Shown here: piece after piece, positions 1 to 64,000 of the stretch
Layout of the letters: the number at the start of each line of letters is the position of its first letter
Numbering within the stretch: position 1 is the stretch's first letter
From: Klebsiella pneumoniae
Lineage (GTDB): Bacteria; Desulfobacterota; Binatia; UBA12015
Length of the DNA: 64,000 nucleotides
NCBI GenBank assembly: GCA_945872365.1
Contig: CAMBZJ010000007.1
Location: 1-64,000, forward strand
Direction of reading: 5' to 3'
Program-made: the position numbers and the translations under genes
Notes under the pieces: generated by a model
The model's database searches: none
What the model was told of the DNA's origin: nothing
What the model saw: only the letters and a program-made list of their open reading frames with translations

Positions 1-353
1 GTCTCGCCCGCCGCCAGTTCGCGCGTCGCGTCACCCAACCCGAACGCAGCCCCGTGCCGCGCCACGAACGCATCACTCGCCCGTGCTGCCGTCGCGCCCG
101 CCGGCGCCGCGGGACCACGCCCCGGCGCAAACCGCATCGATCGCGCCGCACCGCTCGCCGGGTCCGACGTCATCTTCGCCCCCGTCTCCCGACGCAGCGC
201 TTCCTGCGCCGCGCGCATCCCCGCGGGCACCGCGCGCGCCGATGCGGGCAGAGCGAGCGGGAGAAACAGGACGAGCGCAAACGCCCCCCGGGCGACCCGG
301 GCGATCGTCCGCGGCGCGACCGTCGGGAATAGCAATTGCCTCCGGGTCGGCAT
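1..353 (-). CDS. N-terminal part of a secreted protein with FTP-like (fungalysin/thermolysin propeptide) motif, possible metallopeptidase; truncated by window edge
   Basis: Hand translation of the minus strand from ATG at 353: MPTRRQLLFPTVAPRTIARVARGAFALVLFLPLALPASARAVPAGMRAAQEALRRETGAKMTSDPASGAARSMRFAPGRGPAAPAGATAARASDAFVARHGAAFGLGDATRELAAGET. It has a signal peptide followed by an FTP-like F(V/L)xxHxxxFGL motif. It is open to the window edge, so it is absent from the ORF track. Confidence 0.55.
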   Translation of the reverse strand, partial: MPTRRQLLFPTVAPRTIARVARGAFALVLFLPLALPASARAVPAGMRAAQEALRRETGAKMTSDPASGAARSMRFAPGRGPAAPAGATAARASDAFVARHGAAFGLGDATRELAAGE

Positions 354-385
354 GAATCGGAGACTGCCCCTGCCGCCCCGACCGG

Positions 386-2017
386 TCAACTCGGGGTTTT
401 CCCGACGGTCGCCCCGAGGCGGCTCGCAACCGCGGCGGCACAGCGCAGGCCGTCGAGGGCGGCCGAGACGATGCCCCCGGCGAATCCCGCACCCTCCCCG
501 CAAGGGAAGAGGCCGCGAAGGTCGGGGTGCTCTAGCGTGGCCGGGTCGCGCGGGATCCGCACCGGCGCGGAGGTGCGGCTCTCGACGGCGACCACCACCG
601 CATCGTTGGTCGCGAAACCGCGCATGCGACGGCCGATGCGACGCAGTCCGTCGCGCAGCGCTGCGCCGATCGGCTCGGGAAGCACCGACGAGAGGTCCGC
701 GGCGGCGAGGCCCGGGCGGTAGGAGGCGGCGGGCAGGTCGCGCGAGGGGCGACCTTCGCAGAAGTCGAGCAGGCGCTGGGCGGGTGCGACGAGCCCGCCA
801 CCCCCGGCCGCGAAGGCCGCATGCTCGACCGCCCCCTGGAAGGCGACGCCCGCGAGCGCACCCCGGTCGGCGAAGGGGAGCAGATCCTCGTCGCGGACCT
901 CGACCACGATGCCCGAGTTCGCCCAGCGCGAGTTGCGGCTCGACGGCGACCAGCCGTTCACGACGACCTCGCCGGGCGCGGTCGCGGCCGGACACATGAT
1001 GCCGCCGGGGCACATGCAGAAGGAGAACAGGCCGCGGCCGCCCGAGCGCTCGACGATCGAGTAGGAGGCCGCCGGGAGGCCCGGAGCCCGCACCGCCGCG
1101 TGGTACTGCATCGCGTCCACCAGCGCCTGCGGATGTTCGACGCGCACGCCGAGGGCGAAGGGCTTGCGTTCCAGTCGCACCGCCGAGCGGTCGAGGATCT
1201 CGTAGACGTCGCGGGCCGAGTGCCCGGTCGCGAGCACGACGGCCCTCGCTCGCAGGTTCTCGACAGCAGACGCCCCGGTAGTCGCGGTCGCTGCGCCGTC
1301 GGCCGACGGACGCACGACGACTCCGACGACGGTATCGCCGTCGCGCAGCAAGTCCGTCACGCGCGTGCCAAAGCGCACCTCGCCACCGCACTCCTCGATC
1401 GAGCGGCGCAGCGCCGAGACGACCGCGGGCAGGCGGTTCGTGCCGACGTGTGGGTGCGCATCGACCAGGACGTCGACGGGAGCCCCGTGCTGCACGAGCG
1501 TCTCGAGGACGCCGCGCACGTCGCCGCGCTTGGTCGAGCGCGTGTAGAGCTTGCCGTCGGAGAAGGTCCCCGCGCCGCCCTCGCCGAAGCCGTAGTTGCA
1601 ATCGGGATCGACGACACCCTCGCGGCAGAGTCGGGCGACGTCGAGGCGCCGTCCGCGGACGTCCCGACCGCGCTCGACGACGATCGGGCGCAGGCCCGCC
1701 TCGACGAGGCCGAGCGCCGCGAACAGGCCGGCCGGACCGGACCCCACGACCAGCACCGGCTCCGCGGCGCGCACGTCGCGCGCGCAAAAACCCGCAAGCA
1801 GCTCGGTCGTCGGCGACTCGCCGACCCAGGCGCGCAGCCGGATCTCCCAGGACGGCTCGCCGTGCCGTGCATCGAGCGAGCGTCGGAGAACCGTCAAGCC
1901 GGAGATCTCCGACTCGCCCACGCCGAGGGCGAGCGCCGCCGCACGCTCGAGAGCACGCGGTTCGGCGAGTGCACGATGCGCGATGCGGATGCGCGTCTCG
2001 GCGACCATGGCGGACAC
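386..2017 (-). CDS. NAD(P)/FAD-dependent oxidoreductase (uncharacterised FAD-dependent dehydrogenase family)
   Basis: 543 aa with VLVVGSGPAGLFAALGLVEAGLRPIVVERG dinucleotide-binding motif and C-terminal GLFPCGEGAGFAGGIVSAALDGLRCA. Confidence 0.88.
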   Translation of the reverse strand: MSAMVAETRIRIAHRALAEPRALERAAALALGVGESEISGLTVLRRSLDARHGEPSWEIRLRAWVGESPTTELLAGFCARDVRAAEPVLVVGSGPAGLFAALGLVEAGLRPIVVERGRDVRGRRLDVARLCREGVVDPDCNYGFGEGGAGTFSDGKLYTRSTKRGDVRGVLETLVQHGAPVDVLVDAHPHVGTNRLPAVVSALRRSIEECGGEVRFGTRVTDLLRDGDTVVGVVVRPSADGAATATTGASAVENLRARAVVLATGHSARDVYEILDRSAVRLERKPFALGVRVEHPQALVDAMQYHAAVRAPGLPAASYSIVERSGGRGLFSFCMCPGGIMCPAATAPGEVVVNGWSPSSRNSRWANSGIVVEVRDEDLLPFADRGALAGVAFQGAVEHAAFAAGGGGLVAPAQRLLDFCEGRPSRDLPAASYRPGLAAADLSSVLPEPIGAALRDGLRRIGRRMRGFATNDAVVVAVESRTSAPVRIPRDPATLEHPDLRGLFPCGEGAGFAGGIVSAALDGLRCAAAVASRLGATVGKTPS

Positions 2018-2051
2018 CTAGCCGATGCCGCGGCGAGGCGCGCGGTCGCTT

Positions 2052-2091
2052 GCCGGGATCACTTCTTGCGGGCCGGGATCACTTCTTGCGG
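2052..2091. repeat. Perfect 20-bp tandem duplication (gccgggatcacttcttgcgg x2) overlapping the tex stop codon
   Basis: Direct reading: ...ttgccgggatcacttcttgcgggccgggatcacttcttgcggaacg... Confidence 0.9.
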
Positions 2092-4778
2092 AACGAGTCC
2101 TTCATCGACAGCAGCGAGGCGAAGGGGTTGTTGAACGGCTCGGCCGGCTTGCGCGGGCCGCCGCCCTGCCGTGGCGGGCCACCCCGGTCGCGATCGCGGT
2201 CGCCGCGGTCGCGATCGCGGTCGCCGCGATCGCGCTCGAACGGCGGCGGCGCTCCCCGACCGCGATCGGCGCGCATCCCGCGCGGGGTCTGCGGTGCGCC
2301 GGGATCGGCCTGAGGCGCCCCGCTTCTCGGCCCGCGACCATCGCCTCCGGGGCCGCCGCGCCGACCGCGCGGGTCCCGGCGATCGCGGCCGGCGCGCTCC
2401 TCGGCGGTCGCGCGAGCGAGGCCGCCCGGCGCGCCCCCCGGCCCCGACGCGCTCCGTCCGTCGCGAGGCCGCTCGTCGGCGCGACCACCCCGACGCTCGC
2501 GCGGGCGCGCCTCGCCCTCGCCGCGCCCCGCCGGTGCACGGCGTCCTTCGCGTTCGGGCGACCGCATCGTGAAGGAGATCTGCCGCTTTGCGACGTCGAC
2601 CTCGAGCACCCGGACACGGACGCGGTCGCCGGGGCTCACGATCTCCGCCGGATCGCCGACGAAGCGGTCGGTGAGGCGCGAGACGTGGACGAGACCGTCC
2701 TCGCGCACGCCGACGTCGACGAAGGCGCCGAAGGTCGTGACATTCGTGACGATCCCCGGACAGATCATGCCCGGCTTCAGGTCCTCGATCCCCGTGAGGT
2801 CCTCGCGGAAGGCGAAGGGCTCCCAGGCACCGCGCGGATCGGAAGCGGGACTCTCGATCTCGGCGGCGACATCGGCCGCGGTCTCCGCGCCCAACTCCCG
2901 GCGCAGCGACTCGCCGGCGTCGCCGCGCAAACGCTCCGCCGCGGCCGCGCCGCCGCCGAGCAGGACTTCGAGCGATGCGCCGTCGGCGGCCGCGAACGAC
3001 TCCAGCGCCGCCTGCCGCTCGGGATGGATGCGCGTCGCGTCGAACGGCGAGTCGCCGCCGACCACCCGGACGAAGCCGGCGACCTGCTCCCATGCGCGCG
3101 CGTCGAGCCGCGCCGCCTCGACGAGCTGGCGTCGCGAGCGGAACGGACCGCTTCGCGCACGGAACTCGACGATCGCCTCGGCGAGAACCGGCCCGATCCC
3201 CGCGATGCGCGCCAGCAGCTCGGGCGAGCCCGCATTCAGGTCGACCCCGACGCGGTGCACGCAACTCTCGACGACTTCGTCGAGCTGCTTTTTCAGGCGA
3301 TGGGGCGGTACGTCGTGATGGTACTGCCCCGCCCCCACGGCCTTCGGGTCGATCTTGACGATCTCGGCGAGCGGATCCTGCAGTCGTCGCGCGATCGAGA
3401 CTGCGCCGCGCGCCCCGGCATCGAGGTTCGGCATCTCCGTACGCGCGGCCTCGCTGCCGGCCCAGGCACCGACGCCGGCCTCGTTCACCAGGACCACCGG
3501 CACGGGGCAACCGCGCTCGGCGAGCACCTTGCGCACGTGGGCCTCGACGTCGCGGCCACCCGGCCCGTTGCCGACCGCCATCGCGAGCACGCCGTGCTCG
3601 CGCACCGCCTGGGCCAGCGTCTCGGCGGAAGTGGCGATCTTCTCGTCGCCCTTGGTGTGGAGGGCGAAGTCGGCGAGAGGTCGTCCGTCGGCACCGACCA
3701 CGACGGCCTTGCCACCGCGGCGCGGGTCCGGATCAATGCCGATCACCGGACGAGGACCGAAGGGCGGCGCGAAGAGGGCGCGCCAGACGTTCTCCGCGAA
3801 GACGTCGATCGCGACGTCGTCCGCGACCGAGCGCAGCGCCTTGTGGATCTCGGCCTCGACCACGGGGCGCACCTGCTCGCGCAAGGCGGCGACCGAGGCG
3901 CGGCGCAGGAGGTCGGCCCCGGGCGAATCGGGGACCGTGCAGGCATGGGCCTCGAAGGCGGCGATCAGCCGCGACTCGAACTCCGGGTCGTCCGCCGGAC
4001 CCTCGATCGCGCCGGTCAGTTCCTCCTCGGCGATGCCGCGACGGATCGCCAGGTAGCGGTGCGCGTTCTCCCGGCGCAACAGCGAGGCGATCGGCTCGGC
4101 CCGCTCGAAGTACTTCGCGTAGCGGCTGTCCTCCTTGGGGCGCTTGCCGCGCCAGGTGAGGACGGTGCCCTTCTCGCGCAGCGCACGGCGCACGAGCGCC
4201 CGCAGGTCGGGGACCTCCGAGATGCGCTCGACGAGGATGTCGCCCGCGCCGCGGATCGCCGCCTCGGCATCGGCCACGCCCTTCTCCTCGTCGCGGAAGG
4301 TGAAGGCCCAGAGTTCGAGAGTCTGGCCCGGCTGCGGCGTCTCGGTCCCGTGGCCGCAGTTCCAGATCCAGTCGGCGAGCGGCCCGAGCCCCTGCTCGCG
4401 TCCGAGCGCCGCCTTGCTGCGACGCTTGCGCTTGAAGGGCAGGTAGAGATCCTCGAGCGCATCCCGGTCGAAGGTCGCGGCGATCCGGTCGCGAAGCTCC
4501 GGGTCGAGCCGCCCCTGGCGCTCGATCTCGTCGGCGATGAAGGACTGCCGGGCGAGCAGCGCATCCCAGTCCGACTTCGCCTCGAGCACCGCGCGCACGC
4601 CCGCCTCGTCGAGGTGACCGATGCGGTCCTTGCGGTAGCGCGCGATGAAGGGAACGGAGGCGCCCTCCTCGGCGAGCGAGAGTACGGCTCGCGCGGCGGA
4701 GCGGTCGATCCGCGGCAGGGCGGACGCCAGATGGGCTTCGAAATCCATGGGTCGCGATGGCTTCGGGTCGGGTGGCAT
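2079..4778 (-). CDS. tex: RNA-binding transcriptional accessory protein Tex (S1 domain), with low-complexity Arg/Gly/Asp C-terminal tail
   Basis: Tex hallmarks: VPFIARYRKDRIGHLDE, GIDPDPRRGGKAVVV, LKKQLDEVVESCVHRVGVDLN, NAGSPELLARIAGIG (HhH), S1 GMICPGIVTNVTTFGAFVDVGVREDGLVHVS. The track ORF 2079..6365 reads through upstream; the start is placed at MPPDPKPSRPMDFEAHL. Confidence 0.92.
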   Translation of the reverse strand: MPPDPKPSRPMDFEAHLASALPRIDRSAARAVLSLAEEGASVPFIARYRKDRIGHLDEAGVRAVLEAKSDWDALLARQSFIADEIERQGRLDPELRDRIAATFDRDALEDLYLPFKRKRRSKAALGREQGLGPLADWIWNCGHGTETPQPGQTLELWAFTFRDEEKGVADAEAAIRGAGDILVERISEVPDLRALVRRALREKGTVLTWRGKRPKEDSRYAKYFERAEPIASLLRRENAHRYLAIRRGIAEEELTGAIEGPADDPEFESRLIAAFEAHACTVPDSPGADLLRRASVAALREQVRPVVEAEIHKALRSVADDVAIDVFAENVWRALFAPPFGPRPVIGIDPDPRRGGKAVVVGADGRPLADFALHTKGDEKIATSAETLAQAVREHGVLAMAVGNGPGGRDVEAHVRKVLAERGCPVPVVLVNEAGVGAWAGSEAARTEMPNLDAGARGAVSIARRLQDPLAEIVKIDPKAVGAGQYHHDVPPHRLKKQLDEVVESCVHRVGVDLNAGSPELLARIAGIGPVLAEAIVEFRARSGPFRSRRQLVEAARLDARAWEQVAGFVRVVGGDSPFDATRIHPERQAALESFAAADGASLEVLLGGGAAAAERLRGDAGESLRRELGAETAADVAAEIESPASDPRGAWEPFAFREDLTGIEDLKPGMICPGIVTNVTTFGAFVDVGVREDGLVHVSRLTDRFVGDPAEIVSPGDRVRVRVLEVDVAKRQISFTMRSPEREGRRAPAGRGEGEARPRERRGGRADERPRDGRSASGPGGAPGGLARATAEERAGRDRRDPRGRRGGPGGDGRGPRSGAPQADPGAPQTPRGMRADRGRGAPPPFERDRGDRDRDRGDRDRDRGGPPRQGGGPRKPAEPFNNPFASLLSMKDSFRKK
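2186..2227. repeat. Two tandem copies of a 21-bp unit (ggtcgcgatcgcggtcgccgc) encoding part of the RGD/RDRD tail of Tex
   Basis: Direct reading; encodes ...RDRGDRDRDRGDRDRDRGG... on the minus strand. Confidence 0.9.
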
Positions 4779-4900
4779 CCGGATCACCTCGGCCACGGGA
4801 GTCGGTCCCTGGGCGCGAGGATCGTCGTCGGCTTCAACCGCTTGGCACGTTCGGCGGCGTTTTTCCAGAAGCAGGCCCCGGGTGCGCTCCGGCGCTCTCG

Positions 4901-4930
4901 TTGACACCCTTTCGCGCGGCGGCCTAGATC
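4901..4930 (+). promoter_or_regulatory. Predicted sigma70-type promoter: TTGACA-N18-TAGATC upstream of the deacylase gene
   Basis: ttgaca at 4901-4906 and tagatc at 4925-4930; GGAGG-like RBS just before the TTG start at 4974. Confidence 0.5.
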
Positions 4931-4973
4931 GGGGGCGGGATCGACACGGGTCCTGCGGACCGAGGAGGCCATC

Positions 4974-6677
4974 TTGCAAGACATCATCCTGCGCAACGCG
5001 AGCGTCTGCGACGGTACCGGGGCCGATGCACGCCCCGGCGACGTCGCGCTCCGTGGCGGTCGCATCGCCAGCATCGAACGTCCCGGCGCCGCGACGGCCG
5101 CCCGGGGCACGCGCGAGATCGACGCGACCGGACTCGTCGCGGCCCCGGGCTTCGTCGATGTCCACACCCACTACGACTGCCAGCTGCTCTGGGATCCGAC
5201 CGCGAGCCCGTCGTCCTGGCACGGCGTGACGAGCATCGTCATGGGTAACTGCGGCTTTACGATCGCCCCCTGCCGCCCCGCCGACCGCGAGACGGTCATG
5301 CGCCTGCTGCTCTACGTCGAGGGCATGCCGATCGACACCCTGCGCGCCGGCATCCGCTGGAGCTGGGAGAGCTTCCCCGAATACCTCGACGCGCTCGAGC
5401 AACAGGGCGTCGGGCCCAACGTCGCGGCCTTCGTCGGGCTCTCCGCGGTGCGCTTCGCCGCGATGGAGGGCGCCGCCGTCGAGCGCGCGGCGCGCCCCGA
5501 CGAAATAGCGCGCATGCAGGCGATCGTCCGCGAGGCGATCGCGGCCGGTGCGATCGGCTGGTCCACCTCGCTCTCGCCGACGCACTTCTTCGGCGACGGC
5601 ACGCCGGCGCCGACCCGCTTCTCCGGGGAGGACGAGCTTCTGGCACTCGCCGAGGTCTCGCGCGAGTTTTCGCACGGCGTGATCGAGATCGCGCCGAAGA
5701 GCCTGCTCGGAACGCCCGAGGACAAGCTCGCCGAACTCGACCTCTTCACCCGGCTCGCCGAGGTCTCCGGCAAGCTCGTGAGCTTCGCCCCGCTGCACGA
5801 CAACCCCTTCTTTCCCGGATCGGCGCAGACGATCCTCGCGGCAGCCCGCGAACGCCAGGCGCGCGGCGCGCGGGTCGTCCCGCAGGTCGGGTGCCGCCCG
5901 CTCGAACTGCGCTTCGACTTCCTCGGCCCCTGCTTCGGGCTCGAGAACAACTCGTTCTGGCGTCCGCTGCTCCACGAACCGATCGAGAAGCGGCGCGCGA
6001 CCTTCGCCGCCGAGTCGTTCCGGGCGCGCCTGCGCGAGACCAGCGAGGGCTGGAAGGCGCTGCTCACGCCGAGCTGGGAGTGCATGTTCCTGCGCGTCCC
6101 CGCGATCGAGGAGCACCGGCGTTTCGCCGATACGAGCGTCGCCGGGATCGCGCGCGAACTCCGGCGCGACCCGGTGGACGCGTTTCTCGACCTGGTCCTC
6201 GCCGGCGGACTCGCCGACCAGTGGGGCGTCGAGGTGCTGAACGCCGACGAGCAGGCGGTCGGCGAACTGCTCTCCTCCGACGGCGCCCTGCTGGCGCTGT
6301 CGGACGCCGGCGCCCACGTCGACACGCTCTGCGACCAGGGCTACCCGAGCTACCTGCTCGGTCACTGGGTGCGCGAGCGCGGCGCGATTCGCCTGGAGGA
6401 CGCCGTGCGCATGCTGTCGGCGCGGCCCGCCGAACTCTACGGACTACTCGACCGCGGCTTGCTCGCACCCGGCCTCGCCGCCGACGTCGTGCTTTTCGAC
6501 CCGGCGCGGATCCGCCAACGCCCGACCGAGGTCGTCACCGACCTGCCCGGTGGACAGCGCCGGCTGCTGCAGCGGGCCGAGGGTATCCCCTGGGTCTTCG
6601 TGAACGGCGAGGCGGTGATCGCCGACGGATCGCCCACCGGGCAGCGCGCGGGGCGCGTGCTGCGCGGCGGGGTATGA
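4974..6677 (+). CDS. N-acyl-D-amino-acid deacylase / D-aminoacylase-family amidohydrolase
   Basis: Amidohydrolase motifs GFVDVHTHYDCQLLWDP, VMGNCGFTIAP and DAGAHVDTLCDQGYPSYLLGHWVRE. Likely TTG start. Confidence 0.85.
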   Translation: MQDIILRNASVCDGTGADARPGDVALRGGRIASIERPGAATAARGTREIDATGLVAAPGFVDVHTHYDCQLLWDPTASPSSWHGVTSIVMGNCGFTIAPCRPADRETVMRLLLYVEGMPIDTLRAGIRWSWESFPEYLDALEQQGVGPNVAAFVGLSAVRFAAMEGAAVERAARPDEIARMQAIVREAIAAGAIGWSTSLSPTHFFGDGTPAPTRFSGEDELLALAEVSREFSHGVIEIAPKSLLGTPEDKLAELDLFTRLAEVSGKLVSFAPLHDNPFFPGSAQTILAAARERQARGARVVPQVGCRPLELRFDFLGPCFGLENNSFWRPLLHEPIEKRRATFAAESFRARLRETSEGWKALLTPSWECMFLRVPAIEEHRRFADTSVAGIARELRRDPVDAFLDLVLAGGLADQWGVEVLNADEQAVGELLSSDGALLALSDAGAHVDTLCDQGYPSYLLGHWVRERGAIRLEDAVRMLSARPAELYGLLDRGLLAPGLAADVVLFDPARIRQRPTEVVTDLPGGQRRLLQRAEGIPWVFVNGEAVIADGSPTGQRAGRVLRGGV

Positions 6678-6742
6678 CCGACCGACTCTAGATCCCGCGG
6701 ATCCAGGCTCGCCCATCCGCGCCACACGGAGGACCGAACCGC

Positions 6743-7081
6743 ATGGACCGACCCGCCCTCCTCGGCGCCGCGATCACTGCGGCGCTCGGACTCATGGGGC
6801 TATTGCGACCATCCTCGGCCGCGGCACTCACCAGCATCGCACCGATCGGCCGCACGGGCGTCTCGGAGATCCGCGCGACCTACGGCGGGTTCTTCCTGCT
6901 CGCCGGACTCGCTGCGGCGTGGAGCGCCGAGCCAGCGGCGCTCCGCTTGCTCGGGCTGGCCTGGGCGGGTGCGGCCGCAGGACGTGCGGTTTCGGTCGTG
7001 GTGGACGAGAGTCGCGAGCCGAAGAACCTTGCTGGGATCGCGTTCGAGGCCGCGATCGCGGGCCTTCTCCTCGCGGGGTGA
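6743..7081 (+). CDS. DUF4345-like small membrane protein
   Basis: 112 aa, hydrophobic, EIRATYGGFFLLAGLAAAW motif. Confidence 0.6.
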   Translation: MDRPALLGAAITAALGLMGLLRPSSAAALTSIAPIGRTGVSEIRATYGGFFLLAGLAAAWSAEPAALRLLGLAWAGAAAGRAVSVVVDESREPKNLAGIAFEAAIAGLLLAG

Positions 7082-7102
7082 ACGAGGCCGCGTGGCCCCG
7101 GA

Positions 7103-8392
7103 TCAGCGCCGAACGAGCCGCGCCACCGTCTCCACATGGTAGGTCTGCGGGAAGAAATCGAGAGGCTGCGCCCAGGCCAGGCGGTAGTCGGAGGACAGCG
7201 AGCGCAGGTCGCGCGCGAGCGTTGCCGGATCGCAGGAGACGTAGACGATCGCGCGCGGTGCGAGGCGGAGCAGGCGCGCGACCGCGTCGGCCGCACCGCT
7301 GCGCGGCGGGTCGAGCACGGCGGTCTCGAGACCCACGCCGCCTGCGATCCAGGCGTCGAGTACGCGCGGCACGTCGCCGTCCTCGAACCCGAGGTCGGCG
7401 AGGCCAAGTCGTGCCGCGTTGGCGCGGCCCGCCGCGACGCTCGACCGCGAGCGCTCGACCGCCCGCACCCGGGCACCGCGGCGCGCGAGCGGGATCGCGA
7501 GGTTGCCGGCACCGGCGTAGAGATCCGCGACGCGATCGCCCGGTGCTATGTCCGCGGCCCCGAGCACGCAGTCGAGCAGGGCCGCGTTGCCGGCGTCGCC
7601 GACCTGGGTGAAGTCGCCGGCGTGCAGTTCCAGTGCGTCGTGCGCGACGAGCGGCACGCGTACCCGGTCGTCGCCGTGGACGCGCCGCCAGCCGCGGCCG
7701 TGCAGCACCGCTCCGGCGACGCGGGGCTGCTCGGCGAGAAAGCGCTCGGTCGCGGCGTCGTCGGCCGGGGCGAACGCGCCGTCGGCCTGTCCGACGAGGA
7801 CGAAGCGCCCCGTCGGCGAGCCGTCCCCGGCCGGGGCGTCGTCGCCCACGCTCGCGATCTCGAGCCGGTTCAGCTTCGTGCGCAGCCGCGCGACCCACGC
7901 CTGCGCGAGCGCGAGTGCGCCGTCGAGGACTGGCGCGGCGAGCAGGCAGCGCTCGATCGGGACGAGGTCGTGCGAGGCCGCCGCGAGGAAACCGACCCGG
8001 CCGTGGTCGATCCGCAGCGAGAGCCGCCGGCGGTAACCGAACGACGGGGCCGGGCGCAGGATCGGACGCACCTCGGGGTCCGCGATCCCGCCGACGCGCG
8101 CTAGCAGGTCGCGCACGATCGCCTCCTTGGCCGACGCCTGCGCGGCATCGTCGACCGCCTGCCACGGACAACCACCGCAGCGCGGCAGGTACTCGCAGGG
8201 CGGCGTGCGGCGCGCAGGGCCGGGCTCGACGACGCGGACGACGTCCGCCCAGGCGAAGCTGCCGCGGTCCTCGCGCACGGCGACCTCGACCAGGTCGCCC
8301 GGTGCCACCCCGCGCACGAACCAGACCTTGCCGTCGACCCGCGCCACCCCGTGGGGGCCGTAGGCGAGCGACTCGATGCGCGCGATCGGCAC
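7103..8392 (-). CDS. TrmA/RlmD-family class I SAM-dependent RNA (uracil-C5) methyltransferase with TRAM domain
   Basis: TRAM-like N-terminus, Fe-S cysteines CEYLPRCGGCPWQ, DLYAGAGNLAIPLARRGARVRAVE, DPPRSGAADAV, YVSCDPATLARDL. GTG start suggested at 8392 (ORF extends to 8428). Confidence 0.87.
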   Translation of the reverse strand: MPIARIESLAYGPHGVARVDGKVWFVRGVAPGDLVEVAVREDRGSFAWADVVRVVEPGPARRTPPCEYLPRCGGCPWQAVDDAAQASAKEAIVRDLLARVGGIADPEVRPILRPAPSFGYRRRLSLRIDHGRVGFLAAASHDLVPIERCLLAAPVLDGALALAQAWVARLRTKLNRLEIASVGDDAPAGDGSPTGRFVLVGQADGAFAPADDAATERFLAEQPRVAGAVLHGRGWRRVHGDDRVRVPLVAHDALELHAGDFTQVGDAGNAALLDCVLGAADIAPGDRVADLYAGAGNLAIPLARRGARVRAVERSRSSVAAGRANAARLGLADLGFEDGDVPRVLDAWIAGGVGLETAVLDPPRSGAADAVARLLRLAPRAIVYVSCDPATLARDLRSLSSDYRLAWAQPLDFFPQTYHVETVARLVRR

Positions 8393-8444
8393 GGGTCTCC
8401 TCTCGCAGACGGGTGCGCGGCGGGCCAACCGCGCGGCCCCTCCC

Positions 8445-9813
8445 TCAGCCCGCCTTCACCTCGAAGCGCCGCAGCATCTCCTCCTCGATCCCGCCCCGGC
8501 GCGCGATCTCGCCGTAGAGCCGGGCTGCCTCGCGCGGGCGCCGTGCGAGGTCGTGCTCGCGGTCGATCTCGATCAGACCGAAGCTGCGGGTGTAGCCCTC
8601 CGCCCACTCGAAGTTGTCCATGAGCGTCCAGTAGAAAAAGCCCCGGACGTCGGCGCCGGCGCCGATCGCCGCGTGCACCTCGGCGAGGTGCGCGAGCAGG
8701 TGGCGGCTGCGCGCGCGATCGTCGCGCGTCGCCATGCCGTTCTCGGTCACGTAGAGCGGCACGCCGAACGGCCGCAGTCGCAGCAACTGCTCGCGGAGCC
8801 CGCGCGGCCAGACCTCCCAGCCCATCTGGTCCTCGAACTGGTCGGGCTCTCCGGGCCGGCGCAGGCGCATGCCCTCGGCCGCGGTCGCGCCGTCGCCGTG
8901 CCCGCCCCGGGCCGCTGCCTCGGCACCGCCCGCCGGGTGGACCAGCTCGGCGGCCGACTGCGCCGAGACCAGCATGCGCGCGTAGTAGTTGAGGCCGATC
9001 ACGTCGCAGGAACCGGCGAGCCCCGGGATCTCCTCGCCCGCTCCCACCGGCGGCGCGACCACGCCCCGGCGCAGCCCCTCGAGGTAATACTCGTTGAACA
9101 GGAAGTCCTGCTGCGCCGCGGCTGCGCGATCGGCCTCAGACGACGGGTCGTACGCATCGATCCAAGGCATCTGCAGGACCGGCCCGACCTTCGGACGATG
9201 GCTCGTCGCGCCGTGGATGGCGCCGTACATGGCACCGTGTGCGAGGAGCACGTGGCGCGCGACTGGCAGGGCGCGCGCGATGTCGCGCACGCAAGGCGGG
9301 TGGACACCCATCAGGTAGCACAACGCCGGAGCGACCATCGGCTCGTTGATCGTCCACCACGTGCCGACGCGGTCGCCGAAGGAGCGCGAAGCGAACTCCG
9401 CCCAACGCGCGAGGCGATCGACGATGCGGGGATTCTCCCAGCCGCCGTCCGCCGCCACCCAGGAGGGATGGGTGAAGTGGTGCAGCGTCGGCATCGGCTC
9501 CATGCCGTTGTCGCGGATCGAGTCGAGCACCGCGCGGTAGTGGTCGACCTCGCGCGCGTCGAAGCGACCCTCCTCCGGCTCGATGCGCGCCCACTCGATC
9601 GAGATCCTTTGCGCGTTCTGGCCCAGGCTCGCGGCGAGGGCGAAGTCCTCGTGGAAGCGCCGGTAGTGATCGCAGGCGAGGTCGGCCGTCGAGCCGTCGC
9701 GGACGTGGCCGGGTTCGTGCTCCCACTGCGACCAATGATTGTTTAGGCAGCCGCCCTCGACCTGGTGGGCCGCGGTCGCCGCGCCGAAGAGGAATCCGTT
9801 CGGGAATCTGAGC
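8445..9813 (-). CDS. Glycoside hydrolase family 1 (beta-glucosidase-type)
   Basis: MLRFPNGFLFGAATAAHQVEGG, TINEPMVAPAL (acid/base), LYVTENGMAT (nucleophile TENG). Confidence 0.9.
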
Positions 9814-10086
9814 ATCTTGCCTCCGGTTGGGTCCGGCGGCGACTCTCGTCCGGGCGGGTGCCGGGAGGCAAGCCCGCGGCCCCCCGGTGGCCGCGGGGGG
9901 CTTCCGAATATTCCCCCCGGGGCCCTCGCCGGGGGACCGCGGCAGGGCTCGCAGAGCCGCAAGCCGGGCGGGTCAGCGTCGGGGGGCGGCTTCAAAGATC
10001 CCTTCCCAAGGATGCGACGGCGTGCCAAGACTCTCCCTGTTGTACTGCTCTAGAGCCTTCCCCGACACCGTCGAAAGCGAGTCTTC

Positions 10087-10932
10087 ATGGACCCCAGAAT
10101 CCTCCGCCGGGGCCTAGCCTCGCTGCTCGCATGCGGACTGCTCCTCGTCTCCGGCGAGGCCCGGGCCCACAAGCAGTCGTTGAACTTCGCCGTGGGTCCG
10201 GTGCTGGGCACCGCGTCGCCGCTCCGCATCGCGAAGAGCGGCATGTTCAGGATCTCCCAATATGGCGGGGGGCTGTTGGCACTCGTCCTGCCGAAGGTAT
10301 TCGACCCGGCGGGCGCCAAGGCGAACGCGGCGGGGAACGAGATCCGCCTCGACCTGCGGGTGAACGGGGTCCCCCGGTCCGCGACGATGCCGTTCGACGT
10401 CGTGAACGGCAAGGCCAAGGCGGGCGGCTTCCTCTCCGACCCGCAGGACATCTTCAAGGGCGATCTCGTCGAAGTCGTCGCGATGGGCGCCTACGACGCC
10501 TCGGGCAGGCGCTTCGGCATGCTGGGCGTGAGCCCGGAAGCGAACCACCCGGTGCTGCGTTCCGGACTCGTCTTCGTCATCGACTCAGCGAGCCCGATCC
10601 GTTTCTCCCGCGGGGGCGATGCCCTGGTCCGCACGCGCGAGGGCTACATGAACAGCGGCTTCGACAAGCTCCTCGACTCATCGGGTGAGAAGATCGATTC
10701 GCCCGGCATCTACGTCGAGGTCGAGTACTCGATCGACGGCGGGCCGTTCCAGGTGGGCACCTACTCCTACGACATCGTCAACGGTCGGTCGCGGCCCGGC
10801 GGTCGTCCGCACACCTATCTTCCCGGTCTCGCCTTCGCCCAGACGGTCGAGGTGAAACGCGTGGACGTGTTCGACGCCGTCGGAAACCGCTTCGCGACGC
10901 TCGGCGTGAAGATCGTCTCGCCACGGGAGTAA
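10087..10932 (+). CDS. Secreted hypothetical protein with an internal duplication
   Basis: Signal peptide (LASLLACGLLLVSGEARA). Two similar halves containing ...DVVNGKAKAGG...AYDASGRRFGMLGV and ...DIVNGRSRPGG...VFDAVGNRFATLGV. Confidence 0.75.
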   Translation: MDPRILRRGLASLLACGLLLVSGEARAHKQSLNFAVGPVLGTASPLRIAKSGMFRISQYGGGLLALVLPKVFDPAGAKANAAGNEIRLDLRVNGVPRSATMPFDVVNGKAKAGGFLSDPQDIFKGDLVEVVAMGAYDASGRRFGMLGVSPEANHPVLRSGLVFVIDSASPIRFSRGGDALVRTREGYMNSGFDKLLDSSGEKIDSPGIYVEVEYSIDGGPFQVGTYSYDIVNGRSRPGGRPHTYLPGLAFAQTVEVKRVDVFDAVGNRFATLGVKIVSPRE

Positions 10933-10979
10933 GTCGCTTCGTCCCCGCCGGCCGGGGAGCGGCCCAAGTCCGTCGAGGC

Positions 10980-11666
10980 TCAGGTCTTCGCGAGATCCCG
11001 GGCCAGGCCGGCGAGTGCCGCGTCGGGCGGGATGCCGTGCGGAACCGACACGATCCGCGGGGCGACGCCGAGGTCCGCGAGGGTCTCCGCCAGCGTCGAA
11101 GTCGCCAGGTCGGTCTCGGCGGAGACGTGGTTCACGACCAGGGCCACGACCTCGAGGCCGCGGGCGCGGGCTGCCTCCAAGGTGAGCATCGCATGGTTGA
11201 TCGCGCCGAGGCGCGCAGCGACGACGACGACGAGGTGCGCATCGAGCGACCGGGCGAGGTCGGCGAAGGTCGCACGACCGGTGAGCGGCACGAGAAGGCC
11301 GCCCGCACCTTCGACGAGCAACCGGTCCACTTCGCGGGCACGCACGCGGCAGGCATCGACCACGGCATCGAGGTCGATGCGGACTCCGGCGCGGGCAGCG
11401 GCCACGGCCGGTGCCAGTGGCTCGGCGAAGCGGTACGGGCAGACAGCCTCGAGCGTCTCGCCGCCACCGGCGGCGGCGGCGAGCGCCGCCGCGTCGGCGG
11501 GTTGGAGCCTGCCGCCGACCGACTCACAGCCGGTCTCCGCGGGCTTGCGTGCCGCGACCCGCAGGCCGGCGCCTACCCATGCACGCAGCAATCCCGTCGA
11601 CACCCAGGTCTTGCCGACGCCGGTGTCGGTGCCGGTGACCAGGAGCGTATTGCGGAGGCCGCTCAT
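10980..11666 (-). CDS. bioD: ATP-dependent dethiobiotin synthetase
   Basis: LLVTGTDTGVGKTWVSTGLLRAW, ARKPAETGC, LLVEGAGGLLVPL. Confidence 0.94.
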   Translation of the reverse strand: MSGLRNTLLVTGTDTGVGKTWVSTGLLRAWVGAGLRVAARKPAETGCESVGGRLQPADAAALAAAAGGGETLEAVCPYRFAEPLAPAVAAARAGVRIDLDAVVDACRVRAREVDRLLVEGAGGLLVPLTGRATFADLARSLDAHLVVVVAARLGAINHAMLTLEAARARGLEVVALVVNHVSAETDLATSTLAETLADLGVAPRIVSVPHGIPPDAALAGLARDLAKT

Positions 11667-13010
11667 GCCTCGGTCACCTCGCGGATCGCGGCCGCCGCGG
11701 CGCCGACGAGCAGGTCCGCCTCGTCCTCGGTGAGCGAGAGCGGCGGCATGAGGACGATCACGTTGCCGAGCGGTCGCAGGATCACTGCGTGGCGCCGGGC
11801 CGCCTGGCACACCCGCTGGCCGATCCGCGCGCCCGGTTCGTAGGGCGTGCGCCGTTCGCGGTCGGCGACGAGTTCGATGCCGACCATGAGGCCGTGGCGG
11901 CGCACGTCGCCGACGTGCGCGAGCGGCTCGATCTCGCGCGCGAGCAGCTCGCCGATCCGCGCGGCGCGCGCGCGCGCACGGGCGAGCGTGTCCTCGCGCT
12001 CGAAGATGTCGAGGCTGGCGAGCGCCGCCGCGCAGCCGAGCGGGTTCCCGGTGTAGGTGTGCCCGTGGAAGAAGGCCACGAAGTCCTCGTACCGGCCGAG
12101 GAAAGCGGAGAAGATCTCCTCGGTCGCGAAGGTCGCCGCGAGCGGCAGGTAGCCGGCGGTCAGACCCTTTCCGACGCACAGCAGGTCGGGGCGCACCCCG
12201 GCGTGTCCGCAGGCGAACATCTCGCCGGTGCGCCCGAAGCCGGTCGCCACCTCGTCGCAGACCAGCAGTGCGCCGGCCTCGCGGACGAGCCGCTCGAGGC
12301 CGACCAGGTAGGCCGGTGGGTGCGTCCACATACCGGCGGCGCCCTGCACGAGCGGCTCGACGAATACCGCCGCGAGTTCGGACGCGTGGGCGCCGATCGC
12401 GCGGCGCGCGTCGTCGAGCGCCGCCGCGACGGCGGCGTCCCCGGAGAGGCCGTTGCGCCAGCGGAAGACGTGCGGCGGCAGGATCCGCACCACGTCGCGG
12501 AAGAGCAGGTCCTCGTGGTGGCGATGGAAGGTCTCGCTGTAGCCGATCGCGACCGCACCGATCGTGTCGCCGTGGTAGGCGTCGGCGAGCGAAGCGATGC
12601 GACGCCGCTCGGGGTGACCGCGCAGCCGCCAATACTGGAAGGCCATCTTGAGCGCGATCTCGACCGCGGTCGCGCCGGCATCGGAGTAGAACACCCGCGT
12701 GAGCCCCTCGGGTACGATGCCGACGAGGCGGGCCGCGAGTTCCGCCGCCCCGGGGTGCGTGAGCCCGAGCATCGTCGTGTGGGCGATGCGGCCCAGTTGC
12801 TCCACGACCGCGGCGTCGATCGCCGGGTGGCGGTGACCGTGCACGTTGCACCAGAGCGACGACACCCCGTCGAGGAAACGTCGACCGCGCTCGTCGACGA
12901 GCCAGTTGCCCTCCCCCGAGACGACGACGAGTGGCTCGTCGGCGAGCCAGTCGCTCATCTGCGTGAACGGGTGCCAGAGGTGGCGATGGTCGAGTTCGGC
13001 GATGCTCATG
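11663..13010 (-). CDS. bioA: Adenosylmethionine-8-amino-7-oxononanoate aminotransferase
   Basis: HLWHPFTQMSDW, VSSLWCNVHGHRHP, GTGFGRTGEMFACGHAGVRPDLLCVGKGLTAGYLPLAAT; 4-nt overlap with bioD. Confidence 0.95.
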
Positions 13011-14184
13011 CGACCTCCCCGGCACGCCCGCGGGCTGCGCGCACGAGGACGTCGATCGCGTGTTCGAGGTGGTCGTCGCGGTGGGTCGCGATCGGCGTGA
13101 GTCGCAGTCGCGCGCTCCCCTCGGGAACCGTGGGCGGCCGGACCGCAGGCGCCCAGACGCCGTCGGCGAATGCGCGCGCGGCCCAGGCGAGTGCCGCCTC
13201 GGCGGAGCCCGCGAGGAGCGGCACGATCGGCGACTCGAGCGGTGGCACCTCGAGCCCGGCCGCGAGCAACCCCTCGTGCAGCCGGCGCGCGCCGCGCCAC
13301 AGGCGCTCCCGGCGGGCGTCGTCGGTGCGGGCGATGCCGACCGCGATCCGCGCCCCGGCGACGACCGGCGGCGGCAGGGCGGTGGAGAAGACGTAGGCGC
13401 GCGCACGGTTCAGCAGCAGGTCGATCATCTCGCGCGAACCCGCGACGAACGCACCGTAGCCGCCGAGCGCCTTGCCGAGCGTCCCCATGCGCACGGCGAT
13501 CCGCTCGCCGAGTCCGAGCTCCTCGGCGAGCCCGGCGCCGGTCGGACCGAACACGCCGGTCGCATGCGCCTCGTCGAGCAGGATCCAGGCGCCGTGGCGT
13601 TCGGCGCTCACGACGATCGCGTCGAGCGGGGCCCGGGTCCCGTCCATGCTGAACACCGAGTCGGTCGCGACGAGCTTGCGGCGCGCCGGCGACGCCGCGA
13701 GCAGGCGGTCGAGCGCATCGACGTCGCGGTGCGGGTAGACGTGGACCGCGGCACGCGACAGGCGGCAACCGTCGATCAGGCTCGCGTGGTTCAGCGCGTC
13801 GCTGAAAATCGCGTCGCCCTCGCCGACCAGCGCCGCGAGCACGCCGATATTCGCGTGGTAGCCCGAGCCGAAGAGCAACGCCGCTTCCGCACCGAGCCAG
13901 GCCGCGAGTTCCCGCTCCAGCGAATCGTGATCCTCCATGTGGCCGCCGAGCAATGGCGAAGCCCCCGCCCCGGCGCCGACCTCGGCGAGCGCCGCGATCG
14001 CGCCGAGGACGACGCGCTCGTCGGCGGCGAGGCCGAGGTAGTTGTTCGAGCCCAGGCAGACCAGCCGGCGGCCCTCGATCTCGACCTCGGGCCCCTGGGC
14101 GCCGCGGACCACGCGCCGCGAACGCAGCAGCGCGCGCCGGTCGAGTTCTGCCAACTCCGCGCGCAGTTGCTCCCAGGCCGCCAT
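13006..14184 (-). CDS. bioF: 8-amino-7-oxononanoate synthase
   Basis: CLGSNNYLGLAADERV, GSGYHANIGVLAALVGEGDAIFSDALNHASLIDG, DEAHATGVFG, GTLGKALGGYGAFV. Confidence 0.94.
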   Translation of the reverse strand: MAAWEQLRAELAELDRRALLRSRRVVRGAQGPEVEIEGRRLVCLGSNNYLGLAADERVVLGAIAALAEVGAGAGASPLLGGHMEDHDSLERELAAWLGAEAALLFGSGYHANIGVLAALVGEGDAIFSDALNHASLIDGCRLSRAAVHVYPHRDVDALDRLLAASPARRKLVATDSVFSMDGTRAPLDAIVVSAERHGAWILLDEAHATGVFGPTGAGLAEELGLGERIAVRMGTLGKALGGYGAFVAGSREMIDLLLNRARAYVFSTALPPPVVAGARIAVGIARTDDARRERLWRGARRLHEGLLAAGLEVPPLESPIVPLLAGSAEAALAWAARAFADGVWAPAVRPPTVPEGSARLRLTPIATHRDDHLEHAIDVLVRAARGRAGEVA

Positions 14185-14190
14185 GCGGGG

Positions 14191-14219
14191 CTGCTAGGCG
14201 AGCACGCCAGGGCTGTCAA
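14191..14219 (-). promoter_or_regulatory. Predicted bioF promoter TTGACA-N17-TAGCAG on the minus strand
   Basis: TTGACA = complement of 14214-14219; 17-nt spacer; TAGCAG = complement of 14191-14196. Predicted TSS falls close to the bioF ATG at 14184. Confidence 0.5.
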
Positions 14220-14248
14220 CCTCGTCGGGTCGACGCGGTTGACAGCCC
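14210..14248. promoter_or_regulatory. BirA-type biotin operator: gggcTGTcAACC-N15-GGTTgACAgccc
   Basis: Perfect 12-bp inverted repeat (14210-14221 / 14237-14248) with a 15-nt spacer. Core matches the established BirA signal TTGTnAACC-N14..16-GGTTnACAA except the outermost base, and lies directly upstream of bioF. Confidence 0.8.
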
Positions 14249-14267
14249 GGGGTTCGGGCGTTTTCGA

Positions 14268-15605
14268 CTACTTGCCGGCGCGCGCGAGGGCCTCGACCGT
14301 GAAGTCCTTCGGATCGTAGGTCACCATCACATCGAGCGCCGAATTCGGGCTCGTCTTGCGGCCGGCGACCGTCGCGCGGTTCATCTTCACGTTCTCGGCG
14401 CACTGGAAGGAGAGGTTGGACCCCTGGATGTAGTCCTCCGTGCCGTCGGGGCGCGTCGCCTTCTGCAGATTGTACGCCATGACCTGCATCGTGTTCAGCA
14501 ATTCGCCCTTCCAGTCGAACTTGCGGTTCCAGGCGCCCTGGAACGACTCCTTGTCGAGCCACAGTTCGAGCTTGCCGAAGAGGTAGTAGCGATCCTTGGG
14601 CACGCCCTCGACGACGTAGAACTTGCGCTTCGCGAGAGCCGAGCCGATCGGCGCCCAGGCGACGCCCTTCCACGCGGGATCGTCGTAGCCTAGTTCCTTG
14701 CCCTCGGGCCAGAAGAAGCGCCAGCCGCCGTTCGGCTGCCACTTCGCGTCGTACTTGCCCTCGAGGTTGCGCGGGTCGACGAAGCGCAGGCCGTCGACTT
14801 CACCCTTGAACGTCCAGTTGAAGTCCTCGGGCTTCCCGTCGAAGAACGGTCCGTCGTCCTGGCTCATGTCGGAGCCGAGGAAGCCGTCCGAGCGGTTCGA
14901 CGGGCTGACCGAGCGCGCGCGGCGCAGCGCCGGCACGTAGGCCCAAGCCTGGTCGCGCTTGTTGGAGTCGCGATAGCGCCAGGCGAGCGCCGAGGTGCCG
15001 TTGAGATCGGCCGGCGCCTGGGTCTCGATGAGCGCCTGCGAGAGGAAGTTCTGCGGGTTTTCGATCTGGCGCTTCGCGGGCTGGCCGTCGTAGTAGAAGA
15101 AGTGCACGTCCTGGTCCGAGCGCCGTTCGAGCGACGTCGCCCCGACCCAGTTCACCTGCGACTGGGCGTGCAGGTTGCCGTAGGACAGGGTCATGTAGAA
15201 GTAGTTCCATACCGCCTTGGCCGCGGCCCTGGGATCGGCCGGATCGATCTTCGGGAACGGGAATCCGTAGATGTGCGGCGGCAGCTTGCCGGTCGACTTC
15301 TCGATGATCCCGCCGTCGGCGTCGAGGTCGAAGCGCCCGGCGTTCTTCTCGCTCGCGGTGGCGAAGTCGGGCGGGAAGTTGAAGCTCTTCCACTCGACGA
15401 CCTTGTTCTCGTATTCGCCCTTGCAGTAGTGGGCGAGGATCTCCTCCGGCAGCAGCCCCTCGGCCGACTTGCAGTTGTCCTTGCCGAGCGTCGACCCGAC
15501 GGCGGGGCCTGCACCGGCGTCGGCCCGGGCTGCGACGGGGGCGAGCAACGCGCCCGCGGAAAGCGCGAGGGCGAGGGCGATTCTCGATCTGGTCTTCACG
15601 AGCAT
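14268..15605 (-). CDS. DUF1329 family secreted (outer-membrane lipoprotein-sorting-like) protein
   Basis: Signal peptide; typical DUF1329 segments YGFPFPKIDPADPRAAAKAVWNYFY, RSDQDVHFFYYDG, QAWAYVPALRRARSVSPSNRSDGFLGSDMSQDD. Confidence 0.85.
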   Translation of the reverse strand: MLVKTRSRIALALALSAGALLAPVAARADAGAGPAVGSTLGKDNCKSAEGLLPEEILAHYCKGEYENKVVEWKSFNFPPDFATASEKNAGRFDLDADGGIIEKSTGKLPPHIYGFPFPKIDPADPRAAAKAVWNYFYMTLSYGNLHAQSQVNWVGATSLERRSDQDVHFFYYDGQPAKRQIENPQNFLSQALIETQAPADLNGTSALAWRYRDSNKRDQAWAYVPALRRARSVSPSNRSDGFLGSDMSQDDGPFFDGKPEDFNWTFKGEVDGLRFVDPRNLEGKYDAKWQPNGGWRFFWPEGKELGYDDPAWKGVAWAPIGSALAKRKFYVVEGVPKDRYYLFGKLELWLDKESFQGAWNRKFDWKGELLNTMQVMAYNLQKATRPDGTEDYIQGSNLSFQCAENVKMNRATVAGRKTSPNSALDVMVTYDPKDFTVEALARAGK

Positions 15606-15917
15606 GGCGTCGGTTCTCCGTTCGAGTCCGACGGTCCGGAAACTTCGGACCGTCGCACGCAAGGGGGCGGACGGGAAGAGGCCGGCGGACCGGCACGTCC
15701 ACCCTTATTCCCGGTCCCGGCCCGCACGGTCAAGGCGACCCGGAATCCCCGTGTCGGCTCGCCGGCGCAAGCGGGCGCTCGGGGGGGGGGCTCGCGCCGG
15801 GAGATTCCTCCAGGGAGCCGGCACGAACCGGCCCTGTCCGCCGCGCCGCGGCGCCGGCCGTAACTCCTCATGTCCTCCTTGCCCTGGGCCGCTTGCGGGG
15901 ATGTGGTAAGCCGCACC

Positions 15918-17327
15918 GTGGCCAAGGCGCGCAGCACCTTCGTCTGCCAGCAATGTGGCTCGCAGTTCTCCAAGTGGGTCGGCCGCTGTCCCGAGTGCGA
16001 CACCTGGGAGAGCGTCGTCGAGGAGGTCGCCGTGCCGCGCACGGCTGCGGCCTCGCAGCGCACCTCGATCGCGATCGGTGCGGCGCGCGACGCGAAGCCG
16101 ATACCGCTCTCGAGCGTCGCGCCCCAGGCCGGCAAGCGGCTGTCCTCCGGGCTCGCCGAACTCGACCGGGTGCTCGGCGGCGGCATCGTCGCCGGCTCGG
16201 CGACGCTGCTCGGCGGCGACCCGGGCATCGGAAAGTCGACGATCTCGCTGCAGGTCCTCGGCGAATTGGGGCGACGCGGCCTGAAGGCGCTCTACGTGAG
16301 CGGCGAGGAGTCCCCCGAGCAGGTGAAGCTCCGCGCCGACCGGCTCGGCTGCGGCGGCGACGTCCTGATCCTGCCCGAGACCTGCGTCGAGGAGGTGCTC
16401 GCACAGATCGAGGCGGTCGATCCCGCCGTGGTGCTGGTCGACTCGATCCAGACCATGCACTCGCGCGAACTCACCTCGGCGCCCGGCAGCGTCGGGCAGG
16501 TACGCGAGTGCGCGGCGGCGCTCGTCACGATGGCGAAGACGTCGGGGCGGCCGACGATCCTGATCGGTCACGTGACCAAGGAGGGCACGATCGCCGGGCC
16601 GAGGGTGCTCGAGCACGTCGTCGACACGGTACTCTACTTCGAGGGCGACTCCGACGGCGGACTGCGACTGCTGCGCGCGGTCAAGAACCGCTTCGGTCCG
16701 ACCAACGAGGTCGGCGTCTTCGAGATGGGCGAGGGCGGCCTGCGCGACGTCGCGAATCCCTCCGCCGTACTGCTCGCCGAGCGGCCCAAGGGGGCGCCGG
16801 GATCGGTCGTCTTTCCGACGGTCGAGGGGACGCGGCCGCTGCTGGTCGAGGTCCAGGCGCTTGCCGCAAAGTCCGCCCTTGCGATGCCGCGCCGCACCAC
16901 CCTCGGGCTCGACTCGAACCGCGTCGCGGTGCTGACTGCGATCGTCGACAAGCGCGCCGGACTCAAGCTCTACGAGCACGATCTCTTCGTCAGCATCGCC
17001 GGCGGCATCCGCGTGACCGAGCCGGCGGCCGACCTCGCGATCATCGCAGCGATCGGCTCGAGCGCGAGCGACCAGCCGCTCCCGGGCGATCTCGTCCTGT
17101 TCGGCGAGGTCGGACTCGCCGGCGAGGTGCGCGCCGTGCGCCACGCCGACACGCGCCTGCGCGAGGCCGCGAAGCTCGGCTTCGCGCGCGCGATCGTCCC
17201 CGCCGCGACTGCGCGATCGGTGAAGGCACCCGAGGGCCTGCAGGTGACCGGCGTCGCCTCGGTCGGCGAACTCTGGGGCGAGCTGTTCCGGGCGCGGCGG
17301 CCGCGCGCCCAGTCCCTCGATACCTGA
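15918..17327 (+). CDS. radA: DNA repair protein RadA/Sms
   Basis: Zinc finger FVCQQCGSQFSKWVGRCPECDTW, Walker A LLGGDPGIGKSTISLQV, KNRFGPTNEVGVFEM (KNRFG motif). GTG start VAKARSTF. Confidence 0.95.
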   Translation: MAKARSTFVCQQCGSQFSKWVGRCPECDTWESVVEEVAVPRTAAASQRTSIAIGAARDAKPIPLSSVAPQAGKRLSSGLAELDRVLGGGIVAGSATLLGGDPGIGKSTISLQVLGELGRRGLKALYVSGEESPEQVKLRADRLGCGGDVLILPETCVEEVLAQIEAVDPAVVLVDSIQTMHSRELTSAPGSVGQVRECAAALVTMAKTSGRPTILIGHVTKEGTIAGPRVLEHVVDTVLYFEGDSDGGLRLLRAVKNRFGPTNEVGVFEMGEGGLRDVANPSAVLLAERPKGAPGSVVFPTVEGTRPLLVEVQALAAKSALAMPRRTTLGLDSNRVAVLTAIVDKRAGLKLYEHDLFVSIAGGIRVTEPAADLAIIAAIGSSASDQPLPGDLVLFGEVGLAGEVRAVRHADTRLREAAKLGFARAIVPAATARSVKAPEGLQVTGVASVGELWGELFRARRPRAQSLDT

Positions 17328-17343
17328 GGCGAACCGGGCGGAC

Positions 17344-18123
17344 TCAGGCCGCGACGACGCGACGACGGAGGAAGTCGAGCACCAGCACCGTCGCGGCCGG
17401 GCCCTCGAGGTCGACCGGGATCACGTGACCGCTGCGCTCGAGCACGTGGAACTCCGGCGAGGCCGCGGCCATGCGCCGGGTGAGCCAGCGTGCGCCCGAG
17501 ATCGGGCAGACCCGGTCGCGACGCGCATGCACGACGAGGATCGGGAGCGAAGTCGACCGCCCCTCGCGGCGGATGCGGCGGCGCACGCTGCGGCGCAGCC
17601 GGTCGAACGAGAGCGCCGCGTCCACCGTCACCGGGGCCGACTTCGGATGCGCGGCACGCGCGACGTCGTCGCGGATGTCGCTCTCGGACTTGTCGAGCCG
17701 GCGGGCGCGCAGGCGTCGGGGCGCGAGCCAGTCGACGGTGCGCAGGGTCGCGCGCAGCCGGGCCGGCAGGCTGATGGCCGGCGAGAGCGTGACCAGCGCC
17801 GCGAGCCGTCGCGGCTCGGCGAGCGCGAGGTCGAGGCCGAGCAGCGCCCCCATCGAGAGTCCGACGACCGCGACACGACCATCACCGTGGGTCCGCGCCA
17901 GCTCCTCGAAGCCGTCGCGGACGGCCGCGCGCCAGGCCTCCTGGTGGTTCGGTTCGTCGGGCAATGCCGCGCCGTGGCCGGGCAGGCGAAGACCGACGAC
18001 GTCCCAACCCGCGGCCGCGAGCGGTGCCGCGAGCGGCTCCATTTCCTGGGGCGTTCCGGTGAAGCCATGCACCAGCAGCACGCCGCCCCGGCGTCCACCT
18101 CGGATCTCGAAAGCGTCGCTCAT
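17344..18123 (-). CDS. Alpha/beta hydrolase (carboxylesterase-like)
   Basis: VLLVHGFTGTPQEM, VVGLSMGALLGLDLA, ILVVHARRDRVCP, ERSGHVIPVD. Confidence 0.88.
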   Translation of the reverse strand: MSDAFEIRGGRRGGVLLVHGFTGTPQEMEPLAAPLAAAGWDVVGLRLPGHGAALPDEPNHQEAWRAAVRDGFEELARTHGDGRVAVVGLSMGALLGLDLALAEPRRLAALVTLSPAISLPARLRATLRTVDWLAPRRLRARRLDKSESDIRDDVARAAHPKSAPVTVDAALSFDRLRRSVRRRIRREGRSTSLPILVVHARRDRVCPISGARWLTRRMAAASPEFHVLERSGHVIPVDLEGPAATVLVLDFLRRRVVAA

Positions 18124-18151
18124 CAGGATCCGGCGGCGGACGTCGCCGTCC

Positions 18152-20077
18152 TCAGATCGTCGGCAGCGACTCGACCTTCTGCCGATCCACGGCGATCTGC
18201 GCCTTCTGCTTGAGTTCGTTCAGGTAGCGCGTGAACACCCCCGCGCGGCGCTGCTCCAGCATCGACTTGCGCATGGCCGGCACCTGCTTGGTGATCTCCT
18301 CGTCGCCGGGCTTCTGGACCTCGCCGAGTTCCATCGCGATCCAGTCGCCGGCCACCTCGACCGGCTGGTCGGCAAGGCGATTCGCGTCGGTCAGGGCGAA
18401 CGCCCTCTCCTTGAATAGGGTGCCGGCGCCTAGCCCGGGAACGAAGGGGCCGCCCCGGGTGAAGGCATCGGTCTTCTCGACCTCGCCCCGGAGTGCGCCG
18501 GCCGCCTTGAACAGCGAGCCGTCGCTCTTTGCCGTGGCGACGAGCTTGTCGGCGGCCGCACGCGCGAGCTTGCTGCCCTCTTGCAGGCGATAGGCGGTCT
18601 CGACCTGTTCCTTCACCGAGTCGAAGGCCTTCGGCGCGGGCGCCACCTTCTCGACCATGCGGGCCACGACCCAGGTGCCGTTCGCGTCGATCGGCACGGT
18701 CAGGCCGCCGGGCGCGAGGTCCCATACCGCGTTGTTCACGGCAAAGGCGGCTCCGACGCCCGGGAGCGAGCCGCCGCGCCCGATGGGCTCGGGGCGATCG
18801 ACCTGGAGGCCGCGCGCCTGCGCGATCTCGTCGGGAGACTTGCCCCCCACCCAGGCCGCCTGGTCCTGCTTGGCGAGCGCGAGCACCGCCTCCTTGGCGC
18901 GCGAGTCGGAGATCGACTTCGCGATGTCGGCCCGCACCTCGTCGAGCAACTGCTGGCGCTCTTGGTGGACCTCCTCGACCTGGACCAGGTGGAAGCCGAA
19001 GGGCGTCTCGACGATCTCGCTCAACTGGCCGGGCTGGAGCGCGAAGGCGGCGTCCTCGAAGGACTTGACCATCCTGCCCTTGCCGAAGAAGCCGAGTTCG
19101 CCGCCCTGGACGGCCGATCCGGCGTCCTCGGAGTGCTCGCGGGCGACCTTTTCGAAGCTCGCCCCGTCCTGGATCTGCTTGCGGTAGCCCTCGACCTTCT
19201 TGCGGGCAGCCGCGCGGGTCTCGGCGTCGGCGTCCTCGCCGGCCTTCACGAGAATGTGGCGCGCCCGAACCTCGGCCTGCTGGGTGTAACGATCGGCGAG
19301 ATGGGCCTGGTACTCGTCGGCAATCTCGAGGTCGGTCGCCGCGACGGCCGCAGCGACCTTCTCGGCCGGGTAGGCGATCATCTCGATCCTGACCCGTTCC
19401 GGGTAGGAATAGCGGCCGACGTTGGCTTCGTAGAACTGCTTGAGGACCTCGCCGCTCACCGGGACCTGCAGGGTATAGTCCGAAGCCTTCACCTTCACGT
19501 AGGCGATGCTGCGTTTTTCGTCACGCGACAGGATCGCGTCACGGACGGCGCTGTCGTCGATGGTCACGCCGTCCCAGACCACGTTCTGGAGCCGCTCGAT
19601 CGCGAGTTCCTTGCGCATCCCGTCCTCGAACTCGGCCGGGGAGAGGTTCGCGTAGCGCAGCGCCCGGAGGTAGTTTTCCTTGCTGAACCGGCCTCCGACG
19701 AGGAAGGACGGGTTCGTCGCGATCGAGTCGCGCAGTTCCTGGTCGCCGATCGTGAGCCCGAGCTTGTCGGCCCGGTCGGCGAGGACCTCCCGGTCGATCA
19801 GGCTGTCGAGGGCCTTCTGCCGCAGATTCAGCCCCTTGCGCAGTTCCGGGGTGAATTGGCCCTTGAGTGCGTCCCGGTAGGTCTGGACCAGGTTATTCTC
19901 GGCCCGCAGGAGTTGGACCTGATCGACGGGCCGGCCGTTCACGGTGGCCACCTCGTTGACCGTCTGGCCGGCGTTGATGCCGACCCCCACCCCCCAGAAG
20001 GTGAAGACACCGATGATCAAGGCGAGGGTCACCCAGACCGCCTTGGAGTTCTTGTGCGCGCGAAGGACGTGCAGCAT
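18152..20077 (-). CDS. PpiD/SurA-type membrane-anchored peptidylprolyl isomerase
   Basis: N-terminal TM (WVTLALIIGVFTFWGVGVG), SurA_N-like region, parvulin domain ARHILVKAGEDADAETRAAARKKVEGYRKQIQDGASFEKVAREHSEDAGSAVQGGELGFFGKGRMVKSFEDAAFALQPGQLSEIVETPFGFHLVQV. Confidence 0.9.
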   Translation of the reverse strand: MLHVLRAHKNSKAVWVTLALIIGVFTFWGVGVGINAGQTVNEVATVNGRPVDQVQLLRAENNLVQTYRDALKGQFTPELRKGLNLRQKALDSLIDREVLADRADKLGLTIGDQELRDSIATNPSFLVGGRFSKENYLRALRYANLSPAEFEDGMRKELAIERLQNVVWDGVTIDDSAVRDAILSRDEKRSIAYVKVKASDYTLQVPVSGEVLKQFYEANVGRYSYPERVRIEMIAYPAEKVAAAVAATDLEIADEYQAHLADRYTQQAEVRARHILVKAGEDADAETRAAARKKVEGYRKQIQDGASFEKVAREHSEDAGSAVQGGELGFFGKGRMVKSFEDAAFALQPGQLSEIVETPFGFHLVQVEEVHQERQQLLDEVRADIAKSISDSRAKEAVLALAKQDQAAWVGGKSPDEIAQARGLQVDRPEPIGRGGSLPGVGAAFAVNNAVWDLAPGGLTVPIDANGTWVVARMVEKVAPAPKAFDSVKEQVETAYRLQEGSKLARAAADKLVATAKSDGSLFKAAGALRGEVEKTDAFTRGGPFVPGLGAGTLFKERAFALTDANRLADQPVEVAGDWIAMELGEVQKPGDEEITKQVPAMRKSMLEQRRAGVFTRYLNELKQKAQIAVDRQKVESLPTI

Positions 20078-20229
20078 GGGGGCGGAGACTAATCCGGACG
20101 GCGGCTCCGGGCAACGCGCGACTCACGATCCCGAAAACGGTCACGGAGAGCCTTCGATTCGGCTGGTCGGCGCGACCCGCCGCGATCGCTCGCATCACTC
20201 TTGCGCGACTCGCCCGCTGCGCACCGTAG

Positions 20230-21417
<1,188 letters not shown>

Positions 21418-21497
21418 CGGCCACCCGCGGATGAAGACGCCGTATCCCGCTCTCCCGGGGAGCATCGACTCCGGGAGCCCGCCCTCCTGAACCGGCC

Positions 21498-22532
21498 ATG
21501 GTGATCTCCTTTCTCCGCCGCCACTCGGTCCTGCTCACGACCGGCCTGCTGCTGCTCGTCTCGACCTTCCTGCTCGTCGGGAACGCCCGGGGGCAGCGCC
21601 GGATCGACCCGCTCGGGACGACGCTGCTCGAGATCATGGCGCCGCTCGACCGGGGACTCGGGGCGGTGCGCGGCGCGTTCTCGCGCGTCTGGACGAGTTA
21701 CGTCGACCTCGTGGGGGCCCGCGAGGAAACGGCCTGGTTGCGCAAGCGCCTGCGCGAGCTCGACGCCCGTCGCGAGACGACGACCGACCTCGAGCGCGAG
21801 AACGAGCGCCTGCAGGCGCTGCTCGACCTGCGCGATCGCATCCCCGGACAAGGCGTGGCCGCGCGGGTGACGAGCGCGGAGATGAAGGGCCTGTTCCGCT
21901 CGGCGACGCTCGGCAAGGGCACGCTCGACGGGATCGCGGTCGGTATGGCGGTCATCTCGACCGACGGCGTGGTGGGACAGGTCTTCGCGGCGAGTCCGAG
22001 CGCCGCCCGGGTGCTGCTCATCGAGGATCCGTCGAGCGGGATCGACGCGATCGTCGCGCGTTCCCGCGCCCGGGGCATCGTCGAGGGCGGCTCCGACGCG
22101 GGGTGCACGCTCAAGTACGTGAAGCGCGGCGAGGAGATCCGCGTCGGCGACGAGATCGTCACCTCGGGCCTCGACGGCACCTTCCCCAAGGGCGTGCCGC
22201 TCGGGACGATCACCGGGATCATCCCGGGCGAGCGCGGTCTCTTCCAGAGCGCGGAGGTTCGACCGTCCGTGGACTTCTCGAAGGTGGAGGAGGTGCTGGT
22301 CGTGGCTCCGGCGACGAGCGATCTGCCCCCGGAAACCTCACGCCCCCATGCACGCAAGGATGTGCGCGCACCGGCGGCGGACCACTCCGGCGGGGCGCCG
22401 ACCGCGCCTGCGACGCCGGCGGCGGAGGCGGCCGGGGCCCCGGCCGCCATCGATCCGGCCGCAGCTTCCGCGCCCACGCACCCGTCCGCGCCGCAGGCTG
22501 GCGGCGGGCCTGCCGGCGAAGGGTCGCGCTGA
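21498..22532 (+). CDS. mreC: Rod shape-determining protein MreC with Ala/Pro-rich C-terminal tail
   Basis: Follows mreB; MreC-like TM and coiled coil, KGTLDGIAVGMAVISTDGVVGQVF, GDEIVTSGLDGTFPKGVPLGTI. Confidence 0.92.
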   Translation: MVISFLRRHSVLLTTGLLLLVSTFLLVGNARGQRRIDPLGTTLLEIMAPLDRGLGAVRGAFSRVWTSYVDLVGAREETAWLRKRLRELDARRETTTDLERENERLQALLDLRDRIPGQGVAARVTSAEMKGLFRSATLGKGTLDGIAVGMAVISTDGVVGQVFAASPSAARVLLIEDPSSGIDAIVARSRARGIVEGGSDAGCTLKYVKRGEEIRVGDEIVTSGLDGTFPKGVPLGTITGIIPGERGLFQSAEVRPSVDFSKVEEVLVVAPATSDLPPETSRPHARKDVRAPAADHSGGAPTAPATPAAEAAGAPAAIDPAAASAPTHPSAPQAGGGPAGEGSR

Positions 22533-22534
22533 AC

Positions 22535-23053
22535 GTGCGGCGCGCCGTCGTCCTCGCCGTCGCCGGCGCACTCGCCGTCGCACTCGAGGCGAGTCTCGCC
22601 CGCGACGTTCCCTTCCTCCCGGTGGCTCCGGACCTGGCGCTGATTCTCGCCGTGTACCTGGGCCTGCACGAGCACTCGCCGATGGGAGCCGTCGGCGCCT
22701 TCCTGCTCGGCTACCTCATCGACACCTACACCGGCCCCGCACCCGGACTGAACTGCTTGACCACCACGCTCGTCTTCGGGGTAATCTATCTCCTGTCGAG
22801 GCGACTATGGATGGAGAACCCTGCCTCGAACGTCGCGGCGGTCGCGCTCGGCGAACTCGTGAAGATCGCGATCGCCCTACTCTACTTCGCCCTGCTGCAC
22901 CGGCAGGAGGTGCCGTGGTGGAGCGTCGGCCGGGTCCTCGGACTCGAAGCGCTCCTCGCGCTGGTCTGCGCACCGTTTGTCTTCGGCCTGCTCGACGCGC
23001 AGTTGAACGCCTACCGAACGGGGAGGAGGGCGCGTGCAACTGCCACTAAATGA
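22535..23053 (+). CDS. mreD: Rod shape-determining protein MreD
   Basis: GTG start VRRAVVLAVAGALAVALEASL...; multi-TM protein between mreC and mrdA. Confidence 0.82.
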   Translation: MRRAVVLAVAGALAVALEASLARDVPFLPVAPDLALILAVYLGLHEHSPMGAVGAFLLGYLIDTYTGPAPGLNCLTTTLVFGVIYLLSRRLWMENPASNVAAVALGELVKIAIALLYFALLHRQEVPWWSVGRVLGLEALLALVCAPFVFGLLDAQLNAYRTGRRARATATK

Positions 23054-25088
23054 TCGCGAGGCACCCGACGACCTGCGCCGACGCGCCGCACTCGCGGCAG
23101 TATTCGTCGCGGTCGCGTTTCTCGCGGTCACCGCGCGGCTCTTCGTCCTTCAGGTCGGCCAGGGCGCGAACTGGCTCAACCTGTCCGAGAGCAACCGCAT
23201 GCGCGTGAGCCGCATCGCGCCGACGCGCGGCGTGATCCTCGACCGCAACGGCGAGGCGCTCGTCGACAACCGCTCCTCCTTCGACGTGGTCGTGGTCCCC
23301 GAGGACGCGAAGAACCTGGAAGAGACCATCCGCCAGGTGAGCGAATTCCTCGGCGCCGAGCCGCCCACGCGCGAGCAGTTGATCGCTTCGACCCGCCAAC
23401 GGCCCCCCTACGAGGCGACGGTGATCTTCCGCGACGTCGACTTCGAGAAGGTCGTGGTGCCGCTCGAGACGCATCGCCTCGAATGGCCCGGCATCGGACT
23501 CGAACTCGGTCCGCAGCGCACCTACCCGCGCCACGAGGTCGCCTCCCACCTCCTCGGGTACGTCGGCGAGATCTCGCAGAACGAACTCGGATCGAGATCC
23601 GACTATCGCGGCGGCGACATGATCGGGAAGTTCGGCACCGAGAAGGCCTACGAATCCGTGCTCCGGGGCTCCCCGGGCGGACGCCAGATCGAGGTCGACG
23701 CGCTGGGCCGCCGCCTGCGTGTCCTCTCCGAGGTTCCCGAGACCCCGGGCAACAGCATGGTGCTCACTCTCGACCTGCGGCTTCAGGCCTTCGCGGAACA
23801 GATGCTCGAAGGACGCGAGGGCGCGATCGCGGTGCTCGATCCGAACAACGGCAGCGTTCTCGCGCTCGCGAGCAAGCCCGCCTTCGACCCCAACGAGTTC
23901 GTACGCGGCATCGGCCCGACCGCGTGGAAACGGCTGATGACCGACAAGGCGAAGCCGCTCAACGACCGGGCGATCCAGGGGCTCTATCCGCCGGGATCGA
24001 CCTTCAAGATCATCACGGCCGCCGCGGCGCTCGAAACCGGCGTCGTCACGCCGTTCACGCGGGTCTTCTGCCCCGGCAGCTACCACTTCGCGAATCGCGA
24101 CTACCACTGCTGGAACCGCCGCGGCCACGGATCGGTGGACCTGCACGACGCGCTGGTCCACTCCTGCGACGTCTACTTCTACCAGGTCGGGCAGAAGCTC
24201 GGCGTCGACACGATCGCCGAGTACGCGCACCGCTTCGGCCTCGGCGAGCCCACCGGCATCGCGCTCGACCACGAGAAGGCCGGGCTCATCCCGACCGCGG
24301 ACTGGAAGCTCAAGCGCTACAAGGAGGAGTGGTTCGCGGGCGAGACGCTCTCCGTCGCCATCGGACAGGGCTATGTGCTCGCGACCCCGCTGCAGATGGC
24401 CAACGTGATCGCCACCGTCGCCAACGGCGGTACTCGCTTCCGGCCGCATTACGTCGACCGGATCGAGGGCCCGACCGGTGACGTCGTCCAGCAGATGGAG
24501 CCGGAGGTCGCCGGCGTCGCGGGCCTGCGCAAGACGACCCTGCTCCAGATCCGCGATGCGCTGCGCGACGTCGTCAACGCGCCGGGCGGCACCGGCAAGA
24601 AGGCGAAGCTGCCGACGATCCTCATGGGCGGCAAGACCGGCACCTCGCAGGTCTTCCGCATGGCGCACCAGATGAAGACCGCCGGGCTCGCCCGTCACCT
24701 GCGCGACCACGCCTGGTTCGTCGCCTTCGCCCCGGTCGAGAAGCCGGAGATCGCGATCGCCGTGCTGGTCGAGCACGCCGGTACCGGCGGCGGCGCCACC
24801 GCGGCGCCGATCGCCCGCGACATCGCGGACTTCTGGTTCGGGATGACGCGCGGGCGCAACTACCAGCAGGCGGCCGCAAGCGGAACCGAGCCCGCCCAGC
24901 GGATCGCGACGGGCGGCGGCGCGGGCAAGGGCGCGGGCAACCCCGAGGGGCCGGCGCTCGAAACCGAGCGGCAGGCGGCCCGTCTCGCGGCGGCGGCCCT
25001 GCGCCCCGGCCGCGTGGAGATCGACGAAGACGTACGCTCCGAAGTGGTGCGGCGCGGCCTCTCACGCCCGCGCGCAGCACGGGGCTGA
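23034..25088 (+). CDS. mrdA: Penicillin-binding protein 2 (elongasome transpeptidase)
   Basis: RGVILDRNGEALVDN, GLYPPGSTFKIITAAAAL (STFK), GGKTGTSQV (KTGT), positioned between mreD and rodA. Confidence 0.95.
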   Translation: MQLPLNDREAPDDLRRRAALAAVFVAVAFLAVTARLFVLQVGQGANWLNLSESNRMRVSRIAPTRGVILDRNGEALVDNRSSFDVVVVPEDAKNLEETIRQVSEFLGAEPPTREQLIASTRQRPPYEATVIFRDVDFEKVVVPLETHRLEWPGIGLELGPQRTYPRHEVASHLLGYVGEISQNELGSRSDYRGGDMIGKFGTEKAYESVLRGSPGGRQIEVDALGRRLRVLSEVPETPGNSMVLTLDLRLQAFAEQMLEGREGAIAVLDPNNGSVLALASKPAFDPNEFVRGIGPTAWKRLMTDKAKPLNDRAIQGLYPPGSTFKIITAAAALETGVVTPFTRVFCPGSYHFANRDYHCWNRRGHGSVDLHDALVHSCDVYFYQVGQKLGVDTIAEYAHRFGLGEPTGIALDHEKAGLIPTADWKLKRYKEEWFAGETLSVAIGQGYVLATPLQMANVIATVANGGTRFRPHYVDRIEGPTGDVVQQMEPEVAGVAGLRKTTLLQIRDALRDVVNAPGGTGKKAKLPTILMGGKTGTSQVFRMAHQMKTAGLARHLRDHAWFVAFAPVEKPEIAIAVLVEHAGTGGGATAAPIARDIADFWFGMTRGRNYQQAAASGTEPAQRIATGGGAGKGAGNPEGPALETERQAARLAAAALRPGRVEIDEDVRSEVVRRGLSRPRAARG

Positions 25089-25099
25089 GGGGGGCTGAT

Positions 25100-26218
25100 T
25101 TGCGCTGGATGATCGACCGCCGGCTGCTGTCGCACTTCGACGTGCTGCTGCTCGCGACGATGGTCGCGATCGTGTCGCTCGGCGGGGTGACCGTCTACAG
25201 CGCGACCTTCGACCCGGCGCATCCCACGGCGCATTCGTTCGCTTGGAAGCAGGCCATGTGGGGCACGGCCGGACTCCTCGCGGCGCTGCTCATGTGCTCG
25301 TTCGACTACCGCAAGATCGAGGCATGGGCGCCGATCGGATACGCCGTGGGACTGCTGATGCTCCTCTCGCTGCCGTTCATCGGCACGGTCGTTTCGGGAT
25401 CGAGGCGCTGGATCTCTCTCGGGCCGGTGTCGATCCAGCCCTCGGAGATGGGGAAGCTCGCGCTCATCGTCATGCTCGCGCGCCACTTCCATCGCCACGA
25501 CCCGGTCGAGGGGCTGGGGCCGCGCGACCTGCTCTTGCCGGCCGCCATGACGCTGCCACCGGTCCTGCTCATCCTGAAGCAGCCCGACCTGGGCACGGCC
25601 GGCATCTTCGTGCTCGTCGCAGCGAGCATGGTCGTGCTCGCCGGGCTCAGCCGGACGACCTGGCTCCTGCTGATCGCGGCGGCGGCGCTCGCCATCCCGG
25701 CGTTCCCGCTCGTCAAGTCGCACCTGAAGCCCTACCAGTTGAAGCGCATCGAGACCTTCCTCAACCCCGAACTCGACCCGCTCGGGTCGGGCTACCACGT
25801 GATCCAGTCGAAGATCGCGATCGGCTCGGGTGGATTGCGCGGCAAGGGCTTCCTGAACGGCACGCAGAACCAGCTCGACTTCCTGCCCGAGCAGCACACC
25901 GACTTCATCTTCTCGGTCTACTCCGAGGAGTGGGGATTCATGGGAGCGCTCCTGCTGATCACACTCTACCTGCTGCTCGTGTTCCGGGGGCTCGTCGTCG
26001 TCGGCCGTGCGAAGGACCGCTTCGGAGCCCTGATCGCCTTCGGCGTGCTCGCCAACGTGTTCTGGCAGGCGGTGATCAACCTCGGCATGACGACCGGGCT
26101 CCTGCCCGTCGTCGGCATCACGCTGCCGTTCTTCAGCTACGGCGGGTCGTCGCTGGTGACGCTCATGGCGGGACTCGGGCTCGTGCTCAACATCAGCATG
26201 CGCCGCCACCTGTTCTGA
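25100..26218 (+). CDS. rodA: Rod shape-determining protein RodA (SEDS glycosyltransferase)
   Basis: SRRWISLGPVSIQPSEMGKLALIVMLAR, LKQPDLGTAGIFV, GKGFLNGTQNQLDFLPEQHTDFIFSVYSEEWGF, TLPFFSYGGSSLVTLMAGLGLVLNI. Confidence 0.96.
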   Translation: MRWMIDRRLLSHFDVLLLATMVAIVSLGGVTVYSATFDPAHPTAHSFAWKQAMWGTAGLLAALLMCSFDYRKIEAWAPIGYAVGLLMLLSLPFIGTVVSGSRRWISLGPVSIQPSEMGKLALIVMLARHFHRHDPVEGLGPRDLLLPAAMTLPPVLLILKQPDLGTAGIFVLVAASMVVLAGLSRTTWLLLIAAAALAIPAFPLVKSHLKPYQLKRIETFLNPELDPLGSGYHVIQSKIAIGSGGLRGKGFLNGTQNQLDFLPEQHTDFIFSVYSEEWGFMGALLLITLYLLLVFRGLVVVGRAKDRFGALIAFGVLANVFWQAVINLGMTTGLLPVVGITLPFFSYGGSSLVTLMAGLGLVLNISMRRHLF

Positions 26219-26224
26219 AGCGCA

Positions 26225-26256
26225 GAGGGCGTGGCGGCCGCAGCCACCACGCCCTC
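26225..26256. terminator. Hairpin downstream of rodA (GAGGGCGTGG / CCACGCCCTC)
   Basis: Perfect 10-bp arms with 12-nt loop seven nt after the rodA stop; no clear U-tract. Confidence 0.5.
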
Positions 26257-26335
26257 GCAGGTTCGTTCCATCCCCGGCCGGCCGCACCCGCCGCCTGCGC
26301 GGTCTTGCGCGCGCGCGACGCGGAGTTGCGGCCCG

Positions 26336-26587
26336 CTAGCGCCCGAGGAGGCGAAGCAGACCCAGAACGAGGATCGCGCCGATGGTGGACGGGAGGATCG
26401 CGCCGGTCCAACCGCCGCCCATCGTCATGCCGAGAGCCGGGAAGAGCCAGTTCGCGACCAGGGCGCCCACGAAGCCGACGACGATGTCGCCGATCAGGCC
26501 GAAGCCGCCACCACTCATGACCTGGCCCGCGAGCCAGCCGGCGATGCCACCGATGAGCAACGAGACGATCAAGGATTCCAGACCCAT
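26336..26587 (-). CDS. GlsB/YeaQ/YmgE-family transglycosylase-associated membrane protein
   Basis: IAGWLAGQVMSGGGFGLIGDIVVGFVGALVANWLF...GAILVLGLLRLLGR. Confidence 0.88.
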   Translation of the reverse strand: MGLESLIVSLLIGGIAGWLAGQVMSGGGFGLIGDIVVGFVGALVANWLFPALGMTMGGGWTGAILPSTIGAILVLGLLRLLGR

Positions 26588-26770
26588 GCTTGCTCCCTCC
26601 TTGCAGGGCCGCGGCGGGGGCGTCGATCCCTTCGATCGACGGGGCCGGGGCTCGTTCGACCGGACGGACCGATCGCGGGGAGCGTCTCACGGATCACCGG
26701 TCGATACCATCGACCGGCAAAAATCGCCCTCCCGGCTGCAACTCCGTGCGGCCGGGGGGCGTGTTTCGGG

Positions 26771-26794
26771 CGGCGCCGCGTCGCCGCGGCGCCG
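26771..26794. terminator. Strong GC hairpin just downstream of trxA (CGGCGCCGCG-TCGC-CGCGGCGCCG)
   Basis: Perfect 10-bp arms, 4-nt loop, a few nt past the trxA stop; no U-tract. Confidence 0.4.
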
Positions 26795-26800
26795 TCGACC

Positions 26801-27130
26801 TCAGACGGTGACGACGGAGTCGATCGCCTTGGCGAGACGGGCCTTCGGGACGGCGCCCACGATCTGCTCGGCCACCTTGCCACCCTTGAAGACGATCAGG
26901 TTCGGGATGCCGCGCACCCCGTACTTGCCGGGCGTCTGGGGGTTGTCGTCCACGTTCATCTTCACGACCTTCAGTTTGCCCGCGTATTCAAGCGCGAGTT
27001 CCTCGACGACCGGGGCGATCGCCCGGCACGGGCCGCACCATGGCGCCCAGAAGTCGATGAGGACGGGTGTCGCGGAAAGCAACACCTCGGCCTCGAACGT
27101 GCTGTCGCTCACCTCGGAAATGCCTGCCAT
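26801..27130 (-). CDS. trxA: Thioredoxin
   Basis: VLIDFWAPWCGPCRAIAPVVEELA (WCGPC), GVRGIPNLIVFKGGKV. Confidence 0.95.
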   Translation of the reverse strand: MAGISEVSDSTFEAEVLLSATPVLIDFWAPWCGPCRAIAPVVEELALEYAGKLKVVKMNVDDNPQTPGKYGVRGIPNLIVFKGGKVAEQIVGAVPKARLAKAIDSVVTV

Positions 27131-27215
27131 GTCTCGCTCCTTGCGTTGCTCCGGTCGGGAATGCGGTTCGAAAACGAACTCTCGTCCTATCAGGGTCGCA
27201 AGACCCGTTCCACCT

Positions 27216-27662
27216 TCATTCTCCCTTCGTCGCGGAGGCCGGGGCCGTGTCGGCCTCGAGCCAGGACGGGTTGGAGACGACGAGCTTGTCGCGCACGGTT
27301 CGGCGCAGGTGATCGAGGACCGCGGCTCGCAGCCCGCCCTCCGCATCGACCTCGCCGGCGCGGATGCGGCGGCAGAGTTCGCCGGTCGCGCCCGCAATCG
27401 CGGTACGGAGGGCCTCGCGGTCGCCCGGCTTCGGATCGCTTGGCGGGCTTCCCGTGGCGACGGCGTGGAGCGTTTGCAGCCGGCTCCACTCCTCGACGAG
27501 CTGGGTTTCCTCCGCGGCGAGTTCGCGGTCGACCATGCGGGCGACGTTGGCGGCGACCCGTGCGAGAAACTGCCGGCGACCGTCGGTCGCCGGGACGATC
27601 TCCTCGTCGAGGAAGCGACCGAGCGCGTCGAGCAGTTCGTGCACCGTGGGGCGATCCTGCAT
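27216..27662 (-). CDS. DUF6285-like protein
   Basis: MQDRPTVHELLDALGRFLDEEIVPATDGRRQFLARVAANVARMVDREL...; start overlaps the upstream phosphotransferase stop (TGATG). Confidence 0.65.
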   Translation of the reverse strand: MQDRPTVHELLDALGRFLDEEIVPATDGRRQFLARVAANVARMVDRELAAEETQLVEEWSRLQTLHAVATGSPPSDPKPGDREALRTAIAGATGELCRRIRAGEVDAEGGLRAAVLDHLRRTVRDKLVVSNPSWLEADTAPASATKGE

Positions 27663-28693
27663 CAGCGCGCTCTCCCCTCGACCAGGTTCAGCAGCTCCCA
27701 CTCGGTCTCGGCGGTGCGACGGCCGATGCTCGCGAGTTCGATGCTCGGCACGACCTTCTCGAGGAACCCGCGCACCTGCACGAGCGTGAACACGCCCCAG
27801 CGCAGGTTGCCGTAAACTTCCCAGAAGTGGAGCGCTGCCCGGTCGGCCGGGCGGCCGGTCGCCTCCTCGTAGGCGGAGAAGAGCGCCTCGCGATCGCCGA
27901 TGCCGCCGAGTGTCCGGTGGTCGTTGCCGAAGCGCCAGGAGCGCACGCAGATCCAGCCGAGATCCTCGAGCGGATCGCCGCGGTGGGCGAGTTCCCAGTC
28001 GAGCACGGCTCGCAAGCCGCCCTCGTCGACCAAGACGTTACCGATGCGGAAGTCGCCGTGGACCAGCGCGGGTGCGCCGTCGCCGGCGGCGGCCGGGAAA
28101 TTCGCGCGCAGCCAGCGCAGCGTGAGTTCGAAGACCGGGTGCAGCTCGACGGCGACCATGCGGTAGAGTTGCTCGAGGCGATCGACCTCACTCGCCGCGA
28201 TCGGCTCGCCGGGCTTCGCGCCCGGCAGGAAGTCGAATGCGCCGTCGTCGACCGGCACGCGGTGGATCGCCGCGAGAGCGCGTGCGAGTTGCCCGGGCAG
28301 GACCTCGCGCGCGGCGGCGAAGCGCTCCTCGCGCACGATGCGGCGGCCGATCGCCTCGCCCGGGACGTACTCCATGAGGTAGAACGGACGCCCGAGTGCC
28401 TCCTCGCCGGCCGCGAAGGGACGCGGCACCGGGGCCCCCGCGCGGCCGAGTGCCTCGAGCAGGCGGAACTCCTCGGCCGCTCCGAACGCGCGCTGGCCAC
28501 CGCGGCGGAAGACCAGCAGCACGAGCGGGTGGACTGCGGAGGCCTCGCCCGGGCGCTCGATGGTCGCGTCGAGCCGGAATGCCTCCCGCGTGGCGCCGCC
28601 GGTCATCGAGCGCACGCCTTCGAGCCGCACGCGCGCCCCGGTCTGGCGTTCGAGAAACGGCGTCAGCCGTTCGGCGATCTGCTCGGGCTTCAC
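27662..28693 (-). CDS. APH-family phosphotransferase (acyl-CoA dehydrogenase-associated ACAD10/11-type kinase domain)
   Basis: VLLVFRRGGQRAFGAAEEFRLLEALG, ALVHGDFRIGNVLVDEGGLRAVLDWELAHRGDPLEDLGW. Confidence 0.85.
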   Translation of the reverse strand: MKPEQIAERLTPFLERQTGARVRLEGVRSMTGGATREAFRLDATIERPGEASAVHPLVLLVFRRGGQRAFGAAEEFRLLEALGRAGAPVPRPFAAGEEALGRPFYLMEYVPGEAIGRRIVREERFAAAREVLPGQLARALAAIHRVPVDDGAFDFLPGAKPGEPIAASEVDRLEQLYRMVAVELHPVFELTLRWLRANFPAAAGDGAPALVHGDFRIGNVLVDEGGLRAVLDWELAHRGDPLEDLGWICVRSWRFGNDHRTLGGIGDREALFSAYEEATGRPADRAALHFWEVYGNLRWGVFTLVQVRGFLEKVVPSIELASIGRRTAETEWELLNLVEGRAR

Positions 28694-28815
28694 GGATCGG
28701 GGTTCCCGGGGACGGGGGTATCACGAAGCGGGTCGCGTCGCCGCCCGGCGGCCCGCGGGTCCCCGGGCGCGACGCAGGTGCGGCCGAGCTCGCGCCCGCG
28801 CGAATGCGTGCCCGG

Positions 28816-29520
28816 TCAGCGAAAACGCAGCAGGTGGAGTCCGCCCCAGGGGCCGGTGCGCTCGGCCCCTTCTCCGGCCCAGGAGACGTCCATGGTGAGC
28901 AGGCCCGCGTCGTCGATTCCGGGTGCGTGGGCGCGGCGGAACTCCTCGATCGCACGCGCCACCTCGGGGAAGTGGCCGTCGTGGCAGAGGACGTGCGCCC
29001 CGGGCTCAAGCCGACCGAGCAGGCCCTCGAGGTCACGGCGCGCGCCGCTGCCGGTGTGGTCGCCGTCGACGAGCGCCAGGTCGAAGCGCCCGCCCGCCGA
29101 GCGCATCGCCTCGTCGAGGACGTCGGGTGATGGGCCGGCGATCAAGGTCGCGCGGTGGGCGATCCGCTCCCAGACGGCGGGCTCGACCTGCGGCTCGGGG
29201 TCGATGCAGACCATACGCCCCGGATTGCGCGACGCGTCCATCGCGGCTCCGACGATCGCGGCCGACCCGCCGCGGAAGGTGCCGATCTCGAGGTAGCGGC
29301 GCGGTCGCGAGGCGAACGCGATCGCGTAGAGCAGCAGCCGCTCCGAGGTCGTCATCCAGCACGGAGCCGTGCCGAGAATCGCGAGCGAGTCGAGGTCCAT
29401 GGCATCCCAGCCCGAGACGTTCGTGTCGCGGGTACGATCGGTCGCGGCAGCGGCGGGGCGTTCGGGGTCGGTCGCGCCGCGCGCGGGCGGGGTACCGGAC
29501 GAGGCCGATTCGGAATCCAT
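28816..29520 (-). CDS. Class I SAM-dependent methyltransferase
   Basis: YLEIGTFRGGSAAIVGAAMD, VCIDPEPQ, FDLALVDGDHTGSGARRDLEGLL. ORF extends to 29535; start MDSESASSG at 29520 assumed. Confidence 0.75.
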   Translation of the reverse strand: MDSESASSGTPPARGATDPERPAAAATDRTRDTNVSGWDAMDLDSLAILGTAPCWMTTSERLLLYAIAFASRPRRYLEIGTFRGGSAAIVGAAMDASRNPGRMVCIDPEPQVEPAVWERIAHRATLIAGPSPDVLDEAMRSAGGRFDLALVDGDHTGSGARRDLEGLLGRLEPGAHVLCHDGHFPEVARAIEEFRRAHAPGIDDAGLLTMDVSWAGEGAERTGPWGGLHLLRFR

Positions 29521-29680
29521 GAGCGGGCGTAGCACGTGGCCACGGTCGATCCACGGACCGGGCGTCAGTCAATGAATTCATCCGATAACGTGAGGACGGG
29601 GCCGGCCGGGACCGAGCCGTCGGCACGACACACGCGGGTCGCGTGACCTCGCGACCGTGCCGCTGTATCGTTCCGGCGCG

Positions 29681-30984
<1,304 letters not shown>

Positions 30985-31022
30985 GACCGCGCGCGGCTGG
31001 CGAGTGCGGGCGGCGGTGGAAT

Positions 31023-31063
31023 CTCGGGGGGGCCCGGCGCGAAACCGTGCCAGGGCCCCCGAG
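31023..31063. terminator. Bidirectional terminator-like hairpin between convergent folA and the YCF48-like gene
   Basis: CTCGGGGG(GG)CCC ... GGGCCCCCGAG, 2-nt bulge; lies between convergent stops. Confidence 0.45.
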
Positions 31064-31072
31064 GCGGCGCCG

Positions 31073-32026
31073 TCAGAACCAGTAGAAGCCGTCGAAGGAG
31101 TTGACGATCTTCGCGTTGTTGCCGACGGCCGCGAAGGTTCCGCGGCCGTAGGTGACTCCCCAGAGATTGCGGTTCGTCGGCGAGATCTGCTGCTGGAAGG
31201 TGCGGCCCTGGTCCGTCGAGGTGAGGATCGTGCCACCCTGCCCGACGATCGCGATGAAGCCGTCGAGGACGACCGCGTCGGTGAGGTTGGCACCCGTCGG
31301 GCTCGGGATGCGCTCCCACTCGCGGCCGCCGACCGAGCGCAGGATCGTGCCGTAGTTGCCGACGGCGATGAACAGGCCGTCCTTCGCGCCGATCCCGAGC
31401 AGGGCTTCCTCGGTCGGCGAGGGCTGGACGCGCCAGTCGAGACCGTCGGGCGAGAACGTGATCGTGCCGCCGTCGCCGACCGCGACGAAACCGGTGAGGC
31501 CGGCCGCGACGCCGCGCAGCGCAACGCCGGTGCCGGTCGGACAGGCGAGCCACGCCCCGCCGTTGAAGGAGCGAAAGCAATAGCCGTCGTCGCCGACGAG
31601 CACGTACTGGCCGAAACCCCAGGCTGCCCCGCGCATCGTCTTGAGCGCGGGGAGGTAGTAGCCGTACCAGTAGGCCGAGTCGTAGGAGTTGAAGACCAGG
31701 CCGTCCTTGCCGGTCGCCACCCACTGGCGGTCGCCGTAGGTGACAGCGAGCAGCGAGCCGAGCGGCGCGAGCACCTGCTGGTAGTAGTTGCCGCCGTCGC
31801 CCGAGTTGGCGATCGTGCTGTTCTCGCCGACCGCGACGAAGGCCGTGTCGCCGTAATCGATCGCGTAGAGGTTCGGGTTCGTGTCGTAGCCGCAGCCGCT
31901 GCAGCCGTCGCTGCCGCCGCAGGAGGCGAGCGTCGCGGCGAGCGACGCCACCGCGGCGAGCGCGAAGAGGCGCGTCGCGAACGGGCGTGCGAAGAGGCGG
32001 CGGGCGCTTCGGAAGGCGTTCGTCAT
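31073..32026 (-). CDS. Lipoprotein with YCF48/BNR-like beta-propeller repeats
   Basis: Lipobox ATLASCGG; repeated (F/Y)VAVGxxGTIxxSxDGxxW units, e.g. GFVAVGDGGTITFSPDGLDW and LFIAVGNYGTILRSVGGREW. Confidence 0.8.
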   Translation of the reverse strand: MTNAFRSARRLFARPFATRLFALAAVASLAATLASCGGSDGCSGCGYDTNPNLYAIDYGDTAFVAVGENSTIANSGDGGNYYQQVLAPLGSLLAVTYGDRQWVATGKDGLVFNSYDSAYWYGYYLPALKTMRGAAWGFGQYVLVGDDGYCFRSFNGGAWLACPTGTGVALRGVAAGLTGFVAVGDGGTITFSPDGLDWRVQPSPTEEALLGIGAKDGLFIAVGNYGTILRSVGGREWERIPSPTGANLTDAVVLDGFIAIVGQGGTILTSTDQGRTFQQQISPTNRNLWGVTYGRGTFAAVGNNAKIVNSFDGFYWF

Positions 32027-32093
32027 CGATCCATCCTCGTTCGAGATTCCGGCTTCCCGGCCGGGGCGGTCCATCGTCGAGGCTCCACGGGCC

Positions 32094-33149
32094 TCAGCGG
32101 CTGCGCTCGACCAGGCCCCAGGCCGCGTCCGCAATCGCGCCGGCCATCTGGCCCACCGCGGCCGCGTTATCCGAGCTCGCGTTGCCCTGACGTGCGCGCA
32201 TCGCGATCCCCTGGACGATCGCGGCCATGCGGAAGAGCGAAAAGACGACGTAGAACTCGATCTTCGGGATGCCGGCGCGACCGGTGGCCTCGCAGTACCA
32301 GCGGACCATCTCGTCCGCGGTGGGGATGCCCTCGGCCGCGGGATCGTCGATCGCGAGGCGTTGCGGAAAGCCCTCGGGCATGAACTGCGGCATGACGACG
32401 TAGCCGACGTCGGCGAAGGGGTGTCCGAGCGTGGAGAGTTCCCAGTCGAGCACGGCGACGACGCGCGGCTCGGTCGGATGCAGGATCATGTTCTCGAGGC
32501 GGAAGTCGCCGTGCGCGATGCGCGTCTCGTCGCCCGGCGGCACGTTGCGCGGCAGCCACTCGATCAGGCGGTCGAAGGACGGGATCTCGCCGGTCTTCGA
32601 CGCCTCGTACTGCGTGGTCCAGCGCGCTATCTGTCGCTCGAAGTAGTTGCCCGGCTTGCCGTAGTCGGCGAGGCCGACGGCACCGGGATCGACCGCGTGC
32701 AGGCGCGCTAGCGTGTCGATCATCGCGCGGTAGATCGCGGTGCGCTCGGCCGGCGGAATCCCGGGGAGCAGCGGGTTGCGCAGGATGCGCCCCGGCACCC
32801 AGTCCATCAGGTAGAACGCCTGTCCGATGACCGACTCGTCCTCGCAGAGCCCCCAGGCGCGCGGCACCGGAAAGCCGGTCGGGCCGAGCGCCGAGATGAC
32901 CCGGTACTCGCGGTCGACGGCGTGCGCCGACGGCAGGAGCTTGCCCGGCGGCTTCTTGCGGAGCACGTAGCGCCGCTCGCCCGCCTCGACGAGGAAAGTC
33001 GGGTTCGACTGGCCGCCCGCGAACTGGCGCACCGCGATCGGGCCGCGGTGGCCGGGGATCGCGCTCACCATCCAGGCGTCGAGGCGGGACTCGTCGAAGC
33101 GGTGGCGATCGGTGACTGCCTGGACGTCGGCTGGTTGTTCGTCGCTCAT
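32094..33149 (-). CDS. APH-family phosphotransferase (ACAD11-type kinase domain)
   Basis: FAGGQSNPTFLVEAGERRYVLRKKPPGKLLPSAHAVDREYRVISALG, IAHGDFRLENMILHPTEPRVVAVLDWELSTLGHPFADVGY. Confidence 0.9.
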   Translation of the reverse strand: MSDEQPADVQAVTDRHRFDESRLDAWMVSAIPGHRGPIAVRQFAGGQSNPTFLVEAGERRYVLRKKPPGKLLPSAHAVDREYRVISALGPTGFPVPRAWGLCEDESVIGQAFYLMDWVPGRILRNPLLPGIPPAERTAIYRAMIDTLARLHAVDPGAVGLADYGKPGNYFERQIARWTTQYEASKTGEIPSFDRLIEWLPRNVPPGDETRIAHGDFRLENMILHPTEPRVVAVLDWELSTLGHPFADVGYVVMPQFMPEGFPQRLAIDDPAAEGIPTADEMVRWYCEATGRAGIPKIEFYVVFSLFRMAAIVQGIAMRARQGNASSDNAAAVGQMAGAIADAAWGLVERSR

Positions 33150-33342
33150 GTCGCCGTCGTTCTACCGCCCGGCACGGCTGCCGGAAAGGGGCGATCGATC
33201 GTCGGGGTCCGATCCCGCCGGGTCAGCGCCAGCCGCCGCCGTTCGCGAGCGGGCGGACGCCCCGGGCGGCGCCCGACGTCGCTTCTGCGACTGCGGGGTG
33301 CGGGCCGATTGCCGGGGCGAGCCCGGGGCGTATAGATCGCGC

Positions 33343-34317
33343 ATGGCCCTCATCGGAATCCGCTTCGACCTCCGTCGCCCCGCCTTCGCGAAAACCTCCC
33401 ACGCCGAGCAATACCGCGCCTGCATCGACATGTGCGGCTGGGCCGACGAGAAGGGGCTCGACATCGCCGTGCTCTCCGAGCACCACGGCGTCGAGGACGG
33501 TTTCATGTCGGCGCCGCTATCTATCGCAGCGGCGATCGCCGGACGCACCAAGTCGATCCAGATCAACGTCGCCGCCGTGCTGGTGCCCCTGCACGACCCG
33601 GTGCGCTTCGCCGAGGAGGCGGCCGCCGTGTCGCTGCTCTCGGGCGGGCGCTTCAGCTTCGTCGCCGGACTCGGCTACCGCCACGAGGAGTTCGAGATGG
33701 CGGGCGTGGACCGCAAGCGCCGCGGTACGATTCTCGAAGACTCGATCGACGTTATCCGCAAGGCCTGGACCGGCGAGCCCTTCGAGTGGCGAGGCCGCAC
33801 GATCCGGGTGACGCCCGCGCCCGCGTCGCCGCCGATGATGATGCTCGGCGGCTCGACCGAGAAGGCGGCGCGCCGCGCGGCGAAGCTGCAGATGGGCTTC
33901 TTTCCCGCCGTGGGCGACCCGCGGCTCGCCGAGATCTACGACGAGGAGTGCAGGAAACTCGGCTTTACCGGCGGCTTCGTCAGCATGCCGGGCGGACCGG
34001 GCTTCGTGCACGTGACCGAGGACCCGGAGCGCGACTGGGAGATCATCGGGCCGCACGCGCTGTTCGACGCGCAGACCTACGCGTCCTGGCAGCCCGCCGG
34101 CCAGCGCTCCGAGGTGAGTGTCCACGCCCAGACCCTCGACGAACTCAAGAAGAGCGGCGTGTTCGCGGTACTCACGCCCGACGAGTGCGTGGAACTCGTG
34201 CGCGAGCAGGGGCGCGTCATCCTCCACCCGCTCATGGGCGGCCTCGATCCGGAGTTCGGCTGGAAGGGGCTCAGGCTCTTCGAGGAGAAGGTGCTGCCGC
34301 GCATCCGGCAGATGTGA
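33343..34317 (+). CDS. LLM-class (luciferase-like, F420/FMN-dependent) oxidoreductase
   Basis: DIAVLSEHHGVEDGFMSAPLSIAAAIAGRTKSIQINVAAVLVPLHDPVRFAEEAAAVSLLSGGRFSFVAGLGYRHEEFEMAGVDRKRRG. Confidence 0.9.
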   Translation: MALIGIRFDLRRPAFAKTSHAEQYRACIDMCGWADEKGLDIAVLSEHHGVEDGFMSAPLSIAAAIAGRTKSIQINVAAVLVPLHDPVRFAEEAAAVSLLSGGRFSFVAGLGYRHEEFEMAGVDRKRRGTILEDSIDVIRKAWTGEPFEWRGRTIRVTPAPASPPMMMLGGSTEKAARRAAKLQMGFFPAVGDPRLAEIYDEECRKLGFTGGFVSMPGGPGFVHVTEDPERDWEIIGPHALFDAQTYASWQPAGQRSEVSVHAQTLDELKKSGVFAVLTPDECVELVREQGRVILHPLMGGLDPEFGWKGLRLFEEKVLPRIRQM

Positions 34318-34342
34318 GGCCGTCGACTCCCGTAGTCGGCCT

Positions 34343-34915
34343 TCAGGGCTGCAGCAGCCTGCGCGTCCAGCCGCTCGCCGATCGCGTGAACGATTCGCGT
34401 TCGTGCAGGCGGTGCGGACGCTCGCTCCAGAACTCGATCGAGTCGGGGACAAGGCGGAATCCGGTCCAGTGGGGCGGGCGCGGGATCTCCGCCTTCGCGT
34501 AGCGCCGACCGAGTTCGCGCCAGCGCGACAGGAGTTCGGCACGTCCATGCAGCGGTGCGCTCTGGTCGGAGGCCACGCCGGCGAGGCGGCTCTCGCGCGG
34601 GCGAGTCGCCCAGTAGGCGTCGGCTTCGGCCTCGGACACGCGCTCGACCCGCCCCTCGATGCGCACCTGTCGGCCGAGCGACTGCCAGTGGAAGGCGAGC
34701 GCGGCGCGCGGGTTTCCCCGCATCTCCCGGCCCTTGCGGCTACTCGCGTTGGTGTAGAAGACGAAGCCGGAGGCGTCGACCTGCTTCAGCAGAACGAAGC
34801 GCACCGAGGGACGCCCCCGGCGATCGGCGGTCGCGAGCGCCATCGCGTCGGGTTGCGCGATCGACGAGCGGCGGGCCGCGGCGTACCAGGTCCGGAATCG
34901 CTTGATCGGGTCCAT
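34343..34915 (-). CDS. pdxH: Pyridoxine/pyridoxamine 5'-phosphate oxidase
   Basis: DAMALATADRRGRPSVRFVLLKQVDASGFVFYTNASSRKGREMRGNPRAALAFHWQSLGRQVRIEGRVERVS, C-terminal ERESFTRSASGWTRRLLQP. Confidence 0.92.
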   Translation of the reverse strand: MDPIKRFRTWYAAARRSSIAQPDAMALATADRRGRPSVRFVLLKQVDASGFVFYTNASSRKGREMRGNPRAALAFHWQSLGRQVRIEGRVERVSEAEADAYWATRPRESRLAGVASDQSAPLHGRAELLSRWRELGRRYAKAEIPRPPHWTGFRLVPDSIEFWSERPHRLHERESFTRSASGWTRRLLQP

Positions 34916-34993
34916 TGCCCCCGATCCTAGCGATGGAGCCGGGAAGGGAAAGGGGATTGACATGGAAGCCTCCGGCCGTAATACTCCGGGGCC

Positions 34994-35965
34994 ATGCGAA
35001 ACCTCCTCACGTGGGTCCTCTTCGTCCTGATCGCCCTCGTCGCGACACCCGCCGCGGCGACCGTCGTGCCGGAGACGAAATGCGCGGCCGCCAAGATCGG
35101 GGCGGCGGCCAAGAGTGGAGACGGGAAAGCCGGCTGCACGGTAAAGGCGTCCCTCGGGTCCGTCGCGACGGACCCCGCTTGCCTGGTCAAGGCCGACCTC
35201 CGGCTCGAGCGCTCCTTCCTGACGGCCGAGGGCAAGGGGGGCTGCGCAGCGACCGGCAACGCTTGGTACGTAGGCGGAATCCTCGACGGGATCACCACCT
35301 TCGCCGAGGACCGGCTCGGCGACGACGGCTCGAGCGCGAGCCTCAAGTGCGCGGCGGCCCGTCGCAAGGCGGCGGGCAAGCTCTTCTCGGCAGCTCTCGG
35401 CTGCCACTCGAAGGGGGTCCTGAAGGGATCTACCACGCAGGAGATCAACGTCTGCATCTTCGGAGCCCGCGGGAAGTTCTCCGACGCCTTCGCCAGGCCG
35501 GCGGCTGCCGGTGGTTGCGCGACGCTCGCCGACGAGGTCGAGACGGCCAACTCGGTGATCGCCATCGCGAACGCGGTCGTGACCGGCGTCTCGGAGTCGC
35601 CGGCCGTGCCCAGCCCGACGCCGACCCCGACGCCCACCCCCGGTTCGGCGAGTTTCGCGAGCGACGTGCAGCCGATCTTCACCGCGCGGTGCAGCGGTTG
35701 CCACGGTAGCGTCGGGCCGAGCGAGGACCTCGACCTCACGTCGGGCCACGCCTGGGCGAACCTGGTGAACGTGGCGAGCAGCGAGTGCACGTCGACGAAG
35801 CTCGTCGAGCCGTCGAGTGCGGCGACGAGCTACCTGGTCAAGAAGATCGAAGGCTCCGGATCCTGCCTCTCCGGCAGCAGGATGCCGCTCGGCGGCCCCT
35901 ACCTCTCGTCGACCCAGATCCAGGCGATCCGCGCCTGGATCGACCAGGGCGCCCTCGACGACTGA
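34994..35965 (+). CDS. Secreted protein: Cys-rich helical N-terminal region, short Pro/Thr linker, C-terminal single-CxxCH cytochrome-c-like module
   Basis: Signal peptide; CAAAKIGAAAKSGDGKAGC...; linker PSPTPTPTPTPGS; FASDVQPIFTARCSGCHGS...SRMPLGG... Confidence 0.75.
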   Translation: MRNLLTWVLFVLIALVATPAAATVVPETKCAAAKIGAAAKSGDGKAGCTVKASLGSVATDPACLVKADLRLERSFLTAEGKGGCAATGNAWYVGGILDGITTFAEDRLGDDGSSASLKCAAARRKAAGKLFSAALGCHSKGVLKGSTTQEINVCIFGARGKFSDAFARPAAAGGCATLADEVETANSVIAIANAVVTGVSESPAVPSPTPTPTPTPGSASFASDVQPIFTARCSGCHGSVGPSEDLDLTSGHAWANLVNVASSECTSTKLVEPSSAATSYLVKKIEGSGSCLSGSRMPLGGPYLSSTQIQAIRAWIDQGALDD

Positions 35966-35970
35966 GCGAC

Positions 35971-37806
35971 GTGGCTCCCGACACGGACCGTCCTCGGCGC
36001 GCGCTGATCGCGGGCGCCATCTCCACCGGTCTCGCGCTCTCGCTCCTGTTCGCATGCGCCGGCACGGCGCGCGCGCTGGTCGACGACCGCTTCACGACGC
36101 GCACCCAGCCCGCGAGCAGTCTCGTCATGCCGTTCGACCAGCGGAGCGGGCATGCCTCGTTCCTGATCGCGAGCAACCTCGCCGGAGCGGCGGCGGTTTC
36201 TACACACTGGTCCTTCTGGAACGAGGACTGCTCGAACCTCGGCGAGGTGTCGATCTGCCTCACCCCGAACGACACCGTCGTCGTCGACCCGGGCGCCGTG
36301 CGCTCGCTGGACGCCGCCAACAAGTCGATCGACGAGCCGCTCGACCTCGCGGGAAAGCGCGGCTTCGCCACCGTCACGGCCTACGAGACCGACGCCTCCT
36401 GCGCCGACGGCGCGGCGAAGGGCTACCGACTGGTCGAACGCGCGCTCGTCGGCACCGCGACCATCGCCGACCTTGAGACCGAGGCGTCCTATGGCTTCGA
36501 CGCGATCGGCCTCTTCGCCGCATTCGACGGCAGCTTCGTGAACCTACCCGACCTGCTGCTCTCGCCCGATGCCGCCTCGGGCGCCCTCGCGATCCAGACC
36601 CACGCGCCGAGCCGGACCACGGATTCGCTCGTCGTCCTGCTCGCACTCGGCGAACGCGGCGGACTCTGGCCGGGCGAGGTCGGCCCGGGGCCGGGAACGG
36701 TGAGTGCGTACGCGACCTTCTTCGACAACCTGGAGATCGCGATCTCGCTGCCCGACGTGGCGTTCGCGTGCACGCGCTTCGGCGCGCTCGCGCTGGGTCC
36801 GAACCCGCTCGTGCCGGACTGGGTCGCGCTCGAATCCGCAGGCGTCTACCGGTTGCGCGACCTGCGTATCGACGGCGTCCCGGTCGGCGTGACGACCTGG
36901 GTCTACGGCTTCGTCGGCGAAGCCGTCGGACACTACGGCGCGAGTTGGTCGGCGAAGTACCAGGTGATCGACGCACCGGTGCCGACGGCGACGTCGGCGC
37001 CGTCGGCGTCACCCGAACCAACCGCGTCACCCGAACCGACCGCGTCACCCGAACCGACCGCGTCACCCGAACCAACCGCATCACCCGGACCGACCGCATC
37101 ACCCGAACAGACCGCCACGCCGGTACCGACCGCCACGGCCGAGCCTTCGGCAACGCCGCGCTCCACCGAGACGCCGGCGCCATCGGACACGCCCGGCCCC
37201 GGACCCACCGGGTCGCCCCAACCCACCCCGACGCCAGCGCAAACGGCAACACCCGCGCCCACGCTGGCACCCTCACCGACGCCGGTCGTGACGACGACGC
37301 CACGGCCCACCGAAACCCCGACACCGACGGCCGCACCGACGGCGGCTCCGACGCCGTTGCCGACCCCCACGCCGACCCCCACGCCGAGCCCCGTTCCTAC
37401 CGCGAGGCCGACACCGATACCTTCGCCGACGCCGAGCGCGACACCCTCCCCGACACCACAGCCGACCTCGACACCTACGCCGGTCCTGGTTTCGTTCTCG
37501 ACCCAGGTCCAGCCAATCTTCGATGCGCAATGCGTCGGATGCCACGGCAACTCGTCGCCGAGCGCGGGCCTGAACCTCTCGACGGGTCGCGCATGGGCGG
37601 ACCTCGTGAACGTGAGCAGCACCGAGTGCGCCGGCACCAGGCTCGTCGCTCCCTCGAGTGCCGCGACGAGTTACCTGGTCCACAAGATCGAGGGCCAGGG
37701 GCCGTGCTTCGTCGGGAGCCGGATGCCGCTCGGTGGCACTCCGCTCTCGCCGGCCCAGGTCAAGACGATTCGCGACTGGATCGAGCAGGGCGCCGCAGAC
37801 CACTGA
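35971..37806 (+). CDS. Secreted protein with different N-terminal domain, about 170-aa Pro/Thr/Ala/Ser linker and the same C-terminal single-CxxCH module
   Basis: GTG start VAPDTDRPRR, signal-like ALIAGAISTGLALSLLFACAGTARA; linker (ASPEPT)n; FSTQVQPIFDAQCVGCHGN...SRMPLGG... The track ORF starts further upstream (35785), overlapping the previous gene. Confidence 0.72.
   Translation: MAPDTDRPRRALIAGAISTGLALSLLFACAGTARALVDDRFTTRTQPASSLVMPFDQRSGHASFLIASNLAGAAAVSTHWSFWNEDCSNLGEVSICLTPNDTVVVDPGAVRSLDAANKSIDEPLDLAGKRGFATVTAYETDASCADGAAKGYRLVERALVGTATIADLETEASYGFDAIGLFAAFDGSFVNLPDLLLSPDAASGALAIQTHAPSRTTDSLVVLLALGERGGLWPGEVGPGPGTVSAYATFFDNLEIAISLPDVAFACTRFGALALGPNPLVPDWVALESAGVYRLRDLRIDGVPVGVTTWVYGFVGEAVGHYGASWSAKYQVIDAPVPTATSAPSASPEPTASPEPTASPEPTASPEPTASPGPTASPEQTATPVPTATAEPSATPRSTETPAPSDTPGPGPTGSPQPTPTPAQTATPAPTLAPSPTPVVTTTPRPTETPTPTAAPTAAPTPLPTPTPTPTPSPVPTARPTPIPSPTPSATPSPTPQPTSTPTPVLVSFSTQVQPIFDAQCVGCHGNSSPSAGLNLSTGRAWADLVNVSSTECAGTRLVAPSSAATSYLVHKIEGQGPCFVGSRMPLGGTPLSPAQVKTIRDWIEQGAADH
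37009..37110. repeat. 18-bp tandem repeat (tcacccgaaccgaccgcg-like, about 5-6 copies) coding for SPEPTA hexapeptides
   Basis: Direct reading: tcacccgaaccaaccgcg tcacccgaaccgaccgcg tcacccgaaccgaccgcg tcacccgaaccaaccgca tcacccggaccgaccgca tcacccgaacag... Confidence 0.92.
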
Positions 37807-37821
37807 GACGCCCCGCGAGGC

Positions 37822-37953
37822 TCACATGACCTGGTAGCGGAATGGCGCGTTCTGCGGTGCGTTTGTAGCGTACATGAGCCAGATTGTCGCGGCTGCCCAG
37901 GCGACCATCGCACCGATCACGTACCAGCGGTACTTTTTCCAGAACTCCGCCAT
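37822..37953 (-). CDS. 43-aa small single-TM membrane protein
   Basis: MAEFWKKYRWYVIGAMVAWAAATIWLMYATNAPQNAPFRYQVM, embedded at the end of track ORF 37822..38193. Confidence 0.55.
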   Translation of the reverse strand: MAEFWKKYRWYVIGAMVAWAAATIWLMYATNAPQNAPFRYQVM

Positions 37954-38002
37954 CGTCGAGCCTCCCTGCCCTGGAAAAGCGTCAGCGAGCCGACGCGGAA
38001 AG

Positions 38003-39238
38003 TCAAGGCGGTGGCGCGCCCGCGAGCGAAGCTGCGGCACTCGTCCGGGCGGTCGCGGTGGGCGGCGAGCCCGCGATCGCGGCGCGGAAGTCGGGGGAAT
38101 CGAGCAGGGCCACGGCGACCGCCAGATGTCCGGCCGACGTCCAATGTCCGTCGTTCGGGATGACGAGATCGTCGCGATGCCCGACGAAGGCACCGCCGAC
38201 GTCGACCAGCGGAATCCCGAGCGAGGAACAGAGGTCGGCGACCAGGTCGCGGGCCGCGCGCGCCGCGGCCTCGGGCGAACCCACCGGGAAGACGTGGTGG
38301 GGCTGGTAGGCGACGACGAACGAAGCGCCGTACGCGGCGACGAGGCGCTGCATCTCGCGCAGGAGTTCGCGCGTCAGGTCGTAGCCCGGCAGCTTGCGGA
38401 AGTCCGTCTCCTCCGGCGCCACGCTGCGCCGGTCGGCCGGCTGTCGTCCGCGCTTCCCGTCGATCCAGCGCCGGAGTTCCCCCCACTGCGCCTCCGCGAA
38501 GCGGAAGGCGAGACTGGTCGACCGGAGAAATCCCGAGAGTGGCCGGTCCGCCTCCTCCGGCGGCGGCCATCGCACTTGCTCGAGGCGGCCGTCGACGAGC
38601 CGGAACGCGGGACGCAACTTCATGTCGTCGACGTTGTCCTCGGGATCGGTGCGCGAGAAGACGAGGACGACCGCGTCGTAGTGGCGACGGCCGAGCAGGT
38701 CCTGCAGGAGCAGGAGTTCCTGGGCCGTCCCGTAGGAACTCACCGCGCGGTTCTCGATCGCGACCCCGGGGCCGAGCCGACGCTGCAACTCGTCGGTGAC
38801 GAGTTCGCCCTGCTCGACGCCCCAGCCCCAGAGGAGCGAGTCGCCGAGGAAGAGCACCCGCCGCGGGGCCTCGGCGGGGGGCGGGGGGTTCGGGCGGCGG
38901 AACCCGTCCTCGCCCTGCTCGATCAACACGTCGAAGGAGCGTTCGCGGAAGCGCAACGCCACGTCGGGGCGCCCCGTCCAGCCGAGCCGCGCATCGGCGC
39001 GGTGGAAGTCCTTGAAGACGTTGATCGCGCTGCCCGGCACGCGCAGGAAACGCAACTGGAGTTCGAGCGCCGCCCAGCCGACGAGCAGCGAGACCGCAAG
39101 GACGCGGAGCACCTGGCCAAGGGCGCGCCAGCGCGACGGCGCGTTCGGAGATCGACCCGGTGCATCGTCGTGCGGGCCGCCGGCTTCCGCCGCGACGGCG
39201 CCGTGGCCGCATAGGTTCTCGTCCGCGCGCGGTCCCAT
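38003..39238 (-). CDS. Membrane-anchored SGNH/GDSL-type hydrolase
   Basis: TM near N-terminus; VLFLGDSLLWGWGVEQGELV (GDS block), C-terminal DGHWTSAGHLAVA (DxxH). Confidence 0.8.
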   Translation of the reverse strand: MGPRADENLCGHGAVAAEAGGPHDDAPGRSPNAPSRWRALGQVLRVLAVSLLVGWAALELQLRFLRVPGSAINVFKDFHRADARLGWTGRPDVALRFRERSFDVLIEQGEDGFRRPNPPPPAEAPRRVLFLGDSLLWGWGVEQGELVTDELQRRLGPGVAIENRAVSSYGTAQELLLLQDLLGRRHYDAVVLVFSRTDPEDNVDDMKLRPAFRLVDGRLEQVRWPPPEEADRPLSGFLRSTSLAFRFAEAQWGELRRWIDGKRGRQPADRRSVAPEETDFRKLPGYDLTRELLREMQRLVAAYGASFVVAYQPHHVFPVGSPEAAARAARDLVADLCSSLGIPLVDVGGAFVGHRDDLVIPNDGHWTSAGHLAVAVALLDSPDFRAAIAGSPPTATARTSAAASLAGAPPP

Positions 39239-39350
39239 GGAGCGGGCCTCGGAGCTATCGGAAGCGCCGGCGCATCGCAAATCGGCATTGCGCGCGCAGC
39301 GACCGCGCCGGAGCAGGACAGCGTGTCCGCCCTCTGATAGCGGACGGGTG

Positions 39351-40328
39351 ATGCGGACCGGTTCGATCCTGCGCGGACTCGCGGCGGCCCTGGTCGCGAC
39401 CGCGGTCTTCCTTGCGCTCGCCGAGATCGGTCTCCGCTTCTACCTGTCGCGCCACATCCTCTACGACGTCGAGATGTCGCGCTATGCGCAGCTGCTCAAG
39501 CTGGAATCGCCGAACCCCGAGATCGGCCACGTGCACCGCCCGGGGGCCCACGCCCGGCTCATGGGAGTCGACGTGCAGATCAACTCCGACGGCCTGCGCG
39601 ACGTCGAGCACGAGCGCGCGCGCGACGGTCGTCGCCGGATCGCGATCCTCGGCGACTCGCTCACCTTCGGCTGGGGCGTCGAGCGCGAGGAGACCTTCGC
39701 CGCCCTCCTCGGCGAGATGCTCGGCCGCCGGACGCCGACCGAGATCGTGAACTTCGGTACCGGGAACTACGACACGACCCAAGAGGTCGCCCTCTTCCGC
39801 GAGAAGGGTCTCGCCTACCAGCCCGACGAGGTCGTGCTCTTCTACTTCATCAACGACGCCGAGCCGGTCCCGCACAAGAGTCCGCTCTCGTTCCTCGCGA
39901 ATTTCCGCGTCACGACCTTCTACTGGTCGCGGCTGCGCGAACTCTTCTCCGGGACGTCGAAGAACGAGGACTTCCGGACCTACTACGGCGATCTCTACCA
40001 GGAGGGTCGACCGGGCTGGGAGGCGACGAAGACGGCACTCCGCTCCCTCGCGAGCCTCTGCCGCGAGCGCGGAATCGAACTGCGGGTGGTGATCCTGCCC
40101 GAGCTCCACGATCTGGCCCACTACCCGTTCACCGAGGCCCACGCGAAGGTCGCGCGCCTGCTGCGCGAGGAGAACGTACCCGTCCTCGACCTGGCACCTC
40201 CTCTCGCCGACCAGTCCGACCCGCATTCGCTGTGGGTCTCGCTCGACGACGCGCACCCCAACGCGCTCGCCCACCGGTTGATCGCCGAGCGGACCCTGCC
40301 ATTCCTCGCCGGCGACGCCGGCCGCTAG
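39351..40328 (+). CDS. Membrane-anchored SGNH/GDSL-type hydrolase (divergent from previous)
   Basis: N-terminal TM; IAILGDSLTFGWGVEREETF, NFGTGNYDTTQEV, DDAHPNALAHRLIAE (DxxH). Confidence 0.82.
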   Translation: MRTGSILRGLAAALVATAVFLALAEIGLRFYLSRHILYDVEMSRYAQLLKLESPNPEIGHVHRPGAHARLMGVDVQINSDGLRDVEHERARDGRRRIAILGDSLTFGWGVEREETFAALLGEMLGRRTPTEIVNFGTGNYDTTQEVALFREKGLAYQPDEVVLFYFINDAEPVPHKSPLSFLANFRVTTFYWSRLRELFSGTSKNEDFRTYYGDLYQEGRPGWEATKTALRSLASLCRERGIELRVVILPELHDLAHYPFTEAHAKVARLLREENVPVLDLAPPLADQSDPHSLWVSLDDAHPNALAHRLIAERTLPFLAGDAGR

Positions 40329-41998
40329 CGGCGCACCGCGGGCGCGGTCGTGATCGTATCCGGCGGCGGGGCGTCGGATACGACGACGTTCGCCTCGCGG
40401 TAGAACATCAAAACGAACGCGATCAGGAGCATCGCCGTGCCCGCGATCGTCCCGCCGAGGCGTCCGAGCGGACCCGCGACGCGGAGTTCGAGCAGGCGTG
40501 CTGCGGCGAGCATGAGGGCGAGCACGCCCATCGCGACGTGCGTCACCTGGACGAGGTAACTCGCCTTGCCCTCGAAGGCGGTGTGGGCGTGGGTCACGAG
40601 CAGGATCCCGCCCGCCGCCGCCAGCATCGGGAAGACCCATGCGCGGCGGTCCGGTCGGTCCGCCGTCCGGGCCCGCCACTCGACCAGGCCGAGGGCGAGG
40701 GCGAGTCCCGCGGCGAGCCGGTGCTGAAAACCCTCGGAGTCGCTCGCGAAGGGCGACAGCGTGCCGAGGGGCCAGATGCCGTCGCTCGCACAGGAGCGCA
40801 GGAAGACGAAGGCCGCCAGCACGACGAGACCGAGCGGCCAGTGGCGCGCCCAGCGCGCACGCGGTGCGAGCAGCATGCAGACGGCCATCGGCAGCACGAC
40901 GAGCCCCGCCACGTTGTGGCTGAAGTTCGACCAGGAGTACTCGGTCGACGACCGCTGCCAGCCGACGACGGCGAGCGGGTCGGTCGCCGCGGCACGCTTG
41001 GTCGCGACCGACGGCGTGTGCAGGGTCGGCCACTTGGGTGCAAACGTGGTGGCCACCTCGGCGAGAGTCGCCTGGGTCTCGACCGTGTCGACGGCGGGTG
41101 GCTGCGAGGCGAGTGACGCAGCGGTAAACAGCGCTCCGACCAGCAGCAGGGCCTCGACCGAGACGAAGGCGGCGTCGCGTCCGCCCGCCCGTCGCGCCGG
41201 CGTCGGGCGCGACGCGCGACGGGCCGCGAGAAAGGTGCTGCCACCGAGGCAGAGGGCGAGTCCGACGAGAGCGAGCTTGCCCAGCAGGAGCGAGCCCGGC
41301 CCCGAGCCGACGAGCGCCTGCCAGGAGCCGAGGTATACGGCCGCGAGCGGGACACCGGTCGCGATCGAGAGTGCGACGGCCGGGAGCGCGACGCGCGAGA
41401 AGGAGTCGACCGCACCGGCGAAGGACGCGGCCTCGGCGGTCGACGCATCGGCTCGACCGCGCCGCCAGAGGAGCGCCAAGTGGAGCACCCCGCCGACCCA
41501 GGCGCCGGTCGCGGCCTGGTGCGCGACCGTCAGCGCCATGAGCCACCCGCGGTCCTCGAGACGCGAGGTCGCGTGCGTGAGCCATGCGCCGGCGACCAGG
41601 ATCGCGAGCACGGTCGCCCCGACGAAGGCCCAACGCGAGGGATCATCGGTGCGCGCCCGCAGGCGGCGCGCGGCGACGGCGAGAACGAGGGCAAGGAGGA
41701 GTCGAGCCACGGCGGCGCGCGCCTGCGCCGTCGCGCCGAACAGCGCGAGCGCGTCGGAACCGAGATAGCTCCGCAGCAGGAGCAGCTTGACGGCGAGCAG
41801 TCCGGCCTGGCAGAGCGCGAGCCCGAGAGCCGAGCGTTCCAGCAGCGAGGCGGCGCGCACGACGACGGGATCGCCGCGCTCGCATCGGGTCGCACGCAGG
41901 ACGACGAGTCCCCACGGAACCGACGCCACGACGAGCGAGAGCAGGACGAGAACAAGCCCGTCGAGGAGGCCGCCGCCGAACTCGGCGATTCCGAGCAC
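40325..41998 (-). CDS. CopD-family copper-resistance/uptake membrane protein
   Basis: 557-aa polytopic protein; CopD-like WLMALTVAHQAATGAWVGGVLHLALL; six bp downstream of the copC-like gene. Confidence 0.82.
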   Translation of the reverse strand: MLGIAEFGGGLLDGLVLVLLSLVVASVPWGLVVLRATRCERGDPVVVRAASLLERSALGLALCQAGLLAVKLLLLRSYLGSDALALFGATAQARAAVARLLLALVLAVAARRLRARTDDPSRWAFVGATVLAILVAGAWLTHATSRLEDRGWLMALTVAHQAATGAWVGGVLHLALLWRRGRADASTAEAASFAGAVDSFSRVALPAVALSIATGVPLAAVYLGSWQALVGSGPGSLLLGKLALVGLALCLGGSTFLAARRASRPTPARRAGGRDAAFVSVEALLLVGALFTAASLASQPPAVDTVETQATLAEVATTFAPKWPTLHTPSVATKRAAATDPLAVVGWQRSSTEYSWSNFSHNVAGLVVLPMAVCMLLAPRARWARHWPLGLVVLAAFVFLRSCASDGIWPLGTLSPFASDSEGFQHRLAAGLALALGLVEWRARTADRPDRRAWVFPMLAAAGGILLVTHAHTAFEGKASYLVQVTHVAMGVLALMLAAARLLELRVAGPLGRLGGTIAGTAMLLIAFVLMFYREANVVVSDAPPPDTITTAPAVRR

Positions 41999-42004
41999 CT
42001 CGGG

Positions 42005-42358
42005 TCAGTTCCCCGAAGTGACCGTGAACCGCAACAGGTTCTCGGTCACGTGGCCGTCGACGGCGAGAACCTTGTAGCGAAGCCCCCACGCGCCGGCCGC
42101 GAGTCCCGGCAGTTCGAGCGCGATCTCGTTGGGCGCGGCCCCGGCGTGCAGGGCGATCTCGCGTTGCGACTTCCCGGCATCGACGAGCACGACGCGCGAG
42201 AGCCCGGGTTCGACCGCCGAGTTGAAACTCAGCGTCACGCTGCGCGGGGAGCCTGCCGCGATCTCGTTCGGAAGAGTCGACTTCTTCAGGACGGCATGGG
42301 CCGACGCGGCCGAAGCGACCAGAACGAGGGCTGCGGAGAGCGCGAGAGTGCGGCGCAC
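42005..42358 (-). CDS. copC: CopC/YobA-family periplasmic copper-binding protein
   Basis: Signal peptide, mature start HAVLKKSTLP, VTLSFNSAVEPG, YKVLAVDGHVTENLLRFTV. Confidence 0.88.
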   Translation of the reverse strand: MRRTLALSAALVLVASAASAHAVLKKSTLPNEIAAGSPRSVTLSFNSAVEPGLSRVVLVDAGKSQREIALHAGAAPNEIALELPGLAAGAWGLRYKVLAVDGHVTENLLRFTVTSGN

Positions 42359-42526
42359 CCGTCCCGGTTACACCCCGCACGCGGTGACCGGCAAGGCGGA
42401 CCGGGGGAGGGGCCGCGGTCGGTCGAATGGGCAGCACACTCCCTGGCGGGGCAACGCCGGACCAGGGGTCCGCCGCATGGAGGCTCCGGGACGTCGGAAG
42501 GCTCCGTCCCGAGCCGGAACGCACCG

Positions 42527-43495
42527 TCAGGCGGGGCGCACGACGCGGTAGACGACCGATCCCGCAGCGACCGGTGTCGCCGTCGCGCGCGTCGACACCT
42601 CGACCGCGATCGAGAAGTATTCGCCGCTGCACCAGGGCGGCTGGGCGACGGCGACCAGGTCCGCGCCCGCGGGCGCGCTCGCAAGCGTCAGGTGCATGGC
42701 GATCGTCGAGGCGCGCCCGCGCGGGTCGAAGCCGCCCGCCGTCCATGCGGAGGCGCCGCCAGCGGCGTCGATCAGGGTCGCGATCGCGCCGGCGTGGACG
42801 GCGCCCGAGGCGTCGGCGAGCAGATCCTGCCAGGGGAGAAGGGCGATCACCCCCGCGCCGGGAATGCGGGCGGAGCGCACCTGGAGTCGCGCCGAGAAGG
42901 CGGAGCCGCTGAATCGCGCGAAGGCGAGTCGCTCGAGTGCGGCGCGATGGTCCTCGGGAAGGGTCTGCGCCGGATCGCCCGCGCCGGGTCCATCGCCGCC
43001 TTGCTCGACGCGGTCGGCGGCGCCCCGCCGACCATGCGTGGCCGTCGGCGCCCCGCCCGCGGTACCGGTCCGGGCCGCGAGCATCCCGCGCGCGATCGTC
43101 GCACCATCCTCGGTCGCGACGTCCACGTCGGCGAAGCCGACGACCCGGCCGCGGCGCACGACCCGCGCATCTGCGACCACGTCGCGCTCGACGGCCGGCG
43201 CGACGAAGTGGATCGAGAGATCGACGGCGGTGGGTCGGGAAGCACTTGCGGGGGCGGACGGAGACGGTGCCGATGCCGTCGCGCGTTCGAGTGCGAGCGA
43301 ACCCGCGGTTTCGACGAGCGAGGCGATGACCCCGCCGTGCAGGGTGCCGTTGCGGTTCGCGTTGTCGCCGCGATGCGCGAGGCGGATACGGACACCGCCT
43401 CGGGTCGACTCGGCGCGTTCGAGTCCCAGCGTCCGCAGGTAGGGCCCGTCGAGCGGGATCGGCTGAACGGCGACGGGATCGGGATCGGACGGCAT
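42527..43495 (-). CDS. Fused double hot-dog (PaaI/acyl-CoA thioesterase-like) protein
   Basis: Two hot-dog signatures in one polypeptide: NGTLHGGVIASLVETAGSLAL and GAVHAGAIATLIDAAGGASAW. Confidence 0.75.
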   Translation of the reverse strand: MPSDPDPVAVQPIPLDGPYLRTLGLERAESTRGGVRIRLAHRGDNANRNGTLHGGVIASLVETAGSLALERATASAPSPSAPASASRPTAVDLSIHFVAPAVERDVVADARVVRRGRVVGFADVDVATEDGATIARGMLAARTGTAGGAPTATHGRRGAADRVEQGGDGPGAGDPAQTLPEDHRAALERLAFARFSGSAFSARLQVRSARIPGAGVIALLPWQDLLADASGAVHAGAIATLIDAAGGASAWTAGGFDPRGRASTIAMHLTLASAPAGADLVAVAQPPWCSGEYFSIAVEVSTRATATPVAAGSVVYRVVRPA

Positions 43496-43576
43496 GGCGA
43501 CTCGCTCGAACGGTCGGGGGGATCGCAGGGGGCGGGGGATCGCGTCGAAGCCCCCCGGACTGATAGCGTCGCGCCC

Positions 43577-44407
43577 GTGACGCCGCACCCGAGGCTCTCG
43601 CTCAGCCAGGCTTCCACGATCGGCTGGCCACTCGCGCGCGACCTCGATCTCTTCGCCGCGCAGGGAATCCGCGACGTATCGCTCCTGCTTCGCAAACTCG
43701 AGGCGACCGGCGACCGCGCGCGTGCGATCGCCGACGTCGTGGCGAGCCCGGGCCTGCGCGTCGACAACCTCGCCGTCGGGGACTCGTTCGAACTGGCGGA
43801 CCCCGGGCAGTGGGAGCGTGGGCGCGACCGCCTGCGCTCCTGCCTCGACGCGGCCGCGGCGCTCGGAAGCCGCTGCGTGGTCGTCACCACCGGCGGTCCC
43901 GCGGGCCTCACCTGGGAGGCTGCGGCCGACGCACTCGAGGAGGCGATCGCTCCGGTCGTCGCCGAGGCACGGTCGTACGGCCAGGAACTCGCGGTCGAGA
44001 ACACCAACGGCTTGAGACTCGACATCAGCTTCGCGAATACGCTGCGCGACGCCTGCGACCTCGCCCGCCGGCTTGGACTCGGCGTGTGCATGGAGATCAA
44101 CAACGCCTGGTGCGAGCGCGGGCTGATGGACACCGTGCGCCGCAACCTGGACCTGCTGCGCATCGTGCAGGTGAACGACTTCGTCGTCGGCACCCTGCAG
44201 ACGCCCGATCGCGCAGTCCCCGGCGACGGCGACATCCCGCTGCGCCGCATCCTCGGCGGCCTGCTCGACGCCGGTTACCGCGGCTTCTTCGAACTCGAGA
44301 TCCTCGGGCCGAGGATCGAGGCGGAGGGCTACGAGTCGGCGGTCCGACGCAGCCTCGCCCATCTCGGGACGCTCCTCGAGGAACTCGGAGCAGGACCGCC
44401 GGGCTGA
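43577..44407 (+). CDS. Sugar phosphate isomerase/epimerase (xylose isomerase-like TIM barrel)
   Basis: VVVTTGGPAGLTWEAAADALEEAIAPVVAEARSYGQELAVENTN, VCMEINNAWCERGL, VQVNDFVVGT, GYRGFFELEILGPRIEAEGY. GTG start. Confidence 0.82.
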   Translation: MTPHPRLSLSQASTIGWPLARDLDLFAAQGIRDVSLLLRKLEATGDRARAIADVVASPGLRVDNLAVGDSFELADPGQWERGRDRLRSCLDAAAALGSRCVVVTTGGPAGLTWEAAADALEEAIAPVVAEARSYGQELAVENTNGLRLDISFANTLRDACDLARRLGLGVCMEINNAWCERGLMDTVRRNLDLLRIVQVNDFVVGTLQTPDRAVPGDGDIPLRRILGGLLDAGYRGFFELEILGPRIEAEGYESAVRRSLAHLGTLLEELGAGPPG

Positions 44408-44498
44408 GCGCCGGCACGCGGTGCGGACCGAGGTCGTGGACCGGGCCGGCGCCTGCGTTCGACCGACGACTCGCCGACGCCCGGCCCGCGCTCGTATC

Positions 44499-44747
44499 TC
44501 AGCCGGCGAGCGCCGCCAGGTCCCTCAGGTGCAGGACCCCGAACAGGAGCGTCTGCACGATCTGCAAGCCGAGCGAACCACCCGCGGCCCGGAGCGTCGG
44601 CAGGTAGATCAGCGTCTCCACGGCGTGCGCGACGAGCATGAGCCAGAACACGGCGCGACCGATCTGCGAGGCCGGCATCGCCTTGCCTCCGACGACACAT
44701 CCGAGCGCCCATCCCCAGACGCCCAGCAACAGGGTCTTCGAGATCAT
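44499..44747 (-). CDS. Small membrane protein (DUF1145-like)
   Basis: 82 aa, about 2-3 hydrophobic segments; AVFWLMLVAHAVETLIYLPTL. Confidence 0.5.
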   Translation of the reverse strand: MISKTLLLGVWGWALGCVVGGKAMPASQIGRAVFWLMLVAHAVETLIYLPTLRAAGGSLGLQIVQTLLFGVLHLRDLAALAG

Positions 44748-44900
44748 CGATTCGCTCCCATGGCCGGGATGGTTCCGCCCCAGGCACGGCTTCCCGGATT
44801 CTCCCGTCGCCCCGCAGGCGACACCCTCCGAAATACGCGACCGTTCCTACCATGCTTGGGGTTCGGTACGAACCGGCCGAGTGGGTACCGACGGCGGACG

Positions 44901-44931
44901 AAAAAGGGGGAGCGGCCGATGCCGCTCCCCC
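44901..44931 (-). terminator. Rho-independent terminator (minus strand)
   Basis: Minus strand GGGGGAGCGG-CATCGG-CCGCTCCCCC-TTTTT: perfect 10-bp stem, 6-nt loop, U5 tract, downstream of CDS 44985..45590. Confidence 0.85.
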
Positions 44932-44984
44932 TCTCGACTCCGCACCGGACGGGCCGTCAGGGCCCGCCGGAGGTGCCAGGCCTG

Positions 44985-45590
44985 CTAGGGCAGGCGCTTG
45001 CAGGTCAGCTTCACGTCGCGCGCCGCCGTGTACGTGCAGGGATCGACCGAGTCGCCGCGATGCAGGCTGTCGGGCGTGTTGATCACCACCGCGAGCGGCG
45101 TGTTGGCGATCGAGAGCGCCGGGGTGATCTCGCGCTTGCCCGCCCGGACCACGACCTGGAAGAAGCTCAGGGCCGAGCGCGGCGAGAGCCGGAACAGGCC
45201 CGAGTCGTTCTTGCAGCGGACCCGCGGATAGCGGCTGCCGCTCGCCTTGCAGTCGGTAGAGGCGAAGGTGATTTCGTCGACCTGGACGAAGGAGCTGCCC
45301 GCGCTGTCCACGTAGCCGAAGGCGACCCCGACGCCGTTCTGGGCGATGTCGTCCGGCATGGTCGCGCTCGGAAGCGTGTTCATCTCGCCGTCGGCATTCC
45401 AGATGTCGGTGTTCGGCGTGACGCGATCCCGGATTTCCGCCTTGCGAAGGCTGAATGAACAGTCCTCGATACCGTCGCTGTCGATGAGACAGGCCTGCGC
45501 GGACGAGGCCGCGACGAGTCCGATCCCGGCCACGAAGGCGAGGGCAAGGAGAGACATCCAGAGGCGCTGCGCCGGCTTCGTTCTCGTCAT
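44985..45590 (-). CDS. Secreted hypothetical protein
   Basis: 201 aa, signal peptide LALAFVAGIGLVAASSAQA, followed by a strong terminator. Confidence 0.7.
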   Translation of the reverse strand: MTRTKPAQRLWMSLLALAFVAGIGLVAASSAQACLIDSDGIEDCSFSLRKAEIRDRVTPNTDIWNADGEMNTLPSATMPDDIAQNGVGVAFGYVDSAGSSFVQVDEITFASTDCKASGSRYPRVRCKNDSGLFRLSPRSALSFFQVVVRAGKREITPALSIANTPLAVVINTPDSLHRGDSVDPCTYTAARDVKLTCKRLP

Positions 45591-45815
45591 GATCGATGGC
45601 TCCTCGGGTTTCGGGTGCGGGGCTGGGCCGGAGGCTCCGAAGGAGCCGTCCGGGCGCGATGCTGCGGGATTCCGTTGGGGGAGTCAACGCTTTTTTCCCA
45701 CAAGGCCACAGGAAAGCGCCGACGCGACGCGTTACGGAAGACTTCGGAGCGGACCGGTGGGCCGTCTTGCGCATCCGAGGCTCGATTGCCGGCGTGACGC
45801 TCGGTGCTCCGTTCG

Positions 45816-48800
45816 CTAGCCGACCGCGGCGACCGAGGCCTGCAGCATCTCCTCGGGCATCGGCGCACGCAGGCGCCAGGTGATCCCGACGGGCTGCGAT
45901 CCCTTGTGGCCCACGTAGTCGACCGCGCCCAGGAACACGAACGGCGACGTCGTACCCGCCTCGGTCTTCGCGGTCTCGCGGACGAAGAGGAAGACGCTGT
46001 TGCCCCGCTGTCGGTGGTGAATGTAGCGCTGCACGGTCTGCGTTTCGGGACGCTGGATGCTCTGCGTCTCCCAGTGAAACAGCGTGCGCGAGATCGCGTA
46101 GTCGCGGTAGCGCGTAGACGGGGAAAATCGGTCCTCGGCCTTGTGCAGCGTGACGAAAAAGAAGTCGCTCTCGAGTGTCTGCATGTAGAGTACGCCCTCG
46201 CGGGGCTGGTACGGCTTCTCCGGCGTGCTGCGACCTATCGCCGCGAGCACCTCGCTGCGGCTGTAGACGCCGTGGACTTCGAGCGGGATCGACTCTCCCA
46301 GCTCCCGCGCCGCGGACGTCAGACGGCCGCTGCGCTCCTCGTGCAAGGCGAGAAGGGCTCGAAGATCCAAGCGCGCCGCCGGCGCGGCCCAGAGCCGGCG
46401 CAGGCCCTCCTCGAGCGGGATCACCCGGTCGTCCCACAATCCGAGGTGCAGCATCGCGACCATGCGCTGCTCGCACGGCGATAGTTCCGCGGGTACCGGG
46501 GGGCGATCGCGCCCGAGGTGTTCGAGATAGAAGGCGACTCGGCGAGGATCGTCCACGTGGACCAGGCGGGTGATCGCCTTGCAGAGCTTCTTCTCGTCCT
46601 CGGTGGGCGTCGCGTCATCGAATCCGGCGGCGCGCCGCAGCGCGGTCCACCCGGGGCGGGTCGGCCGGAAGACCTCGGTCAGCTCGCGGCCGGTCTCGTC
46701 GAGGAATCGACCGAGGTCGGCGTCGGGGCCCGCCGCCCGGAGGTCGGCCACGAGGTCGGCGAACTGACCGCCGAGGCTCTCTCTCAGGTTGTCGAGAACC
46801 CGCTCGCGGGCGACGCGATCGAGTTCGAAGTGCACCCCGGGCGGCAGCGTTGCGAAGCCCTTGTCGATCCCCTCCTGCAGGCCCTTTCGCGTCACGCCGA
46901 GCATGCTCGTGAAACGGGGTGCGAAGCGGAACTCCTTGCGGTGGTTCCCGATGAAGTCGAGCACCGTGCAAACGCTCTTTCCCGGGGCGTGCCTGAGCCC
47001 GCGACCGAGCTGCTGGATGAACACCGTCGCGGACTCGGTCGGGCGCAGCATCAGGATGGTGTCGACCGGCGGGATGTCGACGCCCTCGTTGAATACGTCG
47101 ACGGAAAAGATGCAGCGGATATCGCCCCGCGCGAGCCGGGTGATCGCCTGCTGGCGCTCTTCCGCCGACGAGTCGGCGTCGATGGCGACGCTCAACACGC
47201 CGCGACCCGTGAAGCGGGCTGCCATGAACCTCGCGTGTGCACGGCTGACGCAGAAGCCGAGCGCCCTCATCCGTCGCGGGTCGCTCACGAGCCGCGTGAC
47301 CTGCTGCAGGATGCGGACGACCCGCACCTCGTCGTGGAGGTAGAGCACCTCGAGTTCCGAGACGTCGTAGCCGTTGGTCCGCCAGGCGACGCCGGTCAGG
47401 TCGGTTTCGTCGTTCAGGCCGAAATAGTGGAACGGCGCCAGCAACTGGTCTTCGAGCGCTTTCCACAGGCGGATCTCGGCCGCCATCCGTCCGTCGAACC
47501 AGGTCCGGATGTCCCTGCCGTCGGTTCGTTCGGGCGTGGCGGTGAGCCCGAGCAGAAGCTTCGGCTTGAAGTGTTCGAGCAGGCGGACGTAGGTCGCCGC
47601 AGCAGCGTGGTGGAACTCGTCGATGACGACGACGTCGAAGCGCGACGGGTCGATCGAGGCGAGGTCGACGTGCGCCAGCGACTGGACGCTCGCGAACACG
47701 TGCCGCCCGGCCTCGGGCCGCTTTCCGCCGACGTAGAGTTCGCCGAAGGCCGAGTCGCGCGTGGTCAGCCGGAACACCGCCGCCGACTGCTTCAGGATCT
47801 CGTTGCGGTGCGCGACGAACAGGAGCGACGGGTCGTGGCCCATCCGTTCGTGGCCGCGCAGGCGCGCGTAGTCGAATCCCGCGATGAACGTCTTGCCGGT
47901 TCCCGTGGCGGCGACGATCAGGTTGCGCCAGCGTCCGTGGCGAACCCGTTCGGCTTCGAGCCGATCGAGGATCGTACGCTGGAACGGGTACGGGGCGACG
48001 TCGACCCGCGGCAGCGGCAGGTCATCGTCGCCCGCGGCGGCCTGCTGCTGTGCGGCGAGGGCCGCCATAAACCGATCGCGGTCGTAGCGCTCGACGTGCT
48101 CGTCTTCCCAGAGGGCCTCAAAGGCAAGACGAAAGCGGTCGATCATCGCCGGGGTCTCGGCCTGCGCCAGGCGGACGTTCCACTCGAGTCCGTCGACGAG
48201 GGCGCTGTGCGAGAGGTTCGAGCTGCCAATGTAGGCGGTGGAGAGGCCTGAATCGCGCGAGAACATCCAGGCCTTGGCGTGCAGCCGCGTCGACTGCGTC
48301 TCGTAGGAGACGCGGATCTCGGCTCCGATCCCGACCAGGGCGTCGAGAGCTCGGGTCTCGGTCGCGCCGCAATAGGTGGTCGTGATGATGCGAACCCGGC
48401 CACCGCGCTCGCGAAAACCGCGCAAGGCATCGATGACGATGCGGACGCCGCTCCACTTGAGGAAGGCACACAGCAGCATCACCTCGTCGGCGGAGTCGAT
48501 CTCGAGCGGAAGTTCCTGCCCGATGCTCGGCTCCCCGCGACCGTTCACGAGGAGCGAACTCGAGCGCAGGGGGGCGTGCGGCCGCACGGGAACGCGCCGG
48601 ATCGAGCCGGGCTCCGGGACGGCAAGAAGTTCCGTCGCGGAGGCTGCGACGGACCCGTCGGCGGCGACGGCCTGCGAATGGGCTCGGAGGACGTCGAGCA
48701 GGGCATTTGAGAGGGCGACTTGTCGTCGGACCTTCGCTTCCTTGTCCGGCTCGGACTCGGCGACCTGGGCGAGCGCCGCTCGGATCGGTTTCGCGAGGAA

Positions 48801-48932
48801 TTGGGCGAGGACGTCGTGGGAATCGACGGGGTCGAGCCGGCGGGTCCGGGCCTCGTGAGTGTCCCGGATGAGGCGGTCGAGGGCGTCGGTGACGACGTGC
48901 TCGTAGAGTCCGTGGGGGAGGGAGGGGGGCAT
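45816..48932 (-). CDS. PLD-like nuclease domain + SF2 (DEAD/DEAH) helicase + DUF3427 C-terminal domain
   Basis: PLD HxK motif STRLHAKAWMFSRDSGLSTAYIGSSNLSHSAL; helicase VAATGTGKTFIAGFDYA, VIDEFHHA, GLTATPERTDG, FIQQLGRGLRH; C-terminal YMQTLESDFFFVTLHKAEDRFSPSTRYRDYAISRTLFHWETQS. Start MPPSLPHGLYEHVV at 48932. Confidence 0.88.
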   Translation of the reverse strand: MPPSLPHGLYEHVVTDALDRLIRDTHEARTRRLDPVDSHDVLAQFLAKPIRAALAQVAESEPDKEAKVRRQVALSNALLDVLRAHSQAVAADGSVAASATELLAVPEPGSIRRVPVRPHAPLRSSSLLVNGRGEPSIGQELPLEIDSADEVMLLCAFLKWSGVRIVIDALRGFRERGGRVRIITTTYCGATETRALDALVGIGAEIRVSYETQSTRLHAKAWMFSRDSGLSTAYIGSSNLSHSALVDGLEWNVRLAQAETPAMIDRFRLAFEALWEDEHVERYDRDRFMAALAAQQQAAAGDDDLPLPRVDVAPYPFQRTILDRLEAERVRHGRWRNLIVAATGTGKTFIAGFDYARLRGHERMGHDPSLLFVAHRNEILKQSAAVFRLTTRDSAFGELYVGGKRPEAGRHVFASVQSLAHVDLASIDPSRFDVVVIDEFHHAAAATYVRLLEHFKPKLLLGLTATPERTDGRDIRTWFDGRMAAEIRLWKALEDQLLAPFHYFGLNDETDLTGVAWRTNGYDVSELEVLYLHDEVRVVRILQQVTRLVSDPRRMRALGFCVSRAHARFMAARFTGRGVLSVAIDADSSAEERQQAITRLARGDIRCIFSVDVFNEGVDIPPVDTILMLRPTESATVFIQQLGRGLRHAPGKSVCTVLDFIGNHRKEFRFAPRFTSMLGVTRKGLQEGIDKGFATLPPGVHFELDRVARERVLDNLRESLGGQFADLVADLRAAGPDADLGRFLDETGRELTEVFRPTRPGWTALRRAAGFDDATPTEDEKKLCKAITRLVHVDDPRRVAFYLEHLGRDRPPVPAELSPCEQRMVAMLHLGLWDDRVIPLEEGLRRLWAAPAARLDLRALLALHEERSGRLTSAARELGESIPLEVHGVYSRSEVLAAIGRSTPEKPYQPREGVLYMQTLESDFFFVTLHKAEDRFSPSTRYRDYAISRTLFHWETQSIQRPETQTVQRYIHHRQRGNSVFLFVRETAKTEAGTTSPFVFLGAVDYVGHKGSQPVGITWRLRAPMPEEMLQASVAAVG

Positions 48933-49241
48933 GCGGACAATGTCGGGACGCAGCCTCGGGGCTCGGGGCTCGCTCGATCCTTCCCACGTCATGGCAACGT
49001 TGGTGTCGAGCAACTTATCCCATCGGGGCAGCGATCTCGAGCGAGAGAGCCCTCGACCGGGGGACCGGCAGGGGCTCCGCCTGCGGCACACCGCTCGCCG
49101 GGCTCGGCAGGCCCGGCATCAGCTCCCCGAGTGACCAGGCTCCAGGGGGTGCTCGCTGCCGTCGCCGGATGTTGCCCCGGCGGCAGCACCCGGGGCGTAC
49201 ACCGGCGCCTCCGCGATCGGTCATCTTCTCCTATCGGCACA

Positions 49242-50886
49242 TCACGGTGCGAGCGGGCGATGCTCGCCAGCGTCGGCAGGGGCGGCATCCTCCAGGAGCT
49301 TCGTGGTGCCGGCAGCGACGGACCAGCTGGCGGTATCGACCTGGTTCGCGCCCGAGGCGTCGTCGACCCGGTCCAGGTGGACCCAGGTGCACTGGACCCG
49401 ATCCCGCGTCACGTCCACCACCAGGTAGCCGCGCAGCGTGAGTTCCGCGTACTTGATGTGAGGGTCGTGCTGCCGGCCCGTCGCGAGAAGGCCCTCGGCG
49501 CCTGCGGGGGGGGAAGCCGGGGGAACTGACGCCGGGACAGACGAATTCCACGCCCACCGCTCCGCGCCCGGACGCCGGATCATAGACGGCGGGGTCGTTC
49601 GGGTCGTCGGTGAGTTCGGAGCCCCAGGAGCTATGGATGTCGCCCGACAGCACGACGAGGTTGGTCGCACCGGAGTCGCGAACTGAGCGGAACAGCCTTG
49701 CCCGCGCGGCAAAGTAGCCGTCCCACTGGTCGACGTTGGCGATCAGGCCGCCGCCGGCCGAGTTCGGGGCGCCCTGCAGCTTGAGAGGCGCCATCATCAC
49801 CTGCTGCCCCACCAGGTTCCAGGTCGCGACCGAGGCGCGCATCTGCTCGTCGAACCAGGCCTCCTGCTCGGCACCAAGCATGGTCCGCGTCTCGTCGCGG
49901 ATGGCGGGATCGAGGATGCCCGAAGCCTGCTGGCTTCGACCGACCGTCCGCGTGTCGAGCATGGTGAGTTGGACGAGGTTGCCGAACTTCAGCACCCGGT
50001 AGATGCGCTCGGGGTCGGGTGTCCTAGTCGGCATCCACTCGGAGTATGCGCGCCAGGCGGCCTGTCGGCGGACCGGCCATTCGCCCTCGGTGCCGGGCTG
50101 GTGGTTCTCGGCCCCGCCCTGCCACGAGTTGTCAGCCGACTCGTGATCGTCCCAGACCGCGATGAATGGGTGCTGCCGGTGCACCTCCTGCAGGTCGGGG
50201 TCCCGGCGGTACTGGGAGTAGCGGGTGCGGTAGTCCTCGAGCGTCAGGATCTCGCGAGGGGGATCGCAGGGTCGCACGGAGCCATATTCGCCGCTGCCGT
50301 ACTCGTAGATGTAGTCTCCCAGATGGAGCACGGCGTCGAGGTCGTCGCGTTCGGCAACGAATCGATAGGCGTGGAACCAACCGGAGGCGTAGTTCGAGCA
50401 TGAGACGACGCCGAGGCGAAGGCGCTCGACATCACCCACCGGCGCCGTCCGCGTGCGGCCGATCGTCGATGCGCGACCCAGTGCCCGGAATCGGTAGAAG
50501 TACGTCGTCCCGGGCTGGAGACCGGTCGCGTCGAGCTTGACCGTCCAGTCGCGGTCCGAGTCGGTCTCGATCCATCCCGCGACCACTCGACGACGCATCT
50601 CGGGATCCGTGGCGACCTCGAACCAGGCCTGGATCGTGCCGGCGCCCGCCCCGGGATCGAGTCTCGTCCATAGGATCACCGCGTCGGGGAGCGGGTCGCC
50701 GCTCGCGACGCCGTGCGCGAAGAGATTCTCCGGGCCGAGCGGGCCGTCATAGGCATAGTCCGGGAAGCCGTCGAAGACAGAGCCGTCGCTGCCGCAGCCC
50801 GCAACGAAGGTTGCTACGGGTGCGAGCCCGAGGGCGGCCAGCATGCGGAGGACGTCGCGGCGAGTGGTGTTCGGATTTGGGATCAT
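49242..50886 (-). pseudogene. phoD: PhoD-family alkaline phosphatase / phosphodiesterase, frameshifted near the 3' end at a G8 (C8 on coding strand) tract
   Basis: Tat-like RRDVLRMLAALGLAP; GVASGDPLPDAVILWTRLDP; VLHLGDYIYEYG; IAVWDDHESADNSW; VVLSGDIHSSWGSEL. The frame is lost at 49506-49513. The conserved tail HIKYAELTLRGYLVVDVTRDRVQCTWVHLD continues in the other frame (ORF 49242..49712). Confidence 0.85.
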
Positions 50887-51134
50887 AAGGGCACGGCTAT
50901 ACCAGCGAATGCGGTTGCGCAGCGTTAAGAATCCGGGGCTGTCGTATTGCAGGCTCGTGTCAGAGCCCGACGCAATCGGATCGACGAAGACGGTCGACAT
51001 CCCGAAGCCGCGAGGGGCATGCACCATTGTTGCAGCCGTATGAACTTCACTGTTCGAGCGAAAAGAAGTGGTTGAACCCCCGGCGCACTCGTTCAGAGTT
51101 CGGTACGAGCCCGCAACTCTGAGGAGAATGAACC

Positions 51135-52550
51135 ATGGCTTTCCCGCTGACTCGCCGCCGTTTCCTTCGCTCCGCCGTGAGCGCCTCGATCGCCTTTTCG
51201 GGCCTCGGTGCCATCGGGGGCTGCGGCAACTCCTCGTCGGGACCGGATCCGCTCGCTGGATTCGACGGCTTCGGCGAACTCGTGCCGGACCCCGATGGAA
51301 TCATGGACCTTCCGGCAGGCTTTTCGTACCGGGTCATCTCCGAGTGGAAGGCGCCCATGTCGGATGGCTTCCTGCAGCCGGCGCTCTCCGACGGGATGCA
51401 CGCGTTCGCAGGTCCGAACGGTCGGACGATCCTGGTCCGAAACCACGAACTCTACTCGGATCCGATCAATCTCGGTGCCTTCGGCGAAGGAAACCGCCTA
51501 CTTCCGCAAGTCGACCGCTCCAGGGTCTTCGACTGGGGCAATGGCAAGCCGGCGCTCGGCGGTACGACCACGGTCGTCTTCGACACGAGGACGCAGACCA
51601 TCGAACGGATGTTCCTGAGCCTCGTCGGCACGACGCGCAACTGTGCAGGTGGCGCCACGCCGTGGGGCTCCTGGGTGACCTGCGAGGAGTTTGTGAGCCT
51701 TCCGAACACCGTCGGCCTCGAGAAGAGGCACGGTTTCAACTTCGAAGTACCTGCGAATGCACAGGGACTCGTGCAGCCCGTCGCCCTGGAAGCGATGGGC
51801 CGCTTCAACCACGAGGCGATCGCGGTCGACCCGGAGACCGGCATCGTCTACCAGACCGAAGACCGCTACGAGAGCCTCTTCTACCGGTACATCCCGGACG
51901 TGCCAGGGAAACTCGCCGCAGGCGGCCGGCTGCAAGCGCTGGTCGCGAGGGACCGTGCGAAACTCGATACGCGCAACTTCAACGAGGCAACCGTGGCGGT
52001 GGGCGAGCGCATTCCGGTCCTGTGGATCGACCTCGAGGACATCACGCCCGTGAACGACGACCTTCGGCTTCGCGGTGCGAGCAACGGGGCCGCCATATTT
52101 GCACGCGGAGAGGGCATGGTGACGGGCGCGGACGGGATTTACTTCGCGGCGACCGCCGGCGGTCGCAAGAGCGATGCGATCGGCGGAACGGGCCAGATCT
52201 GGCGCTACGTCCCGAGCCCGGCCGAGGGCACGCCGGACGAGGACCGGGAGCCTGGGACGCTCGAACTCATCTTCGAGCCCAACGACAACACGGTTCTCGA
52301 TATGTGCGACAACATCGTCGTGTCGCCATGGGGGGACCTGTTCCTCTGCGAGGACGGCGAGAGCGACGAAGACAGTCTCGTCGTGCTGCGCCCGAACGGT
52401 TCATTCTACCGTTTTGCCACCAACAAGCTCGACCAGTCGGAGTTCGCCGGCGCCACGTTCTCGCCTGACGGAACGACGATGTTCGTGAACTACCAGTGGT
52501 CGGGGAAGACATTTGCGATCACCGGGCCCTGGCCGGTCATGCGGGGTTGA
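51135..52550 (+). CDS. PhoX-family (DUF839) phosphatase, Tat-exported
   Basis: Tat signal RRRFLRSAVSASIAF; ILVRNHELYSDP, GTTTVVFDTRT, NCAGGATPWGSWVTCEE, GRFNHEAIAVDPETGIVYQTEDRYESLFYRYIP, DNIVVSPWGDLFLCED. Confidence 0.88.
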   Translation: MAFPLTRRRFLRSAVSASIAFSGLGAIGGCGNSSSGPDPLAGFDGFGELVPDPDGIMDLPAGFSYRVISEWKAPMSDGFLQPALSDGMHAFAGPNGRTILVRNHELYSDPINLGAFGEGNRLLPQVDRSRVFDWGNGKPALGGTTTVVFDTRTQTIERMFLSLVGTTRNCAGGATPWGSWVTCEEFVSLPNTVGLEKRHGFNFEVPANAQGLVQPVALEAMGRFNHEAIAVDPETGIVYQTEDRYESLFYRYIPDVPGKLAAGGRLQALVARDRAKLDTRNFNEATVAVGERIPVLWIDLEDITPVNDDLRLRGASNGAAIFARGEGMVTGADGIYFAATAGGRKSDAIGGTGQIWRYVPSPAEGTPDEDREPGTLELIFEPNDNTVLDMCDNIVVSPWGDLFLCEDGESDEDSLVVLRPNGSFYRFATNKLDQSEFAGATFSPDGTTMFVNYQWSGKTFAITGPWPVMRG

Positions 52551-52923
52551 CGGGACGGGAACGGGGTCTCGGAGCCTGCGCTCCACGGTCTTCAGACCCT
52601 CGACCCGTGCCCCCTCCGATCCCTGCACCCGACGCGGGCAAGGCGATACTCGTGCTGCATCAAATCGGCGCAATAGCAGGGCGGATTTGGCAATGTGCGG
52701 TCGTCGCCGATGATGGCCGCGATCGCCGCGCCGGGTTGCGATCGATTGCAGCGGAGTTGCTGCCAGCGGGGCCGCAGGCGCAAGTCGCCCGCGAAGCGAT
52801 GAGCGCAGGCGAGGCCGGCGGGGACTGGCTGCCACGTAGGCGCCGTATAGAATAGCGAGGACGGCTGCGGCGGCGGACGCAGCCACCCTCGCCTCGAAGC
52901 CTGCGGAAGGGGCGAGGCTCCCC

Positions 52924-54558
52924 TCACACCAGCTTCGTATACTCCGGCACGTAAACGTGCTTGCGAATGAAGGCCTCCATGTCGGCGGGGCGATCGACTT
53001 GTGCGAGGTTGCTGTCGAAGACCAGCTTCGCGACGCGCGCCGCGGTCTTGATTTCGGTCTCGAGGATGTTTGCCTGCAAGGGGTACATGAGCCCCTGCTG
53101 GAGCAACTCGGGCGAGACCTGGTCTGCGACCGCGCTCGCCGCCTCGATGAACATCTGGTCGGTGACGCGCTTCGCACGGGTCGCATAGACCGCCATGCCG
53201 ACGGCGGGGAAGATGTAGAAGTTGTTCGCCTGTCCCGGCAGGAACGTCTTGCCGTCGAGGTGAACCGGCGAGAACGGCACGCCCGCCGCGTAGATCGCCT
53301 TGCCCTTCGACCAGCCGTAGGCCTGCTCCGCCGTACACTCGGCCTGGGAAGTCGGGTTCGACAACGCGAGAATGATGGGCCGCTCGTTCAGTCGGCACAT
53401 CGCCTCGACGACCTCGCGGGTGAAGGCGCCGCCGATCGTACTCACACCGATGATCGTCGTGGGCTTGATGCTCTCGATCGCGGCTACGAAGTCCTTCGTC
53501 GGCGCGTGCGGGTGCGCATAAGGAAGCTGGAAGTCGACGAGGTCCTTACGGGTCGACTCGAGCAGTCCATGTACGTCGAACATGTGGACGCTCGACTGCG
53601 CGTCCTTCAGCGACATACCTTGCTGGACGAGGGCCGAGCACAGCAGGTTCGCGAGACCGATGCCCGCCGAACCGGCGCCGAGGAACAGGTAGCGCTCGTC
53701 CTTGAGCTTCGTGCCCTTCAACTTCGTCGAGTTGATCATGCCGGCGAGCGTGATCCCCGCGGTGCCCTGGACGTCGTCGTTGTAGATGCAGTAGCGGTCG
53801 CGGTAGCGCTCGAGCAGGTGGACGGCATCGACGCCGGTCCAGTCCTCGAAGTGCACGCAGCAGTTCGGGAAGACCTCCTGCACCGCCTCCATGAACTCGT
53901 CGACGAACGAGAAGAGGTCGGCCTTCGACGGACGGCTCTCGCGCAGACCGAGGTAGAGCGGGTCCTGTAGGAGTTCCTCGTTGTTCGTCCCGGCGTCGAG
54001 GTACATCGGCAGCAGGACCTGCGGGGGGACGGCCGCCGCTGCCGTGTAGAGCTGGAGCTTGCCGATCGGGATGCCCATCCCGTTCGCACCGAGGTCGCCG
54101 AGGCCCAGGATCCGCCCGCCGTCGGTCACGCAGATGAAGCGCACGTCCTTCTGGGGCCAGTTGCGCAGGATCTCCTTCACGTGGCCGCGGCGCTTGATCG
54201 AGAGGTACATGCCGCGCGGGCCGCGGAAGAGGTGGCCGAACTTGAGGCAGGCCTCGCCGATCGTCGGATCGTAGACGATGGGCAGGAAACGGGCCGGGTC
54301 CGACATGATGGTGCGGTAGAAGAGCGTCTCGTCGTGGTCGAGCAGGTTCATCAGGTAGACGTAGCGGTCGATGTCGGTGTTCTTGTGCCCGAGCTGCAGC
54401 ATCACCCGCTTCATCTGGAGGTCGGTCGACTCGGTCGCGTCGGGCACGAGCCCGACAAGCCCCAGGGCCTGGCGCTCTGCCTCGGTGAAGGCGGTGGACT
54501 TGTTCAGCGCGGGGTCGTGCAGCAGGTCGGTGCCACGCTTGGTCGTCTTGTCATTCAT
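52924..54558 (-). CDS. NAD-dependent malic enzyme
   Basis: LPIVYDPTIGEACLKFGHLFRGPRGMYLSI, VTDGGRILGLGDLGANGMGIPIGKL, FEDWTGVDAVHLLERYRDRYCIYNDDVQGTAGITLAGM, LFLGAGSAGIGLA. Confidence 0.95.
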   Translation of the reverse strand: MNDKTTKRGTDLLHDPALNKSTAFTEAERQALGLVGLVPDATESTDLQMKRVMLQLGHKNTDIDRYVYLMNLLDHDETLFYRTIMSDPARFLPIVYDPTIGEACLKFGHLFRGPRGMYLSIKRRGHVKEILRNWPQKDVRFICVTDGGRILGLGDLGANGMGIPIGKLQLYTAAAAVPPQVLLPMYLDAGTNNEELLQDPLYLGLRESRPSKADLFSFVDEFMEAVQEVFPNCCVHFEDWTGVDAVHLLERYRDRYCIYNDDVQGTAGITLAGMINSTKLKGTKLKDERYLFLGAGSAGIGLANLLCSALVQQGMSLKDAQSSVHMFDVHGLLESTRKDLVDFQLPYAHPHAPTKDFVAAIESIKPTTIIGVSTIGGAFTREVVEAMCRLNERPIILALSNPTSQAECTAEQAYGWSKGKAIYAAGVPFSPVHLDGKTFLPGQANNFYIFPAVGMAVYATRAKRVTDQMFIEAASAVADQVSPELLQQGLMYPLQANILETEIKTAARVAKLVFDSNLAQVDRPADMEAFIRKHVYVPEYTKLV

Positions 54559-54575
54559 CGGCGGATTCTCCCCGT

Positions 54576-55979
54576 TCACTTTCCGGCCACGTAGGGCGCG
54601 ACCATCTTCTTCGGGTCGACGATGCGGTCGAATTCCGCGGCGTCGACGTACCCGAGCTGCAGGGAGGCTTCCCTGAGCGTCAGGTCGTTGTCCATTGCGT
54701 GGTGAGCGATCTTCGAGGCCTTGTCGTAGCCGATCACCGGCGAAAGGGCCGTCACGAGCATGAGCGAGCGCTCGACGTACTCGGCGATGCGCTTCGCGTT
54801 CGGCTCGGTTCCCTCGACGAGGAACTTCCTGAAGTTCGTGCACCCGTCGGCGAGCAGCGTGATCGAGTGCGTCACGTTGTAGATGATGAGCGGCTTGTAG
54901 ACGTTCATCTGCAGGTATCCGCCCGCGCCCCCAATGGCGACCGCGACGTCGTTCCCGATGACCTGCGCCGTGAGCATCGTCAGCGCCTCGGCCTGCGTCG
55001 GGTTCACCTTGCCCGGCATGATCGAGGATCCGGGCTCGTTGGCCGGGATGACCAGTTCCGCAAAGCCCGCCCGCGGGCCGCACGACATGAGCCGTATGTC
55101 ATTGCCCATCTTGTGGAGCGTGACGGCAAGCGTGCGCAGGCTGCCCGAGAGATGCACGAGTGCGTCGTGCGAGCCTTGCACGGTGAACTTGTTCGGCGCC
55201 GTGACGAAGGGCAGCCCGGTCGCCTCGGCGATCTTCGCGGCCGCCGCTTCGGCGAAGCCGGGCGCGGAGTTGATGCCGGTCCCGACGGCCGTGCCGCCGA
55301 GGGCGAGGCGGTACACACCGCGCAGCGAGTCCTCGATCCGCTCGATGTCGTCGGTGAGGCCGTCGACGTAGCCCGACCACTCCTGCCCGAGCGTGAGCGG
55401 GGTCGCATCCTGCATGTGGGTGCGACCGATCTTGATGACGTCCTTCCAGGTCTCGGCCTTGGCGGCGATCGAGTCGCGCAGCGCGGCGACCGCCGGGAGC
55501 AGCCGCTTCTTCACGTTCACGGCCGCCGCCACGTACATCGCCGAGGGGAACGAGTCGTTCGACGACTGCGCCATGTTGACGTGGTCGTTCGGGTGCACCG
55601 GCGCCTTGCTGCCGAGCGGCGTGCCGGCGATCTGGCAGCAGCGGTTCGAGATCACCTCGTTCACGTTCATGTTGAACTGCGTGCCGCTTCCGGTCATCCA
55701 GACGTGCAGCGGGAACATGTCGTGGTGCTGCCCGGCGAGGATCTCGTCGCAGACCTGCACGATGAGCTTGTACGGCTCGTCGGCGAGCCTCTTGCCGTCG
55801 TGGTTGGCGATCGCGGCGGCCTTCTTCAGGATCGCGTAGGAGGTGATCATCTCGCGCGGGATCAGGTCCGCGCCGATGCTGAAGTGTTCGAGCGAGCGCT
55901 GGGTCTGGGCTCCCCAGAGCTTGTCCGAGGGGACCTCGACCTCGCCGAGGCTGTCGGTTTCCTTGCGCATGTTCGTCAT
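54576..55979 (-). CDS. fumC: Class II fumarate hydratase
   Basis: [99 protein letters not shown]. Confidence 0.96.
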
Positions 55980-56123
55980 ATTGGTTTTTCCATGGAACAG
56001 GAAATTCGAGTTCCCGCAAGAACCAGAAATGGGTTGCGGAGCCTCCTGCGATGTGGTCTCGAACGGCTCGGGTCCGGTCGGCACCCTTCGTGCCCGCGGA
56101 AGATCAGGGTCCCGAGTACCCGC

Positions 56124-57482
56124 ATGCCCATTCGTTTTTCGATCCGCCGCCGAGCCGGGCGCTGTGCCCGCCCCTTGCGCAGCCTGCCCCGGGTCGCGGC
56201 GACGATCCTGGCGGCCCTGCTCTGCGCGAAGGGGGCCCGGGCCGGCGTTCCTCCCTCCGCCGCGGTGGAGGACGACCAGTTCCAGCGCAACTACCTGCTC
56301 GGCGACTGGATGGGATCGAGAACCTGGCTCTGGGAGCGGGGGCTTCAGCCGAAACTGCTCCTGATCACCGACCCTTACGGCAACGCCACGGGCGGGCGCA
56401 GGCAGGCCTTCGCGACCTACAGCATGTTCTGCGCCGACCTCAAGGTGGACACGGAGAAGGCGTTCAGCCTGCCGGGCGGCGTGTTCCACGTCGGCTTCGC
56501 CACCAACTTCGGCAACCGTCTCACGGGCGGGTACGTCGGAAACACGTTTCCGATCCAGTCCTCGGACGTCGCCCCGCCCGGGCCCAGGCTCACCGATCTC
56601 AGCTACACGCAGGCACTCTTCGCGGACAAGTTGAGCCTGCGCGCGGGCCGGGTTTCGATCGACAGTCTCTACGGCGAGGAATTCGCCGCGTCGAAGTACT
56701 TCCGGGCGTTCACGTCGGTCGCCTTCAACGCGATCCCGTTCGCGATCTTCTACAACTCGCCGGGCGCCTTCGGCTATCCGGCGACGACCTGGGGGGCGCG
56801 CGTGAAGATCGCGCCGGTCGATCGTTTCTATGCCATGGCCGGCATCTACAACGGCGACCCGGCCGTCGGCCTGCCCGATCGCCACGGCGTGGACTTCAGC
56901 TTCCACGGGCCGCCCTTCGGCATCGGCGAGATCGGCTACCGTCACAACCAGGCCTCGGGCGACACCGGATTGCCCGGCAATCTCAAGCTCGGCGGCTTCG
57001 TCCTCGGTGGTCACATCCGGCGGTACGCCGCTGAGGATTCGAGCGACGGACGCTACGGGCTCTACGTGGTGGGCGACCAGGCCCTGCTGCGCCTCGGCCC
57101 GACCTCGGAGAATCGGAACGTCGGCGTCTTCGGCAGCCTGGTCGTCGCGCCCGACGAGGCCGTGAGCCCGATGACTTGGTTCTTCAGCACGGGCTTCGTG
57201 ACCTACGGCCCGTTCGCCAGCCGGCCGCAGGACTACCTGTCCGTGGGTATGGCCTACGGCTCCTTCAGCGGGCGACTGCGCGACGAACGGGTCGTACTCC
57301 ACCGCTCGGATCCCTCGGTGGTGGTGCCGGGCCACGAGATGACCATCGAGACTTCCTACGCGCTGCAACTCCTACCCGGGCTGATCCTTCAACCCGGCCT
57401 GCAGGTCATCGTGAATCCCGGGGGAAGAGCCTCGATCCCGGCGGTGCTGGCGCTGGGCCTGAACATGGTCGTGAGCCTCTGA
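56124..57482 (+). CDS. OprB-like carbohydrate-selective outer-membrane porin
   Basis: [35 protein letters not shown]-like [10 protein letters not shown]-terminal aromatic/hydrophobic beta-strand LGLNMVVSL. Confidence 0.75.
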
Positions 57483-57622
57483 CGCCGCGAGCGGTCGAGA
57501 GCCCCGGCCGGCCCCGCGAACCGCGCGCACCGGGCAGGGCGTCGCAACGGCCCCCCGCCCGACTCGTCTTCTAACGCACGGGCGGGTTGCCGGGTCTTCC
57601 CTTCCGAAACGGAGGAGCCACC

Positions 57623-58624
57623 ATGTTCACTCGAATCGATCGCTTCCGCCGGTGCTACGGGGCGCGATCCCTCGGCATCGCGGGCGGGCTGCTCATCGCC
57701 GCCCTGCCGTTCTCGGTCGCGTCGGCGGCCGAGCGCGACTCGGGCTTCCAGGCCACCTCGTCCGCGGGGCGCGCCCTGGTCAGCAAGGACGTGAACGGCG
57801 AACGCTGGGCGATGTCCTACGACCGCAGGACCGGGGTCATTACCGGGAACGTGTTTCCGACCGACGGGGGCCTGCCGAAGTTCGTCGTCTGCGGGGTGCT
57901 CTCCTCCGACGCACAGGGCGGGATCGATGCGGAGTGCACGGGGGCCGACGCGTGCACGTCGTGCCCGTGTGCGAGCGGCTGGACGCAACTCGGTACCGTC
58001 ACCTTGCCGGTCGGGTTCTTCGAACTCTGCGACACGGCGGCCACCACGCGCTTCAAGGTGGAGGCCTGGGCCGACAACTGGTTCGCGATGTACGTCGACG
58101 GCGCCCTCGTGCTGAAGGACTCGGTCCCGATCACGACGGAGCGTTCCTTCAACTCCGAGACGGGCTACTTCGACGGCACCTACCCGCTGCAACTCGCCTT
58201 CGTCCTCAAGGACTTCAAGCAGGACGACACGGGCCTCGAATACATCGGCACGCCGCAGCAGCAGATGGGCGACGGCGGCTTCATCGTCCAGCTGACCGAC
58301 CAGGCGACGGGGTCGGCCGTCGCCGTGTCGGACGCGACCTGGAAATGCAAGGTCATTCACCGTGGCCCGCTCAATCCTGCCTGCGAGAAAGATCCCGATC
58401 CCGAGACCACCTGCCTGCACGAGTCCGAGGACGAGCCCGCCGGCTGGAGAGAACCGGGCTACGACTTCTCGGGTTGGGAGAACGCGACCGAGTTCGGTGC
58501 CGACGCAGTCGGTCCCAAGGCCGGCTACTTCGACATCTCTTGGGATGCGCGGGCGCAGTTCGTGTGGAGTTCGAGCCTCGAGCAGGACAACACCGTGCTC
58601 TGCAGGGTCACGGTGCGGGGGTAG
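57623..58624 (+). CDS. Secreted hypothetical protein (possible beta-sandwich lectin-like C-terminal region)
   Basis: Signal peptide GLLIAALPFSVASAA; KVEAWADNWFAMYVDGALV ... ISWDARAQFVWSSSLEQDNTVLCRVTV. Confidence 0.65.
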   Translation: MFTRIDRFRRCYGARSLGIAGGLLIAALPFSVASAAERDSGFQATSSAGRALVSKDVNGERWAMSYDRRTGVITGNVFPTDGGLPKFVVCGVLSSDAQGGIDAECTGADACTSCPCASGWTQLGTVTLPVGFFELCDTAATTRFKVEAWADNWFAMYVDGALVLKDSVPITTERSFNSETGYFDGTYPLQLAFVLKDFKQDDTGLEYIGTPQQQMGDGGFIVQLTDQATGSAVAVSDATWKCKVIHRGPLNPACEKDPDPETTCLHESEDEPAGWREPGYDFSGWENATEFGADAVGPKAGYFDISWDARAQFVWSSSLEQDNTVLCRVTVRG

Positions 58625-59064
58625 TCCTCGGGCGACTTGGCCGGGACGTCGATCGTCGTCGCCCCTGGGACGAGATCGTCGACACGGAACTGTCGAGGTT
58701 CCCGACCTGTCCGCTCGACCCCGACGAGATCCGCCCCGCCGACCGCATGCAGTCGTTCCTGATGCGGGGCGCAGCGCTGCCGCACCTGCGTCGTTGGGTC
58801 GCCTGCTTTCCGCAAGAGCAGCTTCTGGTCCTGCGGCACCGAGACCTGGTGGTCGAACCGGAGGCGACGCTCGCTCGGATCTGCCGCTTCGTCGACATAC
58901 CGGTGAAGCCCGGGCTCGTTCCCCAGCGCGTGAACGAGGGCTTCTACGAGCCGATGGCAGCCGCGACGCAAGGGCGGTTGCAGCCGTGGTACGAGGCGCA
59001 CGACCGCGCGCTCGACGACTTCCTTATTGGGCTTCGCGGCAGCGCGGGGCGGGCCAGCACCTGA
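58623..59064 (+). pseudogene. C-terminal remnant of a sulfotransferase-domain protein
   Basis: In-frame PWDEIVDTELSRFPTCPLDPDEIRPADRMQSFLMRGAALPHLRRWVACFPQEQLLVLRHRDLVVEPEATLARICRFVDIPVKPGLVPQRVNEGFYEPM, with no N-terminal PAPS-binding region. Upstream sequence in this frame overlaps the coding sequence of the preceding gene. Confidence 0.6.
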
Positions 59065-59253
59065 CGACCTAGCCTCCCACGTCGCGACCGTGGACGGCGA
59101 ACTGGTCGCCACGCCGGGAAGCCCATTCTCGTCCGCTCCCGAAGGGTAAGCCGCCAATCCCCCCGCGCCCCTTGCCCGAGCACCGACGGTCGCCTACTGA
59201 GTCGACATGCCCACCCTCGCTGGCCGTGACGCCTCCTGCCCGGGGGAAGCCTC

Positions 59254-60324
59254 GTGAGCGACGTCACGGGGAGGCTCTCCTTCCTCGACCGCTGGCTCAC
59301 CGGCTGGATCTTCGCAGCGATGGCGCTCGGGATCGCGTTGGGATTCGCGTTCCCGGGGCTGCCCGCGGCACTCGACCGCATGAGCGTCGGGACAACCTCG
59401 ATCCCGATCGCGATCGGACTCATCCTCATGATGTACCCGCCACTCGCGAAGGTGCGCTACGAGGAACTCGGCCGGGTGTTCCGCGACCGGCGGGTCCTCG
59501 GGCTCTCGGTGCTCCTGAACTGGCTCGTCGCACCGCTCCTCATGTTCCTGCTCGCGGTCGTGATGTTGCCCGACAAGCCCGACTACCGCACGGGGCTCAT
59601 CCTGGTCGGGATCTCGCCCTGCATCGCGATGGTGCTCGTGTGGAACGACCTCGCGGGCGGCGATCGCGACGCCTGCGCCGGGCTGGTCGCCTTCAACTCG
59701 CTCTTCCAGGTGCTGTTCTATCCCGTGTACGCCTGGTTCTTCGTGAAGCTCCTGCCGGGTTGGCTCGGGCTCGAGGGCGCGACCGTGCAGGTCACGATCG
59801 GCGAAATCGCGCGCAGCGTCGCGATCTACCTCGGTATCCCGTTCGCGGCGGGCTTCCTGTCGCGTCGCTTCCTGGTCGCGACCCGGGGCCAGGAGTGGTT
59901 CGAGCACGAGTTCATCCCCCGGGTGGCCCCGCTCACGCTGGTCTCGCTGCTCTTCACGATCGTCGTCATGTTCTCGCTGAAGGGCGAGGCAATCGTCCGC
60001 CTGCCGCTCGACGTGCTGCGGATCGCGGCACCGCTGCTCGCCTACTTCCTGATCATGTTCGCGCTGGCCTTCTGGGCGAGCCGTCGCGCGGGCGCGGACT
60101 ATGCGCGAGCCGCGACACTCGCCTTCACGGCCGCGTCGAACAACTTCGAACTCGCCATCGCGGTCGCGATCGCGAGCTTCGGCATCCGCAGCGGGGCCGC
60201 CTTCGCGGCCGTCATCGGTCCGCTCGTCGAGGTTCCGGTGCTGGTCGGGCTCGTGAACGTCGCACTCCGGGTGCGGCAGTCCGTCTTCGGGGAGAAGGCA
60301 GCGACGTCGACCGGGAAGGGGTGA
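59254..60324 (+). CDS. ACR3-family arsenite efflux transporter
   Basis: [69 protein letters not shown] start. Confidence 0.93.
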
Positions 60325-60761
60325 GCGTGGATCGATCGGCCGGCGGCATCCTCTTCCTCTGCGTCGCGAACTCCGCGCGCAGCCAGATGGCCGAGGGATT
60401 GGGCCGCATGATCCTCGGTGACCGGGTTCCCGTCGCGAGCGCCGGCAGCGAGCCGTCGCGCGTGAATCCCTACGCGATCGAGGTCATGCGCGAGATCGGC
60501 GTCGACCTCTCCTCGCACCGCTCGAAGTCGGTGCAGACGGTCGATCCGGGGACGGTGTCGACGGTCGTCACGCTGTGCGCGGAAGAGGTCTGCCCGGTCT
60601 TCCTCGGTGGCGCCCGCCGCCTGCACTGGCCGATCCCCGATCCCGCGAGCAGGGACGACTCGATCCCGCGCGACGAGATGCTCGCGCGTTTCCGTTCGGC
60701 GCGCGACGAGATCCGTGCTCGCATCGAGCGGTTCGCGACGGACGAGGGGCTGCGGGGCTGA
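60321..60761 (+). CDS. arsC: Arsenate reductase / low-molecular-weight protein tyrosine phosphatase family
   Basis: [63 protein letters not shown] overlap with the ACR3 stop. Confidence 0.88.
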
Positions 60762-60796
60762 CGGCTTCGCGGGTGCTCCGGCGTGCCCCGCGCAGT

Positions 60797-61426
60797 TCAC
60801 TGACCGCCGCGGACGGCGCGGGCTCCGTAGGCAGTCAGCTTGTCGGCGGAGCTCATGCCACCGGTCCCGAAGTTGACGGTCCAGGCGTTGGTCGTACCCG
60901 GGAGCGCGAGCGTCGACGACGACCAGTAGCTCGTCTGCCCCGTGCAACTGCAGCCGAGGATCGTGCATCCCGCGGCGCAGCCGTCGTCGAACTCCGCGTA
61001 GGTGGCGGGTTTCGAGGTACCGTAGTCGACGAGGGTCGCCAACTCACGGTTGGTCGGCAGGCGCCAGTCGCAGTAGCCAGCGAAGCAAGGTGGCGTGTTG
61101 AGCGTGGCGAGGAGCACTGTGAAGGCCGTTCCATTCGCCAGCGTCGTGCCGGTCGTCCACGTGTACTTGTTGTCCTTGTCGTGGATACCGCCCGAGCGGT
61201 CCTTCTTCTCCCACAGGAGCCCGGTGCGCTGGTCCTTCACGAAGCCGAGACCGTTGTCGACGAAGGATCTCGTGAGCCCGGCCGTCGTCGCACCGACCGC
61301 ACCGTAATCGGCGAACTTCTGCCCCGAGCGCAGGGCCTTCGCTCGCGCCGCCCCGGCATCCGTCGACGTCAGGGCCACCACCAGGGTTGCCGCCAGAACC
61401 CCCACACCTGCCAGGGAACGCGCCAT
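60797..61426 (-). CDS. Secreted DUF1566-domain protein
   Basis: Signal peptide; FVKDQRTGLLWEKKD, GYCDWRLPTNRELATLVDY, YWSSSTLA, TAYGARAVRGG. Confidence 0.85.
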   Translation of the reverse strand: MARSLAGVGVLAATLVVALTSTDAGAARAKALRSGQKFADYGAVGATTAGLTRSFVDNGLGFVKDQRTGLLWEKKDRSGGIHDKDNKYTWTTGTTLANGTAFTVLLATLNTPPCFAGYCDWRLPTNRELATLVDYGTSKPATYAEFDDGCAAGCTILGCSCTGQTSYWSSSTLALPGTTNAWTVNFGTGGMSSADKLTAYGARAVRGGQ

Positions 61427-61804
61427 TCGACTCTCTCCTTCTCGTCGATCGCCACCGGCGGCGGCGCCGCATCGCGCGACGACTCGGTCGGCTTCGGATT
61501 GCGTCGCATCGAGCTAATCGCGCCGGCGGACTGCGGGCAAGCCCGAACTCGCTTGGTCGTCGTCTACCACCCATTGCCCAAATTCCCCGGAACGAGTCGC
61601 CTCGGCCGGGGTTGCTCTTCCGGCGGGTGAGTCCCTTTGGAACGGCGTGAGTCCGTCCGCCGCAGGTGCAAAGGTAGGGCCCGGGGAAGCATGGAAAGTG
61701 GCGCTGTTTCACGGGAATTCGAAGCCGCACCCGCGCGTCGGCGGTGTGCCGTGAGCGCGGCGGCGACGACTGCTAGGAGGTGCAGGGCAGTCGACCGATC
61801 CCTC

Positions 61805-61887
61805 GCCGGAGTGGCGGAATGGCAGACGCGCCGGACTCAAAATCCGGTGTTCGAAAGAGCGTGTGGGTTCAAGTCCCACCTCCGGCA
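61805..61887 (+). tRNA. tRNA-Leu (anticodon CAA)
   Basis: gccggag...ctccggc acceptor pairs; ccgga-CTCAAAA-tccgg anticodon arm; gtggg-TTCAAGT-cccac T-arm; long variable arm; CCA not encoded. Confidence 0.95.
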
Positions 61888-62352
61888 TCTCGTGGAAGAC
61901 CCGCGGGACGGGGCGGGTTCGCCGCTTCGCGTAAGCGGGATGCGTGAACGCCGGAGCCCATGTGGGTTCTTCGATCGACAGGACCAAGGACACCATCGTC
62001 GGCCGTTTCCCGACCACCGCGAACCCGACCGGCCCGGACATGCTGTGGGAGTTGCCCCCGCGAGACCGCGGCCCCTGCCCGACCGGGTTCTTCGATCCGC
62101 CGTCGCCGGCCCGGCCTTCGCCCTGATGCCGAGCAGCAGGAGCGCACGCAAATCATCGGTACGCACCTACGGGAGGCGACGCACCAGTGCGTCGATAACT
62201 TCCCGGAACCGCTGCGGCGGATCGCGGGTCGGTTCGTTACGAAAGCCGCGCAAACAGGACCGGGCTTGCCGATCGGCGATCGTCCGCCCGGCACGCCCGG
62301 TCGCAGGCGTTTTCGAGTCGAGTGCCGGCAGCGCTCGCAAATTGCGCCCCCC

Positions 62353-63768
62353 ATGCCCGCGTGCGACGCTTCAGCGATGGAGCCGGGCCTCGTGCAAGAC
62401 TCGGCCGCAATCCCGGCCGTCGACGCGCGTCGAGCGCGCCACGCGGCCGAACGTGTAGTCGCCCGGTTGCGCGGTGCCGGCCACGAAGCATTGCTCGCCG
62501 GGGGGTGCGTGCGCGACCTATTGCTCGGACGCCAGCCGCTCGACTACGACGTCGCGACCTCGGCCCCGGCGGCCGAGGTACAGCGGATCTTTCCGCGCAC
62601 CGTCCCGGTCGGTGTGCAGTTCGGGGTCGTGCTCGTGCTCGAGGGGAGCGAGCGCATCGAGGTCGCGACCTTCCGGCGCGACGGACGCTATGCCGACCAC
62701 CGCCACCCGGTCGAGGTTCACGTGGCCGACGCACGGGGTGATGCCGAGCGCCGCGACTTCACCGTCAACGGCATGTTCCTCGATCCGGACCGACCCGACC
62801 AGCCGATCGACCATGTGGGCGGCCGGGCGGACCTCGAGCGTGGCATCGTCCGCGCGATCGGCGACCCCGTCGCGCGCTTCGACGAGGACCGGCTTCGATT
62901 GCTCCGCGCGGTGCGCTTCGCCGCCCGATTCGACTGGGAGATCGAAGCGGAGACGCTCGCCGCGATCATGCGACTCGCGCCGACTATCAACACGATCGCC
63001 TGGGAGCGCATCGGCGACGAGATCGTGAAGATCCTGCTCGAAGGGGGTGCGCGGCGCGGCTTCGAGATGCTCGAGTCGACCGGGCTCCTGGGCGCTGTGC
63101 TGCCCGAGGTGGCCGAGATGCGCCGCGTGGAGCAGTCGCCGGACCATCACCCCGAAGGCGACGTGCTCGCGCACACGCTGCTCTGCCTCGGTCGCATCCA
63201 ACCCGGCCGACATGCCGAGCCCGTCGCACTGGCGCTCCTGCTGCACGACGTCGAGAAGCGCAGCTGCGCCGAGCACCAGCCCGACAGGCGCATCACCTTC
63301 CACGGCCATTGCGCGCGCGGCGCCGCGACCGCCGTGGCGATCGTGCAGCGCCTGCGACGCAGCGGCGACGTGCAGGAACGCGTCGAGTGGCTCGTGCGGC
63401 GCCACCTCGACCATGTCGACGCGCCGCGGATGCGCGTCGCGACCCTCAAGCGCTTCCTCGGCGAAGCCTGGATCGACGACCTCCTCGAAGTCGTCCGCAT
63501 CGACGCCCTGTCGGGGAGCGGCGACCTCTCGGCGTGGGACTTCTGCCGCGACAGCCGGGCGACGATGGTGCCGACCTCGGCGTTGCCCGAGCGGCTGCTG
63601 CGCGGCCGCGACCTACTCGCGCTCGGCTACCGGCCCGGACCGCGGCTCGGAGAGATTCTGGAGCGGGCGTTTGACGCCCAGCTCGAGGGCGACCTCACCA
63701 CGGACGCCGAGGCGCGGCGCTGGGCCGTGGAGCGATTTCCGCCCAGCGCCGAGCCCACCGGCCGATGA
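62353..63768 (+). CDS. CCA tRNA nucleotidyltransferase / poly(A) polymerase family
   Basis: [73 protein letters not shown]-like [14 protein letters not shown]. Start 62353 or 62377. Confidence 0.93.
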
Positions 63769-64000
63769 GCCCGTCGTCGTCGATCGAGGGGGCCCCCGTC
63801 GCGTCCCCGCCCGAGCCGGTCCTGGAAGTCCGCAGCGTGCGCAAGCGCTTCGGTCGCGTGCTCGCGCTCGACGACGTCGACTTCACCGCCTTTCCGGGCG
63901 AGATCCATGCGCTTCTCGGCGAGAACGGTGCCGGCAAGTCGACGCTCATGCAGATCGCCAGCGGTCTCTACGCGCCCGACGCAGGGCGGATGCGTCTCGC
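63765..64000 (+). CDS. ABC transporter ATP-binding protein (N-terminal part, truncated by window edge; sugar/nucleoside importer-like)
   Basis: Hand translation [78 protein letters not shown]; Walker [13 protein letters not shown] overlap with the CCA-enzyme stop. Absent from ORF track (no stop in window). Confidence 0.9.

Follow-up and report, generated by a model that had tools for sequence, protein, structure and literature searches.

In Escherichia coli, the operator bound by the biotin ligase BirA sits between the divergent bioA and bioBFCD promoters. The Bacillus subtilis BirA has three operators, located in the 5′ UTRs of bioWAFDBI, yuiG and yhfUTS, and its binding to DNA requires biotin and ATP (PMC4016012). 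The published BirA consensus is TTGTAAACC-N14/15-GGTTTACAA, in the form cited in PMC545781, and the delta-proteobacterial sites given in the same paper include those of Desulfuromonas bioW (aTGTcAACC-N14-GGTTgACAg, at −63) and Geobacter metallireducens bioF (TTGTcAACC-N14-GGTTgACgA, at −64). Loss of the BirA regulon along with the helix-turn-helix (HTH) domain of the protein has already been described in alpha- and beta-proteobacteria (PMC5343134).

Here we describe a palindrome upstream of bioF in a genome of the class Binatia, within a stretch of 64,000 nucleotides that we refer to as the window. It is very probably the operator of a bifunctional BirA that would repress bioFAD when biotin is plentiful. 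Judged by its letters, the candidate site departs from the consensus no more than the Desulfuromonas and Geobacter sites do. It resembles the delta-proteobacterial operators (Desulfuromonas bioW, Geobacter bioF and bioB; PMC545781) in (i) its 9-bp arms, with C at the variable position, (ii) a spacer of N14/15, the small number of sites in a genome (one or two) and a location ∼60 nt ahead of a bio operon and (iii) a birA gene that is separate and unregulated. It differs from them in its outermost bases, where the whole family of the window has C/G instead of T/A, and no bioB site was found here, unlike in Geobacter. One arm also constitutes the −35 element of a leaderless-type promoter; the published sites were compared without promoter geometry.

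The predicted system can likewise be placed relative to the two best-known models. As for E. coli BirA and bioO, a bifunctional ligase/repressor with an N-terminal HTH would act at an operator that overlaps a promoter, but a single promoter is present here and would drive bioFAD only. As in B. subtilis, the ligase falls in group II, but there is one site and it lies upstream of the predicted transcript.

A palindrome upstream of bioF

The bioF, bioA and bioD genes (Table 1) were identified with curated models, in each case at a score above the cut-off. The palindrome lies in the 83-nt gap that separates the stop of a DUF1329-type ORF (14268, minus strand) from the bioF ATG (14184, minus strand). 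A sequence-only reading of this region had proposed a perfect inverted repeat with 12-bp arms and an N15 spacer, and inspection of the plus strand bears this out: positions 14210–14248 read GGGCTGTCAACC-TCGTCGGGTCGACGC-GGTTGACAGCCC. The inner repeat that had been noted in the spacer, CGTCG-GGT-CGACG, is present. The claimed match to the BirA signal TTGTnAACC-N14..16-GGTTnACAA also holds, with agreement at 14 of 16 core positions; the two mismatches are the outermost bases of the arms. Of the 12 bp in each arm, the inner 9 (CTGTCAACC/GGTTGACAG) are all that the family has in common, and the outer GGG/CCC pairs are this genome's own.

Table 1. Coordinates of the predicted operator, the bioF promoter elements and the neighboring genes
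Feature	Position	Strand	Remarks
BirA operator (predicted)	14210..14248	-	arms 14210-14221 / 14237-14248, 15-nt spacer
Family-wide operator core CTGTCAACC-N15-GGTTGACAG	14213-14245		
-35 hexamer TTGACA of bioF promoter	14214..14219	-	inside promoter-proximal operator arm
-10-like hexamer TAGCAG	14191..14196	-	17 nt past -35
bioF, 8-amino-7-oxononanoate synthase	13006..14184	-	TIGR00858, 434.6 bits
bioA, SAM-dependent aminotransferase	11663..13009	-	TIGR00508, 510.2 bits; 4-nt overlap with bioF end
bioD, dethiobiotin synthase	10980..11666	-	TIGR00347, 161.4 bits; 4-nt overlap with bioA end
DUF1329-type gene (name from the sequence-only reading; no NCBIfam match)	14268..15662	-	not part of the system

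Sites of this kind are rare. At 70.3% GC, chance alone would give 0.004 occurrences of the strict core TGTNAACC-N14..16-GGTTNACA in a 3.1-Mb genome and 8e-8 in the 83-nt gap. The N15 form of the strict motif has one match without mismatch genome-wide; with spacers of 14–16 nt there is still one match in the 3.1 Mb, and the reversed control pattern has none. Among perfect repeats with 12-bp arms and spacers of 3–25 nt, the 64-kb window holds one other, a G/C-rich repeat with a 4-nt loop at 44905.

Conservation of the site in Binatia

A search of 148 genomes of the class with the strict motif gave 14 occurrences in 13 genomes, and the reversed control pattern was found in one genome. Conservation ahead of bioF in related genomes, which had been named as a check on the original proposal, is evident from the 11 of these 14 sites that are located upstream of that gene. 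A looser scan, run on 48 genomes, covered the 300 nt that precede bioF, with a score of at least 12 taken to define a site; shuffled upstream regions attained this score in 15 of 1920 trials. The family sites are found at similar distances from bioF, at about −50 to −62. Their arms are conserved in base identity and their spacer sequences vary freely, as would be expected if a protein reads two DNA half-sites.

The three strict sites located elsewhere are of varied context. One, in genome G045, whose BirA has no HTH, is directly before a SIR2 (sirtuin) gene (L106:1501–1530); another is a second BirA-like site in G035 and adjoins a beta-helix protein and ORFs (L113:1501–1530); the last is near a contig end (L205).

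It was also suggested in the sequence-only reading that the repeat could form a hairpin that might end DUF1329 transcription, and the element could be either a terminator of that upstream gene or a dual operator–terminator. The minus-strand RNA is indeed predicted to form a very stable structure (−43.7 kcal/mol, z −6.2), and the stem is lengthened by the inner repeat both in this genome and, to a lesser degree, in two congeners where DUF1329 is also upstream. Of the features of an intrinsic terminator, however, the GC-rich hairpin is present and the T-run is not: neither strand has a T-tract, and no terminator was called. DUF1329 is upstream of bioF within the genus only. Outside it the inner repeat is not conserved, spacer pairing is no better than that of shuffled spacers in most genomes, and the operator is kept before bioF in other genera with a different gene upstream. 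What the arms retain is the identity of their bases and not merely the ability to pair. We therefore regard a terminator function, alone or combined with that of an operator, as improbable, and the suggestion regarding DUF1329 transcription is not sustained.

BirA and its DNA-binding domain

One protein of the biotin/lipoate-ligase family (PF03099) was detected in the genome. Its gene is located away from the bio operon on contig C9, where the order is nadC-birA-coaX by reading of the sequence, and encodes a BirA of 325 residues. A search for a birA with an N-terminal HTH had been proposed as a second check, and this single PF03099 protein does begin with an HTH_11 domain (PF08279, 52.5 bits). 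Its best matches among solved structures are to E. coli BirA (1bia; E 2.9e-41), with an alignment to residues 10–319 of the E. coli protein that runs from the HTH to the C-terminus. The score against TIGR00121 exceeds the cut-off of that model, and the score against TIGR00122 (59.2 bits) is under a 70-bit cut-off that no searched relative and only 2 of 14 control genomes reached. With an HTH_11 match and an alignment to E. coli BirA that starts at the HTH, the protein is, as judged by domain structure, a group II (bifunctional) ligase.

The presence of the site follows that of the BirA HTH. Within the family, the site is found in 9/9 genomes with an HTH-bearing BirA versus 0/3 with an HTH-less ligase, and the lack of the domain was verified for all three of the latter (G005, G006 and G009). 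In the wider set the site is present in 20 of the 26 genomes with the HTH versus 2 of the 21 without it; the corresponding Fisher p of 4.7e-6 leaves out G013 (site present, BirA not detected, 87% complete) and overstates the association, because related genomes are not independent and the test ignores shared ancestry. The within-family contrast is thus cleaner evidence than the overall p-value.

The site therefore precedes orthologous bio genes and is absent where the HTH is absent, with two kinds of exception. Six genomes of another family, f6 (G018, G024, G030, G037, G043 and G050) have kept an HTH-bearing BirA and have no site at bioF, and the strict site was found nowhere in any of the six. 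In G045, the BirA HTH has been removed by an apparently clean in-frame deletion beside nadC (L196, contig C176, ∼1428), and the bioF gene retains an operator matching at 15 of 16 positions, with one arm position decayed. A recent loss of repressor function is possible in this genome.

Palindromes are common in promoters, and the repeat might instead belong to another biotin regulator, such as BioR or BioQ, or to an unrelated dimeric repressor. To our knowledge, the motifs of BioR and BioQ are not of this form. The association of the site with the BirA HTH across genomes and the identity of its sequence and spacing with those of the published delta-proteobacterial BirA sites (PMC545781) make such an assignment very improbable, and we retain BirA as the likely ligand.

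The predicted bioF promoter

The sequence-only reading placed a TTGACA −35 hexamer within one arm. This is correct, and the arrangement is conserved: the pattern TTGAC(A/G)-N17-TA-N4-N5..8 followed by an in-frame ATG or GTG is shared by all ten site-bearing genomes of the family (with N18 in one of them). The chance of encountering this composite pattern is ∼1.2% for one genome, and in the window it is found solely at bioF. In two congeners the same change has occurred in both arms, and the −35 hexamer there is TTGACG. The −10 hexamer TAGCAG, which ends 6 nt ahead of the bioF ATG, matches TATAAT weakly, and a generic promoter scan reported no promoter. The operator overlaps the promoter so defined.

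With normal promoter geometry, transcription would start directly at the bioF start codon or next to it. The conserved −35/−10 spacing thus points to a bioF mRNA that is predicted to be leaderless, with the palindrome upstream of the message. A −35 element inside an operator arm favors a repressor acting through steric occlusion of RNA polymerase, and a repeat located upstream of the bioF mRNA fits occlusion and does not fit RNA attenuation. An attenuator- or riboswitch-like hairpin in the bioF leader would account for the strong RNA fold, but with the predicted transcript start downstream of the repeat, and a spacer that varies in both sequence and folding, it is scarcely credible.

Extent of the regulon

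The bioB gene is on another contig, where by reading it lies behind a HEAT-repeat-like gene. The best scores upstream of bioB and birA in this genome are 9 and 11 of 16, respectively, which is chance level; a birA without a site is in line with the absence of birA autoregulation in most proteobacteria (PMC5343134). Allowing up to three mismatches with N15 or N14 revealed no convincing additional regulon members. The extra matches have two to three mismatches, and the counts for the motif versus the reversed control (13 versus 4 for N15 and 11 versus 8 for N14) are of comparable order. In the absence of a second site at bioB, the regulon here may therefore consist of bioFAD only.

Two further features can be recorded. 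A leaderless-type promoter-like sequence, TTGACC-N16-TAGATC-N8-ATG, is found at bioB without an operator (L114:1368–1417), and leaderless starts may be common in the lineage. Contig C15 of the window's genome carries a perfect 12-bp inverted repeat, TGTTCACCGCGG-N6-CCGCGGTGAACA (36345–36374; L206), which is possibly the site of another regulator.

A model for BirA control of bioFAD

In the model that we favor, BirA loaded with biotinoyl-AMP would dimerize when biotin is plentiful and place one winged helix on each arm of the operator. The bound protein would cover the TTGACA hexamer in the promoter-proximal arm, blocking RNA polymerase and switching off bioF, bioA and bioD. When biotin is scarce, BirA would be engaged as a ligase on the apo-carboxyl-carrier protein, leaving the promoter free. 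The site, the BirA domains, the footprint, the co-occurrence of site and HTH and the promoter geometry are read from sequence; for the co-repressor, dimer binding, occlusion and the logic of repression, we infer behavior like that of the E. coli and B. subtilis proteins.

Because the operator arm doubles as the −35 element, a change in one would entail a change in the other, as in the congeners with both arms altered. We somewhat favor the view that the operator and this leaderless promoter co-evolve, with BirA control confined to bioFAD and bioB unregulated.

A full-text literature search returned no paper naming both Binatota and biotin. The mechanism proposed is a well-known one that is confirmed and not altered by these observations, and the locus is an ordinary, well-supported example of a known control system. 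It provides a BirA regulon, with a predicted target and promoter, for a little-studied class, the Binatia. The class also constitutes a natural experiment, in that among related Binatia the operator has mostly been kept in genomes whose BirA has the DNA-binding domain and is mostly missing from those whose BirA does not.
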